Shown here: positions 1 to 64,000 of the stretch, piece after piece
Layout: every line of letters begins with the position of its first letter
How positions within the stretch are numbered: the first letter of the stretch is position 1
Origin: an uncultured bacterium
GTDB lineage: Bacteria > Bacillota_I > Bacilli_A > RFN20 > CAG-826
Assembly: GCA_949288485.1 (NCBI GenBank)
Contig: CASEKC010000001.1
Span: 230,241-294,240 of the forward strand
DNA: 64,000 bases
Direction of reading: 5' to 3'
Program-made: the position numbers and the translations under genes
The notes under the pieces: model-generated
Told to the model about the DNA's origin: nothing
The model's input: the letters and a program-made list of their open reading frames with translations, nothing else
The model's database searches: none

Positions 1-133
1 GGCGGTTATTGTTATAACTAATTTAATTTTGAATGCTGTTAAAAATTATAACCGTGATAAAGATGGCCCAGTAAGAAGATTTATTAAAAAAATTGGAGGA
101 TTATTAAAACATGAAAGAAAAGAATCCAATTAA
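1..133 (+). CDS. pstC: Phosphate ABC transporter permease PstC, C-terminal fragment
   Basis: The frame beginning at base 2 is open from the window edge to a TAA at 131-133. It gives a hydrophobic end (AVIVITNLILNAV) followed by a basic cytoplasmic tail ending HERKESN. The fragment overlaps the start of pstA by 23 bases. A hydrophobic tail directly upstream of and overlapping pstA fits PstC, the partner permease of the PstSCAB phosphate importer, as does the usual pstC-pstA order. Only about 43 codons are visible, so the identity rests mainly on context. Confidence 0.65.
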   Translation, partial: AVIVITNLILNAVKNYNRDKDGPVRRFIKKIGGLLKHERKESN

Positions 134-1376
134 TTTTACAAAATTAATCGAAAGAAACATAAAAAACAGAAAATATAAGGATACGCTTACTAACGGTTCT
201 ACTTTTTTATTTTCTTTACTTTGTGTTGTTGTATTATGTTTAGTTATCGGTTATGTACTTTTTACTGGAGCAACTTATTTAACTCCAGGATTTATTACAA
301 GTAATTATTCTCAAACATCAGTCGCTTTAAGAACTAGTCAAGATTTTGTTTATAATGAAAATGGTTATGATTTTAGCGATTTAGAAAGATATGAGGATGT
401 TACATATAGTGAAAAATGGGGAATCGGTCTTCAATATGGTAAAGATAATAATCAAAATGACGTTATTTATATTGTTGAAATTAGTGAAAACTCCCCTTTT
501 AATGAACTTATAAGAAGAGATAATAAAACAGCTTTCGCAATTCCAGATGATATGTATTTATCTTATATCACTGTTCAAAATAAAGAAGGCCAATATGTAA
601 CTGCTTTTAGTGAAGACGGAATCAAAAGCATCGTTACTACCTTAGATAGTGGAATTAGTATTTATGATTCAAACTTTTTAAGTCTAGGTGGAGGAATTTC
701 TGCTTCCTTAATAACAACTTGCTGGTTAATTTTATTTACATTAATTTTTTCATTACCTCTAGGAATTGGTGGAGCTATATATTTAGGGTATTATGCAAAA
801 GATAATAAAGTCACAAGAATAATTAGATCATTAGTTGATATGTCTAGTGGTATTCCTTCAATTATTTTTGGACTTGTTGGCGCTGCTATTTTTATTCCTT
901 TTGTCGGAAGTATGACAGGTACAACTGGTGGAAATATTTTCACTGGTGCCTTAACGATGACTTTAATTTTACTTCCTACAATTGTAAAAACAGTTGAAGA
1001 ATCTATTAAAACAATACCAAAAAGTATGATTTCCGCTTCTTTAGCTTTAGGGGCTTCAAATACCGAAACTATTTTCAAAATTATTTTACCAAATTCAATC
1101 GATGGTATATTAAATGCAGCTATTTTAGGAATTGGTAGAACAATTGGTGAATCAGCAGCTTTAGTATTTGCTTTAGGAACATTTATTACAGCCGCCCCAA
1201 GTTTTACATCAGGAAATACTACTTTAGCAGTTCATATTTGGTATATTTTAGCTGGTGAATATCCAGCATATGAACAAGCATGTGCTATTTCAATCATGAT
1301 ATTCTGTGTTGTTGTAGTACTTTCGCTTTTAACAAAATTAATAAATTATTTATTTAAGAGAAAAAGGGAGAGATAG
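111..1376 (+). CDS. pstA: Phosphate ABC transporter permease PstA
   Basis: Inner-membrane permease that forms the phosphate channel with PstC. A first transmembrane helix (about residues 30-52) is followed by a long hydrophilic loop (about 60-190), then the conserved permease core. The core holds the EAA-type loop ALGASNTETIFKIILPNS (about 310-327), which contacts the ATPase, and GRTIGESAALVFALG just after it. At 421 residues it is longer than typical PstA proteins (roughly 280-300), and the excess lies in the first extracytoplasmic loop. The start is supported by GGAGG at 95-99. It overlaps pstC and ends 3 bases before pstB, so the genes form one operon. Confidence 0.93.
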   Translation: MKEKNPINFTKLIERNIKNRKYKDTLTNGSTFLFSLLCVVVLCLVIGYVLFTGATYLTPGFITSNYSQTSVALRTSQDFVYNENGYDFSDLERYEDVTYSEKWGIGLQYGKDNNQNDVIYIVEISENSPFNELIRRDNKTAFAIPDDMYLSYITVQNKEGQYVTAFSEDGIKSIVTTLDSGISIYDSNFLSLGGGISASLITTCWLILFTLIFSLPLGIGGAIYLGYYAKDNKVTRIIRSLVDMSSGIPSIIFGLVGAAIFIPFVGSMTGTTGGNIFTGALTMTLILLPTIVKTVEESIKTIPKSMISASLALGASNTETIFKIILPNSIDGILNAAILGIGRTIGESAALVFALGTFITAAPSFTSGNTTLAVHIWYILAGEYPAYEQACAISIMIFCVVVVLSLLTKLINYLFKRKRER

Positions 1377-1379
1377 TCT

Positions 1380-2228
1380 ATGAAAAACTCATTTAAATTT
1401 AAAAAAGAAATTGTAAACGAAGAATTATTTAATAATAATATTGCCCTTCCTCATAGCGAAGAATACCCTGATGAAGAAATTATTTTTAGTGTTAAAAATT
1501 TCCAATTTTATTATGATAATGGTGCAAAACATGCTTTAAAAGATATAAATTTAGAGATTTTTAAAAGAAAAGTCACTGCTTTTATTGGTCCATCTGGATG
1601 TGGTAAATCGACATTATTAAGATGCTTTAACAGAATGAATGATTTGATTGATGGAAATAAAAAAGAAGGAGAAATTCTTTATAAAGGAACTCCTATTGAT
1701 ACTTTAAATACTATTCAACTTAGAAGTAAAGTTGGAATGGTTTTCCAACAACCAAATCCTTTCCCAATGAGTATTTACAATAACATTACTTATGGTCCAA
1801 AATGCCAAGGATTAAGAAATAAAAAAGAATTAGATAAAATCGTTTATCAATCTTTAAATGATGTTGGTCTTTATGAAGAAGTTAAAGATCAAATTACTCA
1901 TTCAGGAACTTCTCTTTCTGGAGGTCAACAACAAAGACTCTGTATCGCAAGATGTATTGCAATGTCTCCTGATATTATATTAATGGATGAACCAACATCT
2001 GCTCTTGATCCTATTGCAACACTAAAAATTGAAGAATTAATTAGAAAATTAAAAGAAAAATATACAATTATTATTGTTACACATAATATGCAACAAGCTG
2101 CTAGAATTTCTGATTATACTGCATTCTTTATGCTTGGAGAGTTAGTTGAATTCAATAAAACCGAAGAATTCTTTGCCCATCCTAAAAACAAAAAGAGTGA
2201 AGATTATATTACTGGAAAATTTAGTTAA
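1380..2228 (+). CDS. pstB: Phosphate ABC transporter ATP-binding protein PstB
   Basis: Cytoplasmic ATPase that drives PstCA. It has Walker [10 protein letters not shown] (residues 70-78), a Q-loop in [19 protein letters not shown], the signature LSGGQQQR (about 180), Walker [14 protein letters not shown] (about 200-212) and the H-loop THNMQQA. The FQQPNPFP sequence and the end ITGKFS are typical of PstB rather than other ABC ATPases. Length (282 residues) is near normal, with about 35 extra N-terminal residues. It starts 3 bases after pstA. Identity is secure from motifs and position. Confidence 0.96.
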
Positions 2229-2273
2229 TACTTGTTTTCATATAATTTATAATTATTTTAAGAGGAATGTATT

Positions 2274-2906
2274 ATGAATTTAACAAATTTAGAAATTGAT
2301 GTTGTTGAAATGTCTAAAAGAGTAAAAGAATCATTAAATTATGCTTTTTCTTTCTATTTTGACCCAAATAGCCCAAAACAAGACATTATTAATGACGGTG
2401 TTATTAATGAATATGAAAGAAAAATCGAAGGAATTTGTTTATTAAATATATTAAAAGAAAGACCATTTGCAACTGAACTTAGAAAACTAACTGGTTATTT
2501 TAAAGTTTGCGAAGATTTAGAAAGACTTGGAGATCATGCAGAGGATATTTATTGGGTAAATTCAAATTTATCTAAATACAAAGATACAATTAGACTTCCA
2601 AAACTCGATGAAATGATCAATAAAACTTTAATAATGGTTAATAAATCAATTGACTCTTTAATTAATTTTGACGAGGAAGAAGCTAAAAAAATCATTAATA
2701 GCGATGATGAAATTGATAAACTTTATTTAGAAATACTTTCTTTATTACCATCATTAAAACAAGATAATCGATTTGATGATGAATTTACTATTTTCACCAC
2801 ACTTTTAGTAAAATATGTTGAAAGGATTGCTGATCATGCTTCTAACGTTGCTGAATGGGCAATTTATATTAAAAACGGATACTATAAGGATAGATATATT
2901 ATTTAA
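2274..2906 (+). CDS. phoU: Phosphate signalling protein PhoU
   Basis: Cytoplasmic helical-bundle regulator that couples the Pst transporter to the PhoR kinase. The 210-residue length is normal. Two copies of the metal-binding PhoU helix motif are visible: FKVCEDLERLGDHAEDIYW in the first half and VKYVERIADHASNVAEWAIY in the second. RBS AGAGGA lies just before the ATG. It sits between pstB and the response regulator, the expected Pho regulon context. Confidence 0.95.
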   Translation: MNLTNLEIDVVEMSKRVKESLNYAFSFYFDPNSPKQDIINDGVINEYERKIEGICLLNILKERPFATELRKLTGYFKVCEDLERLGDHAEDIYWVNSNLSKYKDTIRLPKLDEMINKTLIMVNKSIDSLINFDEEEAKKIINSDDEIDKLYLEILSLLPSLKQDNRFDDEFTIFTTLLVKYVERIADHASNVAEWAIYIKNGYYKDRYII

Positions 2907-2909
2907 TTT

Positions 2910-3593
2910 ATGAGCTACATTATTTATTCATTGGAAGACGACAAAGAAATTTCAAGAGTTATTAATTTAATTCTTTCTAAAAATGGTAACGAAGTTATTT
3001 CTTTTTATGATGCAACTTCTTTTTTCAAAGCTTTTGATTCTTTAAAACCAAATATGGTTTTACTCGATTTAATGCTTCCTGATATAAAAGGTGAAGATGT
3101 TTTAAAAAGAATTAGAGAAGATAAAGCTAATAAAGACATTGAAATTATTGTATTAAGTGCTAAAAATTCAATAATTACAAAAGTCGATATGCTTGATTTA
3201 GGAGCTGATGATTATATTGCTAAACCTTTCGAAGTATTAGAACTTATTTCTAGAGTAAATGCTAAAAAAAGAAGACACAATGAAGAAGTAATTAAATATC
3301 AAGATTTATCAATTTATCCATTAAAATATGAAGTTTATCGAAATAATGAAAAAATCGATTTAACTACAAATGAATTCAAAATTCTTTCATACTTAATTAA
3401 AAATAAAGAAAGAATAATCTCTCGTGATGAACTTTTTAAAGCTTATTGGGGAGAAAATATGGCTAATTTTGAGTCAAGAGTTATCGATGTTCATATAAAA
3501 GGAATTAGAGATAAACTTGATCCAACAAATAAAGATCATTATATCGTTACAATTTATGGTGAAGGCTATAAACTAAAGAATGAAAATCAATAG
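2910..3593 (+). CDS. phoP: OmpR/PhoB-family response regulator (PhoP-like)
   Basis: Two-component transcription factor, probably the phosphate-starvation activator. The receiver domain (about residues 1-118) has acidic pocket residues E9/D10/D11, phospho-acceptor D53 in LLDLMLPD, switch Ser83 in LSAKN and Lys105 in IAKPFE. The C-terminal winged helix (about 125-225) includes LTTNEFKILSYL, the recognition segment SRVIDVHIKGIRDKL and the terminal YGEGYKL. It starts 3 bases after phoU and is followed by a terminator. The assignment to phosphate control rests on its place between phoU and a PhoR-like kinase. Confidence 0.9.
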   Translation: MSYIIYSLEDDKEISRVINLILSKNGNEVISFYDATSFFKAFDSLKPNMVLLDLMLPDIKGEDVLKRIREDKANKDIEIIVLSAKNSIITKVDMLDLGADDYIAKPFEVLELISRVNAKKRRHNEEVIKYQDLSIYPLKYEVYRNNEKIDLTTNEFKILSYLIKNKERIISRDELFKAYWGENMANFESRVIDVHIKGIRDKLDPTNKDHYIVTIYGEGYKLKNENQ

Positions 3594-3594
3594 C

Positions 3595-3620
3595 AAAAGA
3601 GGCTAAAAACCTCTTTTTTT
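3595..3620 (+). terminator. Rho-independent terminator after the response regulator
   Basis: A perfect 8-bp stem (AAAAGAGG at 3595-3602 and CCTCTTTT at 3610-3617), a 7-base loop and an uninterrupted U-tract. It closes the pst-phoU-phoP operon and separates it from the kinase gene. Confidence 0.9.
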
Positions 3621-3709
3621 AATTTTAAAGATTGTTAATTTTATAATGCTATATTAATTTTATAGCAATAAATTGTTAAAATTATTGAGTATTAAAGGAA
3701 ATTTATTAA

Positions 3710-5416
3710 ATGAATAAAAAACAAATTATTTTTCAAGCCTTTATCTCTTTATTTATCTCACTAATAGTTTTACTAACTTGTTTCACATCTACTTATTTAA
3801 TTAGTGAAAACGAGGCAAAAAATACTTTAAAAAATTACGCCTTAACTATTTCATCAATTTATGATGATGAGAACGATAATGATGAACTATTATTAAGTTT
3901 TGATTATGTTGATAACTTAAGAATTACTATTTTAAAAAATAATTCCAACGAAGTTATTTTAGATATAAATAATATCGATAATTCTATTACAAGTGAAGAA
4001 GATAGATTAAGCGAGTTTTTATCTAATATCGATAACTTTTATGTCAAATCATCATTAACTCTTGATAGCGATGTCTTATATTATGTAACCGAAAATAATA
4101 ATGGCTATTTAATAAGAGTTGGTCAATTAAGAAGTCATATAATCAATACATCTCTTTATGTATTAATAATTGGTGGTGTTTTAGTAATTATTATTAATAT
4201 TATCTATTATATTTATCTTCATCATTTAGATAAAAATAATTTTAAATTATTAAAAAACGAAGTTAATAAGCTTTCAGATTTAGTCACTACTGATCCTTTT
4301 TTATATCGTGACGATGGTTTTTTAGCACTTTCTTTTTTAATTAATGATACAAGAGAATTAATCATTAAAAATATGAATGAATTAAAGTTAGAAAAAGAAA
4401 AAATCGAAAATATTGTTAATGTTTTAGAAGAAGGAATTATTGTTTTAAATAATAAAAAAGAAGTTATTTTAATAAATGATTTTTCACTTAAAATTTTAGA
4501 AACAAAAAAAGAAAATGTTATCAATAAATCATATAAATTTATGCTTTTTCCTCTTTCTTTTGAAGAAAAAATCGATGAATTAGATAAAAATAACCATAAT
4601 CATGTAGATTTAGTTATGAAAATAAATAATAAAGATTATGATTTTGTTTTTTCAAAAATTAATGTTGATGATAAATTTAATAACGATAAAATTAATAATG
4701 AAAATTTTATTTATACAATATTAATTAATGATATCACTTATATTAATGAAACTATTGAAATGAAAAAAGAATTCTTTCAAAATTCTTCTCATGAATTAAA
4801 ATCACCACTTACAACTATTATCGCTTATAGTGAGATGATAAAAAATGGATTATTAAAAGAAGATAACGAAATAAAAGATGCTAATCTTCATATTTATAAT
4901 TCTTCAAAAAGAATGAAAGAATTAATTCAAAATATGCTCTATCTTTCTTCTTTGGAAAATAATGTAATAAAACACGATAAAATTAATATTAATGTTTATG
5001 AATTAATAAATAAAATAATCAATGACTATGATTTAAAAATTAAAAATAAAAATATCTCAATAATTATAAATAAAAACGAAGATCTTCTTTTAAATATGGA
5101 AGAAAATGATGCTGATATTCTTTTTAGAAATTTAGTTATAAACGCAATAAATTATGTTTTTGATGATATTGGAAAAATTACAATTTCTTTATATAAAGAT
5201 AAATTTATTATTAAAGACAATGGAATTGGTATTAAAAAAGAAGATATTCCAAATATTTTTACTCGTTTTAAAAGAAGCGACGAAGCAATAAAAGTAAATA
5301 GTGAAGGAAGCGGATTAGGACTTGCAATAGTTAAACACGTCTTAATTAAATATAATTACAAAATTGATGTAAAATCAGAAATTAATGATGGAAGTGAATT
5401 CACAATCTTTTTTTAA
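3710..5416 (+). CDS. phoR: PhoR-like sensor histidine kinase
   Basis: Membrane sensor kinase of 568 residues. A transmembrane helix lies at about 7-29 and a second at about 147-168, enclosing an extracytoplasmic domain of about 115 residues. A linker and a PAS-like domain (about 235-340) follow, then the dimerisation box SSHELKSPLTTI with phospho-acceptor His361. The ATPase domain has the N-box INAINYV, DNGIGI and GSGLGLAIVKH. It is the probable partner of the adjacent response regulator. A TATAAT at 3642-3647 inside the 116-base gap could be its own promoter. An AAAGGA RBS precedes the ATG. Confidence 0.9.
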   Translation: MNKKQIIFQAFISLFISLIVLLTCFTSTYLISENEAKNTLKNYALTISSIYDDENDNDELLLSFDYVDNLRITILKNNSNEVILDINNIDNSITSEEDRLSEFLSNIDNFYVKSSLTLDSDVLYYVTENNNGYLIRVGQLRSHIINTSLYVLIIGGVLVIIINIIYYIYLHHLDKNNFKLLKNEVNKLSDLVTTDPFLYRDDGFLALSFLINDTRELIIKNMNELKLEKEKIENIVNVLEEGIIVLNNKKEVILINDFSLKILETKKENVINKSYKFMLFPLSFEEKIDELDKNNHNHVDLVMKINNKDYDFVFSKINVDDKFNNDKINNENFIYTILINDITYINETIEMKKEFFQNSSHELKSPLTTIIAYSEMIKNGLLKEDNEIKDANLHIYNSSKRMKELIQNMLYLSSLENNVIKHDKININVYELINKIINDYDLKIKNKNISIIINKNEDLLLNMEENDADILFRNLVINAINYVFDDIGKITISLYKDKFIIKDNGIGIKKEDIPNIFTRFKRSDEAIKVNSEGSGLGLAIVKHVLIKYNYKIDVKSEINDGSEFTIFF

Positions 5417-5453
5417 TATAGAAATTCATTAGAAAATATAAGAAAATAGAGTT

Positions 5454-6095
5454 ATGAAAATTATTTCGATAATTTTAATAATTTTACTTTTTATATTTAT
5501 CTTTTTAGAACTTTTATTTTTAGTTCTTCAAAAAGAAAAAGAACGAAAAATTTTAAAATGTTTTCCTCTTTTAACAATTTCTATTTTATTTTTAATAATA
5601 AATCATAAAGAATTTTATATTTTATCAATTGTTGCTTTTTTATATTTTTTAGGAGATTTTCTTTTATTATCTTTAAAAAAGAAAATCTTTTTCTTTGGCG
5701 CATTATCATTTGCTATAGGTCACGCTTTATTAATTTTTTATTTATTTTATAAAGAAGTATTTATTTTCAACTTAATAAATATTATTTTAACTTTATTTTT
5801 TATAATTATTTTCATTATTATTTTTTATTTTAAAATGAAAAAGAATATGAAAACCTTTGTTTACGGTGGTTCAATTTATCTTTCACTTCTTCTTTTCATT
5901 TTTATATATTCATTATTAAACGTAACTTCTTTAAGTTTTCTATTGCTATCTTTTGGAGCTGTAATTTATTTTATTTCCGATTTATTAGTTATAAAAGAAA
6001 GATTTATTCAAAATACTAAATATTTAAATTTTTTTATTATGCTTTTATATTATTCTGCAAATATTTTGATTTTTTCTTTTCTTTATATTTTTTAA
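5454..6095 (+). CDS. YhhN/TMEM86-family membrane protein
   Basis: A 213-residue protein almost wholly made of transmembrane helices. It shows the YhhN family landmarks in order: FLGDFLLL (about 65-72), FFFGALSFAIGHALL (about 80-94), SFGAVIYFISDLLV (about 165-178) and a final YYSANILIFSF. Vertebrate members (TMEM86) hydrolyse the vinyl-ether bond of lysoplasmalogens, but bacterial members are largely uncharacterised, so that activity is only possible here. It begins 37 bases after phoR with no terminator seen between them. Its 3' end overlaps the convergent next gene by 59 bases. Confidence 0.8.
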   Translation: MKIISIILIILLFIFIFLELLFLVLQKEKERKILKCFPLLTISILFLIINHKEFYILSIVAFLYFLGDFLLLSLKKKIFFFGALSFAIGHALLIFYLFYKEVFIFNLINIILTLFFIIIFIIIFYFKMKKNMKTFVYGGSIYLSLLLFIFIYSLLNVTSLSFLLLSFGAVIYFISDLLVIKERFIQNTKYLNFFIMLLYYSANILIFSFLYIF

Positions 6096-6753
6096 TTGAT
6101 TCATTTATAAATGGAATTAATGCAAAAACAGCAAAAAATATCGCAATAAATAATGCACAATTTATAAAAAATGCTTCTGGAAAAATTAAAATTATTGGAT
6201 CATTTTCAACAATGAAAATCCAATTATCTTTTCCAGGGAAAAATATTGAATGAAAAACTTGAAAAACAGCAAAAAAATTAATTGAAGCACAAATTGCTAT
6301 AATTATAAAAAACAAAATTAAAATTAATGGTGCTATAGTTAATGAAGAATAACCTTTAATATTAAAATTCGTAAATATTTTTTTCTTATTTAATATTAAA
6401 AGAATAAAAAATATAACAAAAGAAACAAAGAAAGTAATAATACAAAGGAAAAATAAAGGCATACAATCTAAAAAATGATTCATTCCGCTTTCACTATAAT
6501 AAAATTTACCTTCACTAAATGGAAAATTAAATAATAAAGAATCCATTAAAGAATCATATGCGTTTTTAACATCTAAATAATTGAAATTTAAATCATAGGA
6601 ATGTAAATAACTTAATAAATGTAGATAATTTATTTGTGAATAAAAAAACCAACGATTAAAAAGAATAAAACATATCGGAAATGTAAAAATCATTAATGTA
6701 TAAGTTATTCCATAAAAACTAGATAAAATAATATTTAAAGCATTTCTTTTCAT
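6037..6753 (-). CDS. DUF1461 (TIGR01906-type) integral membrane protein
   Basis: A 238-residue protein with four hydrophobic segments (about 10-32, 98-122, 140-165 and 198-222) and a basic tail. The family hallmark, FHSIFFPGKDNW followed by DPIILIFPEAFF, is clear in the third extracytoplasmic loop. The N-terminal loop carries the DVKNAYDSLMDSLLF segment also typical of the family. Its function is unknown. It lies 49 bases downstream of the acyl-CoA ligase on the same strand and may be cotranscribed with it. The C-terminus overlaps the convergent YhhN gene. Confidence 0.8.
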   Translation of the reverse strand: MKRNALNIILSSFYGITYTLMIFTFPICFILFNRWFFYSQINYLHLLSYLHSYDLNFNYLDVKNAYDSLMDSLLFNFPFSEGKFYYSESGMNHFLDCMPLFFLCIITFFVSFVIFFILLILNKKKIFTNFNIKGYSSLTIAPLILILFFIIIAICASINFFAVFQVFHSIFFPGKDNWIFIVENDPIILIFPEAFFINCALFIAIFFAVFALIPFINESIKKYKEKKKSKYLQNNIKA

Positions 6754-6802
6754 ACTTAAATATTTTATATTTATGTTTTTAAAAATTAAACAAAAAATGA
6801 AA

Positions 6803-8431
6803 TTAATTAAGCTGTTTTACATCAATTTTACCAATTAATGTTTTAGGTAATTTATCAACATAAACGACTTCTTTTGGTTTTGCATATACAGAAGCTTTAT
6901 TAACAATTAAATTATTTATTTCTTCGGTATATTTACCAAAATCTTTTGGGAAATCTCTATCTAAAACAACATATAATTTTATAATTGATCCAAAACGATT
7001 ATCTGGTACTCCAATCGCAGCATTTTCAAAAACATATGGTAATGAATTGACAATATTTTCTATTTCGCTTGGAAAAATATTGATTCCATTTACTTTAATT
7101 AATCTTTTTATTCTTTGCTCAAAATGAATATAACCTTCATCATCTAAAAAGCCAAAATCACCAGTTTTAATATATTGTTCGCCATTAATTGAAATAAAAA
7201 TATTGTCGTTTTCTGGATTTTTAGAGAATCTATAGCCATTCATTAATGTAGGACCAGCAATACAAATTTCTCCTTTTTCTCCACTTTTTAAAACATTTTT
7301 GTTTTCATCAATTATTGCAGCTTTAACATTTCTAAGAGGTTTACCAACTGTTCCTCTTTTAGTTTGAGAAAGAGAGTTAACACTACATACAGTGACTGTT
7401 TCTGTTAAACCATAACCAACACCTAAACGGCATTTAATATTTGCTTCTTCCATTCTTTTATTGAAACGATCATAAAGTGAATCACTTACAAAGTCTCCAC
7501 CAGCAAAACAATTTCTTAAAGAAGAAATATTTTTTCCTTTAAATTCTTTATTTCTTAATAAACCTTCAAATAAAATCGGGACCCCTACAATAAAATTTAA
7601 TTTTTTCTTTTTTAAAAGTTTTATTGTTTCTTTTGTTGAGAATTTTGGCATTAACATATCACATCCGCCAAAAGCAAGCTCGATATGAACGCAAATCGCT
7701 AATCCAAAACCATGGAACATAGGTAAAACAGAAAGAACATAAGTTATTTCGCCTTCTTTAAAATCTAAAACATAGTAACATGATTGACATAAAGAATTTA
7801 TTGCGAAAGACGATAAAGCAATTGTTTTTGGATCACCTGTTGTTCCTCCACTATGAAGATAAACTGCATCTTTTTTAATATCTTTATTAAAATCAGTATA
7901 TTTTTCTTTTTCCTTATAAAATTCATCAATTGTATAATAACTATTTTTATTTTTCTTGTAAGTTAAATCTTTTTTCGAAATTTGATTATATAAAAAATTT
8001 AAAACAAAATTACATTCGTGAGTTGGACAAACACTAAATACTTTAATTCCATTGTCATCTAATTTCTTAAATTCGTTATATCTTGTATCTAAAACGAAAA
8101 GAATATTCGAATTACATCTTTTTAAAATCTCTTCAAGTTGTTCTTCTTTCATCAAAGGATGAATTACATTAGCAATAGCTCCAAGTTGATTTACTGCATA
8201 AAAAAGATATAAAGCTTCAGGAATATTTGGAAGACATATAGTAACAACATCATCTTTTTTAATTCCCATTTTCTTAAAATGGGCTGCAAATAAATTTATT
8301 TTATCTAATAAATATTCATAAGTATAATATTTGCCTTTATAATAAAAAGCTTTCCTTTTTGGATAAGTTAAAGTTGTATTTAAAACACTTTCATAAAGTG
8401 TTTGTTTATCTAAATTTAAATATGAAATCAT
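6803..8431 (-). CDS. Acyl-CoA synthetase (AMP-binding superfamily)
   Basis: Adenylate-forming enzyme of 542 residues that should activate a carboxylic acid, probably a fatty acid, to acyl-AMP and then acyl-CoA. Motifs: P-loop LHSGGTTGDPK (about 192-202), GYGLTETV (A5), TGDFGFLDDEGYIHFEQRIKR (A7-A8) and a C-terminal KTLIGKID whose Lys535 matches the catalytic lysine. There is no carrier-protein domain. It starts 10 bases after the DUF1624 gene, so an acyl donor enzyme and a membrane acyltransferase-like protein are probably cotranscribed. The substrate cannot be read from sequence. Confidence 0.88.
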   Translation of the reverse strand: MISYLNLDKQTLYESVLNTTLTYPKRKAFYYKGKYYTYEYLLDKINLFAAHFKKMGIKKDDVVTICLPNIPEALYLFYAVNQLGAIANVIHPLMKEEQLEEILKRCNSNILFVLDTRYNEFKKLDDNGIKVFSVCPTHECNFVLNFLYNQISKKDLTYKKNKNSYYTIDEFYKEKEKYTDFNKDIKKDAVYLHSGGTTGDPKTIALSSFAINSLCQSCYYVLDFKEGEITYVLSVLPMFHGFGLAICVHIELAFGGCDMLMPKFSTKETIKLLKKKKLNFIVGVPILFEGLLRNKEFKGKNISSLRNCFAGGDFVSDSLYDRFNKRMEEANIKCRLGVGYGLTETVTVCSVNSLSQTKRGTVGKPLRNVKAAIIDENKNVLKSGEKGEICIAGPTLMNGYRFSKNPENDNIFISINGEQYIKTGDFGFLDDEGYIHFEQRIKRLIKVNGINIFPSEIENIVNSLPYVFENAAIGVPDNRFGSIIKLYVVLDRDFPKDFGKYTEEINNLIVNKASVYAKPKEVVYVDKLPKTLIGKIDVKQLN

Positions 8432-8440
8432 AAAAACTCC

Positions 8441-9418
8441 TTAAAAAAGAACCAAATTAAAACCAGCTGCCCAATATAAAATACAATGAATTATTGTAAT
8501 AAGTGGAATGTGGGCAACATAAATCCAAATGGTATGTTTACCAACAAAAGTAATTGGTTTAGTTACTTTTGGTTCTCTTTTAAATAATGATTCTTTATTT
8601 TTATAAACTGTATTACCTATAAATTCACCAATTAAAAAATAAGTTATATAAGGGAAAAGAGGGAAAAAATCTCCTCCCCAAGTTGAAAAACCAAAAATTG
8701 TTCCAATAATCCCAATAAATACTTGGGTTGGATTTTCTGGATTAAAACGATAATTGATATTTGCTACATCATAATAAACAGTAATAAAAATAGATAATAA
8801 ACAAATAATAAATGAAACAAAATACCAAATTTTAATATTATTTTTTGATAATTTTAAAGTTAACCATTTGAAAAAATAAACTAATAAAATTATTGTTCCA
8901 TAACAAGATAAAACGCCAAAAGGAATAAAACTTGATCTTAAAGAAAATAAATCTAATGCAACCCCTATTCCAGTTAAAGCAGTAATACCTATTCCACATC
9001 CAAGTAATATAAAACCTCTTTTAATATTATTTTTTGAAAAATTAAAAGAAATTCCACATATTATAAAAAATAATATTAAAACAACTTGTCTAAAAGCTAC
9101 TCTAACGTCCCAATTATAATACCATCCACCTACTTGCATATAAGAATATAAATAGGCAGGTAAACTAATTCCATTTTCATTAGGAATATTAGGTGTAAAA
9201 TTTCCACCTAAAAAGTTTACATTTACATCAAAAAATTTATAAGTAAAATCATATATATTCCACATTAAATGGTCTAAAACCATTAAAATAATTGCAAATC
9301 CACGGGCAAAATCTATTTCCCAAACACGTTTTTTCTTTATTCTTTCTTCAGTTAAAGATTTAACTTCTTCATCATTTAAAGAAGTTAAAATTACACCCTC
9401 ATTGTTACTATTTTCCAT
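8441..9418 (-). CDS. DUF1624/HGSNAT-type membrane acyltransferase-like protein
   Basis: A 325-residue polytopic protein with about 8-9 transmembrane segments. A charged cytoplasmic N-terminus leads into EIDFARGFAIILMVLDHLMW (about 34-53), the signature that DUF1624 shares with heparan-alpha-glucosaminide N-acetyltransferase. The end (KHTIWIYVAHIPLI) also matches the family. Such proteins are thought to move acyl groups across the membrane onto surface sugars. The acyl-CoA ligase gene directly downstream makes an acylation role attractive, but that is inference. Confidence 0.78.
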   Translation of the reverse strand: MENSNNEGVILTSLNDEEVKSLTEERIKKKRVWEIDFARGFAIILMVLDHLMWNIYDFTYKFFDVNVNFLGGNFTPNIPNENGISLPAYLYSYMQVGGWYYNWDVRVAFRQVVLILFFIICGISFNFSKNNIKRGFILLGCGIGITALTGIGVALDLFSLRSSFIPFGVLSCYGTIILLVYFFKWLTLKLSKNNIKIWYFVSFIICLLSIFITVYYDVANINYRFNPENPTQVFIGIIGTIFGFSTWGGDFFPLFPYITYFLIGEFIGNTVYKNKESLFKREPKVTKPITFVGKHTIWIYVAHIPLITIIHCILYWAAGFNLVLF

Positions 9419-9460
9419 ACCTTAAAATTATAACAAAATAGATAGTAAAATTAACAATTA

Positions 9461-9485
9461 TTAAATCTACTCTAAGTAGATTTAA
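9461..9485 (-). terminator. Hairpin with the stop codon as its loop
   Basis: An 11-bp perfect inverted repeat (TTAAATCTACT at 9461-9471, AGTAGATTTAA at 9475-9485). Its 3-base loop is exactly the UAG stop codon of the 9472-10083 gene. On the minus strand it is followed by an interrupted U-rich stretch, so it may act as a weak terminator. Confidence 0.6.
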
Positions 9486-10083
9486 TCTCTTTTCTTTTAT
9501 ATTTCTCATTATAAATATTTATAAATAAATTTATTAAGCTAAATAATGGTATAAAAACAAAAATAATTGAAGAAATTATTGAACCATTAGCAATTATCTC
9601 GCCATTTAATAAAATATCAATTCCTGAAAAATTAATTGTTTCACTTAAAAATTCTTTATTCAATATTGTAAAATTAAAACCTTCTAAACCAATTAAAACA
9701 TCGCCAATAATAAAAATAACTACTCCTATTAAAGATAAAATCTTTTTGTTCCATAAAATAAAAATTAATATAAAGCCAATAATAGTAATAATTAAACCAA
9801 TTAAAGTTATATAATCAAAATTTATACTTTCTCCTTCAATAAAAGTTTTAACTAAAAACGAAGAAAAAGGATCTTCATTAATATTACTTAAATCAATATT
9901 TCCACCTAAAAGAGCAATTAAAGGTGGAATTTCTAAATTTACATTTAAATTAAAATTAGAAAATATTAAATCAATATCAGTTTTTATATTTAAAGAAGGA
10001 GAAATTGTAAATATTAAAACTAAACCTACTATAAATAAAATAATACTTAATAATATAATGTATTTCCTTTTCCAAATTTTCAT
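9472..10083 (-). CDS. Membrane protein of unknown function, paralogue 2
   Basis: A 203-residue protein with four hydrophobic segments (about 8-28, 92-111, 114-132 and 168-190) and a basic C-terminal tail. It is clearly a diverged copy of the protein at 10162-10749. Both share TISP after the first helix, PP-I-L-GG in the extracytoplasmic part, a FDY-T-IGL segment before the second helix, and a W-KK turn between helices two and three. I do not recognise a named family. A terminator separates it from its paralogue, so the two may be regulated separately. Confidence 0.7.
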   Translation of the reverse strand: MKIWKRKYIILLSIILFIVGLVLIFTISPSLNIKTDIDLIFSNFNLNVNLEIPPLIALLGGNIDLSNINEDPFSSFLVKTFIEGESINFDYITLIGLIITIIGFILIFILWNKKILSLIGVVIFIIGDVLIGLEGFNFTILNKEFLSETINFSGIDILLNGEIIANGSIISSIIFVFIPLFSLINLFINIYNEKYKRKEIKST

Positions 10084-10108
10084 AACAATATTAATTATAA
10101 AGACATAA

Positions 10109-10139
10109 AAAAATTAGAGAAACAAATTCTCTAATTTTT
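10109..10139 (-). terminator. Terminator of the 10162-10749 gene
   Basis: A 9-bp stem (ATTAGAGAA at 10113-10121, TTCTCTAAT at 10127-10135) extended by A/T runs on both sides, with a U-tract on either strand. It lies about 25 bases downstream of the stop codon. Confidence 0.85.
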
Positions 10140-10161
10140 TATATTTAAATTATTATAGAAC

Positions 10162-10749
10162 CTATTTTTTTGAACCTTTTTCAATTATTCCATGGAATAA
10201 TCCAACAACGAAAATTAATCCAAAACAAATTGCACAAATAATTCCACCAACAGGAACTGCACTATTAGATATGGAAGCAGAAATAATACCACCTTGATTA
10301 GCAGATTCATTTACTAATGCATCATTAAGTTGTAAGAAAAATACACCTTGTAAAGCAACCATTATAGTTCCTGCTAATGATAAAACTGAGCCAACTAAAC
10401 AAAGGTTTTTCTTTCTCCAACAAATAATAATTAATAATGCTCCGATTAAACCAACCATTAATCCAATAAATGTTGCATAATCAAAACTTAATTCTCCTTC
10501 AAAACTGAAATTTGGTATTTCTTCACCATTTATTGCTGCAGAAAAACCTTCAGCTGTTCCACCGAATAATCCAATAAATGGAGGAACAAAAACTTCCATC
10601 GTTGTAATGCTTTCAAGACCAAAAATATCAACTGTCGCAGTAGTAACTAATGTTGGAGAAATAGTTAAAATACATAAAACCCCGACAAGAAGTAAAACTA
10701 CTACTAGAACGGTCCAGAAAACTCTACTTAAACCTTTTAAAAATTTCAT
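10162..10749 (-). CDS. Membrane protein of unknown function, paralogue 1
   Basis: A 195-residue protein with four transmembrane segments (about 10-32, 92-112, 115-135 and 165-188) and an extracytoplasmic domain of about 60 residues between the first two. The final GSKK is cytoplasmic and basic. It shares an architecture and short motifs (TISP, PP-IGL-GG, FDYATFIGL, CWRKK) with the next gene downstream, which points to local duplication. GAAAGGAG precedes the ATG. No family recognised. Confidence 0.75.
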   Translation of the reverse strand: MKFLKGLSRVFWTVLVVVLLLVGVLCILTISPTLVTTATVDIFGLESITTMEVFVPPFIGLFGGTAEGFSAAINGEEIPNFSFEGELSFDYATFIGLMVGLIGALLIIICWRKKNLCLVGSVLSLAGTIMVALQGVFFLQLNDALVNESANQGGIISASISNSAVPVGGIICAICFGLIFVVGLFHGIIEKGSKK

Positions 10750-10994
10750 TATGTTTTAACTCCTTTCAATTATTTAAAAAAGTAATTATATTATACTTTA
10801 TTTTTTATAATTTAAGATGGAAATTTTAATATAAATTCACAATTTTTCTAAATTATTAAAGTTCCATTAAATATTAATGAAAAGTGAATATTTATCAGAC
10901 AATTTTACCTTCTTGTCTTGTAGACGTCGACGTCGTGGGCGGGAGGGAAATAATTAAATTTATTCCCCATATTATAGGAAGAAAACAAAGCAAA
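10750..10994. other. Intergenic region with an isolated GC-rich palindromic element (10907-10967)
   Basis: Most of this gap is plain AT-rich sequence holding the upstream region of the 10162-10749 gene. Bases 10923-10947 stand out: 19 of 25 are G or C. They begin with a self-complementary 12-mer, GACGTCGACGTC (10923-10934), and run into GTGGGCGGGAGGG. A hairpin follows: GGG 10945-10947 with AATAA 10949-10953, paired to TTATT 10960-10964 with CCC 10965-10967, with one bulged A and a 6-base loop. A TATAAT on the minus strand (10970-10975) lies just beside it. The only open frame is a 21-codon stretch whose ATG abuts that box with no RBS, so I do not call a gene. Confidence 0.5.
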
Positions 10995-11036
10995 ATAAAA
11001 ACACCTTTTATCTACTAATAATATTTTTAAAAGGTG
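10995..11036 (-). terminator. Terminator of the COG0523 gene
   Basis: An 8-bp stem (CACCTTTT at 11002-11009, AAAAGGTG at 11029-11036) with a 19-base loop, followed on the minus strand by U5-A-U4. It directly abuts the stop codon. Confidence 0.75.
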
Positions 11037-11037
11037 C

Positions 11038-11988
11038 TTAATCTTTATCACTCTTATTAAGAACAAGACGATTACGTAAATTAGTTTTATCAATTGAATA
11101 GCCAATAAATACAGCTTCATTTTCAACCTTATTATTAGTTAAATATTCATCGATCGAATATAAAGTATTTACTAATTCAAAATGATAAATATGTTCTTTA
11201 ATTCCAACAAATCCTTTTGCCCTGTTAATATTTCCATAAAATCCTCGAGAAATATCTTCAAGCAATGAAATTAATTGATAAATAGATGATAAATTAATTT
11301 CTTTTTTCAATGCAAAATTAATTAAAGGAATCGTTTCAATATTTGCATTTAAATTTTTCTTTTTTAAATCTTCTTCACTGTAAAAAAGATTTTTAAAGAA
11401 AGATTCATCATAAGAAGAATAGTGATTATCATTAATAATGATTACTTTTTCATTTAATTCTTTAATTTTTTTAGTAATTAGAGCTTTTTCATCATCATTT
11501 AATGATTCATTTTTACTAACAATAATTATTGAAGCATATTCAATTTGATCTTTTAAACAAGGATCAAGTTTTAAATTTTTATTATTTAATAAATAATAAA
11601 AATTTAAACCATCAACAATTGTAATTGCATTTAAAATACGAATTCTTTCATAACTAACTTTTTTAAGATTATTTAAAATAGAAGATAAGTAACCTACTCC
11701 AGTAGGTTCAACAATTAAATAATCCGGATCTAAACTATTTGCAATAGTTAAAACACTAGAAGCAAATTCACCTTTTGATGAACAGCATATACATCCTTCG
11801 GTAAATTCGTATATTTTTAAGTCGTTAGAAGAATTATTAGTTTCTTCTTTTAAAGTGGAGCTATCAATATTGATAGCTCCATATTCATTTTCTAATATAC
11901 AATAATCTCTTTTAGTTTTTTTAATTATTTCTTTAATAAAAGTTGTTTTACCAGCTCCTAAAAAGCCTGAAATAACTAAAATATCCAT
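11038..11988 (-). CDS. COG0523 (CobW/ZNG1-type) G3E GTPase metallochaperone
   Basis: A 316-residue protein with G1 motif GFLGAGKTTF (8-17), the metal-binding CxCC motif GCICCS (65-70), EPTGVG (about 94-99), SKNE at the usual NKxD position, and a C-terminal CobW_C-like beta domain. Members of this family use GTP to deliver metal, often zinc, to client enzymes. It lies 40 bases downstream of a zinc-dependent alcohol dehydrogenase on the same strand, which suggests a client. No strong RBS is visible, so translation may be weak or coupled. Confidence 0.87.
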   Translation of the reverse strand: MDILVISGFLGAGKTTFIKEIIKKTKRDYCILENEYGAINIDSSTLKEETNNSSNDLKIYEFTEGCICCSSKGEFASSVLTIANSLDPDYLIVEPTGVGYLSSILNNLKKVSYERIRILNAITIVDGLNFYYLLNNKNLKLDPCLKDQIEYASIIIVSKNESLNDDEKALITKKIKELNEKVIIINDNHYSSYDESFFKNLFYSEEDLKKKNLNANIETIPLINFALKKEINLSSIYQLISLLEDISRGFYGNINRAKGFVGIKEHIYHFELVNTLYSIDEYLTNNKVENEAVFIGYSIDKTNLRNRLVLNKSDKD

Positions 11989-12028
11989 AAATTATTGAAA
12001 TTATTTATAATTATAGTTGTTATTAGAA

Positions 12029-13096
12029 TTATTTATCTTGAGGAATTCTAACAACTGGTTTAATTAAATCTTTTGGTTTATCTCTCATTAAGAAGAGTGC
12101 TTCTTCTAAATGTTCCCAACCATCAAAGACATGTGTAACGAGTGGATGGACATCGAGTTTACCAGCAGCAACTAATGAACCAAGTTTTTCCATTCTTAAT
12201 CTTCCACCTGGCATTAATCCACCATTAATTTGTTTATGTCCCATACCAACGCCCCATTCAGTACGTGGAATATTAACATATTGGCCACTTCCTAAATAGT
12301 TAACGTTACCAATTTTTCCGCCTGGTTTTAAACAATCAATTGCTTGTTCGAATGTTTCACATTCACCACCAGCAATAATAACTTTATCAACACCTTTGCC
12401 GTTTGTTAATTTTAAGACTTGTTCAGCAATAGGGCCGTTTTTATATGAAATAAAGTCTGTTGCACCATAACCTTTAGCTGCTTCAACACAAACTGGACGT
12501 GTTCCAACAGCAATAATTCTACTAGCACCTCTTAAAGCGGCACCAGCAACACTCATTAATCCAACAGGACCAATTCCGATAACTAAAACAACATCTCCAT
12601 ATTGAACATCAGCAAGTTCAGCGCCATGGAAACCTGTAGGAACCATGTCAGAAAGCATACATGCATCAACTGGATCAATATTTTCTGGTAATAAAGCTAA
12701 GTTTCCATCAGCATCATTAACATGGAAGAATTCTGAGAAAACACCATCTTTAAAGTTTGAGAATTTCCAACCAGCAAGCATTCCGCCTGAGTGCATTGAA
12801 TAACCTGCTTGTGCTTCAAGTGAATTCCAGTCTGGAGTAATAGCAGGGACTAAAACTTTGTCGCCTGGCTTAAAGTCTTTAACTAAAGAACCAACTTGAA
12901 CGACTTCAGCACAACATTCGTGTCCTAAAATCATATTGTGTCTATCGCCAATAGCGCCTTCCCAAAGTGTATGAACATCAGATGTACAAATAGCAACTGC
13001 AAGTGGTTTACAAATTGCATCCATTGGTCCACATTCTGGGATTGGTTTTTCGATCCAGCCTGATTCGCCGATCTTTAACATTGCATAACCTTTCAT
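12029..13096 (-). CDS. NADP-type zinc-dependent secondary-alcohol dehydrogenase
   Basis: A 355-residue medium-chain dehydrogenase that closely follows the known Thermoanaerobacter brockii enzyme. The N-terminus is MKGYAMLKIGESGWIEK and catalytic zinc ligands are at Cys37 and His59-Glu60. It also has SDMVPTGFHGAELAD (the Asp150 region), VLVIGIGPVGLM, and VGTRPVC, whose Arg favours NADPH. The end is DKPKDLIKPVV. It should interconvert ketones or aldehydes and alcohols during fermentation. An upstream GTG frame adds 8 residues, but GGAGG at 13104-13108 sits correctly only for the ATG at 13096. A perfect palindromic operator lies 37-56 bases upstream. Codons and GC are richer than in neighbouring genes, suggesting high expression or transfer. 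Confidence 0.94.
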   Translation of the reverse strand: MKGYAMLKIGESGWIEKPIPECGPMDAICKPLAVAICTSDVHTLWEGAIGDRHNMILGHECCAEVVQVGSLVKDFKPGDKVLVPAITPDWNSLEAQAGYSMHSGGMLAGWKFSNFKDGVFSEFFHVNDADGNLALLPENIDPVDACMLSDMVPTGFHGAELADVQYGDVVLVIGIGPVGLMSVAGAALRGASRIIAVGTRPVCVEAAKGYGATDFISYKNGPIAEQVLKLTNGKGVDKVIIAGGECETFEQAIDCLKPGGKIGNVNYLGSGQYVNIPRTEWGVGMGHKQINGGLMPGGRLRMEKLGSLVAAGKLDVHPLVTHVFDGWEHLEEALFLMRDKPKDLIKPVVRIPQDK

Positions 13097-13132
13097 TAAA
13101 TTTCCTCCGTTATGTATCAATAATTTATTTTA

Positions 13133-13152
13133 ACATGAAAGCGCTTTCATGT
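13133..13152 (-). promoter_or_regulatory. Perfect 20-bp palindromic cre/LacI-type operator
   Basis: ACATGAAAGCGCTTTCATGT is fully self-complementary. Its core matches every position of the CcpA cre consensus WTGNNARCGNWWWCAW. It lies 37-56 bases before the ATG of the alcohol dehydrogenase, so catabolite repression, or control by another LacI-family protein, is likely. Confidence 0.85.
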
Positions 13153-13272
13153 ATATTAGAATGTGAAAGTTTTTAAAATAAAAGAATATTAAAAAATATC
13201 TTTTTCTTTCAAACGAAAGCAATTGAAAACTTGAAACGAAATTAAAAAATATTCGTTTTATTATGAATTTTT

Positions 13273-14196
13273 CTATAATTTTTTATCAATAATTAAATTT
13301 CTAAGTTTATTTTTGCTATTTTCTAATTTTCCTTTTTCGTTGTCATCAATTAATAATATTTCTTCTTTAGAAAATTCAATTCCGTTTTTATTTACATTTA
13401 CTAAATGAGAATAGGCAAAATCCTTGGATAGAGAAATTATTGATAAAGGTAATATTTTGTTAGTATCAAAAATTATATTTTTTACTATATTAACAACACA
13501 TTCGCTAACTCCAAAATAAGTAGCGTTTTTTCTTATAACAATCTCAAAGCCTCTTCTTTTAATTTTAGTTTCCAACTCTTCTTCATTTAGAGTTAAATTA
13601 TTTTCGCTTAAATAAGTTCTTAATGGAACATTATTAATTAAAGTCGAAGAAAATAAAGTAACCGCACCTCCGCCATGTTCACCAACTACATATCCATTAA
13701 TATTTTTTGGATCAATATTTAAAATATCACTTAATAAGTTTTTATATCGATTTGTGTCTAATAAAGTTCCACTACCTATTACCTTATGATAATCATAATT
13801 TAATTTTTTAACTGTATAATAGGTTAAAATATCAATTGGATTTGAACAAATAACAATAAATTTATCGTAATTTACTTTTTTTATATTATCTAAAATCGAA
13901 TCAAAAATTTTAATTGCTTGATCTGTTTGAGCTAATCTTGTAGAAACTGAAGTTTGAGGAACTCCTGCGGTAATTATTACAAAATTACATGTTTTTAAAT
14001 CTTCATAACTTCCTTTTTTAACTTTACTTAAAGATGAAAGAAGACTTCCATCACTTAAATCCATTATTTCAGCTTCAACTATTTTTTCATTAATATCTAT
14101 AAGGAAGATATTATCAAAAAGTTCTTCTTTTATTAAAGAATAACAAATTGTTTTTCCAACCCAACCAAGTCCAATAACTGCACAATTATTTTTCAT
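13273..14196 (-). CDS. ldh: L-lactate dehydrogenase
   Basis: NAD-dependent reduction of pyruvate to L-lactate. The 307-residue protein has the Rossmann motif GLGWVGKT (9-16), Asp34 in LIDIN for NAD, Gln81 and Arg87 in the substrate loop (GVPQTSVSTRLAQ), LDTNRYK with Asp147/Arg150, and catalytic His174 in GEHGGG. Gln at position 81, rather than Arg, favours lactate over malate dehydrogenase. The usual GEHGDS is changed to GEHGGG and the substrate loop is atypical, so a related 2-hydroxyacid is possible. It lies upstream of the alcohol dehydrogenase but is separated by about 175 bases holding that gene's operator. Confidence 0.85.
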   Translation of the reverse strand: MKNNCAVIGLGWVGKTICYSLIKEELFDNIFLIDINEKIVEAEIMDLSDGSLLSSLSKVKKGSYEDLKTCNFVIITAGVPQTSVSTRLAQTDQAIKIFDSILDNIKKVNYDKFIVICSNPIDILTYYTVKKLNYDYHKVIGSGTLLDTNRYKNLLSDILNIDPKNINGYVVGEHGGGAVTLFSSTLINNVPLRTYLSENNLTLNEEELETKIKRRGFEIVIRKNATYFGVSECVVNIVKNIIFDTNKILPLSIISLSKDFAYSHLVNVNKNGIEFSKEEILLIDDNEKGKLENSKNKLRNLIIDKKL

Positions 14197-14280
14197 AAAA
14201 TTCCCTTTTTTTAAATTAATTTAATATGTATAAATTATAAACGCAAAAATAATTTTATAAAATTTATATAATTCTTTATT

Positions 14281-14310
14281 TTTAAAAGTTCCTCAAGATT
14301 GAGGAACTTT
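14281..14310 (-). terminator. Terminator of the nrd operon
   Basis: An 11-bp perfect stem (AAAGTTCCTCA at 14285-14295, TGAGGAACTTT at 14300-14310) with a 4-base loop AGAT and a U-run on the minus strand. It lies 26 bases after the stop codon of the small reductase subunit. Confidence 0.9.
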
Positions 14311-14335
14311 ATTATTAAATTTTATTATTTATATA

Positions 14336-15391
14336 TTATAAATCATCTTTTAATGCACTAGATTTAGCATATGCTGTACTTCTTGCTTCAAAGAAATCAG
14401 TTTTAATCATATTAGCATCACTATAAGTAGAAACCCAACTCATTGATTCAGGTTCTTTATCATGCCCTTCATAAATAGGTGCAAAACCTAAATTTGAACA
14501 TCTTAAATTACCTAAATATTTAATATAATCATCAACCATTGTTTCATTTAAACCTGGAATATCATTACCAATAATATATTTACCCCAAGCCATTTCTTGT
14601 TCACAACCTTCTTTAATCATCATTCTTAATTCATCGATTGTTTCGTTTGTAAAAAGCCATGGTTCTTCTTTTTGAAGTTCATGAATAATATTTCTAAATA
14701 ACCAAAGATGAGTATTTTCATCACGATTAATATAACGAATTTCTTGAACACTTCCAGGCATTTTTCCATTTCTTCCTAAGTTATAGAAAAACATAAATCC
14801 ACTATAAAAATAAACACCTTCTAAAATATAATTAGCACACATTACTCTTAAAAGAGTGTGATAATCTTTATGTTCAACAAGCTCATTATAACAATTACCA
14901 ATAAAAGTATTTCTTCTTAATAAATGTTCATCGTTTTTCCATTGATATAAAATATCTTCTCTTTCAGTTGGTGAACAAATAGTATCAAGCATATAAGAAT
15001 ATGCTTGAGAATGAATAGACTCTTGATAATTTTGAATATTAAGACATAAATTTACTTCATTTGCAGTGATATATTCTCCTACATTAGGTAAATTTGCTGT
15101 TTGAATTGAATCCAAAAATACTAAAAAAGATAAAACTTTATCATAAGCTCTTTTTTCAGCAGGTGTTAAAAGTGAACGATAATCTTTTACATCTTGAGAA
15201 AGATTAACTTCTTCTGGAATCCAGAAATTATTCATTGCTTGACGATACCAATCACTAACCCAAGAATATTTCATGTTGTTAAAATCATTTAAATTGGTAG
15301 TATTTCCACCAATCATCCTTCTTTTATTAACTTCAATATCTCCATTTGGATTAAATAAAGCTTTTCTAACTAATTTTTTATTTTCTTCCAT
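14336..15391 (-). CDS. nrdB: Class I ribonucleotide reductase, beta (radical) subunit
   Basis: The di-metal subunit that generates the radical for dNTP synthesis. The 351-residue protein keeps all expected ligands: Asp94, Glu124, His127, Glu191, Glu225 and His228. It also keeps the radical tyrosine Tyr131 (QESIHSQAYSY), which separates it from the tyrosine-less Ic type. The C-terminal tail (SSALKDDL) would dock on the alpha subunit. It lies 48 bases after nrdA on the same strand with GGAGG before its ATG. Class I implies at least some oxygen exposure. Confidence 0.95.
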   Translation of the reverse strand: MEENKKLVRKALFNPNGDIEVNKRRMIGGNTTNLNDFNNMKYSWVSDWYRQAMNNFWIPEEVNLSQDVKDYRSLLTPAEKRAYDKVLSFLVFLDSIQTANLPNVGEYITANEVNLCLNIQNYQESIHSQAYSYMLDTICSPTEREDILYQWKNDEHLLRRNTFIGNCYNELVEHKDYHTLLRVMCANYILEGVYFYSGFMFFYNLGRNGKMPGSVQEIRYINRDENTHLWLFRNIIHELQKEEPWLFTNETIDELRMMIKEGCEQEMAWGKYIIGNDIPGLNETMVDDYIKYLGNLRCSNLGFAPIYEGHDKEPESMSWVSTYSDANMIKTDFFEARSTAYAKSSALKDDL

Positions 15392-15439
15392 TTGTATTTC
15401 CCTCCAAAAAATATTTATAAAAATATAAAGATTATTAAA

Positions 15440-17995
15440 TTAAGCAGAACATGATTCACATTCTTCAACTTCTAATGCTTTACTTCTTACATAATAAATC
15501 GATTTAATTTCATTTTCCCAAGCATGAATATATAAATTTAAAACTTGTTTCATACTAAAATCATTAGTTATATATAAATTCATACTGGTAGCTTGATCAA
15601 TATGTCTACTTCTTCTTCCGCCAGCTTTAACACTCCATTCTTGATCGATTAAATGGGCATCTTTATAAATAAAAAAGTTAGTTGAATCTAAAGAAGGTGC
15701 GACACGAGGAATAATTTCTCCTTTCTTTTCTTCATAGAAGAATTTTTTCATAATCGGATCAACTCCTGCACTAGTTCCAGAAATTATTGAAGTTGAAGCT
15801 GTTGGAGCAATAGCGATTAAATAACCATTTCTAAGCCCGTATTTATGGACATTTTCTTTAAGTTCATTCCATCTTTCACTATTATAATTTCTTAAAGTAA
15901 AATAGTTTCCATTATCCCAATCACTTCCTTCAAAAAGTGAATATTTTCCTTTTTCTTTAGCAAGGTTATTACTAGCCTTAATAGCAAAATAATTAATATT
16001 TTCAAAAACTTTATCAACAAAATTTAAATGTTCATCACTTTCCCATCTAATTCGGTTATTAGTTAACATATGATGATATCCACTTACCCCAAGTCCAATT
16101 GCACGATATTTTTCATTTGTAACTTTAGCATATGGAAGTGGATATAAATTTAAATCAATTACGTTATCTAAAGCTCTAACAGTGATATTAATAATATATT
16201 CAAGTTCGTCTAAATTATTTACATCAATATTTCCTAAAGTTAAAGAAGCTAAATTACAAACAACAAAATTTCCTGGTTCAGTAACTGTTTCAACATAAAC
16301 TTTTCCATCTTTTGTAACTATTTCTTCTCTTTTTAAATCGATTGGACTCATATTTTGAGCAATTTCGGTACAAAGATTTGAACAATAAATAATTCCAGCA
16401 TGTTTATTTGGATTGTATTTATTAACAATATCACGATTAAAAGCAAATGGGGTGCCTGTTTCAACAGCGCTTTTAATAATTAATCTAACTAAATCTTTTA
16501 AAACAAATTCTCTTCTAGAAATTCGATTATCAGCAATACATTCAAAATATTTATCTTCCCATTCTTTTCCATAATAGTCTTCAAGATAATACCCTTTTAT
16601 TGCATGAACTTCATATGGATCAAATAAATACCAAGTTGAATTTAAATTTTCTCGACACATTTTCCAAAAAAGATCTGGATAAGAAATAGCAGGGAAAATG
16701 TCATGGGCTTTCATTCTTTCATCACCATTATTAGTTCTAATTTGTAAAAATTCAGGTAAATCTTTATGCCAAGCATCTAAATAACATGCACAAGCTCCAT
16801 TTCTAACTCCAAGTTGATCAACTGCTACAGCAACATCATTAATTATTCTAACCCAACGAATAATTCCACCAGCTGCCCCTTTAAAACCACGAATCGGAGC
16901 ACCATTAGCTCTAACTTTACCTAAATATAAGCCCATTCCTCCGCCAAATTTGGAAACTTTTGCAAAATTATCAATCGATCTAAAAATTCCATCTAAAGAA
17001 TCTGGAACAGTATCAATAAAACATGAAGAAAGTTGATGATACGGTCTTCTACTATTTAAAATAGTTGGAGTTGCCATTGTTATTTTTAAAGTAGATAAAA
17101 TATTATAAAAATCTTTAATCTTTTCTAATCTATTTTCTTTTTCATTCATCATTAAATGAGTAGCAATCATTAAAAACATTTCTTGAGGTGTTTCTAAAAC
17201 TGTTAAATCATGATCTTTAACTAAATATCTTTTTACTAAAAGCTCAACTGATGAATAGGTTAATAATTTATCATTGTTTTTATTAATAAATGTAGATATT
17301 TCGTTTATTTCGTCTTCATTATATTTTTCTTTTAAATCTTTTAAATATAATCCATGATTAACTAAATAATAAAATTTATCTTTAAAAGAAAAGATGTTTC
17401 TTTCTTTTAAAGTAATTTTTAAATTATGATAAAAAGAAAGAAGATAAATTCTTCCAGCGATAAATTCCCATTTTGGGGATGATGTTGAAGTTAATTCAAC
17501 ACTTGCTCTAATTAAAGCTTTGATTTTATCTACTTCTTTAATATTTTCATATAAAAAGGAATTAAATTTATTAAACAAATTTAATAAAGAATATGCTTCA
17601 TCTTTAAAATCAAGCTGAATTTCTTTTAAAGTTTTATCAACTTCATCTTTATAAATATCGAATTTTGAACAAATTTCATTACGAAAAGCTCTTTCTTTAC
17701 TCTTTTTTTCACGATAAAGAATATAAGCTTTACTTTCTTCATAATAATTTTCTCTCATTAAAACTTGTTCAACTTTATCTTGAATTGATTCTACGTTTAA
17801 CTCATTTTTATTTTCTAAGTTATCTTTTTTAAGTTCATCTTCTACTTTTTTAGCTAAAGAATTAATTAAAGAAGATAACTCTTTTTCATCCATTTTTTGA
17901 TATTTATTAAAAGATAAAAAACATTTTTTAATCGCAACAAAGATTTTATCTAAATTATAGTTTTCACTACTTCCATTTCTTTTCTTTATTTCCAT
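15440..17995 (-). CDS. nrdA: Class I ribonucleotide reductase, alpha subunit
   Basis: Catalytic subunit reducing ribonucleotides. An N-terminal ATP-cone (about 1-95, KKRNGSSENYNLDKI) suggests allosteric activity control. Active-site residues are the redox pair Cys325 (SSCF) and Cys580 (VVCNLAS), and thiyl Cys542 with Asn540 and Glu544 in SNLCTEI. IAPTASTSIISGTSAGVDPI is intact, and the tail ends in the thioredoxin-facing pair ECESC (Cys846/Cys849). The 851 residues exceed typical NrdA slightly, mostly through a lysine-rich helical segment after the cone. It is the first gene of the nrdA-nrdB operon. Confidence 0.96.
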   Translation of the reverse strand: MEIKKRNGSSENYNLDKIFVAIKKCFLSFNKYQKMDEKELSSLINSLAKKVEDELKKDNLENKNELNVESIQDKVEQVLMRENYYEESKAYILYREKKSKERAFRNEICSKFDIYKDEVDKTLKEIQLDFKDEAYSLLNLFNKFNSFLYENIKEVDKIKALIRASVELTSTSSPKWEFIAGRIYLLSFYHNLKITLKERNIFSFKDKFYYLVNHGLYLKDLKEKYNEDEINEISTFINKNNDKLLTYSSVELLVKRYLVKDHDLTVLETPQEMFLMIATHLMMNEKENRLEKIKDFYNILSTLKITMATPTILNSRRPYHQLSSCFIDTVPDSLDGIFRSIDNFAKVSKFGGGMGLYLGKVRANGAPIRGFKGAAGGIIRWVRIINDVAVAVDQLGVRNGACACYLDAWHKDLPEFLQIRTNNGDERMKAHDIFPAISYPDLFWKMCRENLNSTWYLFDPYEVHAIKGYYLEDYYGKEWEDKYFECIADNRISRREFVLKDLVRLIIKSAVETGTPFAFNRDIVNKYNPNKHAGIIYCSNLCTEIAQNMSPIDLKREEIVTKDGKVYVETVTEPGNFVVCNLASLTLGNIDVNNLDELEYIINITVRALDNVIDLNLYPLPYAKVTNEKYRAIGLGVSGYHHMLTNNRIRWESDEHLNFVDKVFENINYFAIKASNNLAKEKGKYSLFEGSDWDNGNYFTLRNYNSERWNELKENVHKYGLRNGYLIAIAPTASTSIISGTSAGVDPIMKKFFYEEKKGEIIPRVAPSLDSTNFFIYKDAHLIDQEWSVKAGGRRSRHIDQATSMNLYITNDFSMKQVLNLYIHAWENEIKSIYYVRSKALEVEECESCSA

Positions 17996-18061
17996 AATTT
18001 CTAATTATTACCCTCTTTTTAAAAGTTAAAATTTATTTTATTAAAATAAACATCCTTAATA

Positions 18062-18090
18062 AGTATACACTAAATTAAAAGGAGTAAAAA
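18062..18090 (-). promoter_or_regulatory. Candidate promoter of nrdAB
   Basis: On the minus strand, TTTTTA (18085-18090), a 17-base spacer and TATACT (18062-18067) lie about 65 bases before the nrdA start. The -10 box is good and the -35 box is poor. I see no convincing NrdR box pair. Confidence 0.4.
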
Positions 18091-18179
18091 ATTAAAATAA
18101 TATAAAAATCTAAAAATAATTTTTAGCATCAAATTTAGTAAAAAAAATAGTACTTTTATATTTGAAAATAAAATATTTA

Positions 18180-19466
18180 CTAATAAGTTAACGTAGCTAA
18201 TGGAGCTACATATACTCCATCTTCTCTTTGATAAGCTAGATCTTTAGCGGTAATAACTAACAAAAACGAAGCCTCTTTATCGTTATCAAAAATATTTGAT
18301 TTTAATTTTAATAATTTTTTTGCTGCGTTATTGATTTCTTCTTCGGTTCCGAGTTTTATTTCAATCAATCCATAATTTCCATCATCAAAAACTATTACGG
18401 CATCAATTTCGTTATCATATCTATCTCTATAATGATAAATTTTTGCATCCAGAACATCAGCATAAACTCTTAAATCTCTTATAACCAAATCTTCAAAAAG
18501 AAGTCCAAAAGTATTCATGCCTTTAAAAAGTGAGGAGGGTGTTAAACCTAATGCACAAGCTCCAATTGAAGGATCGAAAAAATGTCTAGTATTTTTACTT
18601 CTTATAGCAATTTTACTTCTTAAATTTGGATTCCATGCCTCTAGTTCGTCAATTATATAAAGTCTTCTAGCAGCTTCCATATATTTAAGAAATGTTTCGT
18701 TGGCAAAAGAATTTTCTTCGTTTAGAAAATCTTCAATAATTACACTATCAGAACATTGTGAAGAAATATTCCTAGCATAAGATCTAAAAAAGTTTCTTGC
18801 TTTTTGTTCATTTTTATCAATTTTTAAATCTTTTAATGAAAACATATCTTCGCTTACTAAAGAAGCGTAAAAAGCTTTTGCTTGAAATAAAGCAGCTTTT
18901 TCATCATCAAAAGATAAAGATAAAGGCCAACCACCTCTACAAATATAATATGAGTAATCTTCTAAAGTTTTTTCACATCTAACAATGTTAAATTTATTTT
19001 CTTTTAAATTTGACAAAGAAACTAATCCGTTACTTTCTTTGCTTTCAATCAAAGACATAGTCCTCATAACTTTTTTAACTATTCTCATACTACCAGTGTG
19101 TCTAGATATTGGTTCGTTTTTAGTGTTCGCACTATTGACACTGCCAGTTAAAATAAAATTACCAAAACTGGTAGATTTATCACATTCAAGTTTTATATTA
19201 TTCCAAATGAAAGAAATAACTTGCCATTCATCAATTAATAAAGGTTTTTTTCTATTTTTGAGAAATTTTGATGGAGATAAAGTAGCTAGTTTAATGATAT
19301 TTGCAGATGCTATTTCATCCGTTAAATCAATAATTTCTTTTGCAAATCGAGAACAAGTTGTTGATTTTCCACAACCTTTAGGACCAGATACTAAAACAGC
19401 CCCCATACAAGTTAATAAAAAATTTAATGTTTTATCAAATAGCCTAGGAACATAAGTGTTTTTCAT
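18180..19466 (-). CDS. AAA ATPase with C-terminal DUF4143, copy 1
   Basis: A 428-residue protein. Walker A GPKGCGKST (28-36) and Walker B KKPLLIDEWQ (about 73-82) are followed by the arginine-containing ILTGSVNSAN sensor region and a DUF4143-type C-terminal half. The latter contains FEDLVIRDLRVYA and a nuclease-like core with DRYDNEIDAVI then YGLIEIKLG. Proteins of this kind are common in gut bacteria and have no settled function. I place the start at the ATG at 19466, not at an upstream frame start, because a strong promoter (19474-19502) predicts transcription starting at that ATG. It belongs to the same broad family as the protein at 37637-38869 but is not closely similar to it. Confidence 0.85.
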   Translation of the reverse strand: MKNTYVPRLFDKTLNFLLTCMGAVLVSGPKGCGKSTTCSRFAKEIIDLTDEIASANIIKLATLSPSKFLKNRKKPLLIDEWQVISFIWNNIKLECDKSTSFGNFILTGSVNSANTKNEPISRHTGSMRIVKKVMRTMSLIESKESNGLVSLSNLKENKFNIVRCEKTLEDYSYYICRGGWPLSLSFDDEKAALFQAKAFYASLVSEDMFSLKDLKIDKNEQKARNFFRSYARNISSQCSDSVIIEDFLNEENSFANETFLKYMEAARRLYIIDELEAWNPNLRSKIAIRSKNTRHFFDPSIGACALGLTPSSLFKGMNTFGLLFEDLVIRDLRVYADVLDAKIYHYRDRYDNEIDAVIVFDDGNYGLIEIKLGTEEEINNAAKKLLKLKSNIFDNDKEASFLLVITAKDLAYQREDGVYVAPLATLTY

Positions 19467-19473
19467 ACATACA

Positions 19474-19502
19474 ATTATAACGATTAAATTCGTATTATTC
19501 AA
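19474..19502 (-). promoter_or_regulatory. Promoter giving a predicted leaderless mRNA
   Basis: Minus-strand TTGAAT (19497-19502), an exact 17-base spacer and TATAAT (19474-19479). The expected start site, about 7 bases on, is within a base or two of the ATG at 19466. No RBS is present upstream of that ATG. Confidence 0.75.
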
Positions 19503-19508
19503 ACATAA

Positions 19509-19577
19509 TCTGAAAAAAAACGGATTTTGATTCTGAAAAAAAAACGGATTTTGAGTCTGAAAAAAAACGGATTTATA
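19509..19577. repeat. Three tandem 23-24 bp repeats abutting the ATPase promoter
   Basis: Units start at 19509, 19532 and 19556. Each has the form TCTG, 8-9 A, CGGATTT(T/A), so the CGG trinucleotides recur at 19521, 19545 and 19568 (spacing 24 and 23). The array lies directly upstream of the -35 box of the 18180-19466 gene. It may serve as operator iterons or as an A-tract activating element. Confidence 0.85.
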
Positions 19578-19584
19578 GTCTTAT

Positions 19585-19610
19585 AAAAAACCGCTATAAA
19601 AAATTAGCGG
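19585..19610 (-). terminator. Terminator of mgsA
   Basis: Stem CCGCTA (19591-19596) with TAGCGG (19605-19610), an 8-base AT loop and U6 on the minus strand. It isolates mgsA from the repeat array. Confidence 0.8.
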
Positions 19611-19693
19611 TGAAGTGGTAACCTAAAAGTAGACACATAATATTAAATATTAAACACAAAAACTGAAATTAAACTACATAAAGTTGTAATATT

Positions 19694-20086
19694 TTAATCA
19701 ATCTTTTTACAAGGTATTCTATTTTCTTTTAAAGCATCAAGCATAATTGTTGCACTAGCTTCATTAGTTGCTAAAGGAGTATTAGTAACATCACAAAGTC
19801 TTAAAAGAGCACTTATATCTGGTTCATGGGGTTGAGAAGTTAATGGATCTCTTAAAAAGATAACTAAATCTAAAGAAGAATCCGCAATCATACTACCTAT
19901 TTGTTGATCTCCTCCTAATGGACCACTTTTTAAACAAATAATATCAAGTCCAGTAGCTCCTTTAACTAAAGTACCTGTTGTTCCAGTAGCATATACTTTA
20001 TGAAGTGATAAAACATCCTTATATTTTTTAGCGAGTTCAATCATATTATTTTTCTTTTTATCATGAGCAATTAGTGCAACTTTCAT
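19694..20086 (-). CDS. mgsA: Methylglyoxal synthase
   Basis: Converts dihydroxyacetone phosphate to methylglyoxal and phosphate, relieving sugar-phosphate stress. The 130-residue protein is almost all catalytic domain. It shows AHDKKK at 7-12, the phosphate-binding TGTTG (34-38), [10 protein letters not shown] with catalytic Asp60, FLRDPL and QPHEPD with His87/Asp90. AAGGAG precedes the ATG. It is a single-gene unit with its own terminator. Confidence 0.95.
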
Positions 20087-20177
20087 ATTTTTATATAACT
20101 CCTTTTTATTGATAATTTATACATTTAAACTTATGTATAAATTATAATTAAAAATTAAACTATTTTGAATAACATAA

Positions 20178-20211
20178 AAAAGGATATGAAGGAATTGATT
20201 CATATCCTTTT
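20178..20211 (-). terminator. Terminator of the opp operon
   Basis: A 13-bp perfect stem (AAAAGGATATGAA at 20178-20190, TTCATATCCTTTT at 20199-20211) with an 8-base loop. It lies 20 bases after the oppF stop codon, and the minus strand is U-rich at its end. Confidence 0.9.
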
Positions 20212-20230
20212 AAAAATAATATTAAAAATA

Positions 20231-21631
20231 TTAATGATCAGATTTAGAATTAGCATCTAACTCTTTAATCTCTTCTTTATATTTTTCTATTTCAGGAGTA
20301 TTAGCTAAAATCCAATGTCCTGGTAAAATTTCAACGAATCTAGGTTTTTCAACACTATAATCGTGAGATTCTTGAGGATTATAAGTGATTCTAACTCTAT
20401 TTTTTTCAGTTAATGGATTTGGTTTAGGAATTGCTGATAAAAGAGATTTTGTATATGGATGAAGAGGATGTTTAAACAATTCATCACTTGTAGCAAGTTC
20501 AACCATTTCTCCAAAATACATAACAGCAATCCTATCGCAGAAATATTTAACAACTGATAAATCGTGAGCAATAAAGAGTAAGGATAGTCCCATTTCTTCT
20601 TTTAAATCATTTAAAAGATTAATAATTTGAGCACGAATTGAAACGTCTAAAGCTGAAATAGGTTCATCACAAATTAAGAATTTTGGATTCATAACTAATG
20701 CTCTAGCAATACCAATTCTTTGTCTTTGACCGCCTGAGAATTCATGAGGATAACGATTGGTGTAATCTTCGATTAAACCAACTTTTTCCAAAGCTTCAAC
20801 GACTTTTTTGTGATTTTCAGCTCTATTATGATGACCTTGAATTTGTAAACCTTCTGAAATAATACTTTCAACTGTCATACGAGGATCAAGAGAATCGATT
20901 GGGTCTTGGAAAATCATTTGAATTTCTTGCATTAATTTTGGATCAACATGAGTATTATCATGCTTAATTTGTTTAATTTTAGCTTTTTGAACTTTAATAA
21001 TATTTTCGGCATACTCTTTAGCACTAGCAGCTTCTTTATCATGCTCTTCTTGGGAAATTTTACCGTTTTTTAAATCGGCTGCTAATTCCTTAAGTTTATT
21101 TTTAAGTCTAATCTTTGTGTACTTAATTTCTTTTTCATTCCATCTAGAACCAGCTCCAATTCTATATCCCTTATAATAAATTGAACCAGAAGTAATATTA
21201 TAAAGTCTAATAATTGAACGACCAGTTGTAGTTTTTCCACAGCCAGATTCACCAACTAAGCCAAAGCATTCTCCTTCATGAATTTGAAAAGATACATCGT
21301 GAACAGCTTTTAGTTTATATCTATTTGTACCTTTCCCGAAAAAGAAATATTGTTTTAAATGATTAACACTTAAAATAACATTATTATCAACATATTCCTG
21401 TTTAAATTTACACTTTTTCTTAATTTCCTCGATTTTTTCTTCATGAATTTCTTCATTCTTTTTTACATCATTATTTTCAAAAGAATGTTCATGTTCATCG
21501 TTATCATCATTAACTTTATCGATATTAACATTAGATTCTTGAATATCTTGATAAACATCTGGTTGATTAGCCAACAAAGTTTTTTTGGAGGATTCTAATT
21601 TCTCTTCATTAATTTTTCTTTTTTCTGACAT
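20231..21631 (-). CDS. oppF: Oligopeptide ABC transporter ATP-binding protein OppF
   Basis: ATPase of 466 residues pairing with OppD. It has Walker A GESGCGKTT (127-135), Q-loop MIFQDPIDSLDPRMTV, signature FSGGQRQR, Walker B FLICDEPISALDV, H-loop IAHDL and the Opp-type end HPLHPYTKSLLSAIP. An acidic, disordered-looking N-terminal extension of about 85 residues and a charged helical insertion (about 160-232, between Walker A and the Q-loop) make it longer than the usual 310-330. The ATG at 21631 has GGAGGG 8 bases upstream and starts one base after the oppD stop. The longer GTG start would be inferior. Confidence 0.93.
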   Translation of the reverse strand: MSEKRKINEEKLESSKKTLLANQPDVYQDIQESNVNIDKVNDDNDEHEHSFENNDVKKNEEIHEEKIEEIKKKCKFKQEYVDNNVILSVNHLKQYFFFGKGTNRYKLKAVHDVSFQIHEGECFGLVGESGCGKTTTGRSIIRLYNITSGSIYYKGYRIGAGSRWNEKEIKYTKIRLKNKLKELAADLKNGKISQEEHDKEAASAKEYAENIIKVQKAKIKQIKHDNTHVDPKLMQEIQMIFQDPIDSLDPRMTVESIISEGLQIQGHHNRAENHKKVVEALEKVGLIEDYTNRYPHEFSGGQRQRIGIARALVMNPKFLICDEPISALDVSIRAQIINLLNDLKEEMGLSLLFIAHDLSVVKYFCDRIAVMYFGEMVELATSDELFKHPLHPYTKSLLSAIPKPNPLTEKNRVRITYNPQESHDYSVEKPRFVEILPGHWILANTPEIEKYKEEIKELDANSKSDH

Positions 21632-21632
21632 A

Positions 21633-23603
21633 TTAAGCACCCTCCTTTACATTTTCTTCATGTGTTTTATTTAAGTTTTTTAAAAAATCATCGCTTTGAC
21701 CTTTTAAAGAGTTTTCAATACGAGTTTTAACAATTTTTGGCATTTCAACTTTAGGAGCACCAGGATAAAGTAACCATGTAGCGGCATAATGAGTATCACT
21801 AACCTTAAAGAATGGTGGTTCATATTTAAAATCAATAGCCATCGCATATTTACTTCTTAAAGCAAATGCATCACCTTTTGGTGGATATCTCATATCTGGT
21901 GGAGTACCGGGAATTGCTTCGAGTTTTTCTTTACTATCCACATCTGGAATTGATGAAAGCAATGCCCAAGTGTATGGATGTCGAGGATCAAAGAATACTT
22001 CATTAGCAGTTCCATATTCAACAATCTTACCAGCATACATAACAGCGACTCTATCAGCCATATTTGCAACAACGCCTAAATCGTGAGTAATAAAAATACA
22101 ACTTAAATTTCTACTTTTCTTTAACTTATTAATAAGTTCAAGAATTTGTGCTTGAATGGTAACGTCAAGAGCAGTCGTAGGTTCATCACAAATTAGAATA
22201 TCTGGATTAGCAGTTAACGCAATTGCAATAACAATTCTTTGTCTCATACCGCCAGAAAATTCAAATGGATATTGATTGAATCTTCTTTCTGGAAGAGGAA
22301 TGCCAACTTCTTTCATGACCTTTAAAGCCATTCTTTTTGCTTCTGCTTTAGTAATTTTTGTTTTATTTATATACTCTCTAGTTAAAATATCGATTTTACT
22401 TTGAACTTCTTTTTTAGATTTATATAAGTCATCGAGTTCTTTATTTCCAGAGGTTTCTTCGACCTTTTCTTCTTTTTTTGAAAGTTTGGATAAATTGATT
22501 TCTTGATTCTTTTTAGCTTTTTTTGCTAAATTTGTTTCTTTCTTTTCATTATCAATTATCTTGTTATATGCATCAACAATTTCTTGAGGTGCATTTGATA
22601 ATAAAACATTAATTTTATTATCAATCTCTAAAACCTCGTTTTCTAAAAGTGTCTTTTTTTCTACAAAATCATTCTCAAGTTCTCTAGCATAAACCTTGAT
22701 TTTAGCTTTTGCATTTTTCTTTGATTCACGAAGTGCACTTTTATATAAAGGTTTTAAAGTTTTAAAATTTAAATTAGAAAACTTTTTCTTCTCGCAATAA
22801 AATTTTTTAATTATATTTAAAGTCGAAATTTTGTCATCATCTTCTAAACTAAATTTAGATAAAAAAGAACTAACTAACTCAATTTTTTTATCTATTAATA
22901 TATTCTTTTTAGCTAAAATATCATATCTAAAATAAGTATTGTCAGAAGATTCAGAAAGTTCTTTATTATATTTTTCTTTACTTTCTTGATATTTTTTTGC
23001 TGAATCATTAATCAATCTATTTTGAGTTGAAATAAATTCACGTATATCAATAAATAATTTCTCTTTATCATCTTCCGACAGTTTTTTATTTTTAAATCTT
23101 TTTATCAATTTGTTTACATCATCAATATAAGAATTATAAACAGAATGCTCATAATTCTTATTAGCGATAGCATTACGATATTGAACTAATTCTTTTAAGA
23201 AATATTCATTATAAGTTCTTTTTAAAATATTTCTATTAATTAAAGTTGCTTCAGTTATTTGTTTACCAACTTTCATAATTGGATTTAATGAAGAAAGAGG
23301 GTCTTGGAAAATCATTCCTATTTTATGACCTCTAATTCTATGAAATTCTTCTTCACTAACTCTAACTAAATCTTCTCCTTCATAAAGAATTTGGCCACCT
23401 TCAATAATAGCATTGTTACTTAAAATTCCCATTACAGCTTTATTTGTAACAGATTTCCCACTACCTGATTCACCAACAATACAAAGGGTTTCTCCTTTAT
23501 AAAGATTAAAAGAAACACCACGAACAGCATGAACAATACCAGAATCAGCTTTAAAGCTAATTTTTAAGTTTTTTACACTTAATATTTTTTCTTTATTTTC
23601 CAT
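21633..23603 (-). CDS. oppD: Oligopeptide ABC transporter ATP-binding protein OppD with a large helical insertion
   Basis: ATPase of 656 residues, about twice the usual 335-360. Walker A GESGSGKS (44-51) and Q-loop IFQDPLSSLNPIM (98-110) are normal. A lysine/glutamate-rich, strongly helical stretch (about 125-415) interrupts the helical subdomain. The protein then resumes with EVGIPLPERR, FSGGMRQR (449-456), ICDEPTTALDV and ITHDLGVVA, and the Opp end HPYTWALLSSIPD. The reading frame is continuous, so this is a genuine insertion in an otherwise intact ATPase. It starts right after oppC. Confidence 0.92.
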   Translation of the reverse strand: MENKEKILSVKNLKISFKADSGIVHAVRGVSFNLYKGETLCIVGESGSGKSVTNKAVMGILSNNAIIEGGQILYEGEDLVRVSEEEFHRIRGHKIGMIFQDPLSSLNPIMKVGKQITEATLINRNILKRTYNEYFLKELVQYRNAIANKNYEHSVYNSYIDDVNKLIKRFKNKKLSEDDKEKLFIDIREFISTQNRLINDSAKKYQESKEKYNKELSESSDNTYFRYDILAKKNILIDKKIELVSSFLSKFSLEDDDKISTLNIIKKFYCEKKKFSNLNFKTLKPLYKSALRESKKNAKAKIKVYARELENDFVEKKTLLENEVLEIDNKINVLLSNAPQEIVDAYNKIIDNEKKETNLAKKAKKNQEINLSKLSKKEEKVEETSGNKELDDLYKSKKEVQSKIDILTREYINKTKITKAEAKRMALKVMKEVGIPLPERRFNQYPFEFSGGMRQRIVIAIALTANPDILICDEPTTALDVTIQAQILELINKLKKSRNLSCIFITHDLGVVANMADRVAVMYAGKIVEYGTANEVFFDPRHPYTWALLSSIPDVDSKEKLEAIPGTPPDMRYPPKGDAFALRSKYAMAIDFKYEPPFFKVSDTHYAATWLLYPGAPKVEMPKIVKTRIENSLKGQSDDFLKNLNKTHEENVKEGA

Positions 23604-23605
23604 AA

Positions 23606-25543
23606 CTATTCACTTCCTTTCAAGGATGGATTAAAGGCATCACGTAATCCATTACCAAATAAATTAAAACTAATCATCATAAGTGCAACAATTACTGAAG
23701 GCCATATAATTAAATATGGATAAGAGTTAATATACATTTGATTTTCTGAAAGTGTAACACCTAAAGATGGTAATCCTTGTAAACCTAAATTAAGATAGGA
23801 AATAGTTGCTTCATTAAAAATAACACTAGGAATAATTAAAACACAACTTGTAACAAGTGTACCAATGGAGTTTGGTAAAATATGTTTGAAAATAAGTCTG
23901 AAATCATTAGCGCCTAAAGTTCTAGCGGCTAAAACATATTCTCTTCCTTTAAACCTATAAAATTGAGATCTTGTTAATGATGAAACACCAATCCATCCGG
24001 TTAAACATAAAGCAAGAACGAATGTACCAAAGTTATTTCCTAAATGTAAAATACATAAAGTCATAACAACAATCCATGGGATTCCAGATAAGATATCAGT
24101 AAATCTTTCCATTACTATATCGATGTTTCCACCAAAATATCCAGAAATAGATCCCCAAATAATACCAAATGTAATACAAACTGCTGCAGTTCCTATACCT
24201 AAAAGTAAAGAAGTTCTTAAACCTGCAAAAATTGAATGTAACAAATCTTTTCCATAACGATCGGTACCTAACAAGTAAACAGGCATTGAATCATAACCAA
24301 GTTGACGATATTTAAGTACTTCGGCAGTTACAGAATAAACACCTAATCTTGTATCAAGTGTTTGAGAAATAACTTTTGTAACAGGACATTTATCTTCATT
24401 TAAAATAACAAAAGATTCAGGTCCTTTAGAAAAATCATAAGACATCCAGCCGTTTTGTATATATGTATTTAATTCTGTTTGTCCAATTACAACATTTGTA
24501 TGTCCAAACTTAGCTAAATAAGTATCATAAACAAAATTACATCTAACTAATGTTGAATCAAAGACACCTTTATTTCCTGTACAGTTCCAGTATCCAAGGT
24601 TTTCTTTTCCATTAGTAGATCTAGTTGTTCTAACCATTTTGTTTGCATCATCAAAGAAAATTTCATTTAAAGTTGATTGTTCTTCTTCGTTTGATGAAGT
24701 TAAAGTACAAGATTTAATTAAAATTTGTGTAGCGATGCCTTCTTCATAATCTAAAGTAAAAACAATTGAACAATTACTATAAGCTTTTTCTTCTAATCCA
24801 GCGTCAATAACAAAATCAGTTAAATTAAGAGAAAGATCTGAAAAATATTTACTATCTTCTCTTATTATTAATGTTTGTTGAACATTATCATCGTCTAAAT
24901 AAGTAAACGAAATATTATAATTTCCTAAAACATATGAATTAGCTGTGGTTTGATTGCCCATTTCAATATTCAATTGATAGTCGTTACTAAAATTTAATGT
25001 TGTAGGATAACTATTTAAAACCGAACTTGATGTTGAAGAAACAGAACTATAAAAATTAACATAACCACCAAATGCATAATCATTGACAGTGTTAATTTTT
25101 GTTTCTTTTAATTCTAAAGATCCATCGATAACAGCTTCTTTAGAAAAACCACCAGGAGTTTCATTTTTTGTATCATAAGCTATTTGGAAATTTTCATATT
25201 TTTTTGTGCCATCCCAGAAACCAGTTCCAGCAGGAAATAATTTTGGTTCTAAGAATTGTTCACTTAAATGTGGATTATCTATATCACTTGGCAAGGCCTC
25301 AGGTAAAATAATAGCTCCGAGAATTAAAATACCTAAAATAATACCACCTGCGACAGATGATTTATTTTTGCAAAATCTTTTAAAAGCGTCTTTTAAGAAA
25401 GTTGTAGGTTTGCTCTCGAATTTAACATCGTGAATTCGTTCATCCTTATTAACAATCTCAAAATCAGTTTTACTAATTTCAACTTGTTGATCATTATTAT
25501 TTGAATCTATATATTCAAATAATTCTTTTTTATTTTCTTCCAT
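23606..25543 (-). CDS. oppC: Oligopeptide ABC transporter permease OppC with a giant extracytoplasmic insertion
   Basis: Permease of 645 residues (usual length about 300-350). A polar cytoplasmic N-terminus leads to TM1 (about 64-82). Then come about 300 residues predicted outside the membrane, rich in Asn, Thr and Tyr and containing several cysteines. The canonical LLGTDRYGKDLLHSIFAGLR (from about 424) follows, then the remaining helices and the EAA loop AARTLGANDFRLIFKHILPN. The ATG at 25543 begins one base after the oppB stop, so I prefer it to an upstream in-frame start inside oppB. The insertion could be a substrate-receptor docking domain, but this is inferred. Confidence 0.92.
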   Translation of the reverse strand: MEENKKELFEYIDSNNNDQQVEISKTDFEIVNKDERIHDVKFESKPTTFLKDAFKRFCKNKSSVAGGIILGILILGAIILPEALPSDIDNPHLSEQFLEPKLFPAGTGFWDGTKKYENFQIAYDTKNETPGGFSKEAVIDGSLELKETKINTVNDYAFGGYVNFYSSVSSTSSSVLNSYPTTLNFSNDYQLNIEMGNQTTANSYVLGNYNISFTYLDDDNVQQTLIIREDSKYFSDLSLNLTDFVIDAGLEEKAYSNCSIVFTLDYEEGIATQILIKSCTLTSSNEEEQSTLNEIFFDDANKMVRTTRSTNGKENLGYWNCTGNKGVFDSTLVRCNFVYDTYLAKFGHTNVVIGQTELNTYIQNGWMSYDFSKGPESFVILNEDKCPVTKVISQTLDTRLGVYSVTAEVLKYRQLGYDSMPVYLLGTDRYGKDLLHSIFAGLRTSLLLGIGTAAVCITFGIIWGSISGYFGGNIDIVMERFTDILSGIPWIVVMTLCILHLGNNFGTFVLALCLTGWIGVSSLTRSQFYRFKGREYVLAARTLGANDFRLIFKHILPNSIGTLVTSCVLIIPSVIFNEATISYLNLGLQGLPSLGVTLSENQMYINSYPYLIIWPSVIVALMMISFNLFGNGLRDAFNPSLKGSE

Positions 25544-25544
25544 A

Positions 25545-26582
25545 CTATTTCTTTGCCCCCATTCTAATACGAGGATCGACAATACCATAACTTAAATCGA
25601 CAAGTAAATTAGCAGCCAATCCGATAAGAGTAAAAATAGCCATATCAACCATTAAAACATTGTAGTCTTTAGCGGTTAAAGCATCAGTAAACAATCTACC
25701 AATACCAGGTATTCCATATAAATTTTCTAGAATCATTGAACCAGATAAAATACCAATAAATTGTCCAATAATCATCGGAACAATCGGAACCATACTATTT
25801 CTTAAAGCGTGTCTAATAACACATTGTGTTTTTGTCAAGCCTTTAGTTCTTGCAAGTAAAAGGAAATCACTTGACATAATTTCGCAAAGTTCTGCTCTAG
25901 TATATCGAGTAAATCCAGCAATTGTACCAAAAGATAAGGCACAAACAGGAATAATAAATGCTTTTGCTTGTTCAGCAGCACTTGCTCCGGTTGATGGCCA
26001 TTGTGAAGGTAACCAACCTGTATTATAAGCAAGAATTAAAAGTAAGAAAGTAATTGTAATAAAACTTGGAATAGAAATCATAATCATAACTAAAGTAGAG
26101 ATGACATGATCTGTAAGTTTATTCTTTTTTAAAGCGGCAATGATACCGAATAAGAATCCCAATGGAACAGAAATAAAAATACTAATAACATTTAATTCCA
26201 TCGTAACCGGTAATCTTTCACCAATAATGGCAATAGCACTTGAATTTACACTGATTGATGTAGATGTACCCCAATCCCATCTAGTTACAACATTAACTAC
26301 AAAATTCCAATATTGAGTTAAAATTGGAGTTTGATAAATATAATGTGTGATATTGAATGTATCTTCATATTTATACAAATAATCACCTAAAGAAGGATTA
26401 ATTTCGGTTAATTCCATCATATATCCTAAATGAATTTGATCACGATAATAAGCTTGAACTTGTGCTGGGAAACCTGCAGGTGGAGTAGGTGGCAACATTT
26501 TCATTAAAATGAAAGTTAAGCTTAAAATGATAAAAGCCGTAAAGAATATTAAAATTACTCTCTTAAAGAAATAACTTTTCAT
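25545..26582 (-). CDS. oppB: Oligopeptide ABC transporter permease OppB
   Basis: Permease of 345 residues with six predicted transmembrane helices, near the normal length. N-terminal FKRVILIFFTAFIILSLTF and MKMLPPTPP are typical of OppB/DppB. The EAA loop ARTKGLTKTQCVIRHALRNS (about 240-259) and the NLYGIPGIGRLFTDA motif are present, and the end is VDLSYGIVDPRIR. A moderately long loop follows TM1. RBS GGAG lies before the ATG. It is the first gene after the oppA hairpin, in the order A-B-C-D-F. Confidence 0.95.
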   Translation of the reverse strand: MKSYFFKRVILIFFTAFIILSLTFILMKMLPPTPPAGFPAQVQAYYRDQIHLGYMMELTEINPSLGDYLYKYEDTFNITHYIYQTPILTQYWNFVVNVVTRWDWGTSTSISVNSSAIAIIGERLPVTMELNVISIFISVPLGFLFGIIAALKKNKLTDHVISTLVMIMISIPSFITITFLLLILAYNTGWLPSQWPSTGASAAEQAKAFIIPVCALSFGTIAGFTRYTRAELCEIMSSDFLLLARTKGLTKTQCVIRHALRNSMVPIVPMIIGQFIGILSGSMILENLYGIPGIGRLFTDALTAKDYNVLMVDMAIFTLIGLAANLLVDLSYGIVDPRIRMGAKK

Positions 26583-26644
26583 TTTCTTTCTTCTCCTTTC
26601 TTAATAATAATTAATCATTTTATTTTAAAATAATTAATTACTTA

Positions 26645-26676
26645 AAGAAAGTGCTATTTTTAAATAGCACTTTCTT
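26645..26676 (-). terminator. Strong hairpin between oppA and oppB
   Basis: A 14-15 bp perfect stem (from AAGAAAGTGC at 26645 to GCACTTTCTT at 26676) with a very small loop. The U-tract on the minus strand is broken. It probably gives partial termination or protects the oppA 3' end, allowing more OppA than transporter, as is common for binding-protein operons. Confidence 0.8.
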
Positions 26677-26718
26677 AATTACAAATAATTTTTTTAAATA
26701 ACTATTTAATCGTTATAA

Positions 26719-29463
26719 TTATTCATCAACATGTGAAGCATAATCTGCAACAGCAAATTGATAATATTGAGCTTTTAATGTTCCTTGTGCGGTAACAACA
26801 TCATATTCAAGATAAATACCAACAGCTCCGCTTCCATCAGTATAGGATGATAAGATATCGGCTGTAAATACTAAGTCTAATGGATTGTCACCAGCTGGAA
26901 GTCCATTTTCACTATCTGGATCATAAGAGTCAAAATAATCAACGTATGTAGATGGATTAAAGATTTCAATTCTTCTTAATTTCAACATTTCAATACCAGC
27001 ACCTTCTGTTGCAGTAATATGGAATGTATATTGAACTTTTTCAGCATCTTTAACTGTTTCATAGCTTAATGTAGAAGGAGCTACTTCAATACCATTAGAA
27101 TATAATCCACCTTGGTAACATGCTGTATAGAATGAATCGAATGAATAATATTTTCCATCCCATTCAATTTCATCAGTAACAACAGATGTATCAGGTCCCC
27201 AGTTTAAAGTAAATCCACTTCTACCATCAGAACACCAAATTTGTGTAAGACCTAATGGATTAAGTTCATAACCAGAAATAGCACCAAAGCCTAAATCGAA
27301 TTGACCTGTTTTAAGATCATCGTAGGTGTCTGTATAACTTGTTCCTGGAACAACGTGCTCAATTGCTAATTGATAACCATATTCTTTCCATGCTTCATTA
27401 GCTACTTCGCACATTGAAGTTGATGCTGGTTCGCCAAATTCTTTAATATTTGATTCACTTTGCCAAATACAAGTTAAAGTAATTGTAGTTGGATTATTTG
27501 GATCACCTTTAGCATATGTTCCTTTTGCAAGTTCTTCTTGCATTGCTCTCTTATAATAGATTAATGCGGCTTCTCTATTATAACCAAATGTTTCTGGATA
27601 CATATCAGCAATATTGTCTTGGTGTTCTTGAGTATCATTCCAAGTAACCATAGTTCCGTCAGCATTTTTTGTATATGCTTTATATGCAGATGAGAAATAG
27701 TTTAAAGTTGGAGTCATACCACTAGCTTCACCAATAGCTGTTCTATCCATTGAGAAGAATAATCCATTTAAGAAATTCTTGTTGGACATAATTGGTTTAA
27801 CATCCCAATAATCAGAAGCAGGAGTTTGTGCAACACTACCATTTACACCAAATAATTCTTCCCAAAGTTCTGGGGTTGTAGCATTAACGTTTAATTTCCA
27901 TGTTCCAGTATCTGGAATAGATTTAGTTCTTGGATCTGAAACATATTGATCAAGTTGAGTAACTGGAATTGAAACAGCATCAAGTTTTCCAGCCAAGAAT
28001 TCTTTGAATAATAATTCAGTATCAGTTTTAGCACCAACATAGATAGCGTAGAAAATACCATCTAATTTATACATATCTTCTTCTCCAGGAATAGATATAT
28101 AATCTTCATCTTTTGAGAATGCAATTCCTTTATCAGTTTCCCAGTGAGATAAGGTCCAAGGACCAATAGATAATGTATTATCAACAGGAGATAATGATCT
28201 ATCTGTTGACCATTTACCGTAATTTGTAACTCCAATTTCTTCGACTACTTCCATTGGTAAAGGTGAATAATATGGTAAACCTTGGAAAGCATCTCTGAAT
28301 CCAGCAGCATCAAATGCAGAAACAGTTTCAAAAATAATTGAATTATCGCTTTCGTCAACACTAATACCTACTCTACTAAATAAATCATCGTTATAACCAC
28401 CTTCTTTAGTAGCGTTAAAATAATCTTGAGCACCTTTTAAAAGTTGTGTATAACCATCGCCAGCCATTTCAGCACCACGATATAAACCATAACTTTGAGT
28501 TAAACCAAGTTTAATGTTTGTAAGATAATCTTCAAGTTCAACCGGTCTTCCATCCCAGTTTGAATTTCTTGAGCCGGCATAAGAATATTTTAAGCCATCT
28601 TCACCAGTTTTAACACGGACTTTAAATTTATGTCCTTGTCCATTTTCATCAGCATCAAGTACTTCTGGTAAAGCATCTTCAGCTGTTACAGGGTATAAAA
28701 CACCGCCGTTTTTATTTTCATTAAATTTATAAGACCATAATGGTAAAACTGTCATTGCTGCAAGGTTTGAAACTGATTCACCATCAGCATCCATAGCATA
28801 AATTTCAGCTGGATCTTCACTCATTCCAGAATGGAAGTATGAAGCATATTCATAATTTGAATCATATCCAGGTAAAACACCATCGACATCATAATAAGAA
28901 GTACCGCCAAATCCCATAATATCTGTATATGTTTCAACTGGCAAGACAGTACGTTCTGAGAACATTTGATATCCAGTATCAGCAACCATTGGGATACCAG
29001 TTAAAAATTCATCATAAGCATATTTTTCTTGAATACCTAAAAGTTGATTTTTAACTTCTGGAGATGATGTAGAAAGATTTACTAATCCACTGACTGCTTT
29101 ACCCATATCAACAACATTAGTAACTTCTAAATAAGCACTTGCACTCGAACCATTAGCTGCTGTAGCTGTAATAACAACAGTACCATCAGAAACACCTGTA
29201 ACAACACCGTTTGCATCAACAGTTGCAACCATAGGATCATTGCTTGCCCATGTCCAAGTAGTTTCACTTCCATCAGATAAAGAAGCGATTAAAGTAACAG
29301 TTTTTCCTTCTTCGACTTCAACATTGCCACCACTAATACTTGCAGTAGCTGTACTAACAACTGGTTCATCTGTAGGATTACATGATGTAAGGCTATAAAT
29401 ACCTAAACCTCCTAATGTAACGAGACAAGATAAAGCCAATACATTTAGTTTTTTGTTTTTCAT
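26719..29463 (-). CDS. oppA: Oligopeptide-binding lipoprotein OppA with N-terminal Big_2 domain
   Basis: Extracellular solute-binding protein of 914 residues. A lipoprotein signal ends in YSLTSC (lipid-anchored Cys28). A bacterial Ig-like Big_2 domain follows (about 40-117: VEVEEGKTVTLIA, WASNDPMVATVDANGVVTGVSDGTVVITA), then a family 5 binding domain with PWTLSHWET and KNFLNGLFFSMDR, and a beta-rich C-terminal extension. OppA proteins are usually about 540-600 residues, so this is unusually large. The Ig-like module probably acts as a spacer on the cell surface. RBS GGGAGG precedes the ATG. Confidence 0.92.
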   Translation of the reverse strand: MKNKKLNVLALSCLVTLGGLGIYSLTSCNPTDEPVVSTATASISGGNVEVEEGKTVTLIASLSDGSETTWTWASNDPMVATVDANGVVTGVSDGTVVITATAANGSSASAYLEVTNVVDMGKAVSGLVNLSTSSPEVKNQLLGIQEKYAYDEFLTGIPMVADTGYQMFSERTVLPVETYTDIMGFGGTSYYDVDGVLPGYDSNYEYASYFHSGMSEDPAEIYAMDADGESVSNLAAMTVLPLWSYKFNENKNGGVLYPVTAEDALPEVLDADENGQGHKFKVRVKTGEDGLKYSYAGSRNSNWDGRPVELEDYLTNIKLGLTQSYGLYRGAEMAGDGYTQLLKGAQDYFNATKEGGYNDDLFSRVGISVDESDNSIIFETVSAFDAAGFRDAFQGLPYYSPLPMEVVEEIGVTNYGKWSTDRSLSPVDNTLSIGPWTLSHWETDKGIAFSKDEDYISIPGEEDMYKLDGIFYAIYVGAKTDTELLFKEFLAGKLDAVSIPVTQLDQYVSDPRTKSIPDTGTWKLNVNATTPELWEELFGVNGSVAQTPASDYWDVKPIMSNKNFLNGLFFSMDRTAIGEASGMTPTLNYFSSAYKAYTKNADGTMVTWNDTQEHQDNIADMYPETFGYNREAALIYYKRAMQEELAKGTYAKGDPNNPTTITLTCIWQSESNIKEFGEPASTSMCEVANEAWKEYGYQLAIEHVVPGTSYTDTYDDLKTGQFDLGFGAISGYELNPLGLTQIWCSDGRSGFTLNWGPDTSVVTDEIEWDGKYYSFDSFYTACYQGGLYSNGIEVAPSTLSYETVKDAEKVQYTFHITATEGAGIEMLKLRRIEIFNPSTYVDYFDSYDPDSENGLPAGDNPLDLVFTADILSSYTDGSGAVGIYLEYDVVTAQGTLKAQYYQFAVADYASHVDE

Positions 29464-29660
29464 ATAAATATAATTTCCTCCCTAAATTTAATATAGCTTT
29501 TGTATTAGGAAATTATTAAATACTAATTAATTCCCTTAAACAATGCTATTATTTTATATTCAAAAACACTTTTGAAAATTAACAAACTGAAATCTTAATA
29601 TTATCTTAATATTTGTCTACTAGTAATAGAAAATAACTAAATATCAATATTTTTATATTT

Positions 29661-30071
29661 TTAATAAATAAAAGAGAGACAAATAAATGCGCCTATTAAA
29701 TAAATAACACCATAAATAAAATAAAAAATGAAATTAAACTTAGATTTATTTCTTTTTTCCTGCTTTAAATTACGATAAGAAACAACATCTTCATATTTCT
29801 TTTCGCCTCCTTTTTTATAAGAGGCAAAAAGATTAGCAAAACTATATGACATAACATCAAAAGTTCCTTGATTGCCAACGATTTGAAGACCGCCTCCCCC
29901 TATTAATAATGCAGCAGTTATGAAAAAAGAATCACAAGCTCCTACAATGTTATAATTCAATGTCGATATAAAACATATAAAAAATATAACTACTGATATC
30001 AAAAATAAAATCGATATATATAAAATTTTTGAAAATAAAAAGTTTTTAACTTTTATAAAAAATATGTTCAT
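29661..30071 (-). CDS. DUF3899-like small membrane protein
   Basis: A 136-residue protein with three hydrophobic segments (about 14-36, 45-62 and 113-135) and a central basic loop. The pattern DSFFITAALLIGGGGLQIV followed by GTFDVMSYSF resembles DUF3899, a family of short membrane proteins of unknown function in low-GC Gram-positive bacteria. Family assignment is from memory of the motif only. It is a single gene between oppA and the subtilase gene, with AAGGAAG before its ATG. Confidence 0.65.
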   Translation of the reverse strand: MNIFFIKVKNFLFSKILYISILFLISVVIFFICFISTLNYNIVGACDSFFITAALLIGGGGLQIVGNQGTFDVMSYSFANLFASYKKGGEKKYEDVVSYRNLKQEKRNKSKFNFIFYFIYGVIYLIGAFICLSFIY

Positions 30072-30193
30072 AAAAATACTTCCTTAAAATTCTTTCTTAA
30101 TTATTATAAATAAATCACAAAATATGTATAGAAAATAATTTTTATTTAGTATTTTATAAACATATTTTATTTTATTTAAAATCGTTAGGAATT

Positions 30194-33100
30194 TTATTCG
30201 ACCTTACCAGAATTTTTTTTACGTAAAATAAAGATAATTGCAGGAATAAGTACTAACAAAACAATTATTATACAAACACCAATAATTAAATAAATTAGTT
30301 CATTAGAAACTTTATAATTTTTTTCTCCTCTATTAAGCAAAAAGTTTTCATCAACACTTTTAATAAATAAAGACGATCCATTTTTAAATGTTTCTAATTC
30401 TTTTTCCTCCGGGAAAGTATATGCTTTCGAAGTTGCATTTTCATATCCTTCTCCCAAATTAATAACTAAATCTCCTCCTCCGTTATATTTAGTTAATCTG
30501 CCATTTAAAGAGACTAAAGATATTTTAACATTAGTTGTATTTGCTAATTTTGTATATAAGGATTCATCTAATTTTAAAAAACTTGTCGTATTAGCTTCGC
30601 TAGCAAATAATATTGCATCGAAATCACGAGTTATATTTCCATATGTATAAGAATAAGATGTTGAAACAATATAAACATATGGTTCCAATAATAATTCAAA
30701 TGGAGATAAATTTTCTATAGAAATAGTATATTTATATGTTCCATCTTCTAATAATTTTTCTTTTGCTAAAACATTAGCAAAAGTAATATTTGCCATTTTC
30801 TCATCAAAATAAAGTACCAATTCTTTATTAGTTAAAACACAATTATCTATATCCAATGTTTTGACTTCGCTACTTATCTCTAATACATATTCTTTTACTT
30901 GAGTATAACCACCAGAAAGATGATATTCAAATTTTAAAGAATAAATTCCATCTTCATAATAACCATTTTCTTCATCTTTTAATGGAATAATTGTGTAAGC
31001 CCTATCAGCAATAAATCCTTCATTAAATAAAGTTGTTGTAGCTTTTGTTTTATATAAATAAGTATCGTTACTATCACCTGTTGAATGGAGAGCACTAAAC
31101 ATATGATCAGTTAAAACAACTTCACCTTCGCTATTTGTTAAAGTAATTGTATTAGATTCAACACTTCTATTAACAAATTGTTGAATATATAAAGTTGAAG
31201 CACTTCCTTTAGCTCCGGCATAAAGATGGTATTTTCCATCACTTTCATTATATTCACTAATTATAGGAGTATAAATTTTAGCTGGATCAGCATTATTATA
31301 TAAAACATCAGTAACATCAAAATTTTCAAAATCTGTTCCGCTTACTCCAATTAAAGAATTAAAGTTTGCATTTGGTTTATTGATTCCGGTAACTTCAGCT
31401 AAATTATTTAATACATCTGATTGATATATTTTCTCGTTATCTCTTTCAAAAGTAAAATCTTCAACAGCATCACCTTTTGAATAATTGCCAAAGAAACCTA
31501 AATAAGGAATTGAAAGATCATTTAAAGAAGCGCTTTCACTTTCAAATAAAACATAACCTTCAATATATGTTCCGTTTTCAAAAGTAGAATTTAATTCATT
31601 TTTAATAGAATCTTCAAGTTCATAATTGATATTTATAACTTGTTCTTCTTCACCATTTAAAGAAACATTAAATGTATATTCATCAACTAAAACATCATTT
31701 ATTGTTTGAAATTTTATATCTTTAAATTCTGGAGACATTTCTCCATCAATATATTTAGTTTCAGGAACTTGCACTAATAATGTAGCTTTATAATTTCCTT
31801 TTAGTTTTTCTTCATTATGAATAGTTACATTAAAATCGATTATTCCTGAAGAAATATCTTCGTTATTTTTAAGTTCTGCTTTTGCACTTTCTTTATTGCT
31901 TCCTGTTAAATAAATCGAAGAAGAAATTGTATTTGAAACATCAATTAAACCAGCTCCTTGTCTTCTTGGAGAAACCATTGCTCCATTTGATTGTTTTAAA
32001 ACTTGAGCCGTTGACATTTCTCTTGCTCTTAAAGTTTTTTGATATTCTTTTCTTTCTTCATCAGTAGAAAAATCATTTTCACTTAAAATTAATGCGCTTG
32101 CCCCTGAATAATTTGGTGCAGCCATTGATGTTCCACTTAAATATTGATAAGTATTATTACTTTTTTGATTTCTAGAATTTAAAGAAACAGCACCAGCAAT
32201 ATTTTGACCAGGAGCACTAATTTCAATAGCCATACTTAAATCAGCTAAAGTACCATTACTTGAAAAACTAGAAATTTGATTTCTACTAATTGTTAAAACT
32301 TTTTTTGTCGCACTTTCTAAAATGTCATAATCTTCACTACTTATCGAATAAGCAGGAATTAACTCATCTTTAGAAGAGTTAGTTAAATCAAAATAACCTA
32401 AAGAACCTAAGTTATCTTGATTAGCAATAATTACGGCAACAGCTCCTTTTTCTTTTGCATGTTTAATTTTTTCTGAAAAAGTATTACTGCCTCTTTTTAT
32501 AACAGCAATTTTACCTTTTACATCGATATTTTCATAATCATTTCCTAATTTTTCACCAGTTTCATTATCTATATCATTTATAGCTCCTACCCCTGGAACT
32601 AAAACATATTCATAAGCTGCACTTTCTTCATCTTCATCAATTAAAGTAGTAAAAGGTAAAATAGCAGCTGGATCATCACTTATTCCATCATTATCTATAT
32701 CTCCTCTTGCACTTAATTGATCTCTTCCTCCTATTGTATTTCCTTCAACACTAAGTTCTGGAGTTACTTCATCATCATCTATTAAATTAGCACTAGCTAC
32801 TCCTACTCCACCATTATTTCCTAAATATGAGCCTAAAGTACCTTCTTCAACACTATCTAAAGTATCATACATATAAGCTCCACTATTTTGCCAAGTAGCT
32901 TTACCTTCATTTCCGGCGGCTAAAGAAACAATTACTCCTTCATCAGCTAATTTTTTAATTGCTTTATAAGATGCACTTTCATCTTCAAATTCATTTAAAT
33001 CTGCTCCTAAAGAAAGATTAACAACATCTGCCCCAATTTTATAAGCATCATTCAAAGCTTTTAAAACCATTGAATCAAAACAATATTGAGTATTTCCACT

Positions 33101-33883
33101 ATCTCCAAAAACTTTCATAAAAGCTAGTTGAGAAGAAGGGGCAACTCCTTTAAATTCTCCATTAGCACTAGCTATAGAAGAAACATGCATTCCATGAGTG
33201 CTATTAAGTGAAAAAACATCATCATCTTCTTTAGTTGTTTCATTATCTAAATTAGTTATTGTTCCTCCATAATCATGATAAAAAGGAATTTTACGATTAT
33301 AATAAAAATCTTCTTGATTAGTCGCATCTAAACTCGACACTAAAGAATCAACTTTTTCTTCACTTAATTTAATATCTATAGAAGGATCTAAATCTTTAAA
33401 AGATTCATGTTCTAAATTAAAAGATGAATCTAATATAGCAATTAATGTTCCTTCTCCTTCATTAGAAGTAGAAGGAACATTCATTCTTTCTAAAGAATTA
33501 TTTTCTAATGGAGTCGTAAATATTTTTAAAGGATCATAATATTCATTTTCTTTATTAATATTATTAATAAAATAAGCTTTATTTTCATGAATACTATCAA
33601 CACTTTTTAAAGAAGGTAAAACATCTAAAAACGAATAGTTAACATTTAATAAAACTCCATTAACTAAACCTTTATATGTATCTTTAATTAAATATTCATC
33701 GCTATAAATATTTATTTCATTTTTAAAATCATTTAAAGAAAATCCATCATTAAATAAGACGATAACTTCTTTATCTTTAATAGCTAAATCATTAAAACTT
33801 GAATATTTAGAAGATATTGAAGTTGATGTAAGTAAAGCTAAAAGAGAAAAGGAAAATATAAAAGATATCTTTTTAAATTTCAT
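30194..33883 (-). CDS. Membrane-anchored S8 subtilase (lactocepin/C5a-peptidase-like)
   Basis: Extracellular serine protease of 1229 residues. A signal peptide (1-24) leads to the catalytic triad: Asp152 (AILDSSF), His230 (STHGMHVSS) and Ser586 (SGTSMAAP). A PA domain is inserted between His and Ser (about 395-545, VKGKIAVIKRGSNTFSEKI). Fn3-like and beta-sandwich modules follow, then a C-terminal transmembrane helix (about 1197-1218) and a short basic tail. There is no LPXTG motif, so anchoring is by the helix. It likely cuts extracellular proteins into peptides for the nearby Opp importer. GGAGAAG precedes the ATG. Confidence 0.92.
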   Translation of the reverse strand: MKFKKISFIFSFSLLALLTSTSISSKYSSFNDLAIKDKEVIVLFNDGFSLNDFKNEINIYSDEYLIKDTYKGLVNGVLLNVNYSFLDVLPSLKSVDSIHENKAYFINNINKENEYYDPLKIFTTPLENNSLERMNVPSTSNEGEGTLIAILDSSFNLEHESFKDLDPSIDIKLSEEKVDSLVSSLDATNQEDFYYNRKIPFYHDYGGTITNLDNETTKEDDDVFSLNSTHGMHVSSIASANGEFKGVAPSSQLAFMKVFGDSGNTQYCFDSMVLKALNDAYKIGADVVNLSLGADLNEFEDESASYKAIKKLADEGVIVSLAAGNEGKATWQNSGAYMYDTLDSVEEGTLGSYLGNNGGVGVASANLIDDDEVTPELSVEGNTIGGRDQLSARGDIDNDGISDDPAAILPFTTLIDEDEESAAYEYVLVPGVGAINDIDNETGEKLGNDYENIDVKGKIAVIKRGSNTFSEKIKHAKEKGAVAVIIANQDNLGSLGYFDLTNSSKDELIPAYSISSEDYDILESATKKVLTISRNQISSFSSNGTLADLSMAIEISAPGQNIAGAVSLNSRNQKSNNTYQYLSGTSMAAPNYSGASALILSENDFSTDEERKEYQKTLRAREMSTAQVLKQSNGAMVSPRRQGAGLIDVSNTISSSIYLTGSNKESAKAELKNNEDISSGIIDFNVTIHNEEKLKGNYKATLLVQVPETKYIDGEMSPEFKDIKFQTINDVLVDEYTFNVSLNGEEEQVININYELEDSIKNELNSTFENGTYIEGYVLFESESASLNDLSIPYLGFFGNYSKGDAVEDFTFERDNEKIYQSDVLNNLAEVTGINKPNANFNSLIGVSGTDFENFDVTDVLYNNADPAKIYTPIISEYNESDGKYHLYAGAKGSASTLYIQQFVNRSVESNTITLTNSEGEVVLTDHMFSALHSTGDSNDTYLYKTKATTTLFNEGFIADRAYTIIPLKDEENGYYEDGIYSLKFEYHLSGGYTQVKEYVLEISSEVKTLDIDNCVLTNKELVLYFDEKMANITFANVLAKEKLLEDGTYKYTISIENLSPFELLLEPYVYIVSTSYSYTYGNITRDFDAILFASEANTTSFLKLDESLYTKLANTTNVKISLVSLNGRLTKYNGGGDLVINLGEGYENATSKAYTFPEEKELETFKNGSSLFIKSVDENFLLNRGEKNYKVSNELIYLIIGVCIIIVLLVLIPAIIFILRKKNSGKVE

Positions 33884-33990
33884 AAGCTTCTCCTAAAATA
33901 AAAAATTAATCAACATAAGAATAATTCTAACCCATAGTTAATTTTTGTAAATTATTTTTATTTATTATTAAAAAGTGAAATTACATAAAT

Positions 33991-34026
33991 AAAAAGAAAT
34001 GTATGCTTTTTAAATCATACATTTCT
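33991..34026 (-). terminator. Terminator of prs
   Basis: An 11-bp stem (AGAAATGTATG at 33995-34005, CATACATTTCT at 34016-34026) with a 10-base loop and U5 on the minus strand, 26 bases after the prs stop codon. Confidence 0.85.
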
Positions 34027-34051
34027 AATTATTTATATCTTATTTTATAAA

Positions 34052-35026
34052 TTATCTAAATTTAGCGTATTCTATTCTAATATCTTCATGAGATTCATGT
34101 GAACGAATAATATCAGCGATCATTTTAGCAATAGATATAACTTTTATACGTTTAGAATCTTTAAATTCTTCATGTTCGATTGTATCTGTACAAATACATT
34201 CTGTTACATAATCAGCCGCTTCCATCTTTTCTTTAGCATCACCATTAAATAGAGCATGTGAACAACATAAGAAAACTTCTCTAGCACCTTTTTCTTTTAA
34301 AACTTTAGCTCCAGCTAAAATTGTTCCGCCAGTATCGATAATATCATCAATCATAATACAAACTTTACCATTAATATCACCAACAACATTAGTAATTTCT
34401 GCAACATTTGGTTTTGGTCTTCTTTTATCGATAACAACAATATTTGTATTAGGGATAAAAGCAGCTAAATCTCTAGCTCTATGCATAGCTCCATGATCTG
34501 GAGCAACAATAGCGATATTTTTTCCAGTAAATGATGGGTCATCTTTAAGTCTATTTTTTAAATAATCAGCAAAAAGGAGTGAAGGGGTTGTATTATCAAC
34601 AGGGATTCCAAAGAAACCTTGAATTTGAGGTGTGTGTAAATCAACTGTAATTACTCTTTTAATCCCGCTATTTGTAAAAAGATCAGCGACCATTCTAGCA
34701 GTAATTGGTTCATTTTTAGCAGCAATTCTATCTTGTCTAGCATATCCATAATAAGGCATTATGAGTGTAACTTCTCGACAATTAGCTCTTCTAACTGCAT
34801 CTATAAAAATTAATGATTCCATAATTCGATCATTAACCGGTTTACAAGTTGATTGAATAATGTATACTTTTTTTCCTCTAACATCGCTTTTAGGAAATGC
34901 AATACATTCTCCATCAGCAAAATGTTTAACTTCACTAATACCTGGTTTAATGTTTAAAAGTTCACAGACCTGATTAGTAAGTGCAATATTAGAAGATAAT
35001 GAGAAGACAATAATATCTTTAATCAT
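34052..35026 (-). CDS. prs: Ribose-phosphate pyrophosphokinase
   Basis: Makes PRPP from ribose 5-phosphate and ATP for nucleotide, His and Trp synthesis. The 324-residue length is normal. Motifs seen: FADGECIAFPKSDVRGK near the start, YYGYARQDR (ATP site), TVDLHTPQIQGFF, the flexible-loop KRRPKPN and the PRPP loop VCIMIDDIIDTGGTI. RBS GAGGGGG is close upstream of the ATG. It is a monocistronic housekeeping gene. Confidence 0.96.
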   Translation of the reverse strand: MIKDIIVFSLSSNIALTNQVCELLNIKPGISEVKHFADGECIAFPKSDVRGKKVYIIQSTCKPVNDRIMESLIFIDAVRRANCREVTLIMPYYGYARQDRIAAKNEPITARMVADLFTNSGIKRVITVDLHTPQIQGFFGIPVDNTTPSLLFADYLKNRLKDDPSFTGKNIAIVAPDHGAMHRARDLAAFIPNTNIVVIDKRRPKPNVAEITNVVGDINGKVCIMIDDIIDTGGTILAGAKVLKEKGAREVFLCCSHALFNGDAKEKMEAADYVTECICTDTIEHEEFKDSKRIKVISIAKMIADIIRSHESHEDIRIEYAKFR

Positions 35027-35155
35027 AAAACAAAATTCCCCCTCTTCTTATTGCTAAAATTTTTATAAATAGCAATCAAGCAAAAACATTATATAAAAAT
35101 AAAGTTAATAAATGAATATTTAAAAATTTGTTTTTTGTTAAAAATATTAACATCC

Positions 35156-36007
35156 TTAAAAGAAATTATAGTTTAAAGTTTTTTCAACTAATAAATCTTT
35201 ATTGATTTTTTTAATATCTTCTGGATTTTCTAAAACCCTCGAATATCAAATATAATTCTTTCATAATCTAATTCATTTAACTTATTAACAATTAGATTTT
35301 TAAGTATTTTTTGATTAAACTCATCTTCTTTAATTAAAGACGAACTAATCAATAAATGTCTTAAGTAATTTTGATTAATTTTTATTTTATTAGTTAAATA
35401 AAAATCATAATCAAAAATATCTCTTCCTTTAGTCCTTTTTTTCAATTTCTAGTTAATACAGCTCCTATTTTTCTTGAAAACAATGAAGGCATATCATATA
35501 TTTTAATTACATGTTGTTTTGGAAATAAAGAAGTTATAAGTTCATAATCGCCCTTTTCATCATAAGAGTATCAATTTCAAATTTAATTGAAATTAATCTA
35601 TCACGATTAATATTTGCCTCTTCATTAAAAAAATATGATATTAATTTTTCGAATTCGATTTTAAAAAAGCTGATTGTATTGTCGTTTCCATTCTTTTTTT
35701 TATAAATAATACTAATATCAATTCCATATTCTTTAAAAGTATTTTTAATATCATCAAAATAAGTTAATAGTTTAAAATCCTTGCTTTTAGAAATTAAAGT
35801 AAAATCTAAGTCTTCACTAAAACGATTTAAATTATGAAATATTCTTAATGCAGTTCCTCCATAAAATGCTGCTTTTTCAAAAAAATCTGTTTTTGATAAA
35901 GCATAAAGCATTATTTCTTGCATAATTTGTTTAATAGCATTTTCTTTTTCATCATAATTGTTTAGATTAGTAAATTTTGAAAGTCTTGTTAATGTTATTG
36001 AATTCAT
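35156..36007 (-). pseudogene. Decayed AbiEii/AbiGii-type nucleotidyltransferase toxin
   Basis: The intact part (from the ATG at 36007, RBS GGAGG) has the nucleotidyltransferase signature AAFYGGTALRIFH and RFSEDLDF. The frame then breaks three times: near 35566 (reads on as YELITSLFPKQHVIKIYDMP), near 35450 (a TGA where the family has Trp, then KRTKGRDIFDYDFY) and near 35232 (then LENPEDIKKINKDLL), ending at 35156. Each break is explained by loss of one base from a short homopolymer run. For example, TGG-A7 became TG-A7, creating both the stop and the shift. The toxin of this type IV toxin-antitoxin pair is therefore probably dead, or the sequence contains errors. Confidence 0.85.
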
Positions 36008-36614
36008 CAATTATCCTCCTTTTATTTAAATATTTAATAAAAAGTTTTAAATTTGTAGAATTATCGAAATCACTAGCTAATTCAATTAATTTTTCCCTAT
36101 TTAAAAGATAAAAATAATAATCATTAATTCGTAAGTCTTCAAATAAATAAACCGCTAAATCTCCGATGTTTTTTAAAATTGGAGATATATAAAGAGTATC
36201 AACTATCGCTTTTTCTTTTGAAGCTATATAAAAATTATATTTTGCTCCTTCTATTTCACATTCGTTTTTAATAACATCTTTAAAAAAGGCATTTTTATAA
36301 ATATAACGATATTCATAAGTACCAAAATCATTAACATAAATTTTTTTCTTATTTAAAGATAATGAAGCAGAAGTATAAAATTTATTTATATATTCTGGAA
36401 TTAAATCATAAAAATATAATGCATATAAAAAAGATAAATACGAGGGAGAATGAAGAACAGAAGCTAAATAGATTCCATCAATATTTTTATTATTTTCATA
36501 TAATCCTTTTTTTAAAGAAAAAAGTTTATTCTCTTTTAATAAGCGGGATATCTTTGCATTAATATTAGAGTAGTTAGATAATTCCTTCTTTAATTCTTTA
36601 TTAGTTAAAATCAA
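35967..36614 (-). CDS. AbiEi-type antitoxin
   Basis: A 215-residue protein with an N-terminal winged helix (LTNKELKKEL, INAKISRLLKENKLFSLKKGLYEN, about 3-45) and the AbiEi C-terminal domain (IASKEKAIVDTLYISP, about 130-146). In AbiE systems this protein represses its own operon and counters the AbiEii nucleotidyltransferase. It overlaps the toxin gene by 41 bases, the usual coupled arrangement. The start is a TTG with no close RBS (a GGAGG lies about 25 bases upstream), so the exact start is uncertain. The frame is intact, unlike the toxin. Confidence 0.82.
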   Translation of the reverse strand: MILTNKELKKELSNYSNINAKISRLLKENKLFSLKKGLYENNKNIDGIYLASVLHSPSYLSFLYALYFYDLIPEYINKFYTSASLSLNKKKIYVNDFGTYEYRYIYKNAFFKDVIKNECEIEGAKYNFYIASKEKAIVDTLYISPILKNIGDLAVYLFEDLRINDYYFYLLNREKLIELASDFDNSTNLKLFIKYLNKRRIIDEFNNINKTFKIY

Positions 36615-36631
36615 TATATTTTTAAGTTTTT

Positions 36632-36661
36632 AAAAAGCCTCCTTATATATACAAGAAGGCT
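36632..36661 (-). terminator. Terminator of the lipase gene
   Basis: Stem AGCCTCCTT (36636-36644) with AAGAAGGCT (36653-36661). It has one non-Watson-Crick position, which becomes G-U in the minus-strand RNA, and U5 follows on that strand. It lies about 30 bases after the lipase stop and just ahead of the AbiEi gene. Confidence 0.75.
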
Positions 36662-36692
36662 AAAATTCAAAAAAATATTCAAACTTTTTTAT

Positions 36693-37604
36693 TTATTTTA
36701 AAATGAAATCTTTTATGTCATTATAAACGAGCATATGTTCATCTTCATTTAAAATTTCATGTCTCATATGATCATAAAGTTTTAAAGTGACATTTAAATT
36801 ATGGTTTTTATAAATTTTAGTTAAAGATACTAATCCTTTTCCATTATTTCCAACTGGATCTTCTTTCCCGCCTAAAATTAAAATAGGAAGAGTTTTAGAA
36901 ATATTATCAATATTTTTTTCTTTTTGAATAGTAGATAATCCTTTTAAGAAATTTTTATAAAATTTATTAGTTGGTCTAACTCCACTTAAAGGATCTTCAT
37001 CATACTTTTTAACATTTTCTAAATTATAAGAAAGCCATTCATTAACAGAACTTATTTTTTTATTTTTTACGCTTTTTTCATATGCACCAATTGATAAATT
37101 ATGAAATAGTTTTGCTTTTTTATTTTCGTTTCCTTTATTAATTAAAATTTTAGAAAGAAAATAACCTACCTTAACTAAAGAATTTCTTCCATTGCTTCCA
37201 ATTAATATACATTTATCAATTGTTTCACTATATTTTTCAATATATCCTTGCATTATAAAAGAACCCATTGAATGAGCGATATTAATTAAAGGTTTATCAT
37301 TATTTAAAGATTTCAACATTTTGTTGAAATCTTTAATAGTTTCAATCATTTTAAAGAAATAATCATCACAAGGATTCATTAATTCGCCATTTTTTTCACC
37401 TTGTCCATAATGATTTAATGAGTAAACGTTATAACCTAATGAATTTAAAAAGCTAGCAAAGTCATTATATCTTAAAGAATGTTCTGCCATACCAGTAACA
37501 ATTAATATATTTCCTTTTAAGGATGTAGCACTATCTTCAATAATCCGTTTATGACCATATAAAATATCATTATATTTATTTTTAAAAGATAATTCTTGAA
37601 CCAT
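36693..37604 (-). CDS. Alpha/beta hydrolase, lysophospholipase/monoacylglycerol lipase type
   Basis: Serine hydrolase of 303 residues. VTGMAEHSLRYNDFASFL (oxyanion region, about 36-53) and NHYGQGEKNG precede nucleophile Ser112 in IAHSMGSF, followed by Asp249 in LGGKEDPVG and His282 in DHMRHEIL. The Hydrolase_4 pattern matches bacterial monoglyceride lipases and lysophospholipases, which release fatty acids from membrane or dietary lipids. No signal peptide is seen, so it is probably cytoplasmic. It lies 32 bases after the second AAA/DUF4143 gene and may be cotranscribed with it. Confidence 0.88.
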   Translation of the reverse strand: MVQELSFKNKYNDILYGHKRIIEDSATSLKGNILIVTGMAEHSLRYNDFASFLNSLGYNVYSLNHYGQGEKNGELMNPCDDYFFKMIETIKDFNKMLKSLNNDKPLINIAHSMGSFIMQGYIEKYSETIDKCILIGSNGRNSLVKVGYFLSKILINKGNENKKAKLFHNLSIGAYEKSVKNKKISSVNEWLSYNLENVKKYDEDPLSGVRPTNKFYKNFLKGLSTIQKEKNIDNISKTLPILILGGKEDPVGNNGKGLVSLTKIYKNHNLNVTLKLYDHMRHEILNEDEHMLVYNDIKDFILK

Positions 37605-37636
37605 ATATTTAGTCTCCTTTTTAATAAAATAAATAA

Positions 37637-38869
37637 TTAGATGCCGCTTAAAGGTATTACATAAATACCATTAGATAAAGAATAAATTGTATCTGTTAAA
37701 GAAATTATTCCACAATTTCCTTTTAAATAAGAACATTTATCTAAACACTTAAATGCTTTAATATCACTTAAAGAATATTTTATCCCAGACTTACATTCTA
37801 TTAAATTCATCATTCCACCATTAATAATAATTAAATCTATCTCATTTTGATTTTTATCACGATAATAATACAAAGATGGATTATTTATTCCGTTATTTAG
37901 AAAGCTTTTTCTAATTTCATTGATTATATAAGTTTCGACAAAACGGCCTGCAAAAGCACTCCTAAGTAAAGTTTCTGGATTATCTAATCTAGCTAAATAT
38001 GCAGCTAAACCTGTATCAGAAAAATATAATTTAGGTCTTTTAACAATTCTTTTAACAATCGATGAATCATTATATGGTTCTAAAAGATGAATAATATCAG
38101 CGCTTAGTAATACGCTTATCCAATTTTTAACAGTTTTGGTATCAATGCCAATAATTTTTCCAATATTATCATAAATTAATTCTTCGCCTGTTAAGGAAGC
38201 TAAAAGTTCCATAAAACGTCTAAATAATAGTTTATCTTTTATATTAATGACATCATTAACATCTCTTTCTATATAAGTTTCAACATAGTCAGAATAAAAA
38301 CGAGAAGAAGTTAATAAATCGTTTGAATATAACTCTGGATAAAAACCTTTACAAATCAATTTATATAAATCAACGGGATTTAAAGGAAATTTTCGTGATT
38401 TCTCATTAACTTTTTTTAAATCAAAATCAAAAGTTTCCTCATTCGTATTTAATATTTCACTTCTTGAAAGAGGCGACATATGAATAATAGAAATTCTTCC
38501 AGAATTAGACTCACTTACTCCTTTCATTAATTTGTAGATTTGAGAGCTAGTCAAAATATACATCCCATAATTTTTTTCATTTTTTAACTTCTCTTCATTA
38601 ACCTTTTCTTCAATCGCTTCAAAAAGGTTTGGAGCTTTTTGTATCTCGTCAATAATTAAAGGGAAAGGATGTAAAGATAAAAACAAACTTGGATCATCTA
38701 TAGCAATCTGTTTTTCTCTACTGTTATCTAAAGAGACATAATTAAACCCTTTTTTAATAAAAATAGAGGCAAGTGTTGATTTTCCTACTTGTCTTGCACC
38801 ACTAATTAAAGTAATTGGTCGAGATTTTATGGATAACTCTATTTCTTTAAGAATTGTTCTATAAATCAT
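37637..38869 (-). CDS. AAA ATPase with C-terminal DUF4143, copy 2
   Basis: A 410-residue protein. Walker A GARQVGKST (24-32), Walker B PLIIDEIQ (70-77), sensor region YILTSSQ, then the DUF4143 half with YVETYIERDV, YFSDTGLAAYLARL, FVETYIINEIRKS and a nuclease-like ending NEIDLIIINGG then NLIECKSG. This is a textbook member of the very common AAA_14-DUF4143 group, whose role is unresolved. Its TATAAT lies only 14 bases before the ATG, which has no RBS, so the mRNA leader would be about 7 bases. A long inverted repeat overlaps the promoter. Confidence 0.9.
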   Translation of the reverse strand: MIYRTILKEIELSIKSRPITLISGARQVGKSTLASIFIKKGFNYVSLDNSREKQIAIDDPSLFLSLHPFPLIIDEIQKAPNLFEAIEEKVNEEKLKNEKNYGMYILTSSQIYKLMKGVSESNSGRISIIHMSPLSRSEILNTNEETFDFDLKKVNEKSRKFPLNPVDLYKLICKGFYPELYSNDLLTSSRFYSDYVETYIERDVNDVINIKDKLLFRRFMELLASLTGEELIYDNIGKIIGIDTKTVKNWISVLLSADIIHLLEPYNDSSIVKRIVKRPKLYFSDTGLAAYLARLDNPETLLRSAFAGRFVETYIINEIRKSFLNNGINNPSLYYYRDKNQNEIDLIIINGGMMNLIECKSGIKYSLSDIKAFKCLDKCSYLKGNCGIISLTDTIYSLSNGIYVIPLSGI

Positions 38870-38882
38870 ATTATTTGATCAC

Positions 38883-38926
38883 ATTATAATATGGACAAAT
38901 TTGGACTTCAGCTCCAAATTTGTCCA
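38883..38926 (-). promoter_or_regulatory. Promoter box and 14-bp inverted repeat before the DUF4143 ATPase
   Basis: Minus-strand TATAAT (38883-38888) is preceded by a perfect 14-bp inverted repeat: TGGACAAATTTGGA (38892-38905) and TCCAAATTTGTCCA (38913-38926), with a 7-base spacer. The repeat covers the place of the -35 box and no good -35 hexamer is visible. It also lies 19 bases after the tex stop codon but lacks a U-tract, so an operator is more likely than a terminator. Confidence 0.65.
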
Positions 38927-38944
38927 AAAATCAAATTTATGCGA

Positions 38945-41092
38945 TTATTTTGCTTGTTTTATCGATAAACCTATTCTTTTTTTAGCAACATCTACGCTAA
39001 TAACTTTAACTTTTACTAATTGGTTAACACTATAAAGTGAAGAAATATCTTTTATAAAAGAATCAGAAATTTCGCTAATATGAACAAGTCCGTCTTGATG
39101 AACATTTATATCAACAAACATCCCAAAATCCATAATATTTCTAATTGTTCCAGTTAAAATCATACCTACTTTTAAGTCTTCAATAGTTTTAGCTTCATTA
39201 TTAAGTTCAACGATTTCTAAAGACTCACGAATATCTCTTCCAGGATTTTTAATTTCATCAATTATATCTTTTAAAGTTTCTTTACCAATATCTGGATGAT
39301 TCTTTAAGAAATTATTTTCATTAAATTTGGCTAATTTTAATTCTTTTTCATCTAAAGAATCTTTTAAAACATCGATTTTAGTTTCTTTTAAAATTTCTTT
39401 TGCTTCTAAATAATTATCAGGATGAATTGAGGTGTTATCTAATATTTCATCACTATCTTCAATTCTTAAAAATCCAGCACATTGTTTAAATGTTTTTTCT
39501 TTTAAACCTTTAACTTTTAATAATTCATTTCTATTTTTAAAATTTCCATTACTTTTACGATATTCATAAATATTAGTAGCTATTGAAGAAGTAATTCCAG
39601 AAACATAAGAAAGCAAAGAAACACTAGCGGTATTAAGTTTTACGCCAACCTTATTAACGCAATCTTCAACTACTTTTTTAAGAGCTTCATTTAATTTTGT
39701 TTGATTCATATCGTGTTGATATTGTCCAACACCGATTGCTTTTGGTTCAATTTTTACTAATTCTGCAAGTGGATCAATAATTCTTCTTGCTAAAGAAATA
39801 GCACTTCTTTTTTCAACAGTTAATTCAGGAAATTCTTTTTCTGCTAATTTTGATGCACTATAAACACTAGCTCCGCTTTCATTTACTATAAAAATCTTAC
39901 AATTCGTTAATCCATATTCTTTAATCATATCATTTAAAATTGTTTCACTTTCTCTTGAAGCCGTTCCATTACCTAAAGCAATATAATCGATGTTATATTT
40001 TTTAATTAAAACAGCAATTTCCTTTTTGCCATCTTCTATTTTTTCTTTGCTTCCACTTGTTATATAAACGACTCCTATATCATGAGGAATAGATAATTCA
40101 TCAACATAAGCATATTTGCATCCACTTTTAAATCCAGGATCCAAACCAAGAATTTTTTTATTTTTTAATGGCGGATATAAAAGTAAAGCTTCAAGATTTT
40201 TCTTAAAAACTTCTATAGATTTATCTTCGCATTTTTCCTTAACTTCACTATTAATTTCATTTTCAACGCTTGGAAGAATAATTCTTTTTAAACTATCATT
40301 AATTGCTTCTTTAAAAATATCTAAATAATTCGAATCTAAAAAATCTTTTATTATTCTTTCTTTTATAACATCTTTATCATAAGAAAAAGACATTTTTAAA
40401 CATTCTTCTTTTTCACCTCTAGCAATGGCTAAATATTGATAAGGTTTAATTCTTTTTATTTCTATACTAAAAGAAGCATATGTCCCATATGTATCTTTTT
40501 CATCTTTCTTTTTCTCTTTCGATTCTATTAGTCCATGATTAAAAATATAATTTTTAATATATTTACGATATTTAGCTTCATCTCCAATGTCTTCACTTAA
40601 AATATCGATGACTCCACTTTTTACGTCATCAATTGTATTCAATTTCTTGGTTTCATCGATAAAAGAAGATAAAAATTTATCAAAATCATCGATTTTTTTA
40701 TTTAAATAAATAAGATTCGTAATCTGATCTAGACCTTTTTCTTTAGCAATAACACCTCTTGTTTTTCTTTTTTCTTTATAAGGTCGATATAAATCTTCAA
40801 CTTCAGCTAAAGTTTTGGCATTTAAAATTTCTTCTTTTAATTCTGGAGTCAACTTATTTTTCTCATCAATTAATTTAATAACGCTTTCTTTTCTATCATT
40901 TAAATTTCTTAAATAAGATAATCTATCTTCAATATCACGTAGATTTTTATCAGTTAAATTTCCAGTTACATCTTTTTTATAACGAGCAATATAAGGAACC
41001 GTGTTCCCTTCATCTAAAAGCGAAATTGCTGCTTCTACTTGTTTATTTTTAAGTGATAATTCTTCACTTATTTGATAAATTATATCTAACAT
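38945..41092 (-). CDS. tex: Tex-family RNA-binding transcription accessory protein
   Basis: A 715-residue Tex protein: N-terminal helical region with NTVPYIARYKKDVTGNL, a YqgF-like RNase H-fold domain (ILGLDPGFKSGCKYAYVD, about 318-335), helix-hairpin-helix segments (VSGITSSIATNIYEYR, LLKVKGLKEKTF) and a C-terminal S1 domain (about 643-712, GTIRNIMDFGMFVDI). It binds RNA and affects transcription elongation or termination. The length is normal for the family. The only gene between it and the operator is the downstream ATPase. Confidence 0.95.
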   Translation of the reverse strand: MLDIIYQISEELSLKNKQVEAAISLLDEGNTVPYIARYKKDVTGNLTDKNLRDIEDRLSYLRNLNDRKESVIKLIDEKNKLTPELKEEILNAKTLAEVEDLYRPYKEKRKTRGVIAKEKGLDQITNLIYLNKKIDDFDKFLSSFIDETKKLNTIDDVKSGVIDILSEDIGDEAKYRKYIKNYIFNHGLIESKEKKKDEKDTYGTYASFSIEIKRIKPYQYLAIARGEKEECLKMSFSYDKDVIKERIIKDFLDSNYLDIFKEAINDSLKRIILPSVENEINSEVKEKCEDKSIEVFKKNLEALLLYPPLKNKKILGLDPGFKSGCKYAYVDELSIPHDIGVVYITSGSKEKIEDGKKEIAVLIKKYNIDYIALGNGTASRESETILNDMIKEYGLTNCKIFIVNESGASVYSASKLAEKEFPELTVEKRSAISLARRIIDPLAELVKIEPKAIGVGQYQHDMNQTKLNEALKKVVEDCVNKVGVKLNTASVSLLSYVSGITSSIATNIYEYRKSNGNFKNRNELLKVKGLKEKTFKQCAGFLRIEDSDEILDNTSIHPDNYLEAKEILKETKIDVLKDSLDEKELKLAKFNENNFLKNHPDIGKETLKDIIDEIKNPGRDIRESLEIVELNNEAKTIEDLKVGMILTGTIRNIMDFGMFVDINVHQDGLVHISEISDSFIKDISSLYSVNQLVKVKVISVDVAKKRIGLSIKQAK

Positions 41093-41143
41093 ATTTTAAA
41101 TTTCCTTTGCTTAAAAATTATATCAAAATTAATCTTTTTATCA

Positions 41144-42505
41144 TTAAGTATTTTTATTATCTTTATTTTCAATAAATAGTGTTTTCTTTTTCCATTTGAT
41201 AAATACAATTAATAAAGCAACAATCGCAGTTAATAAACTAGAAATTGGAAAATTTAGCCAAATTCCTAAATCTGAAAGTGAATAAAAACATAAAATTAAT
41301 ATAAAAGGGAAAATACAAGAAATCGAAAGAGAAATCATAGTTGCTTCAATCGGTCTAGAAATTGCGGCAAAAAAAGATTGAAGAGAAAAAGAAATCCGCC
41401 TTGTTAAATAAGTAAAAGCATAAATAAATATTGCAAAACTTGTAATTGCTACAGTTTCTTCTAAATTTGATTCAGTAAAAATAAGAGCAAAATTTGTTGG
41501 AAAAGAAATCATTAAAATAAAAGAAATTAAGCAGACTAAAAATGAAGAAATCAAACATAAAATTTCAATCTTTTTAACTCTATCCATCTTGTTTGCGCCA
41601 TAATTATATCCAATTGCTGGTTGTAAAGAATCACACATACCATAAAGGATAGGTATAATAAAACATTCAATATACATTAAAGTTCCATAAGCACTTACAC
41701 CGGCTTCACCAACCATTTTTAAAAGTAATATATTAAAAACTATACCTGGTAATTTTCCAGCAATATTATTTAAAAATATAGGTAAACCATTTTTAAAGAT
41801 TAAAAATACATCTTTTTTAGTAACTTTTGGATAAATAAATTGAATATCTAACTTTTTTAATAAAAAAGGAAGATAAGAAATAATTGAAAATATTAAAAAA
41901 GAAATACACGAAGCAAGCGCACTTCCAAATATACCAAATTTAAAAACACCTAAAAATAAATATTCCAAAATAATAATTAGTAATGACATTGAAATATTAA
42001 TGGTCATACTTGTTTTAATTTTTCCACAAACTCTTAAAAAATTATCAACTGCAAAGATTATCGCAGAAAAAGGTAAAAATATTACATAAGTTTGTAAATA
42101 TTCAATTCCTAAACTTTTAAGTTCTCCTTCAGCCCCCATAATATCAAGTATAAAAGGAGCTAAAAAATAACTTAAAACAGCTAAAACAAATTCAAAAATT
42201 AATATAAAAAGTGTCGCAAAAGTAAATATTCTATTTGCTTCCTCGTTTCTTTTTTCTCCTAATCTAATCGCCATTAATACGCTTGAACCTACTCCAACCA
42301 TATCAGCAACAGAAAACATAATATATATAAAAGGCCAAACTAGATTAACTGCGCTAAATGCAGTTTGCCCTAAATAAAGCGAAACAAAAAATCCATCAAT
42401 AACTACATAAATAGCACTAAAAAGCATTCCGATTGCACCAGGAATTGCTATCTTAAAAAATAATTTTCTAATCGGAGCTTTTTCAAAAAAAGTTGTTTTT
42501 AACAT
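41144..42505 (-). CDS. MATE-family multidrug/metabolite exporter
   Basis: Twelve-helix antiporter of 453 residues. The first repeat begins APIRKLFFKIAIPGAIGML, with YVVIDGFFVSLYLGQTAFSAVNL (MATE signature) and VGVGSSVLMAIRLGEKR after it. The second repeat has the ISCIFPFILIL end. It likely exports cationic drugs or metabolites using Na+ or H+. The ATG at 42505 is chosen because AAAGGA lies 9 bases before it. An in-frame start 24 bases earlier has no RBS. Confidence 0.9.
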   Translation of the reverse strand: MLKTTFFEKAPIRKLFFKIAIPGAIGMLFSAIYVVIDGFFVSLYLGQTAFSAVNLVWPFIYIMFSVADMVGVGSSVLMAIRLGEKRNEEANRIFTFATLFILIFEFVLAVLSYFLAPFILDIMGAEGELKSLGIEYLQTYVIFLPFSAIIFAVDNFLRVCGKIKTSMTINISMSLLIIILEYLFLGVFKFGIFGSALASCISFLIFSIISYLPFLLKKLDIQFIYPKVTKKDVFLIFKNGLPIFLNNIAGKLPGIVFNILLLKMVGEAGVSAYGTLMYIECFIIPILYGMCDSLQPAIGYNYGANKMDRVKKIEILCLISSFLVCLISFILMISFPTNFALIFTESNLEETVAITSFAIFIYAFTYLTRRISFSLQSFFAAISRPIEATMISLSISCIFPFILILCFYSLSDLGIWLNFPISSLLTAIVALLIVFIKWKKKTLFIENKDNKNT

Positions 42506-42623
42506 ATAAATAAATCCTTTCAAATACACTCTTCTTACTTAAGATATAAATTTCATGCAATCTTAAAATTATAATATATACAAATATTCAAAAACAATTT
42601 TAACGATAATTTTGCTTATTTAT

Positions 42624-42657
42624 AAAAAAATAAGAACCCTATATGAGTTCTTATTTT
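42624..42657 (-). terminator. Terminator of groESL
   Basis: An 11-bp stem (AAAATAAGAAC at 42627-42637, GTTCTTATTTT at 42647-42657), a 9-base loop and a U-run on the minus strand, 19 bases after the groEL stop. Confidence 0.9.
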
Positions 42658-42675
42658 GTTAAAATTATTCAAAAA

Positions 42676-44313
<1,638 letters not shown>

Positions 44314-44577
44314 TTATTCAACGATTGCTAAAATATCTTCTTCTTTAACTAAAAGATATTCATTATCATTTTCATCTTTATAAGATGTAGTTGAATATTC
44401 TTTATAAATGACTTTTTTTCCGTTATTAATATCTTTATTTTTAACATCTTCTCCTTTGTCATAAACAGTGGCTACATTTCCACTATCTTTTTTAGAAGAT
44501 AAAATAATATCTCCAAATTTCTTTTCTTGAGAGTCTTCCTTTTTTAATAAAACATAATTGTGTAAAGGTTTAATCAT
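44314..44577 (-). CDS. groES: Co-chaperonin GroES
   Basis: An 87-residue co-chaperonin. It starts IKPLHNYVLLKKEDSQEKKF and has the GNVATVYDKGEDV region and KKVIYKEYSTTSYKDENDNEYLLVKEEDILAIVE. The mobile loop (about 16-30) is shorter and more charged than in model species. GGAGG precedes the ATG. It lies 21 bases upstream of groEL, under a CIRCE-like operator. Confidence 0.95.
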   Translation of the reverse strand: MIKPLHNYVLLKKEDSQEKKFGDIILSSKKDSGNVATVYDKGEDVKNKDINNGKKVIYKEYSTTSYKDENDNEYLLVKEEDILAIVE

Positions 44578-44614
44578 AAATTAAATTTCCTCCTTATTTT
44601 TGAAAACTAATAAT

Positions 44615-44656
44615 ATTATAATCCACTTTTTAGCAGTCGCAAGTACAAAGTGCTAA
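44615..44656 (-). promoter_or_regulatory. groESL promoter with degenerate CIRCE (HrcA operator)
   Basis: TTAGCAGTC (44630-44638), a 9-base spacer and AAGTGCTAA (44648-44656) match the CIRCE consensus TTAGCACTC-N9-GAGTGCTAA except at two positions. Minus-strand TTGCGA (44637-44642), 16 bases and TATAAT (44615-44620) form a promoter overlapping it. HrcA repression of groESL is expected. Confidence 0.88.
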
Positions 44657-44766
44657 AAAATCAATTTTTTGTTAAATTTACATTTTCTTAATATTTCTTT
44701 ACTTCTTTTTATAATCTTAATCTTTATAATATATAAAGAATAAGTTGTTTAAATAAGGGGTTAGTT

Positions 44767-46209
44767 ATGGAAGAATCGAATAAAACATCTACAAAACAAA
44801 AAGGTGGATTTCTTTCTTTTTTTAAGAACAAAAAGGAAAATAAAGTTGCTATTCGTTGGGTTTTATATGATGTAGGAAATAGTGCATTTACTATGGTTGC
44901 ATGTTCACTTTTTGCAATTTTCTTTCAAAATTTAGTAAATGTTGATTTTGGTGGAGCAAGCGATGCTGCGACTGATTATGGAAATAGTGTATACGCTCTT
45001 GTAACTTCTTTAATTACAATTTTAGGTGTTATTTTAGAACCATTATTTGGAACAATTTCAGATTTTAAAGGCTATAGGAAAAACTTATTTTTAATTTTTT
45101 CATTAATTGGTGTTGTAACTTGTATCGCTTTAGGATTGGAAATGAATCATATAATCTGGTTAGTCCTTTTAATTATTAGCAAAATTGTATATAACGGCGC
45201 ACTTATGATATATGATTCGATGCTCGTAGATGTAACAAGCGAAGATAAGGTAGATGAAGTATCTTCATATGGATATGCTTTAGGATATATTGGTAGTTGT
45301 ATTCCTTTTTTAATAGGTGTTGCAATTGTTGCTTTTTGTTTTACAAATTTTAATTTAGCTCCTGGAGAAGAAGCTGGAATGGCTCACTCTTTAACCGTTC
45401 CATGGGGATATTTAATTTGTTTTGCAATTAATGGTTTATGGTGGCTTTCTTTTACTATTCCTCTTTATAAATCATACGAACAAAAATATGGATTAGAAAG
45501 TAGACATAATGTTGCCCATAGTATATTAGAATCATATAAAAGACTTGGAAGAACATTTAAAAAAGTTAAAACTCATAAAGGCATTTTTCTATTTTTACTT
45601 TCATTCTTCTTTTATATCGATGGAGTTTATTCAATCATAGACTTAGCAATGAAAATTTCAACTTCTTTAGGTGTAGATCAAGTTCAAGCTTTAATCGCTT
45701 TAGTTATGGTCCAATTTATTGCTTTCCCAGCATGTATAGTTATTGCTAAATTATCAAAAAAATATCGAACAGACCATTTAATTTTAGCATGTATTGGTGG
45801 ATATTTATTTATTACAGTTTTTGGAGTATTTATCTCTCAAACTTGGATGTTTTATGTTCTTGCTATATTTGTTGGTCTTTTCCAAGGCGGAATACAATCA
45901 ATGTCTAGAAGCTATTTAACTAAAATTATTGATAAACAAGATAGCGGTGAATTCTTTTCTCTTTATGATGCATTTGGAAAAGGAGCTTCTTTTTTAGGAA
46001 CATTACTTTATGGTGTTATTAATGCAGTTTGTGCTACTTCTTCTAATGAATTTGTTGCTAAATATTCATCCAATTTTGGAATCATTCCTTTATCAATATT
46101 AGTAATTATTGGTGGAATTATTTTTATAAAAACAATGAAAATAAACGAAGAAAAATTATTAAATAAATCAAATATAGAAAATAATGAAGAAATTATTAAA
46201 AATGAATAA
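44767..46209 (+). CDS. UMF1/Atg22-family MFS transporter
   Basis: A 480-residue carrier with about 12 transmembrane helices. The UMF1 start RWVLYDVGNSAFTMV, NGALMIYDSMLVDVTS (loop motif), EVSSYGYALGYIGSC and FQGGIQSMSRSYLTKI with EFFSLYDAFGKGASFLG are all present. These carriers resemble yeast Atg22 and are usually assigned to solute efflux, without a fixed substrate in bacteria. A basic N-terminus and charged C-terminus are cytoplasmic. It is divergent from groESL. TAAGGGG before the ATG is a plausible RBS. Confidence 0.88.
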   Translation: MEESNKTSTKQKGGFLSFFKNKKENKVAIRWVLYDVGNSAFTMVACSLFAIFFQNLVNVDFGGASDAATDYGNSVYALVTSLITILGVILEPLFGTISDFKGYRKNLFLIFSLIGVVTCIALGLEMNHIIWLVLLIISKIVYNGALMIYDSMLVDVTSEDKVDEVSSYGYALGYIGSCIPFLIGVAIVAFCFTNFNLAPGEEAGMAHSLTVPWGYLICFAINGLWWLSFTIPLYKSYEQKYGLESRHNVAHSILESYKRLGRTFKKVKTHKGIFLFLLSFFFYIDGVYSIIDLAMKISTSLGVDQVQALIALVMVQFIAFPACIVIAKLSKKYRTDHLILACIGGYLFITVFGVFISQTWMFYVLAIFVGLFQGGIQSMSRSYLTKIIDKQDSGEFFSLYDAFGKGASFLGTLLYGVINAVCATSSNEFVAKYSSNFGIIPLSILVIIGGIIFIKTMKINEEKLLNKSNIENNEEIIKNE

Positions 46210-46241
46210 AAATAAAAATCGCTAAGTGCGGTTTTTATTTT
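46209..46241. terminator. Bidirectional terminator between convergent genes
   Basis: A 14-bp stem (from AAAATAAAAATCGC at 46209-46222 to GCGGTTTTTATTTT at 46228-46241) with one G-U position and a 5-base loop. It overlaps both stop codons and serves the MFS gene and the convergent MscS gene. Confidence 0.85.
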
Positions 46242-47181
46242 TCTTTTGTTTATTTTTCTTTTCAGTTTTTAATTCTATTTTTTTAATAAAATCTACCTCA
46301 TCTTCTTTTTTCCTTTCTTTTTCAATTCTTTTTGGTAAAGGTTTATTATCTATAGGCAATTTAATTTCGTCTTTTAATAACCTAACTTCAAGTTGATCAA
46401 AAGGAATAGAAATATCATTTTTCTTAAACTCATTAAATATTTGTTCATTAAATAAATATTTTAAATCCCAATAATCCTCACTATCACACCAACATTTTGA
46501 AATAAAAGTAATTGAAGAATCATTAAATTTATCAATATTTACAGAAATTTTTTTATCTAAATAAACTCTTCCATCTGATTTTATTACATTTAAAATTACT
46601 TCTTTGACTTTATTAATATCTGATGAATAAGCCACATCAAATCTTAAATCTAAACGTCTTATTCCAGTTCGATCGTAATTTATAATTTCTTCTTTAGCAA
46701 CCGTAGAATTAGGAATGATTATTTCTTTATTATCGGTAGTTAATAAAGTTGTTGTCATTGTATTTATAGATAAAACAGTTCCTTCTTCATCGCCTATTTG
46801 AACATATTCACCAGTTTTAAAAGGCTTGGTTGAAACTAAAATTAAACCATTAAAAAGGTTGGATAAAGTATCTTGAATGGCTAAAGAAATGGCTAAACCA
46901 ACTATTGATAAAAGAGATACAAATCCAGCAATTGGTATTCCTATCATTTGAGAAACTATTAATAAAAGTAAAATATATAAAACGATTTTAATAACAGAGC
47001 AGAAAAATGAAATTGTTATTTTTTCCATTTTTTTATTTTTATTAAAAGCTTTTTTAATTATATACATTAAAATTTTTATTATAAAAATTCCTAAAACTAG
47101 TGTAATTATCGCAATAATAATCGCAATAGCGTTTTTATTTAACCAATCTTTACATAATTGCCAAAACTCGTTCCAGGTCAT
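46222..47181 (-). CDS. MscS-family mechanosensitive channel
   Basis: A 319-residue osmotic release valve. Three hydrophobic segments lie at about 18-42, 58-80 and 84-108. The pore-lining helix GLAISLAIQDTLSNLFNGLIL runs into the beta domain (PFKTGEYVQIGDEEGTVLSI, NKEIIIPNSTV) and the C-terminal alpha/beta domain. A lysine-rich tail of about 40 residues follows. Length is close to standard MscS. GGAG precedes the ATG. Confidence 0.93.
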   Translation of the reverse strand: MTWNEFWQLCKDWLNKNAIAIIIAIITLVLGIFIIKILMYIIKKAFNKNKKMEKITISFFCSVIKIVLYILLLLIVSQMIGIPIAGFVSLLSIVGLAISLAIQDTLSNLFNGLILVSTKPFKTGEYVQIGDEEGTVLSINTMTTTLLTTDNKEIIIPNSTVAKEEIINYDRTGIRRLDLRFDVAYSSDINKVKEVILNVIKSDGRVYLDKKISVNIDKFNDSSITFISKCWCDSEDYWDLKYLFNEQIFNEFKKNDISIPFDQLEVRLLKDEIKLPIDNKPLPKRIEKERKKEDEVDFIKKIELKTEKKNKQKKNKNRT

Positions 47182-47366
47182 GATTTAAAAACTCCTTTAT
47201 ATTAATATTTTATTAATTTTATCATTTTTATGAATATTTTCTTAATTTAAAAACCTTCTTGTACTACGTACGGGGTTCGGGTGAACCTTTTATATAAGAA
47301 CCCCGTTCTTATATTATATATATTTATAAATAAGTTATAATATAAAAGAAAAAGGAGATGAAAAAT
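47182..47366. promoter_or_regulatory. Divergent intergenic region with three competing hairpins (47270-47316)
   Basis: Bases 47270-47287 are GC-rich within AT-rich DNA. Three pairings share bases. GGTTC 47274-47278 pairs with GAACC 47283-47287 (loop GGGT, then UUUU). A 10-bp hairpin of 47292-47301 with 47305-47314 is centred on CCC. ACGGGGTTC 47270-47278 pairs over 9 bp with GAACCCCGT 47298-47306. The third excludes the other two. TATAAT for the rightward gene lies downstream at 47336-47341, so the element would be upstream of that transcript unless an earlier promoter is used. Confidence 0.6.
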
Positions 47367-48176
47367 ATGCCTGCAAATTATGCTCACTATTTCTATGGAG
47401 AATTAATTAAAGAAAAATTAAAAGAGAATAAGGAAATATATCCTCTAATTAATAACAATCTAAACGAATTTGAAATTGGACTACATGGACCAGATGTTTT
47501 GTTTTATTGTAATCCATTTAAAAAGAATAAAATTAACACTTATGGAAATGATTTACATGATAAAAAAGCATTAGATTTTTTTATTAATGCAAAAGAAACG
47601 TATTTAAATTCAACACATACAGACGCTGAACTTGCTTTTCTTTTTGGATTTTTATGTCATTATGTATTAGATATGAATTGTCATCCTTTAGTTGAAAAAT
47701 ATATCGATATAGAAAAAGCTAGCCATTATGAAATTGAATCTTCTTTAGATAGACATATTTTGAAATTAAATAACAAAAATCCTTTAAAGGAAAATTTAAC
47801 TAAGCATTTTATCTATAAAGAACAAACAGCAAAAATATTAGCAAAATACTTTAATATTTCTTTTAAAGACGCAAAAAAGAGTATTAAAGAAATGAAACTT
47901 ATTGGTAAAGTTATTGTTTTGCCACATAAATTTCAAAGAAAAATAGTAAATTCTTTATTAAAATTATTAAAAGCAGAATCTTTCAATAATATTCTTGTTC
48001 CTTTTACTGACAATTTAAAATGTAAAGAAAGTGATGAAGCAATTACTAAAAAAATGTATGAATCAGTTGATGAAGGAAAAGATTTAATAATTAATTATTA
48101 TCATTATATAAAAGATAATTCTTCCTTAAATATGGAAGAATTATCAAAAAATTATTTAGGAATAAAAGTTGAATAA
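47367..48176 (+). CDS. Zinc-dependent phospholipase C-family protein
   Basis: A 269-residue all-helical protein with the metal-ligand pattern of the zinc phospholipase C/S1-P1-like fold: MPANYAHYFYGE (His near the N-terminus), GLHGPDVLFY, FLFGFLCHYVLDMNCHPLVE (His and Asp ligands) and YEIESSLDRHIL. No signal peptide is seen, so it is cytoplasmic or non-classical, and the substrate is unknown. The ATG at 47367 is chosen because GGAG at 47354-47357 is correctly spaced for it. An ATG 9 bases earlier overlaps that RBS. Confidence 0.85.
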   Translation: MPANYAHYFYGELIKEKLKENKEIYPLINNNLNEFEIGLHGPDVLFYCNPFKKNKINTYGNDLHDKKALDFFINAKETYLNSTHTDAELAFLFGFLCHYVLDMNCHPLVEKYIDIEKASHYEIESSLDRHILKLNNKNPLKENLTKHFIYKEQTAKILAKYFNISFKDAKKSIKEMKLIGKVIVLPHKFQRKIVNSLLKLLKAESFNNILVPFTDNLKCKESDEAITKKMYESVDEGKDLIINYYHYIKDNSSLNMEELSKNYLGIKVE

Positions 48177-48446
48177 ATAATTAAATTTAGATAAATTGAG
48201 TTATTTAACTCCTTTAAATATTTGTCTCTTTTATTTTCTATAAAATATGTATTTATGTTTTATAAAATTTTCTAGTCTAATACATTTTTTTTGCTTTTGA
48301 AGTTTAAGTTATTGTTTTTAATGACTTTCACTTATCATCAAACATCAAAAAATCTTTTTTTAAAAATTATTGGCAAAATAACTAATATAGACAATCTCTC
48401 ACGTTTTTAAACTTAATTTGATAAAACTCTGTTTTAAAATAATGTT
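48177..48446. other. Convergent intergenic region, AT-rich, no gene seen
   Basis: A 270-base gap between two convergent genes. It holds only a weak 5-bp hairpin (GAGTT 48198-48202 with AACTC 48207-48211, then CUUU), which may help end the upstream transcript, and a direct repeat of GTTTTAAAA near 48431-48450. No open frame with an RBS and no structured RNA was recognised. Confidence 0.5.
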
Positions 48447-48938
48447 TTAAAAGTAGTTATCTAAATATTCGTTGATTTTTCTATTACCAATTATTGCGTC
48501 CTCTAAATATTTCTTTTCATTTAAATTAGTATTTATTTTATATAAAATAGGTGTTCCAATTAAATAAATTTCATTTATGCAATTGCTATTTATCATCTCT
48601 TCTCTCATTTCTTCATTGCTTTTAGATTTATCGACCTTTTTAAATAAATTAAATTCTTCATTACTAATATTTTCTAAACTTAAAGTGTAAACAAAGACAT
48701 TATTTTTGTTTTCAATAAATTTGCTAATTCGTTCTTTTAAAGAATCACATTGAGGGCAAACTCTAGAATAATAATAGATATAATATTCTTTTTTATTTAT
48801 GCTGAAAAAATCTTTTGCGTTAATATTATATTTACCATCAAAAAAAGAATTATCAATAAAATTATTCACCCTACCACAACCAATTATAAAAAAATGAAAG
48901 ATGAAAAATAAGAATATTTTTTTAATTTTATTTTTCAT
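48447..48938 (-). CDS. Thioredoxin-fold lipoprotein
   Basis: A 163-residue protein. A lipoprotein signal ends in FFIIGCG (lipidated Cys about 21). A redox CxxC (CPQC, about 61-64) follows a beta strand (EYYIYYYSRV), and the cis-proline region GTPILYKI lies in the second half. A surface thiol-disulfide exchange role is likely, but the fold is short and diverged, so the substrate is unknown. It overlaps the RDD gene by 11 bases and is the last gene of the glycan operon. Confidence 0.75.
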   Translation of the reverse strand: MKNKIKKIFLFFIFHFFIIGCGRVNNFIDNSFFDGKYNINAKDFFSINKKEYYIYYYSRVCPQCDSLKERISKFIENKNNVFVYTLSLENISNEEFNLFKKVDKSKSNEEMREEMINSNCINEIYLIGTPILYKINTNLNEKKYLEDAIIGNRKINEYLDNYF

Positions 48939-49896
48939 CTTTTTTCATCTCCTCATAATCTTGATAAATTGTCGATCTAACCATATCTATAGCAACCATT
49001 CCACTAGCGATATCAATTAAGCTTCTTTTTTCTTTTGTAATAAATAAAAACAATATATTTATTAAAAAAGGAATTAAATAAAGATACATCGAAATTGTAT
49101 TTAATGTTAATGTTACAACAAGGCGAATAATTTTAAGTGCAAAATTAACTTTATATCCATTTCGATTAGAATAGCCAAGTTTTAAAAAATGCATAAATAA
49201 AGTCTCACCATTTTTATTAAATAATAAAGGAAAAGCAAAAACGATCAATGAAGAAAATAACATTGAAAACATAATTTCTATTCTTTCAACATAAGCAATG
49301 TTTAAATCGATATTTTTAAATTCCTCAGTATTAGTAAAATATGTTAAAGATAAATTATAAACGCCTTTTTCTTCACTTAAAAAATATAAAGAAATTGTTT
49401 CGATATATTTTTCAGTATCATTTTTTGAAACTTTTTCTAAAGTTTCTATGTTAACAATCTCGTCTTTTAAAATAAAATCTTCAATTGAGTCATTAATATT
49501 TTCTATTTTAAATATAGCATTTTCCAATTTATTTTCATCAAATAAAAAGTATTCTTTATTCAAATTTTCATTACTTTTATTATCTAAAGTAAGAAAATCA
49601 TAATAAAAATCATGGATTGCATTCAAAAATGATTTATAAGAATTAATGTCTTCTTCATCAAATTCTAATAATTTAACTTGGCTTATCGTTTCATTTTCTT
49701 TAGTAACATCAAAAAGATGAGATTTTTCTTGAAGTTTAAATTGCTCTTGTTTTAAAGAAGCATTATGAAAACCAATATCAATAATTCCATTTGAAAGAAA
49801 CATATAAAAAGTTATTGCGAGTGCAAAAACTACTCCATAGTCAAGCAAACTCGCAATAACACGTTTCCATAATTTTGCTAAATAAATTTCACCCAT
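48928..49896 (-). CDS. RDD-family membrane protein with large loop
   Basis: A 322-residue protein. KRVIASLLDYGVVFALAITF (about 10-29) is the RDD signature (Arg...Asp-Asp-like) in TM1. A hydrophilic loop of about 150 residues follows (about 38-200), then a second helix (about 212-230), LFMHFLKLGYSNRNG, a third helical hairpin and TKEKRSLIDIASGMVAID, which matches the usual RDD end. RDD proteins are poorly understood; some take part in ion exchange or membrane-protein handling. It starts 9 bases after the sugar ATPase gene. Confidence 0.8.
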   Translation of the reverse strand: MGEIYLAKLWKRVIASLLDYGVVFALAITFYMFLSNGIIDIGFHNASLKQEQFKLQEKSHLFDVTKENETISQVKLLEFDEEDINSYKSFLNAIHDFYYDFLTLDNKSNENLNKEYFLFDENKLENAIFKIENINDSIEDFILKDEIVNIETLEKVSKNDTEKYIETISLYFLSEEKGVYNLSLTYFTNTEEFKNIDLNIAYVERIEIMFSMLFSSLIVFAFPLLFNKNGETLFMHFLKLGYSNRNGYKVNFALKIIRLVVTLTLNTISMYLYLIPFLINILFLFITKEKRSLIDIASGMVAIDMVRSTIYQDYEEMKKDEK

Positions 49897-49905
49897 TTTT
49901 TAAAA

Positions 49906-51387
49906 TTAGAAAATACATTTATTAGAATAATCATCAAAAATATGTATTCTATCAAGGTTAAAAACTAAGTCCAATGTTTCGCCTTGCTTTAATACTTTAT
50001 CATTAGTTATTCTTGAAACGAATTCTTTGCCAATTAAAGTTGAATGAATATAGTATTCATTTCCTAATAATTCAGCAATTTCTATATCAAGTTTGAATTC
50101 ATTAGAACAATGTTCAAATAAAGTTTTATTTTTTGCAAGATCAACATGTTCTGGTCTGATTCCAAATTTACAGTCAAATCCACTTTCCAAACATTTCTGA
50201 TAATTTGAAATCAAAGTTTTTATTTCTTCTATTTTTTGTGCCTTTAATTCATCAAAAGTAGGTAATTTATTCTTTTTAAAAATATTTTTAAGTTTGAATT
50301 GATTTGACCCTTTTAAAACAGCTTTAGAAACAGCGTTATGAGCTTTTATTGCTCTTTCTTCATCACTATCAAATTCGTGCACTTCTTTATTTTCATTATT
50401 TTCATCATCATCAATTTTTTTGCCTTTTTCAATAGCATGTGGTAATAACTCAATTTCAAAATCAATATTTTCTAAGCGCTTATTTAAAGTTTCAATTTCT
50501 TTTTTAAAGAAATTATCAATTTCATTTTTTCTATTTTCATCAAGATTAATTTTAAAACCGTCACTAAATGAAATCACTCCGTTACCATAATGGGCAGGCA
50601 AAATATTCATTGCAGGGGTTCCAATAAATGTTGCAACAAACAAATTTGATGGATGATTATAAATGATTTCTGGTTCACCAATTTGCTGAATATGTCCTTT
50701 ATTCATAACAACTATTCTTGTTGCCATTGTCATAGCTTCAGTTTGATCATGAGTAACATAAATTGATGTTGTGTTTAATCTTTGATGGAGTTTAATAATT
50801 TCGCTTCTCATAGTAACACGAAGTTTAGCATCAAGATTTGATAAAGGTTCATCCATTAAAAAAGCTTTTGCTTTTCTAACAATGGTTCTACCTAAAGCAA
50901 CCCTTTGCATTTGACCACCAGATAATTGGCGTGGCTTTCTATCTAAAAGTTGTGTTAAATCTAAAATTTCAGCAGCTTCTTTAACTCTTTTATCAATTTC
51001 TTCTGTTGGAACATGTCTCATTTTTAACCCGAAAGCCATATTATCATAAACTGTCATATGTGGATAAAGAGCGTAATTTTGGAAAACCATAGCAATATCT
51101 CTATCTTTCGGAGTTAAATTGTTAGAATAAATTTGATCAATATATAAATCACCGGCTGTTATATCTTCTAACCCAGCAATCATTCTTAAAGTTGTAGATT
51201 TACCACATCCGGATGGACCAACAAATACAATAAATTCTTTTGGTTTAATTTCGATATTAAAATCATAAACAGCTTGAAAACCATTAGGATAAACTTTATT
51301 TATATTTTTTAATGAAATATATGAGTCAACATTTGGATTACGTAATCCCTCAAATTTTGAACTGCTATTTTTTGATTCGTTTTTCAT
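49906..51387 (-). CDS. ugpC: Carbohydrate ABC transporter ATPase (UgpC/MsmK type) with insertion
   Basis: A 493-residue ATPase energising sugar importers. Walker [10 protein letters not shown] (57-65), Q-loop [20 protein letters not shown], signature LSGGQMQR (155-162), Walker [15 protein letters not shown] and H-loop THDQTEA are present. The C-terminal TOBE regulatory region holds [10 protein letters not shown] but is interrupted by about 120 charged residues (about 285-403). The usual length is near 370. A variant N-terminal extension of about 20 residues is also present. It serves the permeases encoded upstream and perhaps others. Confidence 0.92.
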
Positions 51388-51401
51388 AGTTAAATACCTC
51401 G

Positions 51402-53201
51402 CTATTTTGTATAAATTATATTTTTTGAAACAATATCATTGATTTTTTTAATATTTTCTGGGTTAGTTTTTGGTTTACGATTATAAGTTAATAAACCATT
51501 AATTTCTTGTTCAACATCATAAAGTTGTGTATAACAGAAACCACATAAACCTTCAGATTTAGCTATAGCTGTTAATATTCTTTGATATTCATTTAAAAAA
51601 TCTTCTTCACTATTAACATTTGTATAACCCCAACCTTGTTTTTCTTTACTTAAAAAACTGATTCCGCCAAATTCAGTTAACAAAAAAGGAATGTTTTTAT
51701 TTTCGTATCCGTTTAAAAAGATAAGTTTATTTGCTGGAGTCGAATTCATTAACATGTCTTTATTTTTTAACGAATTTTCAAATCTCTCATGTTGAATAAG
51801 TTGATTTTTTTCGCCATGTCTATAATTATGAATTGAACAAATATCAGTATGAGCCATTTCCCAACCATCATTAGAAACAACTAAACGTGTTCGATCAATT
51901 GCTTTAGTTAAATAATAAAGACCATTTTCAAAAGAGACTTCATTTTTATCAGCAATTAAATGAGGAACACCCCATGATTCATTTAAAGGAACAAGAACGA
52001 AAATTGAAGGGAAATTATAATTTTGTTTAACAATTTCAACCCATTCTTCGGTTTGAACTTCTACAAGTTTATTGTTAAAAATTTGTGCGCTTGGACATTC
52101 AAGCCAAGCAATAAAACCCAATTTGTCACATAAATAATAGAAGTATGGGTCTTCAACTTTCTGATGAATTCTTCCACCATTAAATCCTAAATCTTTAGCT
52201 ATTTTTATATCATTTTCTAAATCTTCAACTGAAGGATATGACAATAATCCATCTTTAAAATAACCTTGAATTAAAACCAATTTTTGATAAAAAGGACGAT
52301 TATTTAACATAAATGTTCCTTTTTCGCTACCTATTTTTCGCATCGCAAAATAAGTTTTAATATTATCTTCGATATCACCATTTTCATTATAAGTTTTAAT
52401 TACTAAATCATATAAAAGTGGATTTTCTGGTGTCCAACACATTTTTTCATCATGAAAATATGATTCATTAATATCTTCATTATCCCAAACTCTTATTCTA
52501 TTATTTACTCTAGCTTTATTATTAGTTTCAATTATTTCCTTGTTCAATAATTTTCCTTTTAAATATACTTCATATTCAATTTTTGAAGTAGGTGAAATTG
52601 AAACTGTTTCTACTTCAATTTCACCTTTATCAATATTAGATTTTATATAATATTCATCTATGTAATTATTAGCTAATTCTTCCAAATAGACATTTTTATA
52701 TATTCCACTTGTTCTAGTATAAAAAATAGATTCACTTTCAACCTTCCAATATTGTTTTCCTCTTGGGAAATCTTGTTCAGTAGAAGAATCAAACACATAT
52801 AGAGTTATTTCGTTTGTTTCTTCATTTAAATAATTAGTTACATCAACTTTAAATATTGTAGAAGCACCCTTATGAATAGAAACTAAATATCCATTAATAT
52901 AAACTTCTGAATAATAATCAACTCCGTTAAAAGTAATTATGTATTTTTTATTTTCTTTCTTCTTGATTTTAAATGTGCGATTATACCACATATGATCATG
53001 AAATGTTTGATCATCTATTCCACTTAATTTTGATTGAAATGGGAAAGGAACTTCAATTTTTTTAGAATAATAATGTTTTTCAAACCATTTTTCTTTATGC
53101 CCAATGTTATTATCGTCAAAATCAAAATTCCATTCACCATTTAAATTAAGAAGCTCATTTTCTCTAAGTAAATATGGTCTTGGGTTTTCGTTTCTTATCA
53201 T
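51402..53201 (-). CDS. Glycoside hydrolase family 2 enzyme
   Basis: A 599-residue beta-glycosidase, probably beta-galactosidase, beta-glucuronidase or beta-mannosidase type. A jelly-roll sugar-binding domain (about 1-170, with [17 protein letters not shown]), an Ig-like domain (about 175-290) and a TIM barrel follow in order. Acid/base Glu408 is in PLNESWG and nucleophile Glu510 in LLTEFGG. No signal peptide is present, so it acts on imported oligosaccharides. GGAG lies 10 bases before the ATG at 53201. A longer in-frame start at 53222 has no support. Confidence 0.9.
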
Positions 53202-53225
53202 AAAATATAAATCTCCTAACAATTT

Positions 53226-54098
53226 TTATTTAATACCGCTTCTACTAACACCACTAATAATGTATTTTTGTGCAAAAATATAAACAATCATAACTGGAAT
53301 AACTGAAATAAATGCACCAGCTAGTGGAGAAGTATCTCCAGTTCTTCCGCTAGCTAAAACGGATAAACCAACAGGAAGTGTTAGCCATTCTCTAGCAATA
53401 ATATCAGCCCCACCTGCAGCTAATAAACTTGGCCAAAGGAAATCATTCCAGTTACCTAAAAATGCAAATATTGCAGCAACAAATACTGCGTTTTTTCCTA
53501 ATGGTAAAATGACTTTAAAGAAAATTTGAAAGTTGTTGCAACCATCAATTTTACAAGCTTCAATAAGTTCTTTTGGAAGCCCGAGGAAGAAAGATCTTAT
53601 CAAAAATAAACCAAATACACCTCCCAAACCAGGAAGAATACATCCGATAAGATAAATCCATGATGGATTACCAGCTATTCCTAATGAATCCATGAAATCA
53701 TATAATGGAACCATCGTAACAATTCCAGGGAACATCATAGAGGAAAGAATAATTGTAAAAATGGCATTTTTAAATTTCCAATCTAAAAAAACTAATGCAT
53801 AAGCAGCAAAACTAACAACAATTAAATATAGACATGTATGAATTAAGCCTACTACTAAGCTATTTAATGTCCATCTTAAAACTGGATAATCTAATGAAGT
53901 AAATGAAAATAATTGTTCATACCAACCAAAATACCAATTCCCACTTGAAGGAAAAATACTATCTACATCAGTTAAAGTATCTGGTTTAAATGATGCACCA
54001 AATGCCCAAATTAATGGCAAAATCCATATAATTGCTAAAGCAGTTAAGCAAATAGTTGAAATAATTCTACCAATTAAAATACTTCTTTTTGTTTGCAT
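53226..54098 (-). CDS. Carbohydrate ABC transporter permease (MalG-like)
   Basis: A 290-residue permease with six transmembrane helices: FGASFKPDTLTD after TM1, VPLYDFMDSLGI and the EAA loop EACKIDGCNNFQIFFKVILPL (about 180-200). The end is KYIISGVSRSGIK. It is the second half of the importer with the MalF-like gene upstream (2 bases apart). Normal length. Confidence 0.93.
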   Translation of the reverse strand: MQTKRSILIGRIISTICLTALAIIWILPLIWAFGASFKPDTLTDVDSIFPSSGNWYFGWYEQLFSFTSLDYPVLRWTLNSLVVGLIHTCLYLIVVSFAAYALVFLDWKFKNAIFTIILSSMMFPGIVTMVPLYDFMDSLGIAGNPSWIYLIGCILPGLGGVFGLFLIRSFFLGLPKELIEACKIDGCNNFQIFFKVILPLGKNAVFVAAIFAFLGNWNDFLWPSLLAAGGADIIAREWLTLPVGLSVLASGRTGDTSPLAGAFISVIPVMIVYIFAQKYIISGVSRSGIK

Positions 54099-54100
54099 AA

Positions 54101-55087
54101 CTATGCCTCCTTAACATATGCATGTTGCTTTTTAAATATTCTGCGATGTGAATCTTTTTTATCCCTTGTTACATAAAGTTGAATAAGGGAAATTGCTAAA
54201 ATAATTAAAGCAAACAAAATGCACATTGCATTAGCAACACCAGCTCCACCAACACCTTGGTTAACATCTCTTAACATTTGTAAAACTCTTTGAATAAACA
54301 TATAAGTAGATTGAGCAGGCCCACCTTGAGTAATAAGTTGAGCTTGACCATAAACATTAAAGGAAGCAATAATTGTTGTTATTGAGCAAATTAAAACTTG
54401 ATTGCCAATTTGAGGTAAAGTGATATGAATAATACTCTTAAATTCGCCACAACCATCAATTGCTGCAGCTTCATATAAGGTACGGTCAACTTGTTTAATT
54501 CCGGCGTTTAAAATAACCATATTATTACCGACTGTCCACCATAATGTTGTTAAAACAAGAACAATCCAAGCTGAAACAACATCGCTTTGGAAAGGTAAAG
54601 TTTTAATAAAACCAAAACTAGAGTTAAATAAAAATTTAAAAATTAAACAAACTGTAGAAACACTTAAGATATTTGGTAAAAAGAAAAGTGCTCTAAAAAA
54701 ACCTTCTCCCCATGGCTTTTTATTTAAAAGTAATGCTAAGATTAATGGTATTAAAATTAAAAAAGGAACAGTTAAAACAACGAATAAAGTTGTATGACCT
54801 AAACCTTGTGCAAACCATAAATTCGCATTTGGGAAATCAGGATTATAAATAATAATATTTTGATAGTTTTGCCATCCGACAAAAACTTTTTCTGAATCCC
54901 CAAAATTATAAAAGAAGAAAGAATCAATAATACCTTGAACTAATGGATATAAGAAAAAAAGAACAAAGAAAAATAAATAAGGTCCAAAAAATAATATGAC
55001 TGTACTATATTTTGAAAGCATTGCATTTCTTCTACTAGCTCTTTTTTGTAGTTCAATTCTTTCTTCGAAAGTTAAATTATCTTTCAT
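54101..55087 (-). CDS. Carbohydrate ABC transporter permease (MalF-like)
   Basis: A 328-residue permease. A basic cytoplasmic N-terminus (ERIELQKRASRRNAMLSKY) precedes TM1. The EAA loop YEAAAIDGCGEFKSIIHITLP (about 205-225) and the MLRDVNQGVGGAGVANAM region are typical of sugar permeases. GGAG lies correctly before the ATG at 55087, so I use that rather than a start 15 bases upstream. It is followed directly by the MalG-like partner. Confidence 0.93.
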   Translation of the reverse strand: MKDNLTFEERIELQKRASRRNAMLSKYSTVILFFGPYLFFFVLFFLYPLVQGIIDSFFFYNFGDSEKVFVGWQNYQNIIIYNPDFPNANLWFAQGLGHTTLFVVLTVPFLILIPLILALLLNKKPWGEGFFRALFFLPNILSVSTVCLIFKFLFNSSFGFIKTLPFQSDVVSAWIVLVLTTLWWTVGNNMVILNAGIKQVDRTLYEAAAIDGCGEFKSIIHITLPQIGNQVLICSITTIIASFNVYGQAQLITQGGPAQSTYMFIQRVLQMLRDVNQGVGGAGVANAMCILFALIILAISLIQLYVTRDKKDSHRRIFKKQHAYVKEA

Positions 55088-55157
55088 ATTTAATATCTCC
55101 AATTATTTTCATTTAGGGGCTAGCTAGTTATAGCCCCTAAATTTTATTTATATTAAA

Positions 55158-56594
55158 TTAATTAGAAGTGCCACCACTCATATCAGATTTGATTAAAGCA
55201 ATGCCTTCGTCGTAATATTGTTTAACCCATTCTTCTAATTCTTGATCAGTAGGACGAGATTGTGCATTAAGAACCATTGTTGTAGTTTGTTGAGATGGAG
55301 AGAATGCGCTATAAGTATAGCGATTAGCCTGCATTGCAACAAAATTATCAATTTCACCAAATCCATCCAAATAAGGAAGTGCTTTATATTCATCAGTTTC
55401 TCTAGCAGGTCCATAAGCAGGGATTTTTCCAGATTCTGCCCAATCTTGAGAATGTTCAAGCATCCATTGAATAAAGACCATTGAAGCTTGTTGACGTGCT
55501 ACAGTATCTCCGCCTAATGTATGCTTTGGCATAACAAAAATATGTCCATTTGTATAATTTTGACCAGTATAATCAGGATTATCAGCGGAATTAAATAAAG
55601 TTGACATTGGAATAACATCCATTTCAAAATTATTTTGTTTTGCACTATTAGCAACATCATTTAAAAGCCAAATACCATCACAAGTAAATAATGAATTTCC
55701 TTGTCTAAACTCATTAATACCAGCATCAGTTGCAAGATTAACATCGCTTATTTTAGTTGCGTCATCCCATAATAATTCTCTTAAAGAATTAGCAGCTTTA
55801 TAAGTTGCGTCATTATAATAACAACCTGGTTGATATTCTAATAAAGTACCATCTGTTAATGTTTGGTCTGGATCAAAATCTTCATCTTCTTCTGTTATGA
55901 TTTGTTTACCACCATAATTAAAGAAAGCATTAATATAAAAATATGTATCTGGATAGCCATTGGCAATTTGGAATCCTTTATGACCAGCGGCAATTGCAGC
56001 TTGAGCAGCTTCGATAATACCTTCTCTAGTTGTAGGAACTTCATTAAATCCTAATTCATTAAGCATACTGGTATTAACATATATACCGGCCATATGCATA
56101 TCAAATGGGATACCATATTGTTCATCATTATATCTCATGTTATCCCAAACTCCTGAAGGGAAATCTTCAGGATTTAAAGTGACTTGAGCAAGTTCCATAA
56201 TATCGTCAAGTTCTCTAAAATATCTGCTTGTTCCATCGCTATCTTCTTGTGCTGCAAATTGTAAAACTCTTTCAGCATGCATAAGCATGACATCAGCATT
56301 ACGATTATTTGCTGTTGTTAATGGCAAGTTGCCATATAAATCTGCAGGTTGTGAAGATGCGGCTCTAACAACAATTTGACCTTGGTATTCCTTGTTGAAT
56401 TCATTAACAAGTTCAGTTAAGTAAGTATTATCTGTCCCTGTAATAACATGAGAGAAAGTTAATGAAACATTTCTAAAGACTGGTTTTCCATCATTACCAA
56501 AATCAATTTCTCCCTCGTTGTTTCCGCTATTACAACTTACAAGGCCTACCATTAAAGCTGTAATTCCAGCTAAAATTAAACTTTTTCTTTTCAT
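55158..56594 (-). CDS. Extracellular sugar-binding lipoprotein (family 1)
   Basis: A 478-residue solute-binding lipoprotein. The signal ends LMVGLVSC (lipidated Cys about 21). LTFSHVITGTDNTYLTELVNEFNKEY near the start, YGIPFDMHMAGIYVNTSMLNELG (about 160-182) and the FTCDGIWLLNDV and KIPAYGPARETDEY segments match family 1 sugar-binding proteins of oligosaccharide importers. It lies 56-70 bases upstream of the permeases. GGAGG precedes the ATG. The ligand is probably an oligosaccharide released by GH43. Confidence 0.93.
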   Translation of the reverse strand: MKRKSLILAGITALMVGLVSCNSGNNEGEIDFGNDGKPVFRNVSLTFSHVITGTDNTYLTELVNEFNKEYQGQIVVRAASSQPADLYGNLPLTTANNRNADVMLMHAERVLQFAAQEDSDGTSRYFRELDDIMELAQVTLNPEDFPSGVWDNMRYNDEQYGIPFDMHMAGIYVNTSMLNELGFNEVPTTREGIIEAAQAAIAAGHKGFQIANGYPDTYFYINAFFNYGGKQIITEEDEDFDPDQTLTDGTLLEYQPGCYYNDATYKAANSLRELLWDDATKISDVNLATDAGINEFRQGNSLFTCDGIWLLNDVANSAKQNNFEMDVIPMSTLFNSADNPDYTGQNYTNGHIFVMPKHTLGGDTVARQQASMVFIQWMLEHSQDWAESGKIPAYGPARETDEYKALPYLDGFGEIDNFVAMQANRYTYSAFSPSQQTTTMVLNAQSRPTDQELEEWVKQYYDEGIALIKSDMSGGTSN

Positions 56595-56613
56595 GATTAT
56601 CCTCCTTAAAAAG

Positions 56614-57660
56614 TTAATTTTCGTAATCTATTCTTGGTCCTTTTACATTTCTCATGTAAGAAGGAACATTTCCAGCTAATTCTGGGAAACCATTATTATC
56701 CCAAATTAATTTATCTAAAAACACATATCTACCATTAGGAGCAAATTTATCATAACCGTGATAGCACATAAACCAATCACCAGCATCATCTTCTAAAAGA
56801 GAAATATGGCCAGGTCCTGCAACATTTTGGTCACTTTGGACTACCAATTCACCACGATTTTGTCCACACATATCAATATCTTGACTATCTACATATGGTC
56901 CAGTAATTGATTTACTTCTAGCTACTTTTACATGATAGGTAGAATTAATTCCAGCACAACACGTCCCTTGGGAACCGAAGAAATAATAATAATCTCCAAT
57001 TTTTCGGATATATGCTCCTTCATAAGTTGCACCATCCCAAGGCCCAACAACTCCAGCGATTAAAATTTTGTCTTCTGAAGCAGTTGTTGGTGATTTTAAT
57101 TGAGTTCCATCTTCTGTTAATTCAACCATGAAAATGCCTCTAAAACTTCCCCAAGCCATCCAAACTTTTCCATTATCTTCGATAACACATGGATCAATTG
57201 AATTATCTACACCTATTTCTAAAGAATCGAAAATTTTACCTTTATCTTCCCATGGACCTTCTAAAGATTTAGAAGTCATTACACCGATTCCAGGATTTGG
57301 ATCATCCCAAATACTAACTGAGTAATAATAATTCCATGTATCACCGATTTTAACAACATCTGGAGCCCAAATATCATTAAATGTATTGCCCCATTCAACA
57401 GTCCTTCTCACATCAGGAAGTTGTTCCCAATAACCATTATTTAAATTATCCGTTTTATAAACTCGGCCACTCGTCCCAAAAATATATAAAGTGTCTCCAT
57501 CTCGAACGATTGAAGGGTCTGGACAATCAGCCATAATTATTGGATTTTGATAAGTAGAAGCAGGTATATCTTCTACGCTTGTTCCTCCATTTGATGCAGT
57601 TGTACATGAACCAAGGCTAAATAAAGCCAACGCACACATAAAATATTTAGTTATTTTCAT
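56614..57660 (-). CDS. Glycoside hydrolase family 43 lipoprotein
   Basis: A 348-residue extracellular enzyme, probably arabinan or xylan active. A lipobox SLGSC (Cys19) leads to a five-bladed propeller with catalytic base Asp48 (CPDPSIV), Asp156 (IDPCVI) and acid Glu214 (TYEGAY). GPGHISL holds the His typical of the family metal site. It is anchored on the cell surface, upstream of the binding protein in the operon, and overlaps the LacI gene by 14 bases. The exact substrate is not determined by these motifs. Confidence 0.9.
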   Translation of the reverse strand: MKITKYFMCALALFSLGSCTTASNGGTSVEDIPASTYQNPIIMADCPDPSIVRDGDTLYIFGTSGRVYKTDNLNNGYWEQLPDVRRTVEWGNTFNDIWAPDVVKIGDTWNYYYSVSIWDDPNPGIGVMTSKSLEGPWEDKGKIFDSLEIGVDNSIDPCVIEDNGKVWMAWGSFRGIFMVELTEDGTQLKSPTTASEDKILIAGVVGPWDGATYEGAYIRKIGDYYYFFGSQGTCCAGINSTYHVKVARSKSITGPYVDSQDIDMCGQNRGELVVQSDQNVAGPGHISLLEDDAGDWFMCYHGYDKFAPNGRYVFLDKLIWDNNGFPELAGNVPSYMRNVKGPRIDYEN

Positions 57661-58624
57661 CTACATCTCCTTTATTAAAAAGTTTTACATCAAAGCACAT
57701 TGAAATCTTTTCTCTTTTAGTAAGATTTGTTGTAACACAATAACTAACTGTTTTAGCTATACATTTATAATCAAATCCTACAGAAGGTATTTTTAATGTG
57801 CCATTTATATTTTGACTAACCGCATCATAACCAATAATTTTTATTTTATTTTTATCGATATTACTTTTATCCAATAATTCTAATATATTGAATGCATTTT
57901 CATCGTTATAACAAAATATTCCTAAATTATTGATTTCATTTAGATTACTTATATATTCATCGAAGTCTTCAATATTTATTTTTTTAAATTTCCTAGTTTT
58001 TTTGATATTTCTTAAATAATTTGAAAAACCTTGATATCGTCTATTTGCACATTCACTTCCACCAACATTAATGTATAAAAAGTTAGTACAATTTTGTTCT
58101 ACTAAATATTTAGCAGCAATTTCTCCACCCTTTTCATCATCGGTATAAAGCATATCGCAATAATCATCATCAATTTTTCTTCCAAGCATTAAGAATGGAA
58201 TATTATTTAATTTCACAAATTCGAGCGATTCTTTTGTTGGTTCTACAAATGAAACTATTCCATCAACTCTTTGATATATACATTCTTTAACTGTTTCAGA
58301 AGTAAAACTATTTCCATAAAGACATATAATTACACAAGAATAACCTTCTTTTTTAAGTAAATACATTATCTTTTCACTCATAATAGTGAAATAATAATTT
58401 TTCATATTATTAATTACTAAAGCGATTAATTTCGAATTTTCTTCATTCATTGAATGAATAATTTTGTTAGGCAAATAGCCTAATTCTAAGGCTTTTTGCC
58501 TAACTTTTTTCTTTGTTTTTTCAGAAATATCGCTACAATCTCTTAATGCTCTTGAAACGGTATTTATAGAAACATCAAGTTCATAAGCTATATTTTTTAA
58601 GCTTACATTTCTTTTGTAGCTCAT
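57647..58624 (-). CDS. LacI-family transcriptional regulator
   Basis: A 325-residue repressor. The helix-turn-helix is at the N-terminus (SLKNIAYELDVSINTVSRAL, about 8-27), with the hinge KALELGYLPNKI, and the periplasmic-binding-like effector domain follows (IALVINNMKNYYFTIMSEKI; GSECANRRYQGF). It probably senses a sugar from the glycan imported by this operon. It lies inside the operon it may control. Candidate operators are at 60330-60540. Confidence 0.93.
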   Translation of the reverse strand: MSYKRNVSLKNIAYELDVSINTVSRALRDCSDISEKTKKKVRQKALELGYLPNKIIHSMNEENSKLIALVINNMKNYYFTIMSEKIMYLLKKEGYSCVIICLYGNSFTSETVKECIYQRVDGIVSFVEPTKESLEFVKLNNIPFLMLGRKIDDDYCDMLYTDDEKGGEIAAKYLVEQNCTNFLYINVGGSECANRRYQGFSNYLRNIKKTRKFKKINIEDFDEYISNLNEINNLGIFCYNDENAFNILELLDKSNIDKNKIKIIGYDAVSQNINGTLKIPSVGFDYKCIAKTVSYCVTTNLTKREKISMCFDVKLFNKGDVDENN

Positions 58625-58635
58625 ATTCCAATTTA

Positions 58636-60204
58636 TTATTCACTAACCTTAACAATTTGAATTGAATCAACTGTTAATGTATAAGCTTGACTATATTCAG
58701 CAAGTAATAATCCAACTCTTAAATTGCCACCAGTAACATCTTCAACAGGAGTAAATTCTTGAGAAGTAAATGTTTGATATGTATCTGCAGCATCAAAAAC
58801 TAAATCAAATTTAGCATTTGCATTTGGTGTTGCGCAGAATTCTCCTCTTAAAGTTTTTACATTTGGATTATCAATTTTTGCAACGACTTGGAGGACGTAT
58901 GTTTCTCCTGCGGTTAATGTATTTCCAACGTTATTTTGTTGAATTTGTGCTGCCCAATCCGCTTCTGTAGATGAATCTTTGGTAGATTTAATGACAGCTG
59001 TACCATCAACGAAATCAATTGTTATATGGCCATTTTCTTCGAGATTCCAGAACATTGAATCCAAATCAAAATCTCCATTATATGTATCATATGGATTTTC
59101 AGGTTCGTAAGAGAATCTCCAAGTAATTTGTCTTCTTACATATGAAAAATTACCTTCACTATCAGTATAAGAGTATTCTTCTGCCCAATTTGCTAAGGTC
59201 ATTGTTGATGTAAATGATGTTGGAACAACACCTCTTTTTGTTAACTTAACTTCATTTCCGTTTGCATCTTTTGCAGTAACTTCAGGCAAAGTTTCAAGTT
59301 CATTTAAATTAGAAATTTCAACGTTTTCTGCGTTTTCAAAAACAACACCACTTGTATTTGCTGTTTTTTCTAATTTATTAACATAAACATCATCAATCCA
59401 AACAGTTGATGGAGCATCATCTGCCTCTGTAAATCTGCCTAAAAGAATTCCTAACTTAATGGCAGATTTTGCTTCGGTTGTAGTGTAATAAAATTTAAAT
59501 TCTTGATATTCATCAGTTGTTGTTAAGCCTAAACAGTTTGCATATTCCCCAACAACAGCATAACCTTCAGCAGGAACTTCAATAGAAGCACCTATATTTC
59601 TTCCAGTAGTAGATTTTGCTTTAAAAGAAATTTCATAAGTTGTATTTGCATCCAAATTTAATCCATTATATTCAACTTGGTTATTCCAATATTCTCCGCC
59701 AGAATTAGTTATGTCAACTCTTAAAGCATTTTCAGCTTCATCCCAACTATATTCCATAACAGAACCAGCATTACCGTTTCCACTCCAGCCTGTTACTCCA
59801 GTATCAAAAGTTGAATTATCTAAAACTGTGCCTCTTTCAACAACCCAAGTTTTAAATGCATAACCAGTATCATCAGGGTCAACTTGTTCACCATCTAAAT
59901 ATGCATAATAATAAACTACATATGTTCCAGGATAACCGGTATCAACATATTGGGCACTTGAGTTAGTATCAATTCTAACTTCTAATTCAGTTCCATCACT
60001 AGCAACAGCTTTAACGCCTTCTAAAAGATCTGTAGGTTGAGGATCATTCATTTGAAGAGTTACTGTATCGACGCCGCTCCATGTAACCGTCAAATCTTCA
60101 CCAGGATTAACAGTATTATCATTACAAGAAGTTAACAAACCTACCGTTCCAAAAGTAAGCGTCCCTAAAAGCATAGCGCCTAAAATTATTTTTCTTTTTT
60201 TCAT
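58636..60204 (-). CDS. Surface lipoprotein with two carbohydrate-binding-like modules
   Basis: A 522-residue lipoprotein, signal ending GLLTSC (Cys27). An Ig-like domain (about 35-130, VDTVTLQMNDPQPTDLL) is followed by a CBM4/9-type beta sandwich (about 135-280, NSTFDTGVTGWSGNG), a second Ig-like stretch with a LNELETLPEVTAKDANGNEV motif, and a second CBM-like module (about 370-520, YNGDFDLDSMFWNLEENGH). No catalytic domain is seen. It probably binds polysaccharide at the surface and presents it to GH43. It is the first gene of the operon. Confidence 0.85.
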   Translation of the reverse strand: MKKRKIILGAMLLGTLTFGTVGLLTSCNDNTVNPGEDLTVTWSGVDTVTLQMNDPQPTDLLEGVKAVASDGTELEVRIDTNSSAQYVDTGYPGTYVVYYYAYLDGEQVDPDDTGYAFKTWVVERGTVLDNSTFDTGVTGWSGNGNAGSVMEYSWDEAENALRVDITNSGGEYWNNQVEYNGLNLDANTTYEISFKAKSTTGRNIGASIEVPAEGYAVVGEYANCLGLTTTDEYQEFKFYYTTTEAKSAIKLGILLGRFTEADDAPSTVWIDDVYVNKLEKTANTSGVVFENAENVEISNLNELETLPEVTAKDANGNEVKLTKRGVVPTSFTSTMTLANWAEEYSYTDSEGNFSYVRRQITWRFSYEPENPYDTYNGDFDLDSMFWNLEENGHITIDFVDGTAVIKSTKDSSTEADWAAQIQQNNVGNTLTAGETYVLQVVAKIDNPNVKTLRGEFCATPNANAKFDLVFDAADTYQTFTSQEFTPVEDVTGGNLRVGLLLAEYSQAYTLTVDSIQIVKVSE

Positions 60205-60658
60205 AAAGTTCCTCCAAAAAAGTAAAGTATTGCCTTATTTATAAAAAGATTTGTTTTTAATGTCAAAAAAGTGGGTTAGAGTGAAAATTCTAATTTTATC
60301 GATTGTTACTTTATTTTTTAATTGAATTAATGTAAAAAACTTTATTTTTAATGTAAGCGCTTTCAAGTTGACTTGCATTCCGATTATAAAGGTGATGTCG
60401 TTAATGAAAATAGTTGATATTATCGAAAAGAAATTTATTTTTATGATGATAAATAAAAGTCAATAAGAAAATTAACACATCTTAATAATTTATTAGAAAT
60501 ATAATGAAAAATAATAATTTATTAATGTAAATACTTTAAATATTAATGAAAGTAAATAAGTTGTTTTTAATTAGTAATTTTTATTATAAAAAGAGCATCG
60601 CGGTATTTTTTTCAATATTAAAAGGTTTATTGGTTGTATAGTTTGTTATAATTGCATA
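60205..60658. promoter_or_regulatory. Regulatory region of the glycan operon, with LacI-type operator repeats
   Basis: A 454-base gene-free stretch. It contains a strong cre site (listed separately) and two relatives, ATGTAAAAAACTTTAT (60330-60345) and ATGTAAATACTTTAAA (60525-60540). They share the ATGTAA...CTTT frame but lack the central CG. A minus-strand promoter, TTTTCA (60405-60410), 16 bases, TATAAT (60383-60388), would start transcription near 60376 and give an mRNA leader of about 170 bases. A plus-strand 20-codon frame (60404-60466) has an RBS-like AAAGGTGATG but no supporting evidence. Confidence 0.6.
60351..60366 (-). promoter_or_regulatory. cre-type operator just downstream of the glycan operon promoter
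   Basis: ATGTAAGCGCTTTCAA matches every position of the cre consensus WTGNNARCGNWWWCAW. It lies about 10-25 bases downstream of the predicted start site, a position where bound CcpA, or the operon's own LacI-family protein, would block elongation. Confidence 0.85.
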
Positions 60659-60733
60659 AAAATAATAAAATAAAAACTACCAATATTGGGTATTTATTTT
60701 CCTAAAAATTAGTAGTTTTTATTTTATTATTTT
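60644..60733 (+). ncRNA. Candidate small hairpin RNA with extended -10 promoter
   Basis: Plus-strand TGTTATAAT (TG 60644-60645, TATAAT 60647-60652) is an extended -10 promoter. The expected start, about 7 bases on, coincides with the left arm of a perfect 22-bp inverted repeat (60659-60680 and 60712-60733). The 31-base loop holds the palindrome CCAATATTGG (60680-60689). The transcript would be about 75 bases, mostly one hairpin with a U-rich 3' arm. On the minus strand the same repeat is a plausible terminator for the tRNA gene, which is the simpler reading. Confidence 0.4.
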
Positions 60734-60740
60734 CAATAAA

Positions 60741-60816
60741 TGGCTGCCAAGATTGGATTCGAACCAATGTATGTAGGTTTCAGAGACCTATGACTTTACC
60801 GCTTGTCTACTTGGCA
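60741..60816 (-). tRNA. tRNA-Gln (anticodon CUG)
   Basis: A complete cloverleaf on the minus strand: acceptor TGCCAAG/CTTGGCA (7 bp), D arm GAC/GTC around AGCGGTAAA, anticodon stem TAGGT/ACCTA with loop CTCTGAA (anticodon CTG, complement at 60781-60783), T arm ATTGG-TTCGAAT-CCAAT, discriminator G, and an encoded CCA (60741-60743). CUG reads CAG glutamine codons, which are rare in such AT-rich DNA. Confidence 0.95.
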
Positions 60817-60821
60817 ATATT

Positions 60822-60860
60822 TATAAAATCTCCTACTTATCATAAAGTAGGAGATTTATA
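60822..60860 (-). terminator. Terminator of galE
   Basis: A 13-bp perfect stem (AAATCTCCTACTT at 60826-60838, AAGTAGGAGATTT at 60845-60857) with a 6-base loop and an AU-rich tail on the minus strand. It ends 6-10 bases before the tRNA-Gln gene begins. Confidence 0.85.
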
Positions 60861-60869
60861 TTTTTAAAA

Positions 60870-61892
60870 TTATTTACCTTCAGCTTTTCTTTTTTCTTCT
60901 TCTACTTGGAAATGATAGCCATCTTTACATGCATCTAAAACTGAATAATCACATGTAAAACCAAGTTCTTCTTTTGCTTTATCACAGTTAGCATAGGAAG
61001 TTGCAATATCTCCAGGTCTTCTTTCTTTAATAACATATGGGATTTTATGTCCACATGCTTCTTCATAATAATGAATCATTTCTAAAACGGAAGTTCCTTT
61101 TCCGGTTCCAAGATTATAAATACAAAGTCCTGGTTTAGTTTCTAATTTTTTTAAAGCTAAAACATGACCTTTAGCTAAATCAACAACATGAATATAATCT
61201 CTTACACCAGTTCCATCGACTGTATCATAATCATTTCCAAAAACAGAAACTTCTTTTAATTGTCCGGTTGCAACTTTAGCAATATAAGGAAGTAAATTAT
61301 TTGGAATACCATTTGGATCTTCACCAAGTAAGCCACTCTTATGAGCTCCAATTGGATTAAAATATCTAAGTAAAGCAATGTTATAATCTGGATTTACTTT
61401 TGCAACATCTTTTAAAATTCTTTCAATCATAACTTTGGTTTCACCATAAGGAGATGTTGCTTCTGTAACTGGATCAGTTTCATACATAGGAACTCTTTTT
61501 GGTTCTCCATAAACTGTAGCACTTGAAGAGAAAACAAAATTCTTTGTCCCGTATTTTTTCATCATTTTTAAAAGTGCAAATGTTGAATCTAAGTTATTTT
61601 CATAATATTCAACAGGTTTAGAAACGCTTTCTCCAACTGCTTTATATCCTGCAAAATGAATAATTGCATCGATTTTTTCTTCTTTAAAAATCTTCTCAAG
61701 TTCATCCGCGTTTTGAACATCGGCAATAACAGTTTTAAAATCTTTATGAGTAATTTCTTTAATACGATCTTTTACAACTTCCTTAGAATTGTAAAGGTTA
61801 TCGATAACTACAACATCATACCCATGTTCGAGTAAAGCAACAACGGTATGTGAACCAATAAATCCTAAACCACCAGTAACTAAAACTTTCAT
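60870..61892 (-). CDS. galE: UDP-glucose 4-epimerase
   Basis: Interconverts UDP-glucose and UDP-galactose. The 340-residue protein has the NAD-binding GGLGFIGSHTV (7-17), Asp31 after the second strand, catalytic Ser124 and Tyr149-x3-Lys153 (SPYGETK), LRYFNPIGAH, RDYIHVVDLAKGH and YNLGTGKGTSVLEM. It supplies UDP-galactose for glycolipids or salvages galactose released by glycosidases. GGAGG precedes the ATG. It starts 15 bases after the DUF1836 stop and is the last gene of that unit. Confidence 0.97.
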   Translation of the reverse strand: MKVLVTGGLGFIGSHTVVALLEHGYDVVVIDNLYNSKEVVKDRIKEITHKDFKTVIADVQNADELEKIFKEEKIDAIIHFAGYKAVGESVSKPVEYYENNLDSTFALLKMMKKYGTKNFVFSSSATVYGEPKRVPMYETDPVTEATSPYGETKVMIERILKDVAKVNPDYNIALLRYFNPIGAHKSGLLGEDPNGIPNNLLPYIAKVATGQLKEVSVFGNDYDTVDGTGVRDYIHVVDLAKGHVLALKKLETKPGLCIYNLGTGKGTSVLEMIHYYEEACGHKIPYVIKERRPGDIATSYANCDKAKEELGFTCDYSVLDACKDGYHFQVEEEKRKAEGK

Positions 61893-61906
61893 AATTCCTC
61901 CTTAAA

Positions 61907-62563
61907 TTACTTTCTTTGAGAAAGTTTTTTAGCTTCTTTATGTTCTTTTTTATTCTCGATTTTATCAACCTTTTTATCGTTTTGATAAGCTTCGAGCGGT
62001 AAAACATCACGACTAATTTTATTCATAATTGAATCAGCAATTAATTTTGATGTTTCACTTTCTATATAAAGCCTAAGGGCAATATAAGATAAATCTAAAT
62101 TTTCACTATTTTTATCTTTTTTCTTACGACTCTTCTCTAATGCATCTAATCTTAACTTTGTACGATGAGTTTGGTTTTTTAAAACCTCATCATGCATTTC
62201 TTTGAATAAATTATATAATTTTTGTTTATCATTAGTTAAAATTTTATCCATTTCAATAAGAGTGGCTATTTCTCTCATTGATGCAGATTGTTTAAGCAAA
62301 GAAATCGCAATTAAATAAGCAATATGATCTTTATCATATTTTTTATTCTCTGGAGCGTTTAAAATTTTAGCTTTTACATAGTTATTAATCATAAAAGGAG
62401 TAATGATAGTTTTATCATTTTCAATTGGTTCCAAAACACCTTGAATATAACTAACAACTTGTTCCATATATAAAGGAATTGTTGATAATTCCTTATAATC
62501 TGGAAGTTTGTATGATTCTAATATTTTTATATAATCTTTTAAATTTGCAAAATTATCTTCCAT
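61907..62563 (-). CDS. DUF1836 protein
   Basis: A 218-residue soluble protein. The DUF1836 core (about 30-135) contains YIQGVLEPI, TPFMINNYVKAKIL and the helical DKDHIAYLIAISLLKQSASMREI. The family resembles a degenerate MerR-type DNA-binding helix-turn-helix, but no function is established. A basic, lysine-rich C-terminal tail (about 195-218) is present. It lies directly upstream of galE. Confidence 0.85.
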   Translation of the reverse strand: MEDNFANLKDYIKILESYKLPDYKELSTIPLYMEQVVSYIQGVLEPIENDKTIITPFMINNYVKAKILNAPENKKYDKDHIAYLIAISLLKQSASMREIATLIEMDKILTNDKQKLYNLFKEMHDEVLKNQTHRTKLRLDALEKSRKKKDKNSENLDLSYIALRLYIESETSKLIADSIMNKISRDVLPLEAYQNDKKVDKIENKKEHKEAKKLSQRK

Positions 62564-62679
62564 ATGAAAAATATTTTAGCACAATTCAAAGAAGTATTCT
62601 AAACAATAAAGAATAGTTTTTATTACTAGTTATATTATATTACTAATTAATTACTAAATAATCACTTAATAATTACTAT

Positions 62680-63171
62680 TTAAAATAACAATTCGTATGT
62701 AGAAAATACTCCATATTCATATTCTTTGGTTTCAATTAGTTTAAAACCAAACTTTGAATATAAATGTAACGCATTTATATTTCGTGGATCAACCATTATT
62801 CCAATACCAATTTCGCCCATATTTTTAATTTCTTCAATAACATTTGAAACTAAAAAATATCCTACATGTTTATTTTCATAGCCTGTCTTTACCATTAATC
62901 TACTAAAACAATATAGATTATGAGTTTTAAAAGGATATTCACTTTCTCCCCGTTCATCTTTAACTTTACTTAGAACAGTTGAAGCGATAATTTGATTGTT
63001 TTCTTTAATAATTCTTTCGCCACCACTTAAAACATCTTCTTTTATCAATTCATCACTAGGATATTCTTCGCTCCAAAAAGGAAGATTATTTTCTTTTAAC
63101 CTTTTAAAAACATCTTGTTTAAGCAAAATACATTCATTTATATCTTTTTCAACAGCTTTTAAATATTCCAT
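62680..63171 (-). CDS. GNAT-family acetyltransferase
   Basis: A 163-residue N-acetyltransferase. The central strand and acetyl-CoA loop appear as YCFSRLMVKTGYENKHVGYFL, which is diverged from the canonical Q/RxxGxG/A. IMVDPRNINALHLYSKFGF (about 128-146) is the typical C-terminal helix and strand. The target is unknown. It follows the CorA gene by 11 bases, so the two are probably cotranscribed. Confidence 0.85.
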   Translation of the reverse strand: MEYLKAVEKDINECILLKQDVFKRLKENNLPFWSEEYPSDELIKEDVLSGGERIIKENNQIIASTVLSKVKDERGESEYPFKTHNLYCFSRLMVKTGYENKHVGYFLVSNVIEEIKNMGEIGIGIMVDPRNINALHLYSKFGFKLIETKEYEYGVFSTYELLF

Positions 63172-63182
63172 AAAATGATATT

Positions 63183-64000
63183 TTATTTAGTTTTATTACG
63201 ACTAGAAAGTAAAATTAAAGCTATTGCACCAATTATTGATAAAATAATTGATACGACTAAAATAATATAAAAGCCATAATCACTATGAGCTAAAGGTAAA
63301 TCATCTAAATTCATTCCGAAAAGTGATGCAATAATATTAGGTATCGAAATAACAATTGTTATAACTGTTAAAGATTTCATAATAACGTTCATATTATTAT
63401 TAATAATTGAGGCAAAGGCATCCATCATTCCAGTTAAAACATCACGTAAAATATTACACATTTCAACAGCTTGGTTAATTTCGACTTGTGTATCTTCCAT
63501 TAAATCATAATCAGACTCAAATCGACTATAAGTTTGAGATTTTAAAAGTTTAGCCAAAACTCCTTTATCTCCATTTAATGCGGTTGAAAAATAAATTAAA
63601 GATTTATTAATATCCATTAGATCTAAAACTTCTTTATTTTTCGTAGAATTTCTAATCTTTTTTTCAAGTTCATCTGTATAATTATTTATTCTTTTTAAAT
63701 ATGTAATGAATAAAGTTGCAAGACGATAAACGATATTTAAAGTTAAACGGACATGTTTGTGTGGTTCAATTAATTTAACCCTTTTAAATAATTCGTCCAT
63801 CAATTCAAAATTATGTCTTTCTATAGTCACATAATATTCATAATTATACGCAATAATAAAAGGAGCAGATGAGTATAAACCTTTTTCTTTATCACTTAAA
63901 TAAGGTGTATCTAAAACAATTAAAGTATTTCCATCATCGACATCAATACGAGCGCTCTCTTCTTCATCTAAAGCACATAAAAGCAAATCCGAAGGAATGT
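63183..64000 (-). CDS. corA: CorA-like Mg2+/divalent cation channel, N-terminus cut by the window
   Basis: The frame remains open to the window edge at 64000 (its first visible residues read IPSDLLLCALDEEE), so the true start lies outside. An internal TTG at 63986 would be a false start. The cytoplasmic alpha/beta domain (IDVDDGNTLIVLDTPY) and long helices are followed by the pore TM1 with the diagnostic FGMN motif (about 35 residues before TM2) and a C-terminal TM2 ending in a basic tail. It imports Mg2+ or Co2+ as a pentamer. Confidence 0.92.
   Translation of the reverse strand, partial: IPSDLLLCALDEEESARIDVDDGNTLIVLDTPYLSDKEKGLYSSAPFIIAYNYEYYVTIERHNFELMDELFKRVKLIEPHKHVRLTLNIVYRLATLFITYLKRINNYTDELEKKIRNSTKNKEVLDLMDINKSLIYFSTALNGDKGVLAKLLKSQTYSRFESDYDLMEDTQVEINQAVEMCNILRDVLTGMMDAFASIINNNMNVIMKSLTVITIVISIPNIIASLFGMNLDDLPLAHSDYGFYIILVVSIILSIIGAIALILLSSRNKTK

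Follow-up and report, generated by a model that had tools for sequence, protein, structure and literature searches.

A large insert in the TM1–TM2 loop of an OppC-type permease of uncultured Bacilli and its possible part in docking an enlarged OppA

In the 64,000-nucleotide stretch of DNA analysed here (the window), the OppC-type permease of an oligopeptide importer carries a large insert between its first and second transmembrane segments (TM1 and TM2). The insert has a defined place in the protein, is conserved among relatives, lies in an opp operon and occurs together with a large binding protein, OppA. On balance, it is probably an extracytoplasmic accessory domain of OppC that would form part of a docking platform for the enlarged lipoprotein OppA. 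From these observations, we infer that the insert contacts OppA and has a mechanical role in the importer.

The gene order oppABCDF is present at the window locus, as listed below. OppC residues are counted from the start at 25543, as in the initial annotation; the choice of an in-frame ATG at 25588 would lengthen the protein by 15 aa.

20231 to 21640, reverse strand: oppF, ATPase of 469 aa (NCBIfam)
21633 to 23603, reverse strand: oppD, ATPase of 656 aa with a charged insert (NCBIfam MMSYN1_0167)
23606 to 25543, reverse strand: oppC, permease of 645 aa with a large TM1–TM2 loop (OppC_N and BPD_transp_1; best NCBIfam model Opp3C)
25545 to 26582, reverse strand: oppB, 345 aa, TM1–TM2 loop of 93 residues versus 62–65 in ordinary OppB
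26719 to 29463, reverse strand: oppA, binding protein of 914 aa with an N-terminal Big_2 domain (Pfam)

The window OppC is the single match to the OppC query in its 1.36-Mb genome, and its closest named relative comes from an uncultured Bacilli bacterium (80% identity). Pfam places OppC_N at residues 48–97 (37.4 bits versus a cut-off of 23.9) and BPD_transp_1 at residues 460–642 (97.3 bits versus 26.4), with no Pfam domain between them. Opp3C is the best C-subunit NCBIfam model at 263 bits, and since the equivalog cut-off of 450 bits is not reached, the protein is, as judged by profile, an OppC-type permease and not Opp3C in the strict sense. The best NCBIfam models of OppD and OppF are the minimal-cell Opp families MMSYN1_0167 and MMSYN1_0168; OppD has a long charged insert downstream of the Walker A region, OppF has an N-terminal extension and an insert, and at locus L051 a 1126-aa open reading frame spans OppD. 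The Big_2 domain of OppA is an Ig-like domain at the N-terminus, and the SBP_bac_5 match covers only part of the protein. At 30194–33883, the window also encodes a membrane-anchored S8 subtilase with a PA domain, which could supply the importer with peptides.

Within OppC, the following parts can be distinguished.

25280 to 25366, reverse strand: TM1, residues 60–88 (hydropathy scan; OppC_N spans 48–97)
25205 to 25279, reverse strand: retained N-terminal half of the ordinary loop, residues 89–113, LEPKLFPAGTGFWDGT (N-flank profile)
24320 to 25204, reverse strand: insert, about residues 114–408 (profiles, loop comparison, dN/dS)
24590 to 25204, reverse strand: middle of the insert, residues 114–318, most variable, with low-confidence predicted strands (profiles, models)
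24320 to 24589, reverse strand: C-terminal part of the insert, residues 319–408, better conserved (pLDDT; present in L087)
24245 to 24319, reverse strand: retained C-terminal loop half and LLGTDRYGKD, residues 409–433 (comparison with ordinary loops)
23609 to 24277, reverse strand: permease core, residues 423–645 (Pfam; closest solved chains OppC 8z21 and DppC 8z1v)

The initial annotation had placed the end of TM1 near residue 82 and a canonical motif near 424, with a large gap between TM1 and TM2. This holds: hydropathy puts TM1 at residues 60–88, LLGTDRYGKDLL starts at residue 424, where LLGTD lies, and about 343 residues lead from TM1 to TM2. Its figure of about 40–50 residues for an ordinary gap was about right, as ordinary OppC loops have 20–57 residues by the same measurement, which covered this class and two plasmid records, from Bacillus badius and Pediococcus acidilactici. 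Several ordinary loops are of the form LPPRIPGLEKLGIFNGT...VYEQRGLDEVYYFFGTD, and the window OppC retains both half-motifs, LEPKLFPAGTGFWDGT ... EVLKYRQLGYDSMPVYLLGTD, with about 295 residues (114–408) standing between them. In sequence terms, the ordinary loop is split by the insert, not replaced. The N-flank profile matches ordinary 50-residue loops too (L129, E 2e-7; L117, E 1e-4), and the remainder of the insert outside this flank gave no profile match to ordinary loops. In L087, a close relative, the loop has 146 residues, the middle of the insert is absent and the C-terminal part is present. Because the conserved ordinary loop is split and this close relative is without the middle, the comparison supports a separate unit set into a permease loop; the proposal of a domain fused into the permease therefore stands as an insertion and falls as an end-to-end fusion.

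Of the 147 genomes of the order, 139 have an OppC homologue. In the class, the profile of the insert found matches in 57 of 296 sampled genomes and in 28 of 165 genera. A tree of the OppC core (n = 119) places the window inside a well-supported clade of 46 members with large inserts, of which L087 is the sole shortened one. The insert sits in a conserved oppABCDF operon at the loci read, and no relative of it was found in the viral contigs searched. In 58 genomes of the order, OppC is the sole protein with the middle of the insert, two marginal matches aside. Against two close relatives, insert residues 114–404 gave dN/dS values of 0.25 and 0.17, versus 0.05 and 0.04 for the OppC core; the insert is constrained, yet its rate is 4–5 times that of the core, a pattern that a surface for a specific protein contact might show. 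By these sequence measures, the insert is real, old and selected.

Confident structure prediction is confined to the C-terminal end of the insert. AlphaFold was run on full-length OppC and on the insert with three sequences in the input, and mean pLDDT across the two models was 35 and 44. Residues 348–411 form a compact alpha/beta unit that is modelled confidently (pLDDT about 76–86 in the full-length model and 82–93 in the insert model). Strands are drawn through residues 181–279 in both models at pLDDT of about 30–50, which lends weak support to the earlier description of the insert as beta-rich. The prediction and fold search that had been proposed as a check brought no significant Foldseek match (E ≤ 0.001) with these mostly low-confidence models. 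At the sequence level, neither the insert by itself nor a profile built from 30 sequences had a hit in the PDB. The Pfam scan of 30 inserts returned no shared family, only scattered single weak matches. The models predict a stable fold for about 65 residues, with low confidence for the rest, and the lack of a fold match does not make the insert a new fold; the idea of a receptor-like domain finds no support in Pfam, PDB or fold searches. The loop does contain several cysteines, as had been noted (258, 279, 321, 335 and 386). A disulphide between C335 and C386 was considered and rejected, as the two do not co-occur across 58 relatives (Fisher p 0.73) and there is no sign of a conserved bond.

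The size of OppA provides a second line of evidence. Ordinary OppA proteins in this class have about 510–595 aa. Over 102 operons (L105 was left in as one row with an OppC insert), OppA reaches 600 aa or more in 64 of 72 operons with an insert in either subunit, versus 5 of 30 without; an earlier, smaller count of 50/50 versus 1/13 weakened as loci were added. Loop size and OppA length correlate over the same operons with a Spearman coefficient of 0.73 when kinship is ignored, and as operons are related by descent, this raw value overstates the link. With independent contrasts, r is 0.26 (p 0.008), and the link found no support when presence and absence were compared in pairs on the tree. In effect, the expectation that insert and enlarged OppA would go together in relatives is borne out in the raw counts and weakly after correction for kinship, so that the association is suggestive only. 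When operons with a large OppB loop are set aside (93 remain), the median OppA length is 549 aa for OppC loops below 80 residues, 590 aa for 80–140, 851 aa for 140–260, 903 aa for 260–440 and 968 aa above that. In G178, which has three operons, ordinary loops accompany an OppA of 540 aa, an OppB loop of 242 residues one of 674 aa, and an OppC loop of 176 residues one of 647 aa. Exceptions that speak against docking exist in both directions: OppA still has 864 aa in L087, the five large OppA proteins of insert-free operons have 693–883 aa, and some inserts of 82–136 residues are paired with an OppA of only 569–598 aa.

A different explanation is unlikely: the loop may simply tolerate expansion, with inserted domains that drift in size and do little, in lineages whose transporter proteins are generally enlarged. 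OppA, OppD and OppF of insert operons are indeed enlarged as well, OppC loops range from about 100 to 840 residues with unrelated sequences, and the OppA link is weak after kinship correction. On the other side, the dN/dS of 0.17–0.25 and the conserved C-terminal part with its confident predicted fold argue for selection, and the insert is maintained across many genera.

A further hint comes from divergence. The divergence of the insert tends to follow that of OppA and OppB and not that of cytoplasmic OppF (partial r 0.22, 0.19 and -0.08; p 0.07, 0.10 and 0.72), a non-significant lean of the kind expected for contact on the outside. In noisy global alignments, the main extra part of OppA in the window clade aligns near residues 137–140 of ordinary OppA, and that of an OppA from an OppB-insert operon lies at a like position, also near 137–140. 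These alignments give no support to the idea that an enlarged OppC goes with OppA insertions placed in lobe 2.

A large extracellular part of an oligopeptide permease subunit has been described before. Pneumococcal AmiC, an OppB-type subunit and the nearest case on record, has the ectodomains ECD1 and ECD2 (residues 31–278), which could clamp the binding protein according to an AlphaFold model (PMC11192437). AmiC and the window OppC share a large extracellular part near TM1; in AmiC, however, it belongs to the OppB-type subunit, whereas the window insert lies in OppC, beside an OppB with a loop of 93 residues. Compared with seven AmiC-like OppB loops of this class (238–327 residues; AmiC itself not included), the insert gave an hhalign probability of 0. 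By the tests run, it falls outside the AmiC ectodomain family, being in the wrong subunit and without recognizable sequence kinship to AmiC-like loops. Should OppA docking be its role, it would work like those ectodomains.

MalF is part of a sugar transporter, and its P2, a large periplasmic loop in a type I importer permease like the insert, is a different loop from OppC TM1–TM2. As to the P2 fold, Foldseek with the mostly low-confidence insert models found no significant match. In the E. coli maltose importer, P2 interacts with MalE according to titles cited in PMC3328499. The scoop of E. coli DppB enters the binding-protein cleft between the lobes, and efficient uptake depends on it (PMC12136057); it is likewise a permease loop engaging a binding protein, but it has about 30 residues, belongs to the B subunit and enters the cleft. 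A targeted literature search that included few subscription journals found no described OppC ectodomain. A segment widespread and already described in OppC had been named as a refuting outcome; the insert is widespread in the class, and a comparable ectodomain has been published for AmiC (PMC11192437).

A counterpart in position is the TM1–TM2 coil of AmiD, an OppC-type subunit, whose residues 64–99 touch lobe 2 of the binding protein in an AlphaFold model (PMC11192437). It is the same loop in the same subunit type, although it spans about 36 residues and contains no domain. A domain in this loop would lie on the side of the AmiD contact with lobe 2, and OppA docking, as suggested initially, therefore appears to be the best explanation and the most likely role, with the enlarged OppA and the divergence trend as indirect evidence. 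In such a mechanism, the insert would extend from the short OppC loop on that side and widen the contact with OppA; the wider contact may hold or orient OppA beside the translocation path while the OppB scoop enters its cleft. If this is true, docking ectodomains on permeases are not confined to AmiC or MalF, and one may reside in the opposite permease subunit with an unrelated sequence.

The insert could also be a docking site for some other partner, such as a surface protease feeding peptides to the transporter, but this is improbable. The gene of the S8 protease (30194–33883) adjoins oppA in the window and in L031; a catalytic-motif search of the longer loci found the protease at those two loci only, whereas the insert is widespread.

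Inserts of this loop are diverse. In profile comparisons, they fall into groups with only the ordinary flank in common: window-type inserts include loops of about 320–620 residues, a second type has about 140–240 residues with a version of 530–560, and further types exist. RCC1-like beta-propellers (Pfam RCC1_2, E 3e-12 to 3e-36) occupy the TM1–TM2 loop in eight OppC proteins that represent another paralogue and come from five families in the class, that of the window among them; sister operons combine an ordinary OppC with a large OppB loop of 238–327 residues, as in AmiC.

L046, 6518 to 8563: OppC with RCC1-like propeller
L107, 6548 to 8545: OppC with RCC1-like propeller
L108, 7745 to 9565: OppC with RCC1-like propeller
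L109, 5857 to 9291: OppC with RCC1-like propeller
L137, 6058 to 7911: OppC with RCC1-like propeller
L138, 6939 to 8816: OppC with RCC1-like propeller
L139, 6202 to 8085: OppC with RCC1-like propeller
L140, 6308 to 8101: OppC with RCC1-like propeller
L047, 6283 to 8031, and L120, L159, L161, L162, L168 and L176: AmiC-like OppB with ordinary OppC and an OppA of 657–743 aa

The large OppB loops resemble one another and not the OppC inserts. The propellers occupy the same OppC loop as the window insert and are of similar size, but they have another fold and belong to another OppC paralogue; the two show no profile similarity, and no RCC1 match occurs in the 30 inserts. A literature search that included few subscription journals found no account of RCC1 repeats in a permease. 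Such propellers are common binding scaffolds, and the low-confidence strands in the middle of the window insert could represent a beta-sandwich. Both points would suit a domain that binds ligands close to the pore (peptides, glycans or cell wall), concentrating substrate or anchoring the transporter. This is quite unlikely for the window insert, given that 30 members match no carbohydrate- or peptide-binding family in Pfam, no PDB or fold match was obtained and the middle of the insert is specific to OppC.

A broader view is tentative. In this class, the OppC TM1–TM2 loop may act as a hot spot for insertions, receiving unrelated ectodomains (the window type, the second type and RCC1-like propellers) at one point between two retained half-motifs. 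OppB would carry the domain in sister operons, and the binding protein would be remodelled to match. The result would be a modular layer for docking, added to peptide importers that are otherwise standard. Several unrelated inserts in one loop, found in uncultured, small-genome Bacilli, are natural variants for testing binding-protein docking in type I importers.

At L105 (7597–9117), Pfam places OppC_N at residues 230–282. The stretch of about 230 residues ahead of it is therefore probably an extension of the N-terminus and not an insert; the adjacent OppB is enlarged to 476 aa.
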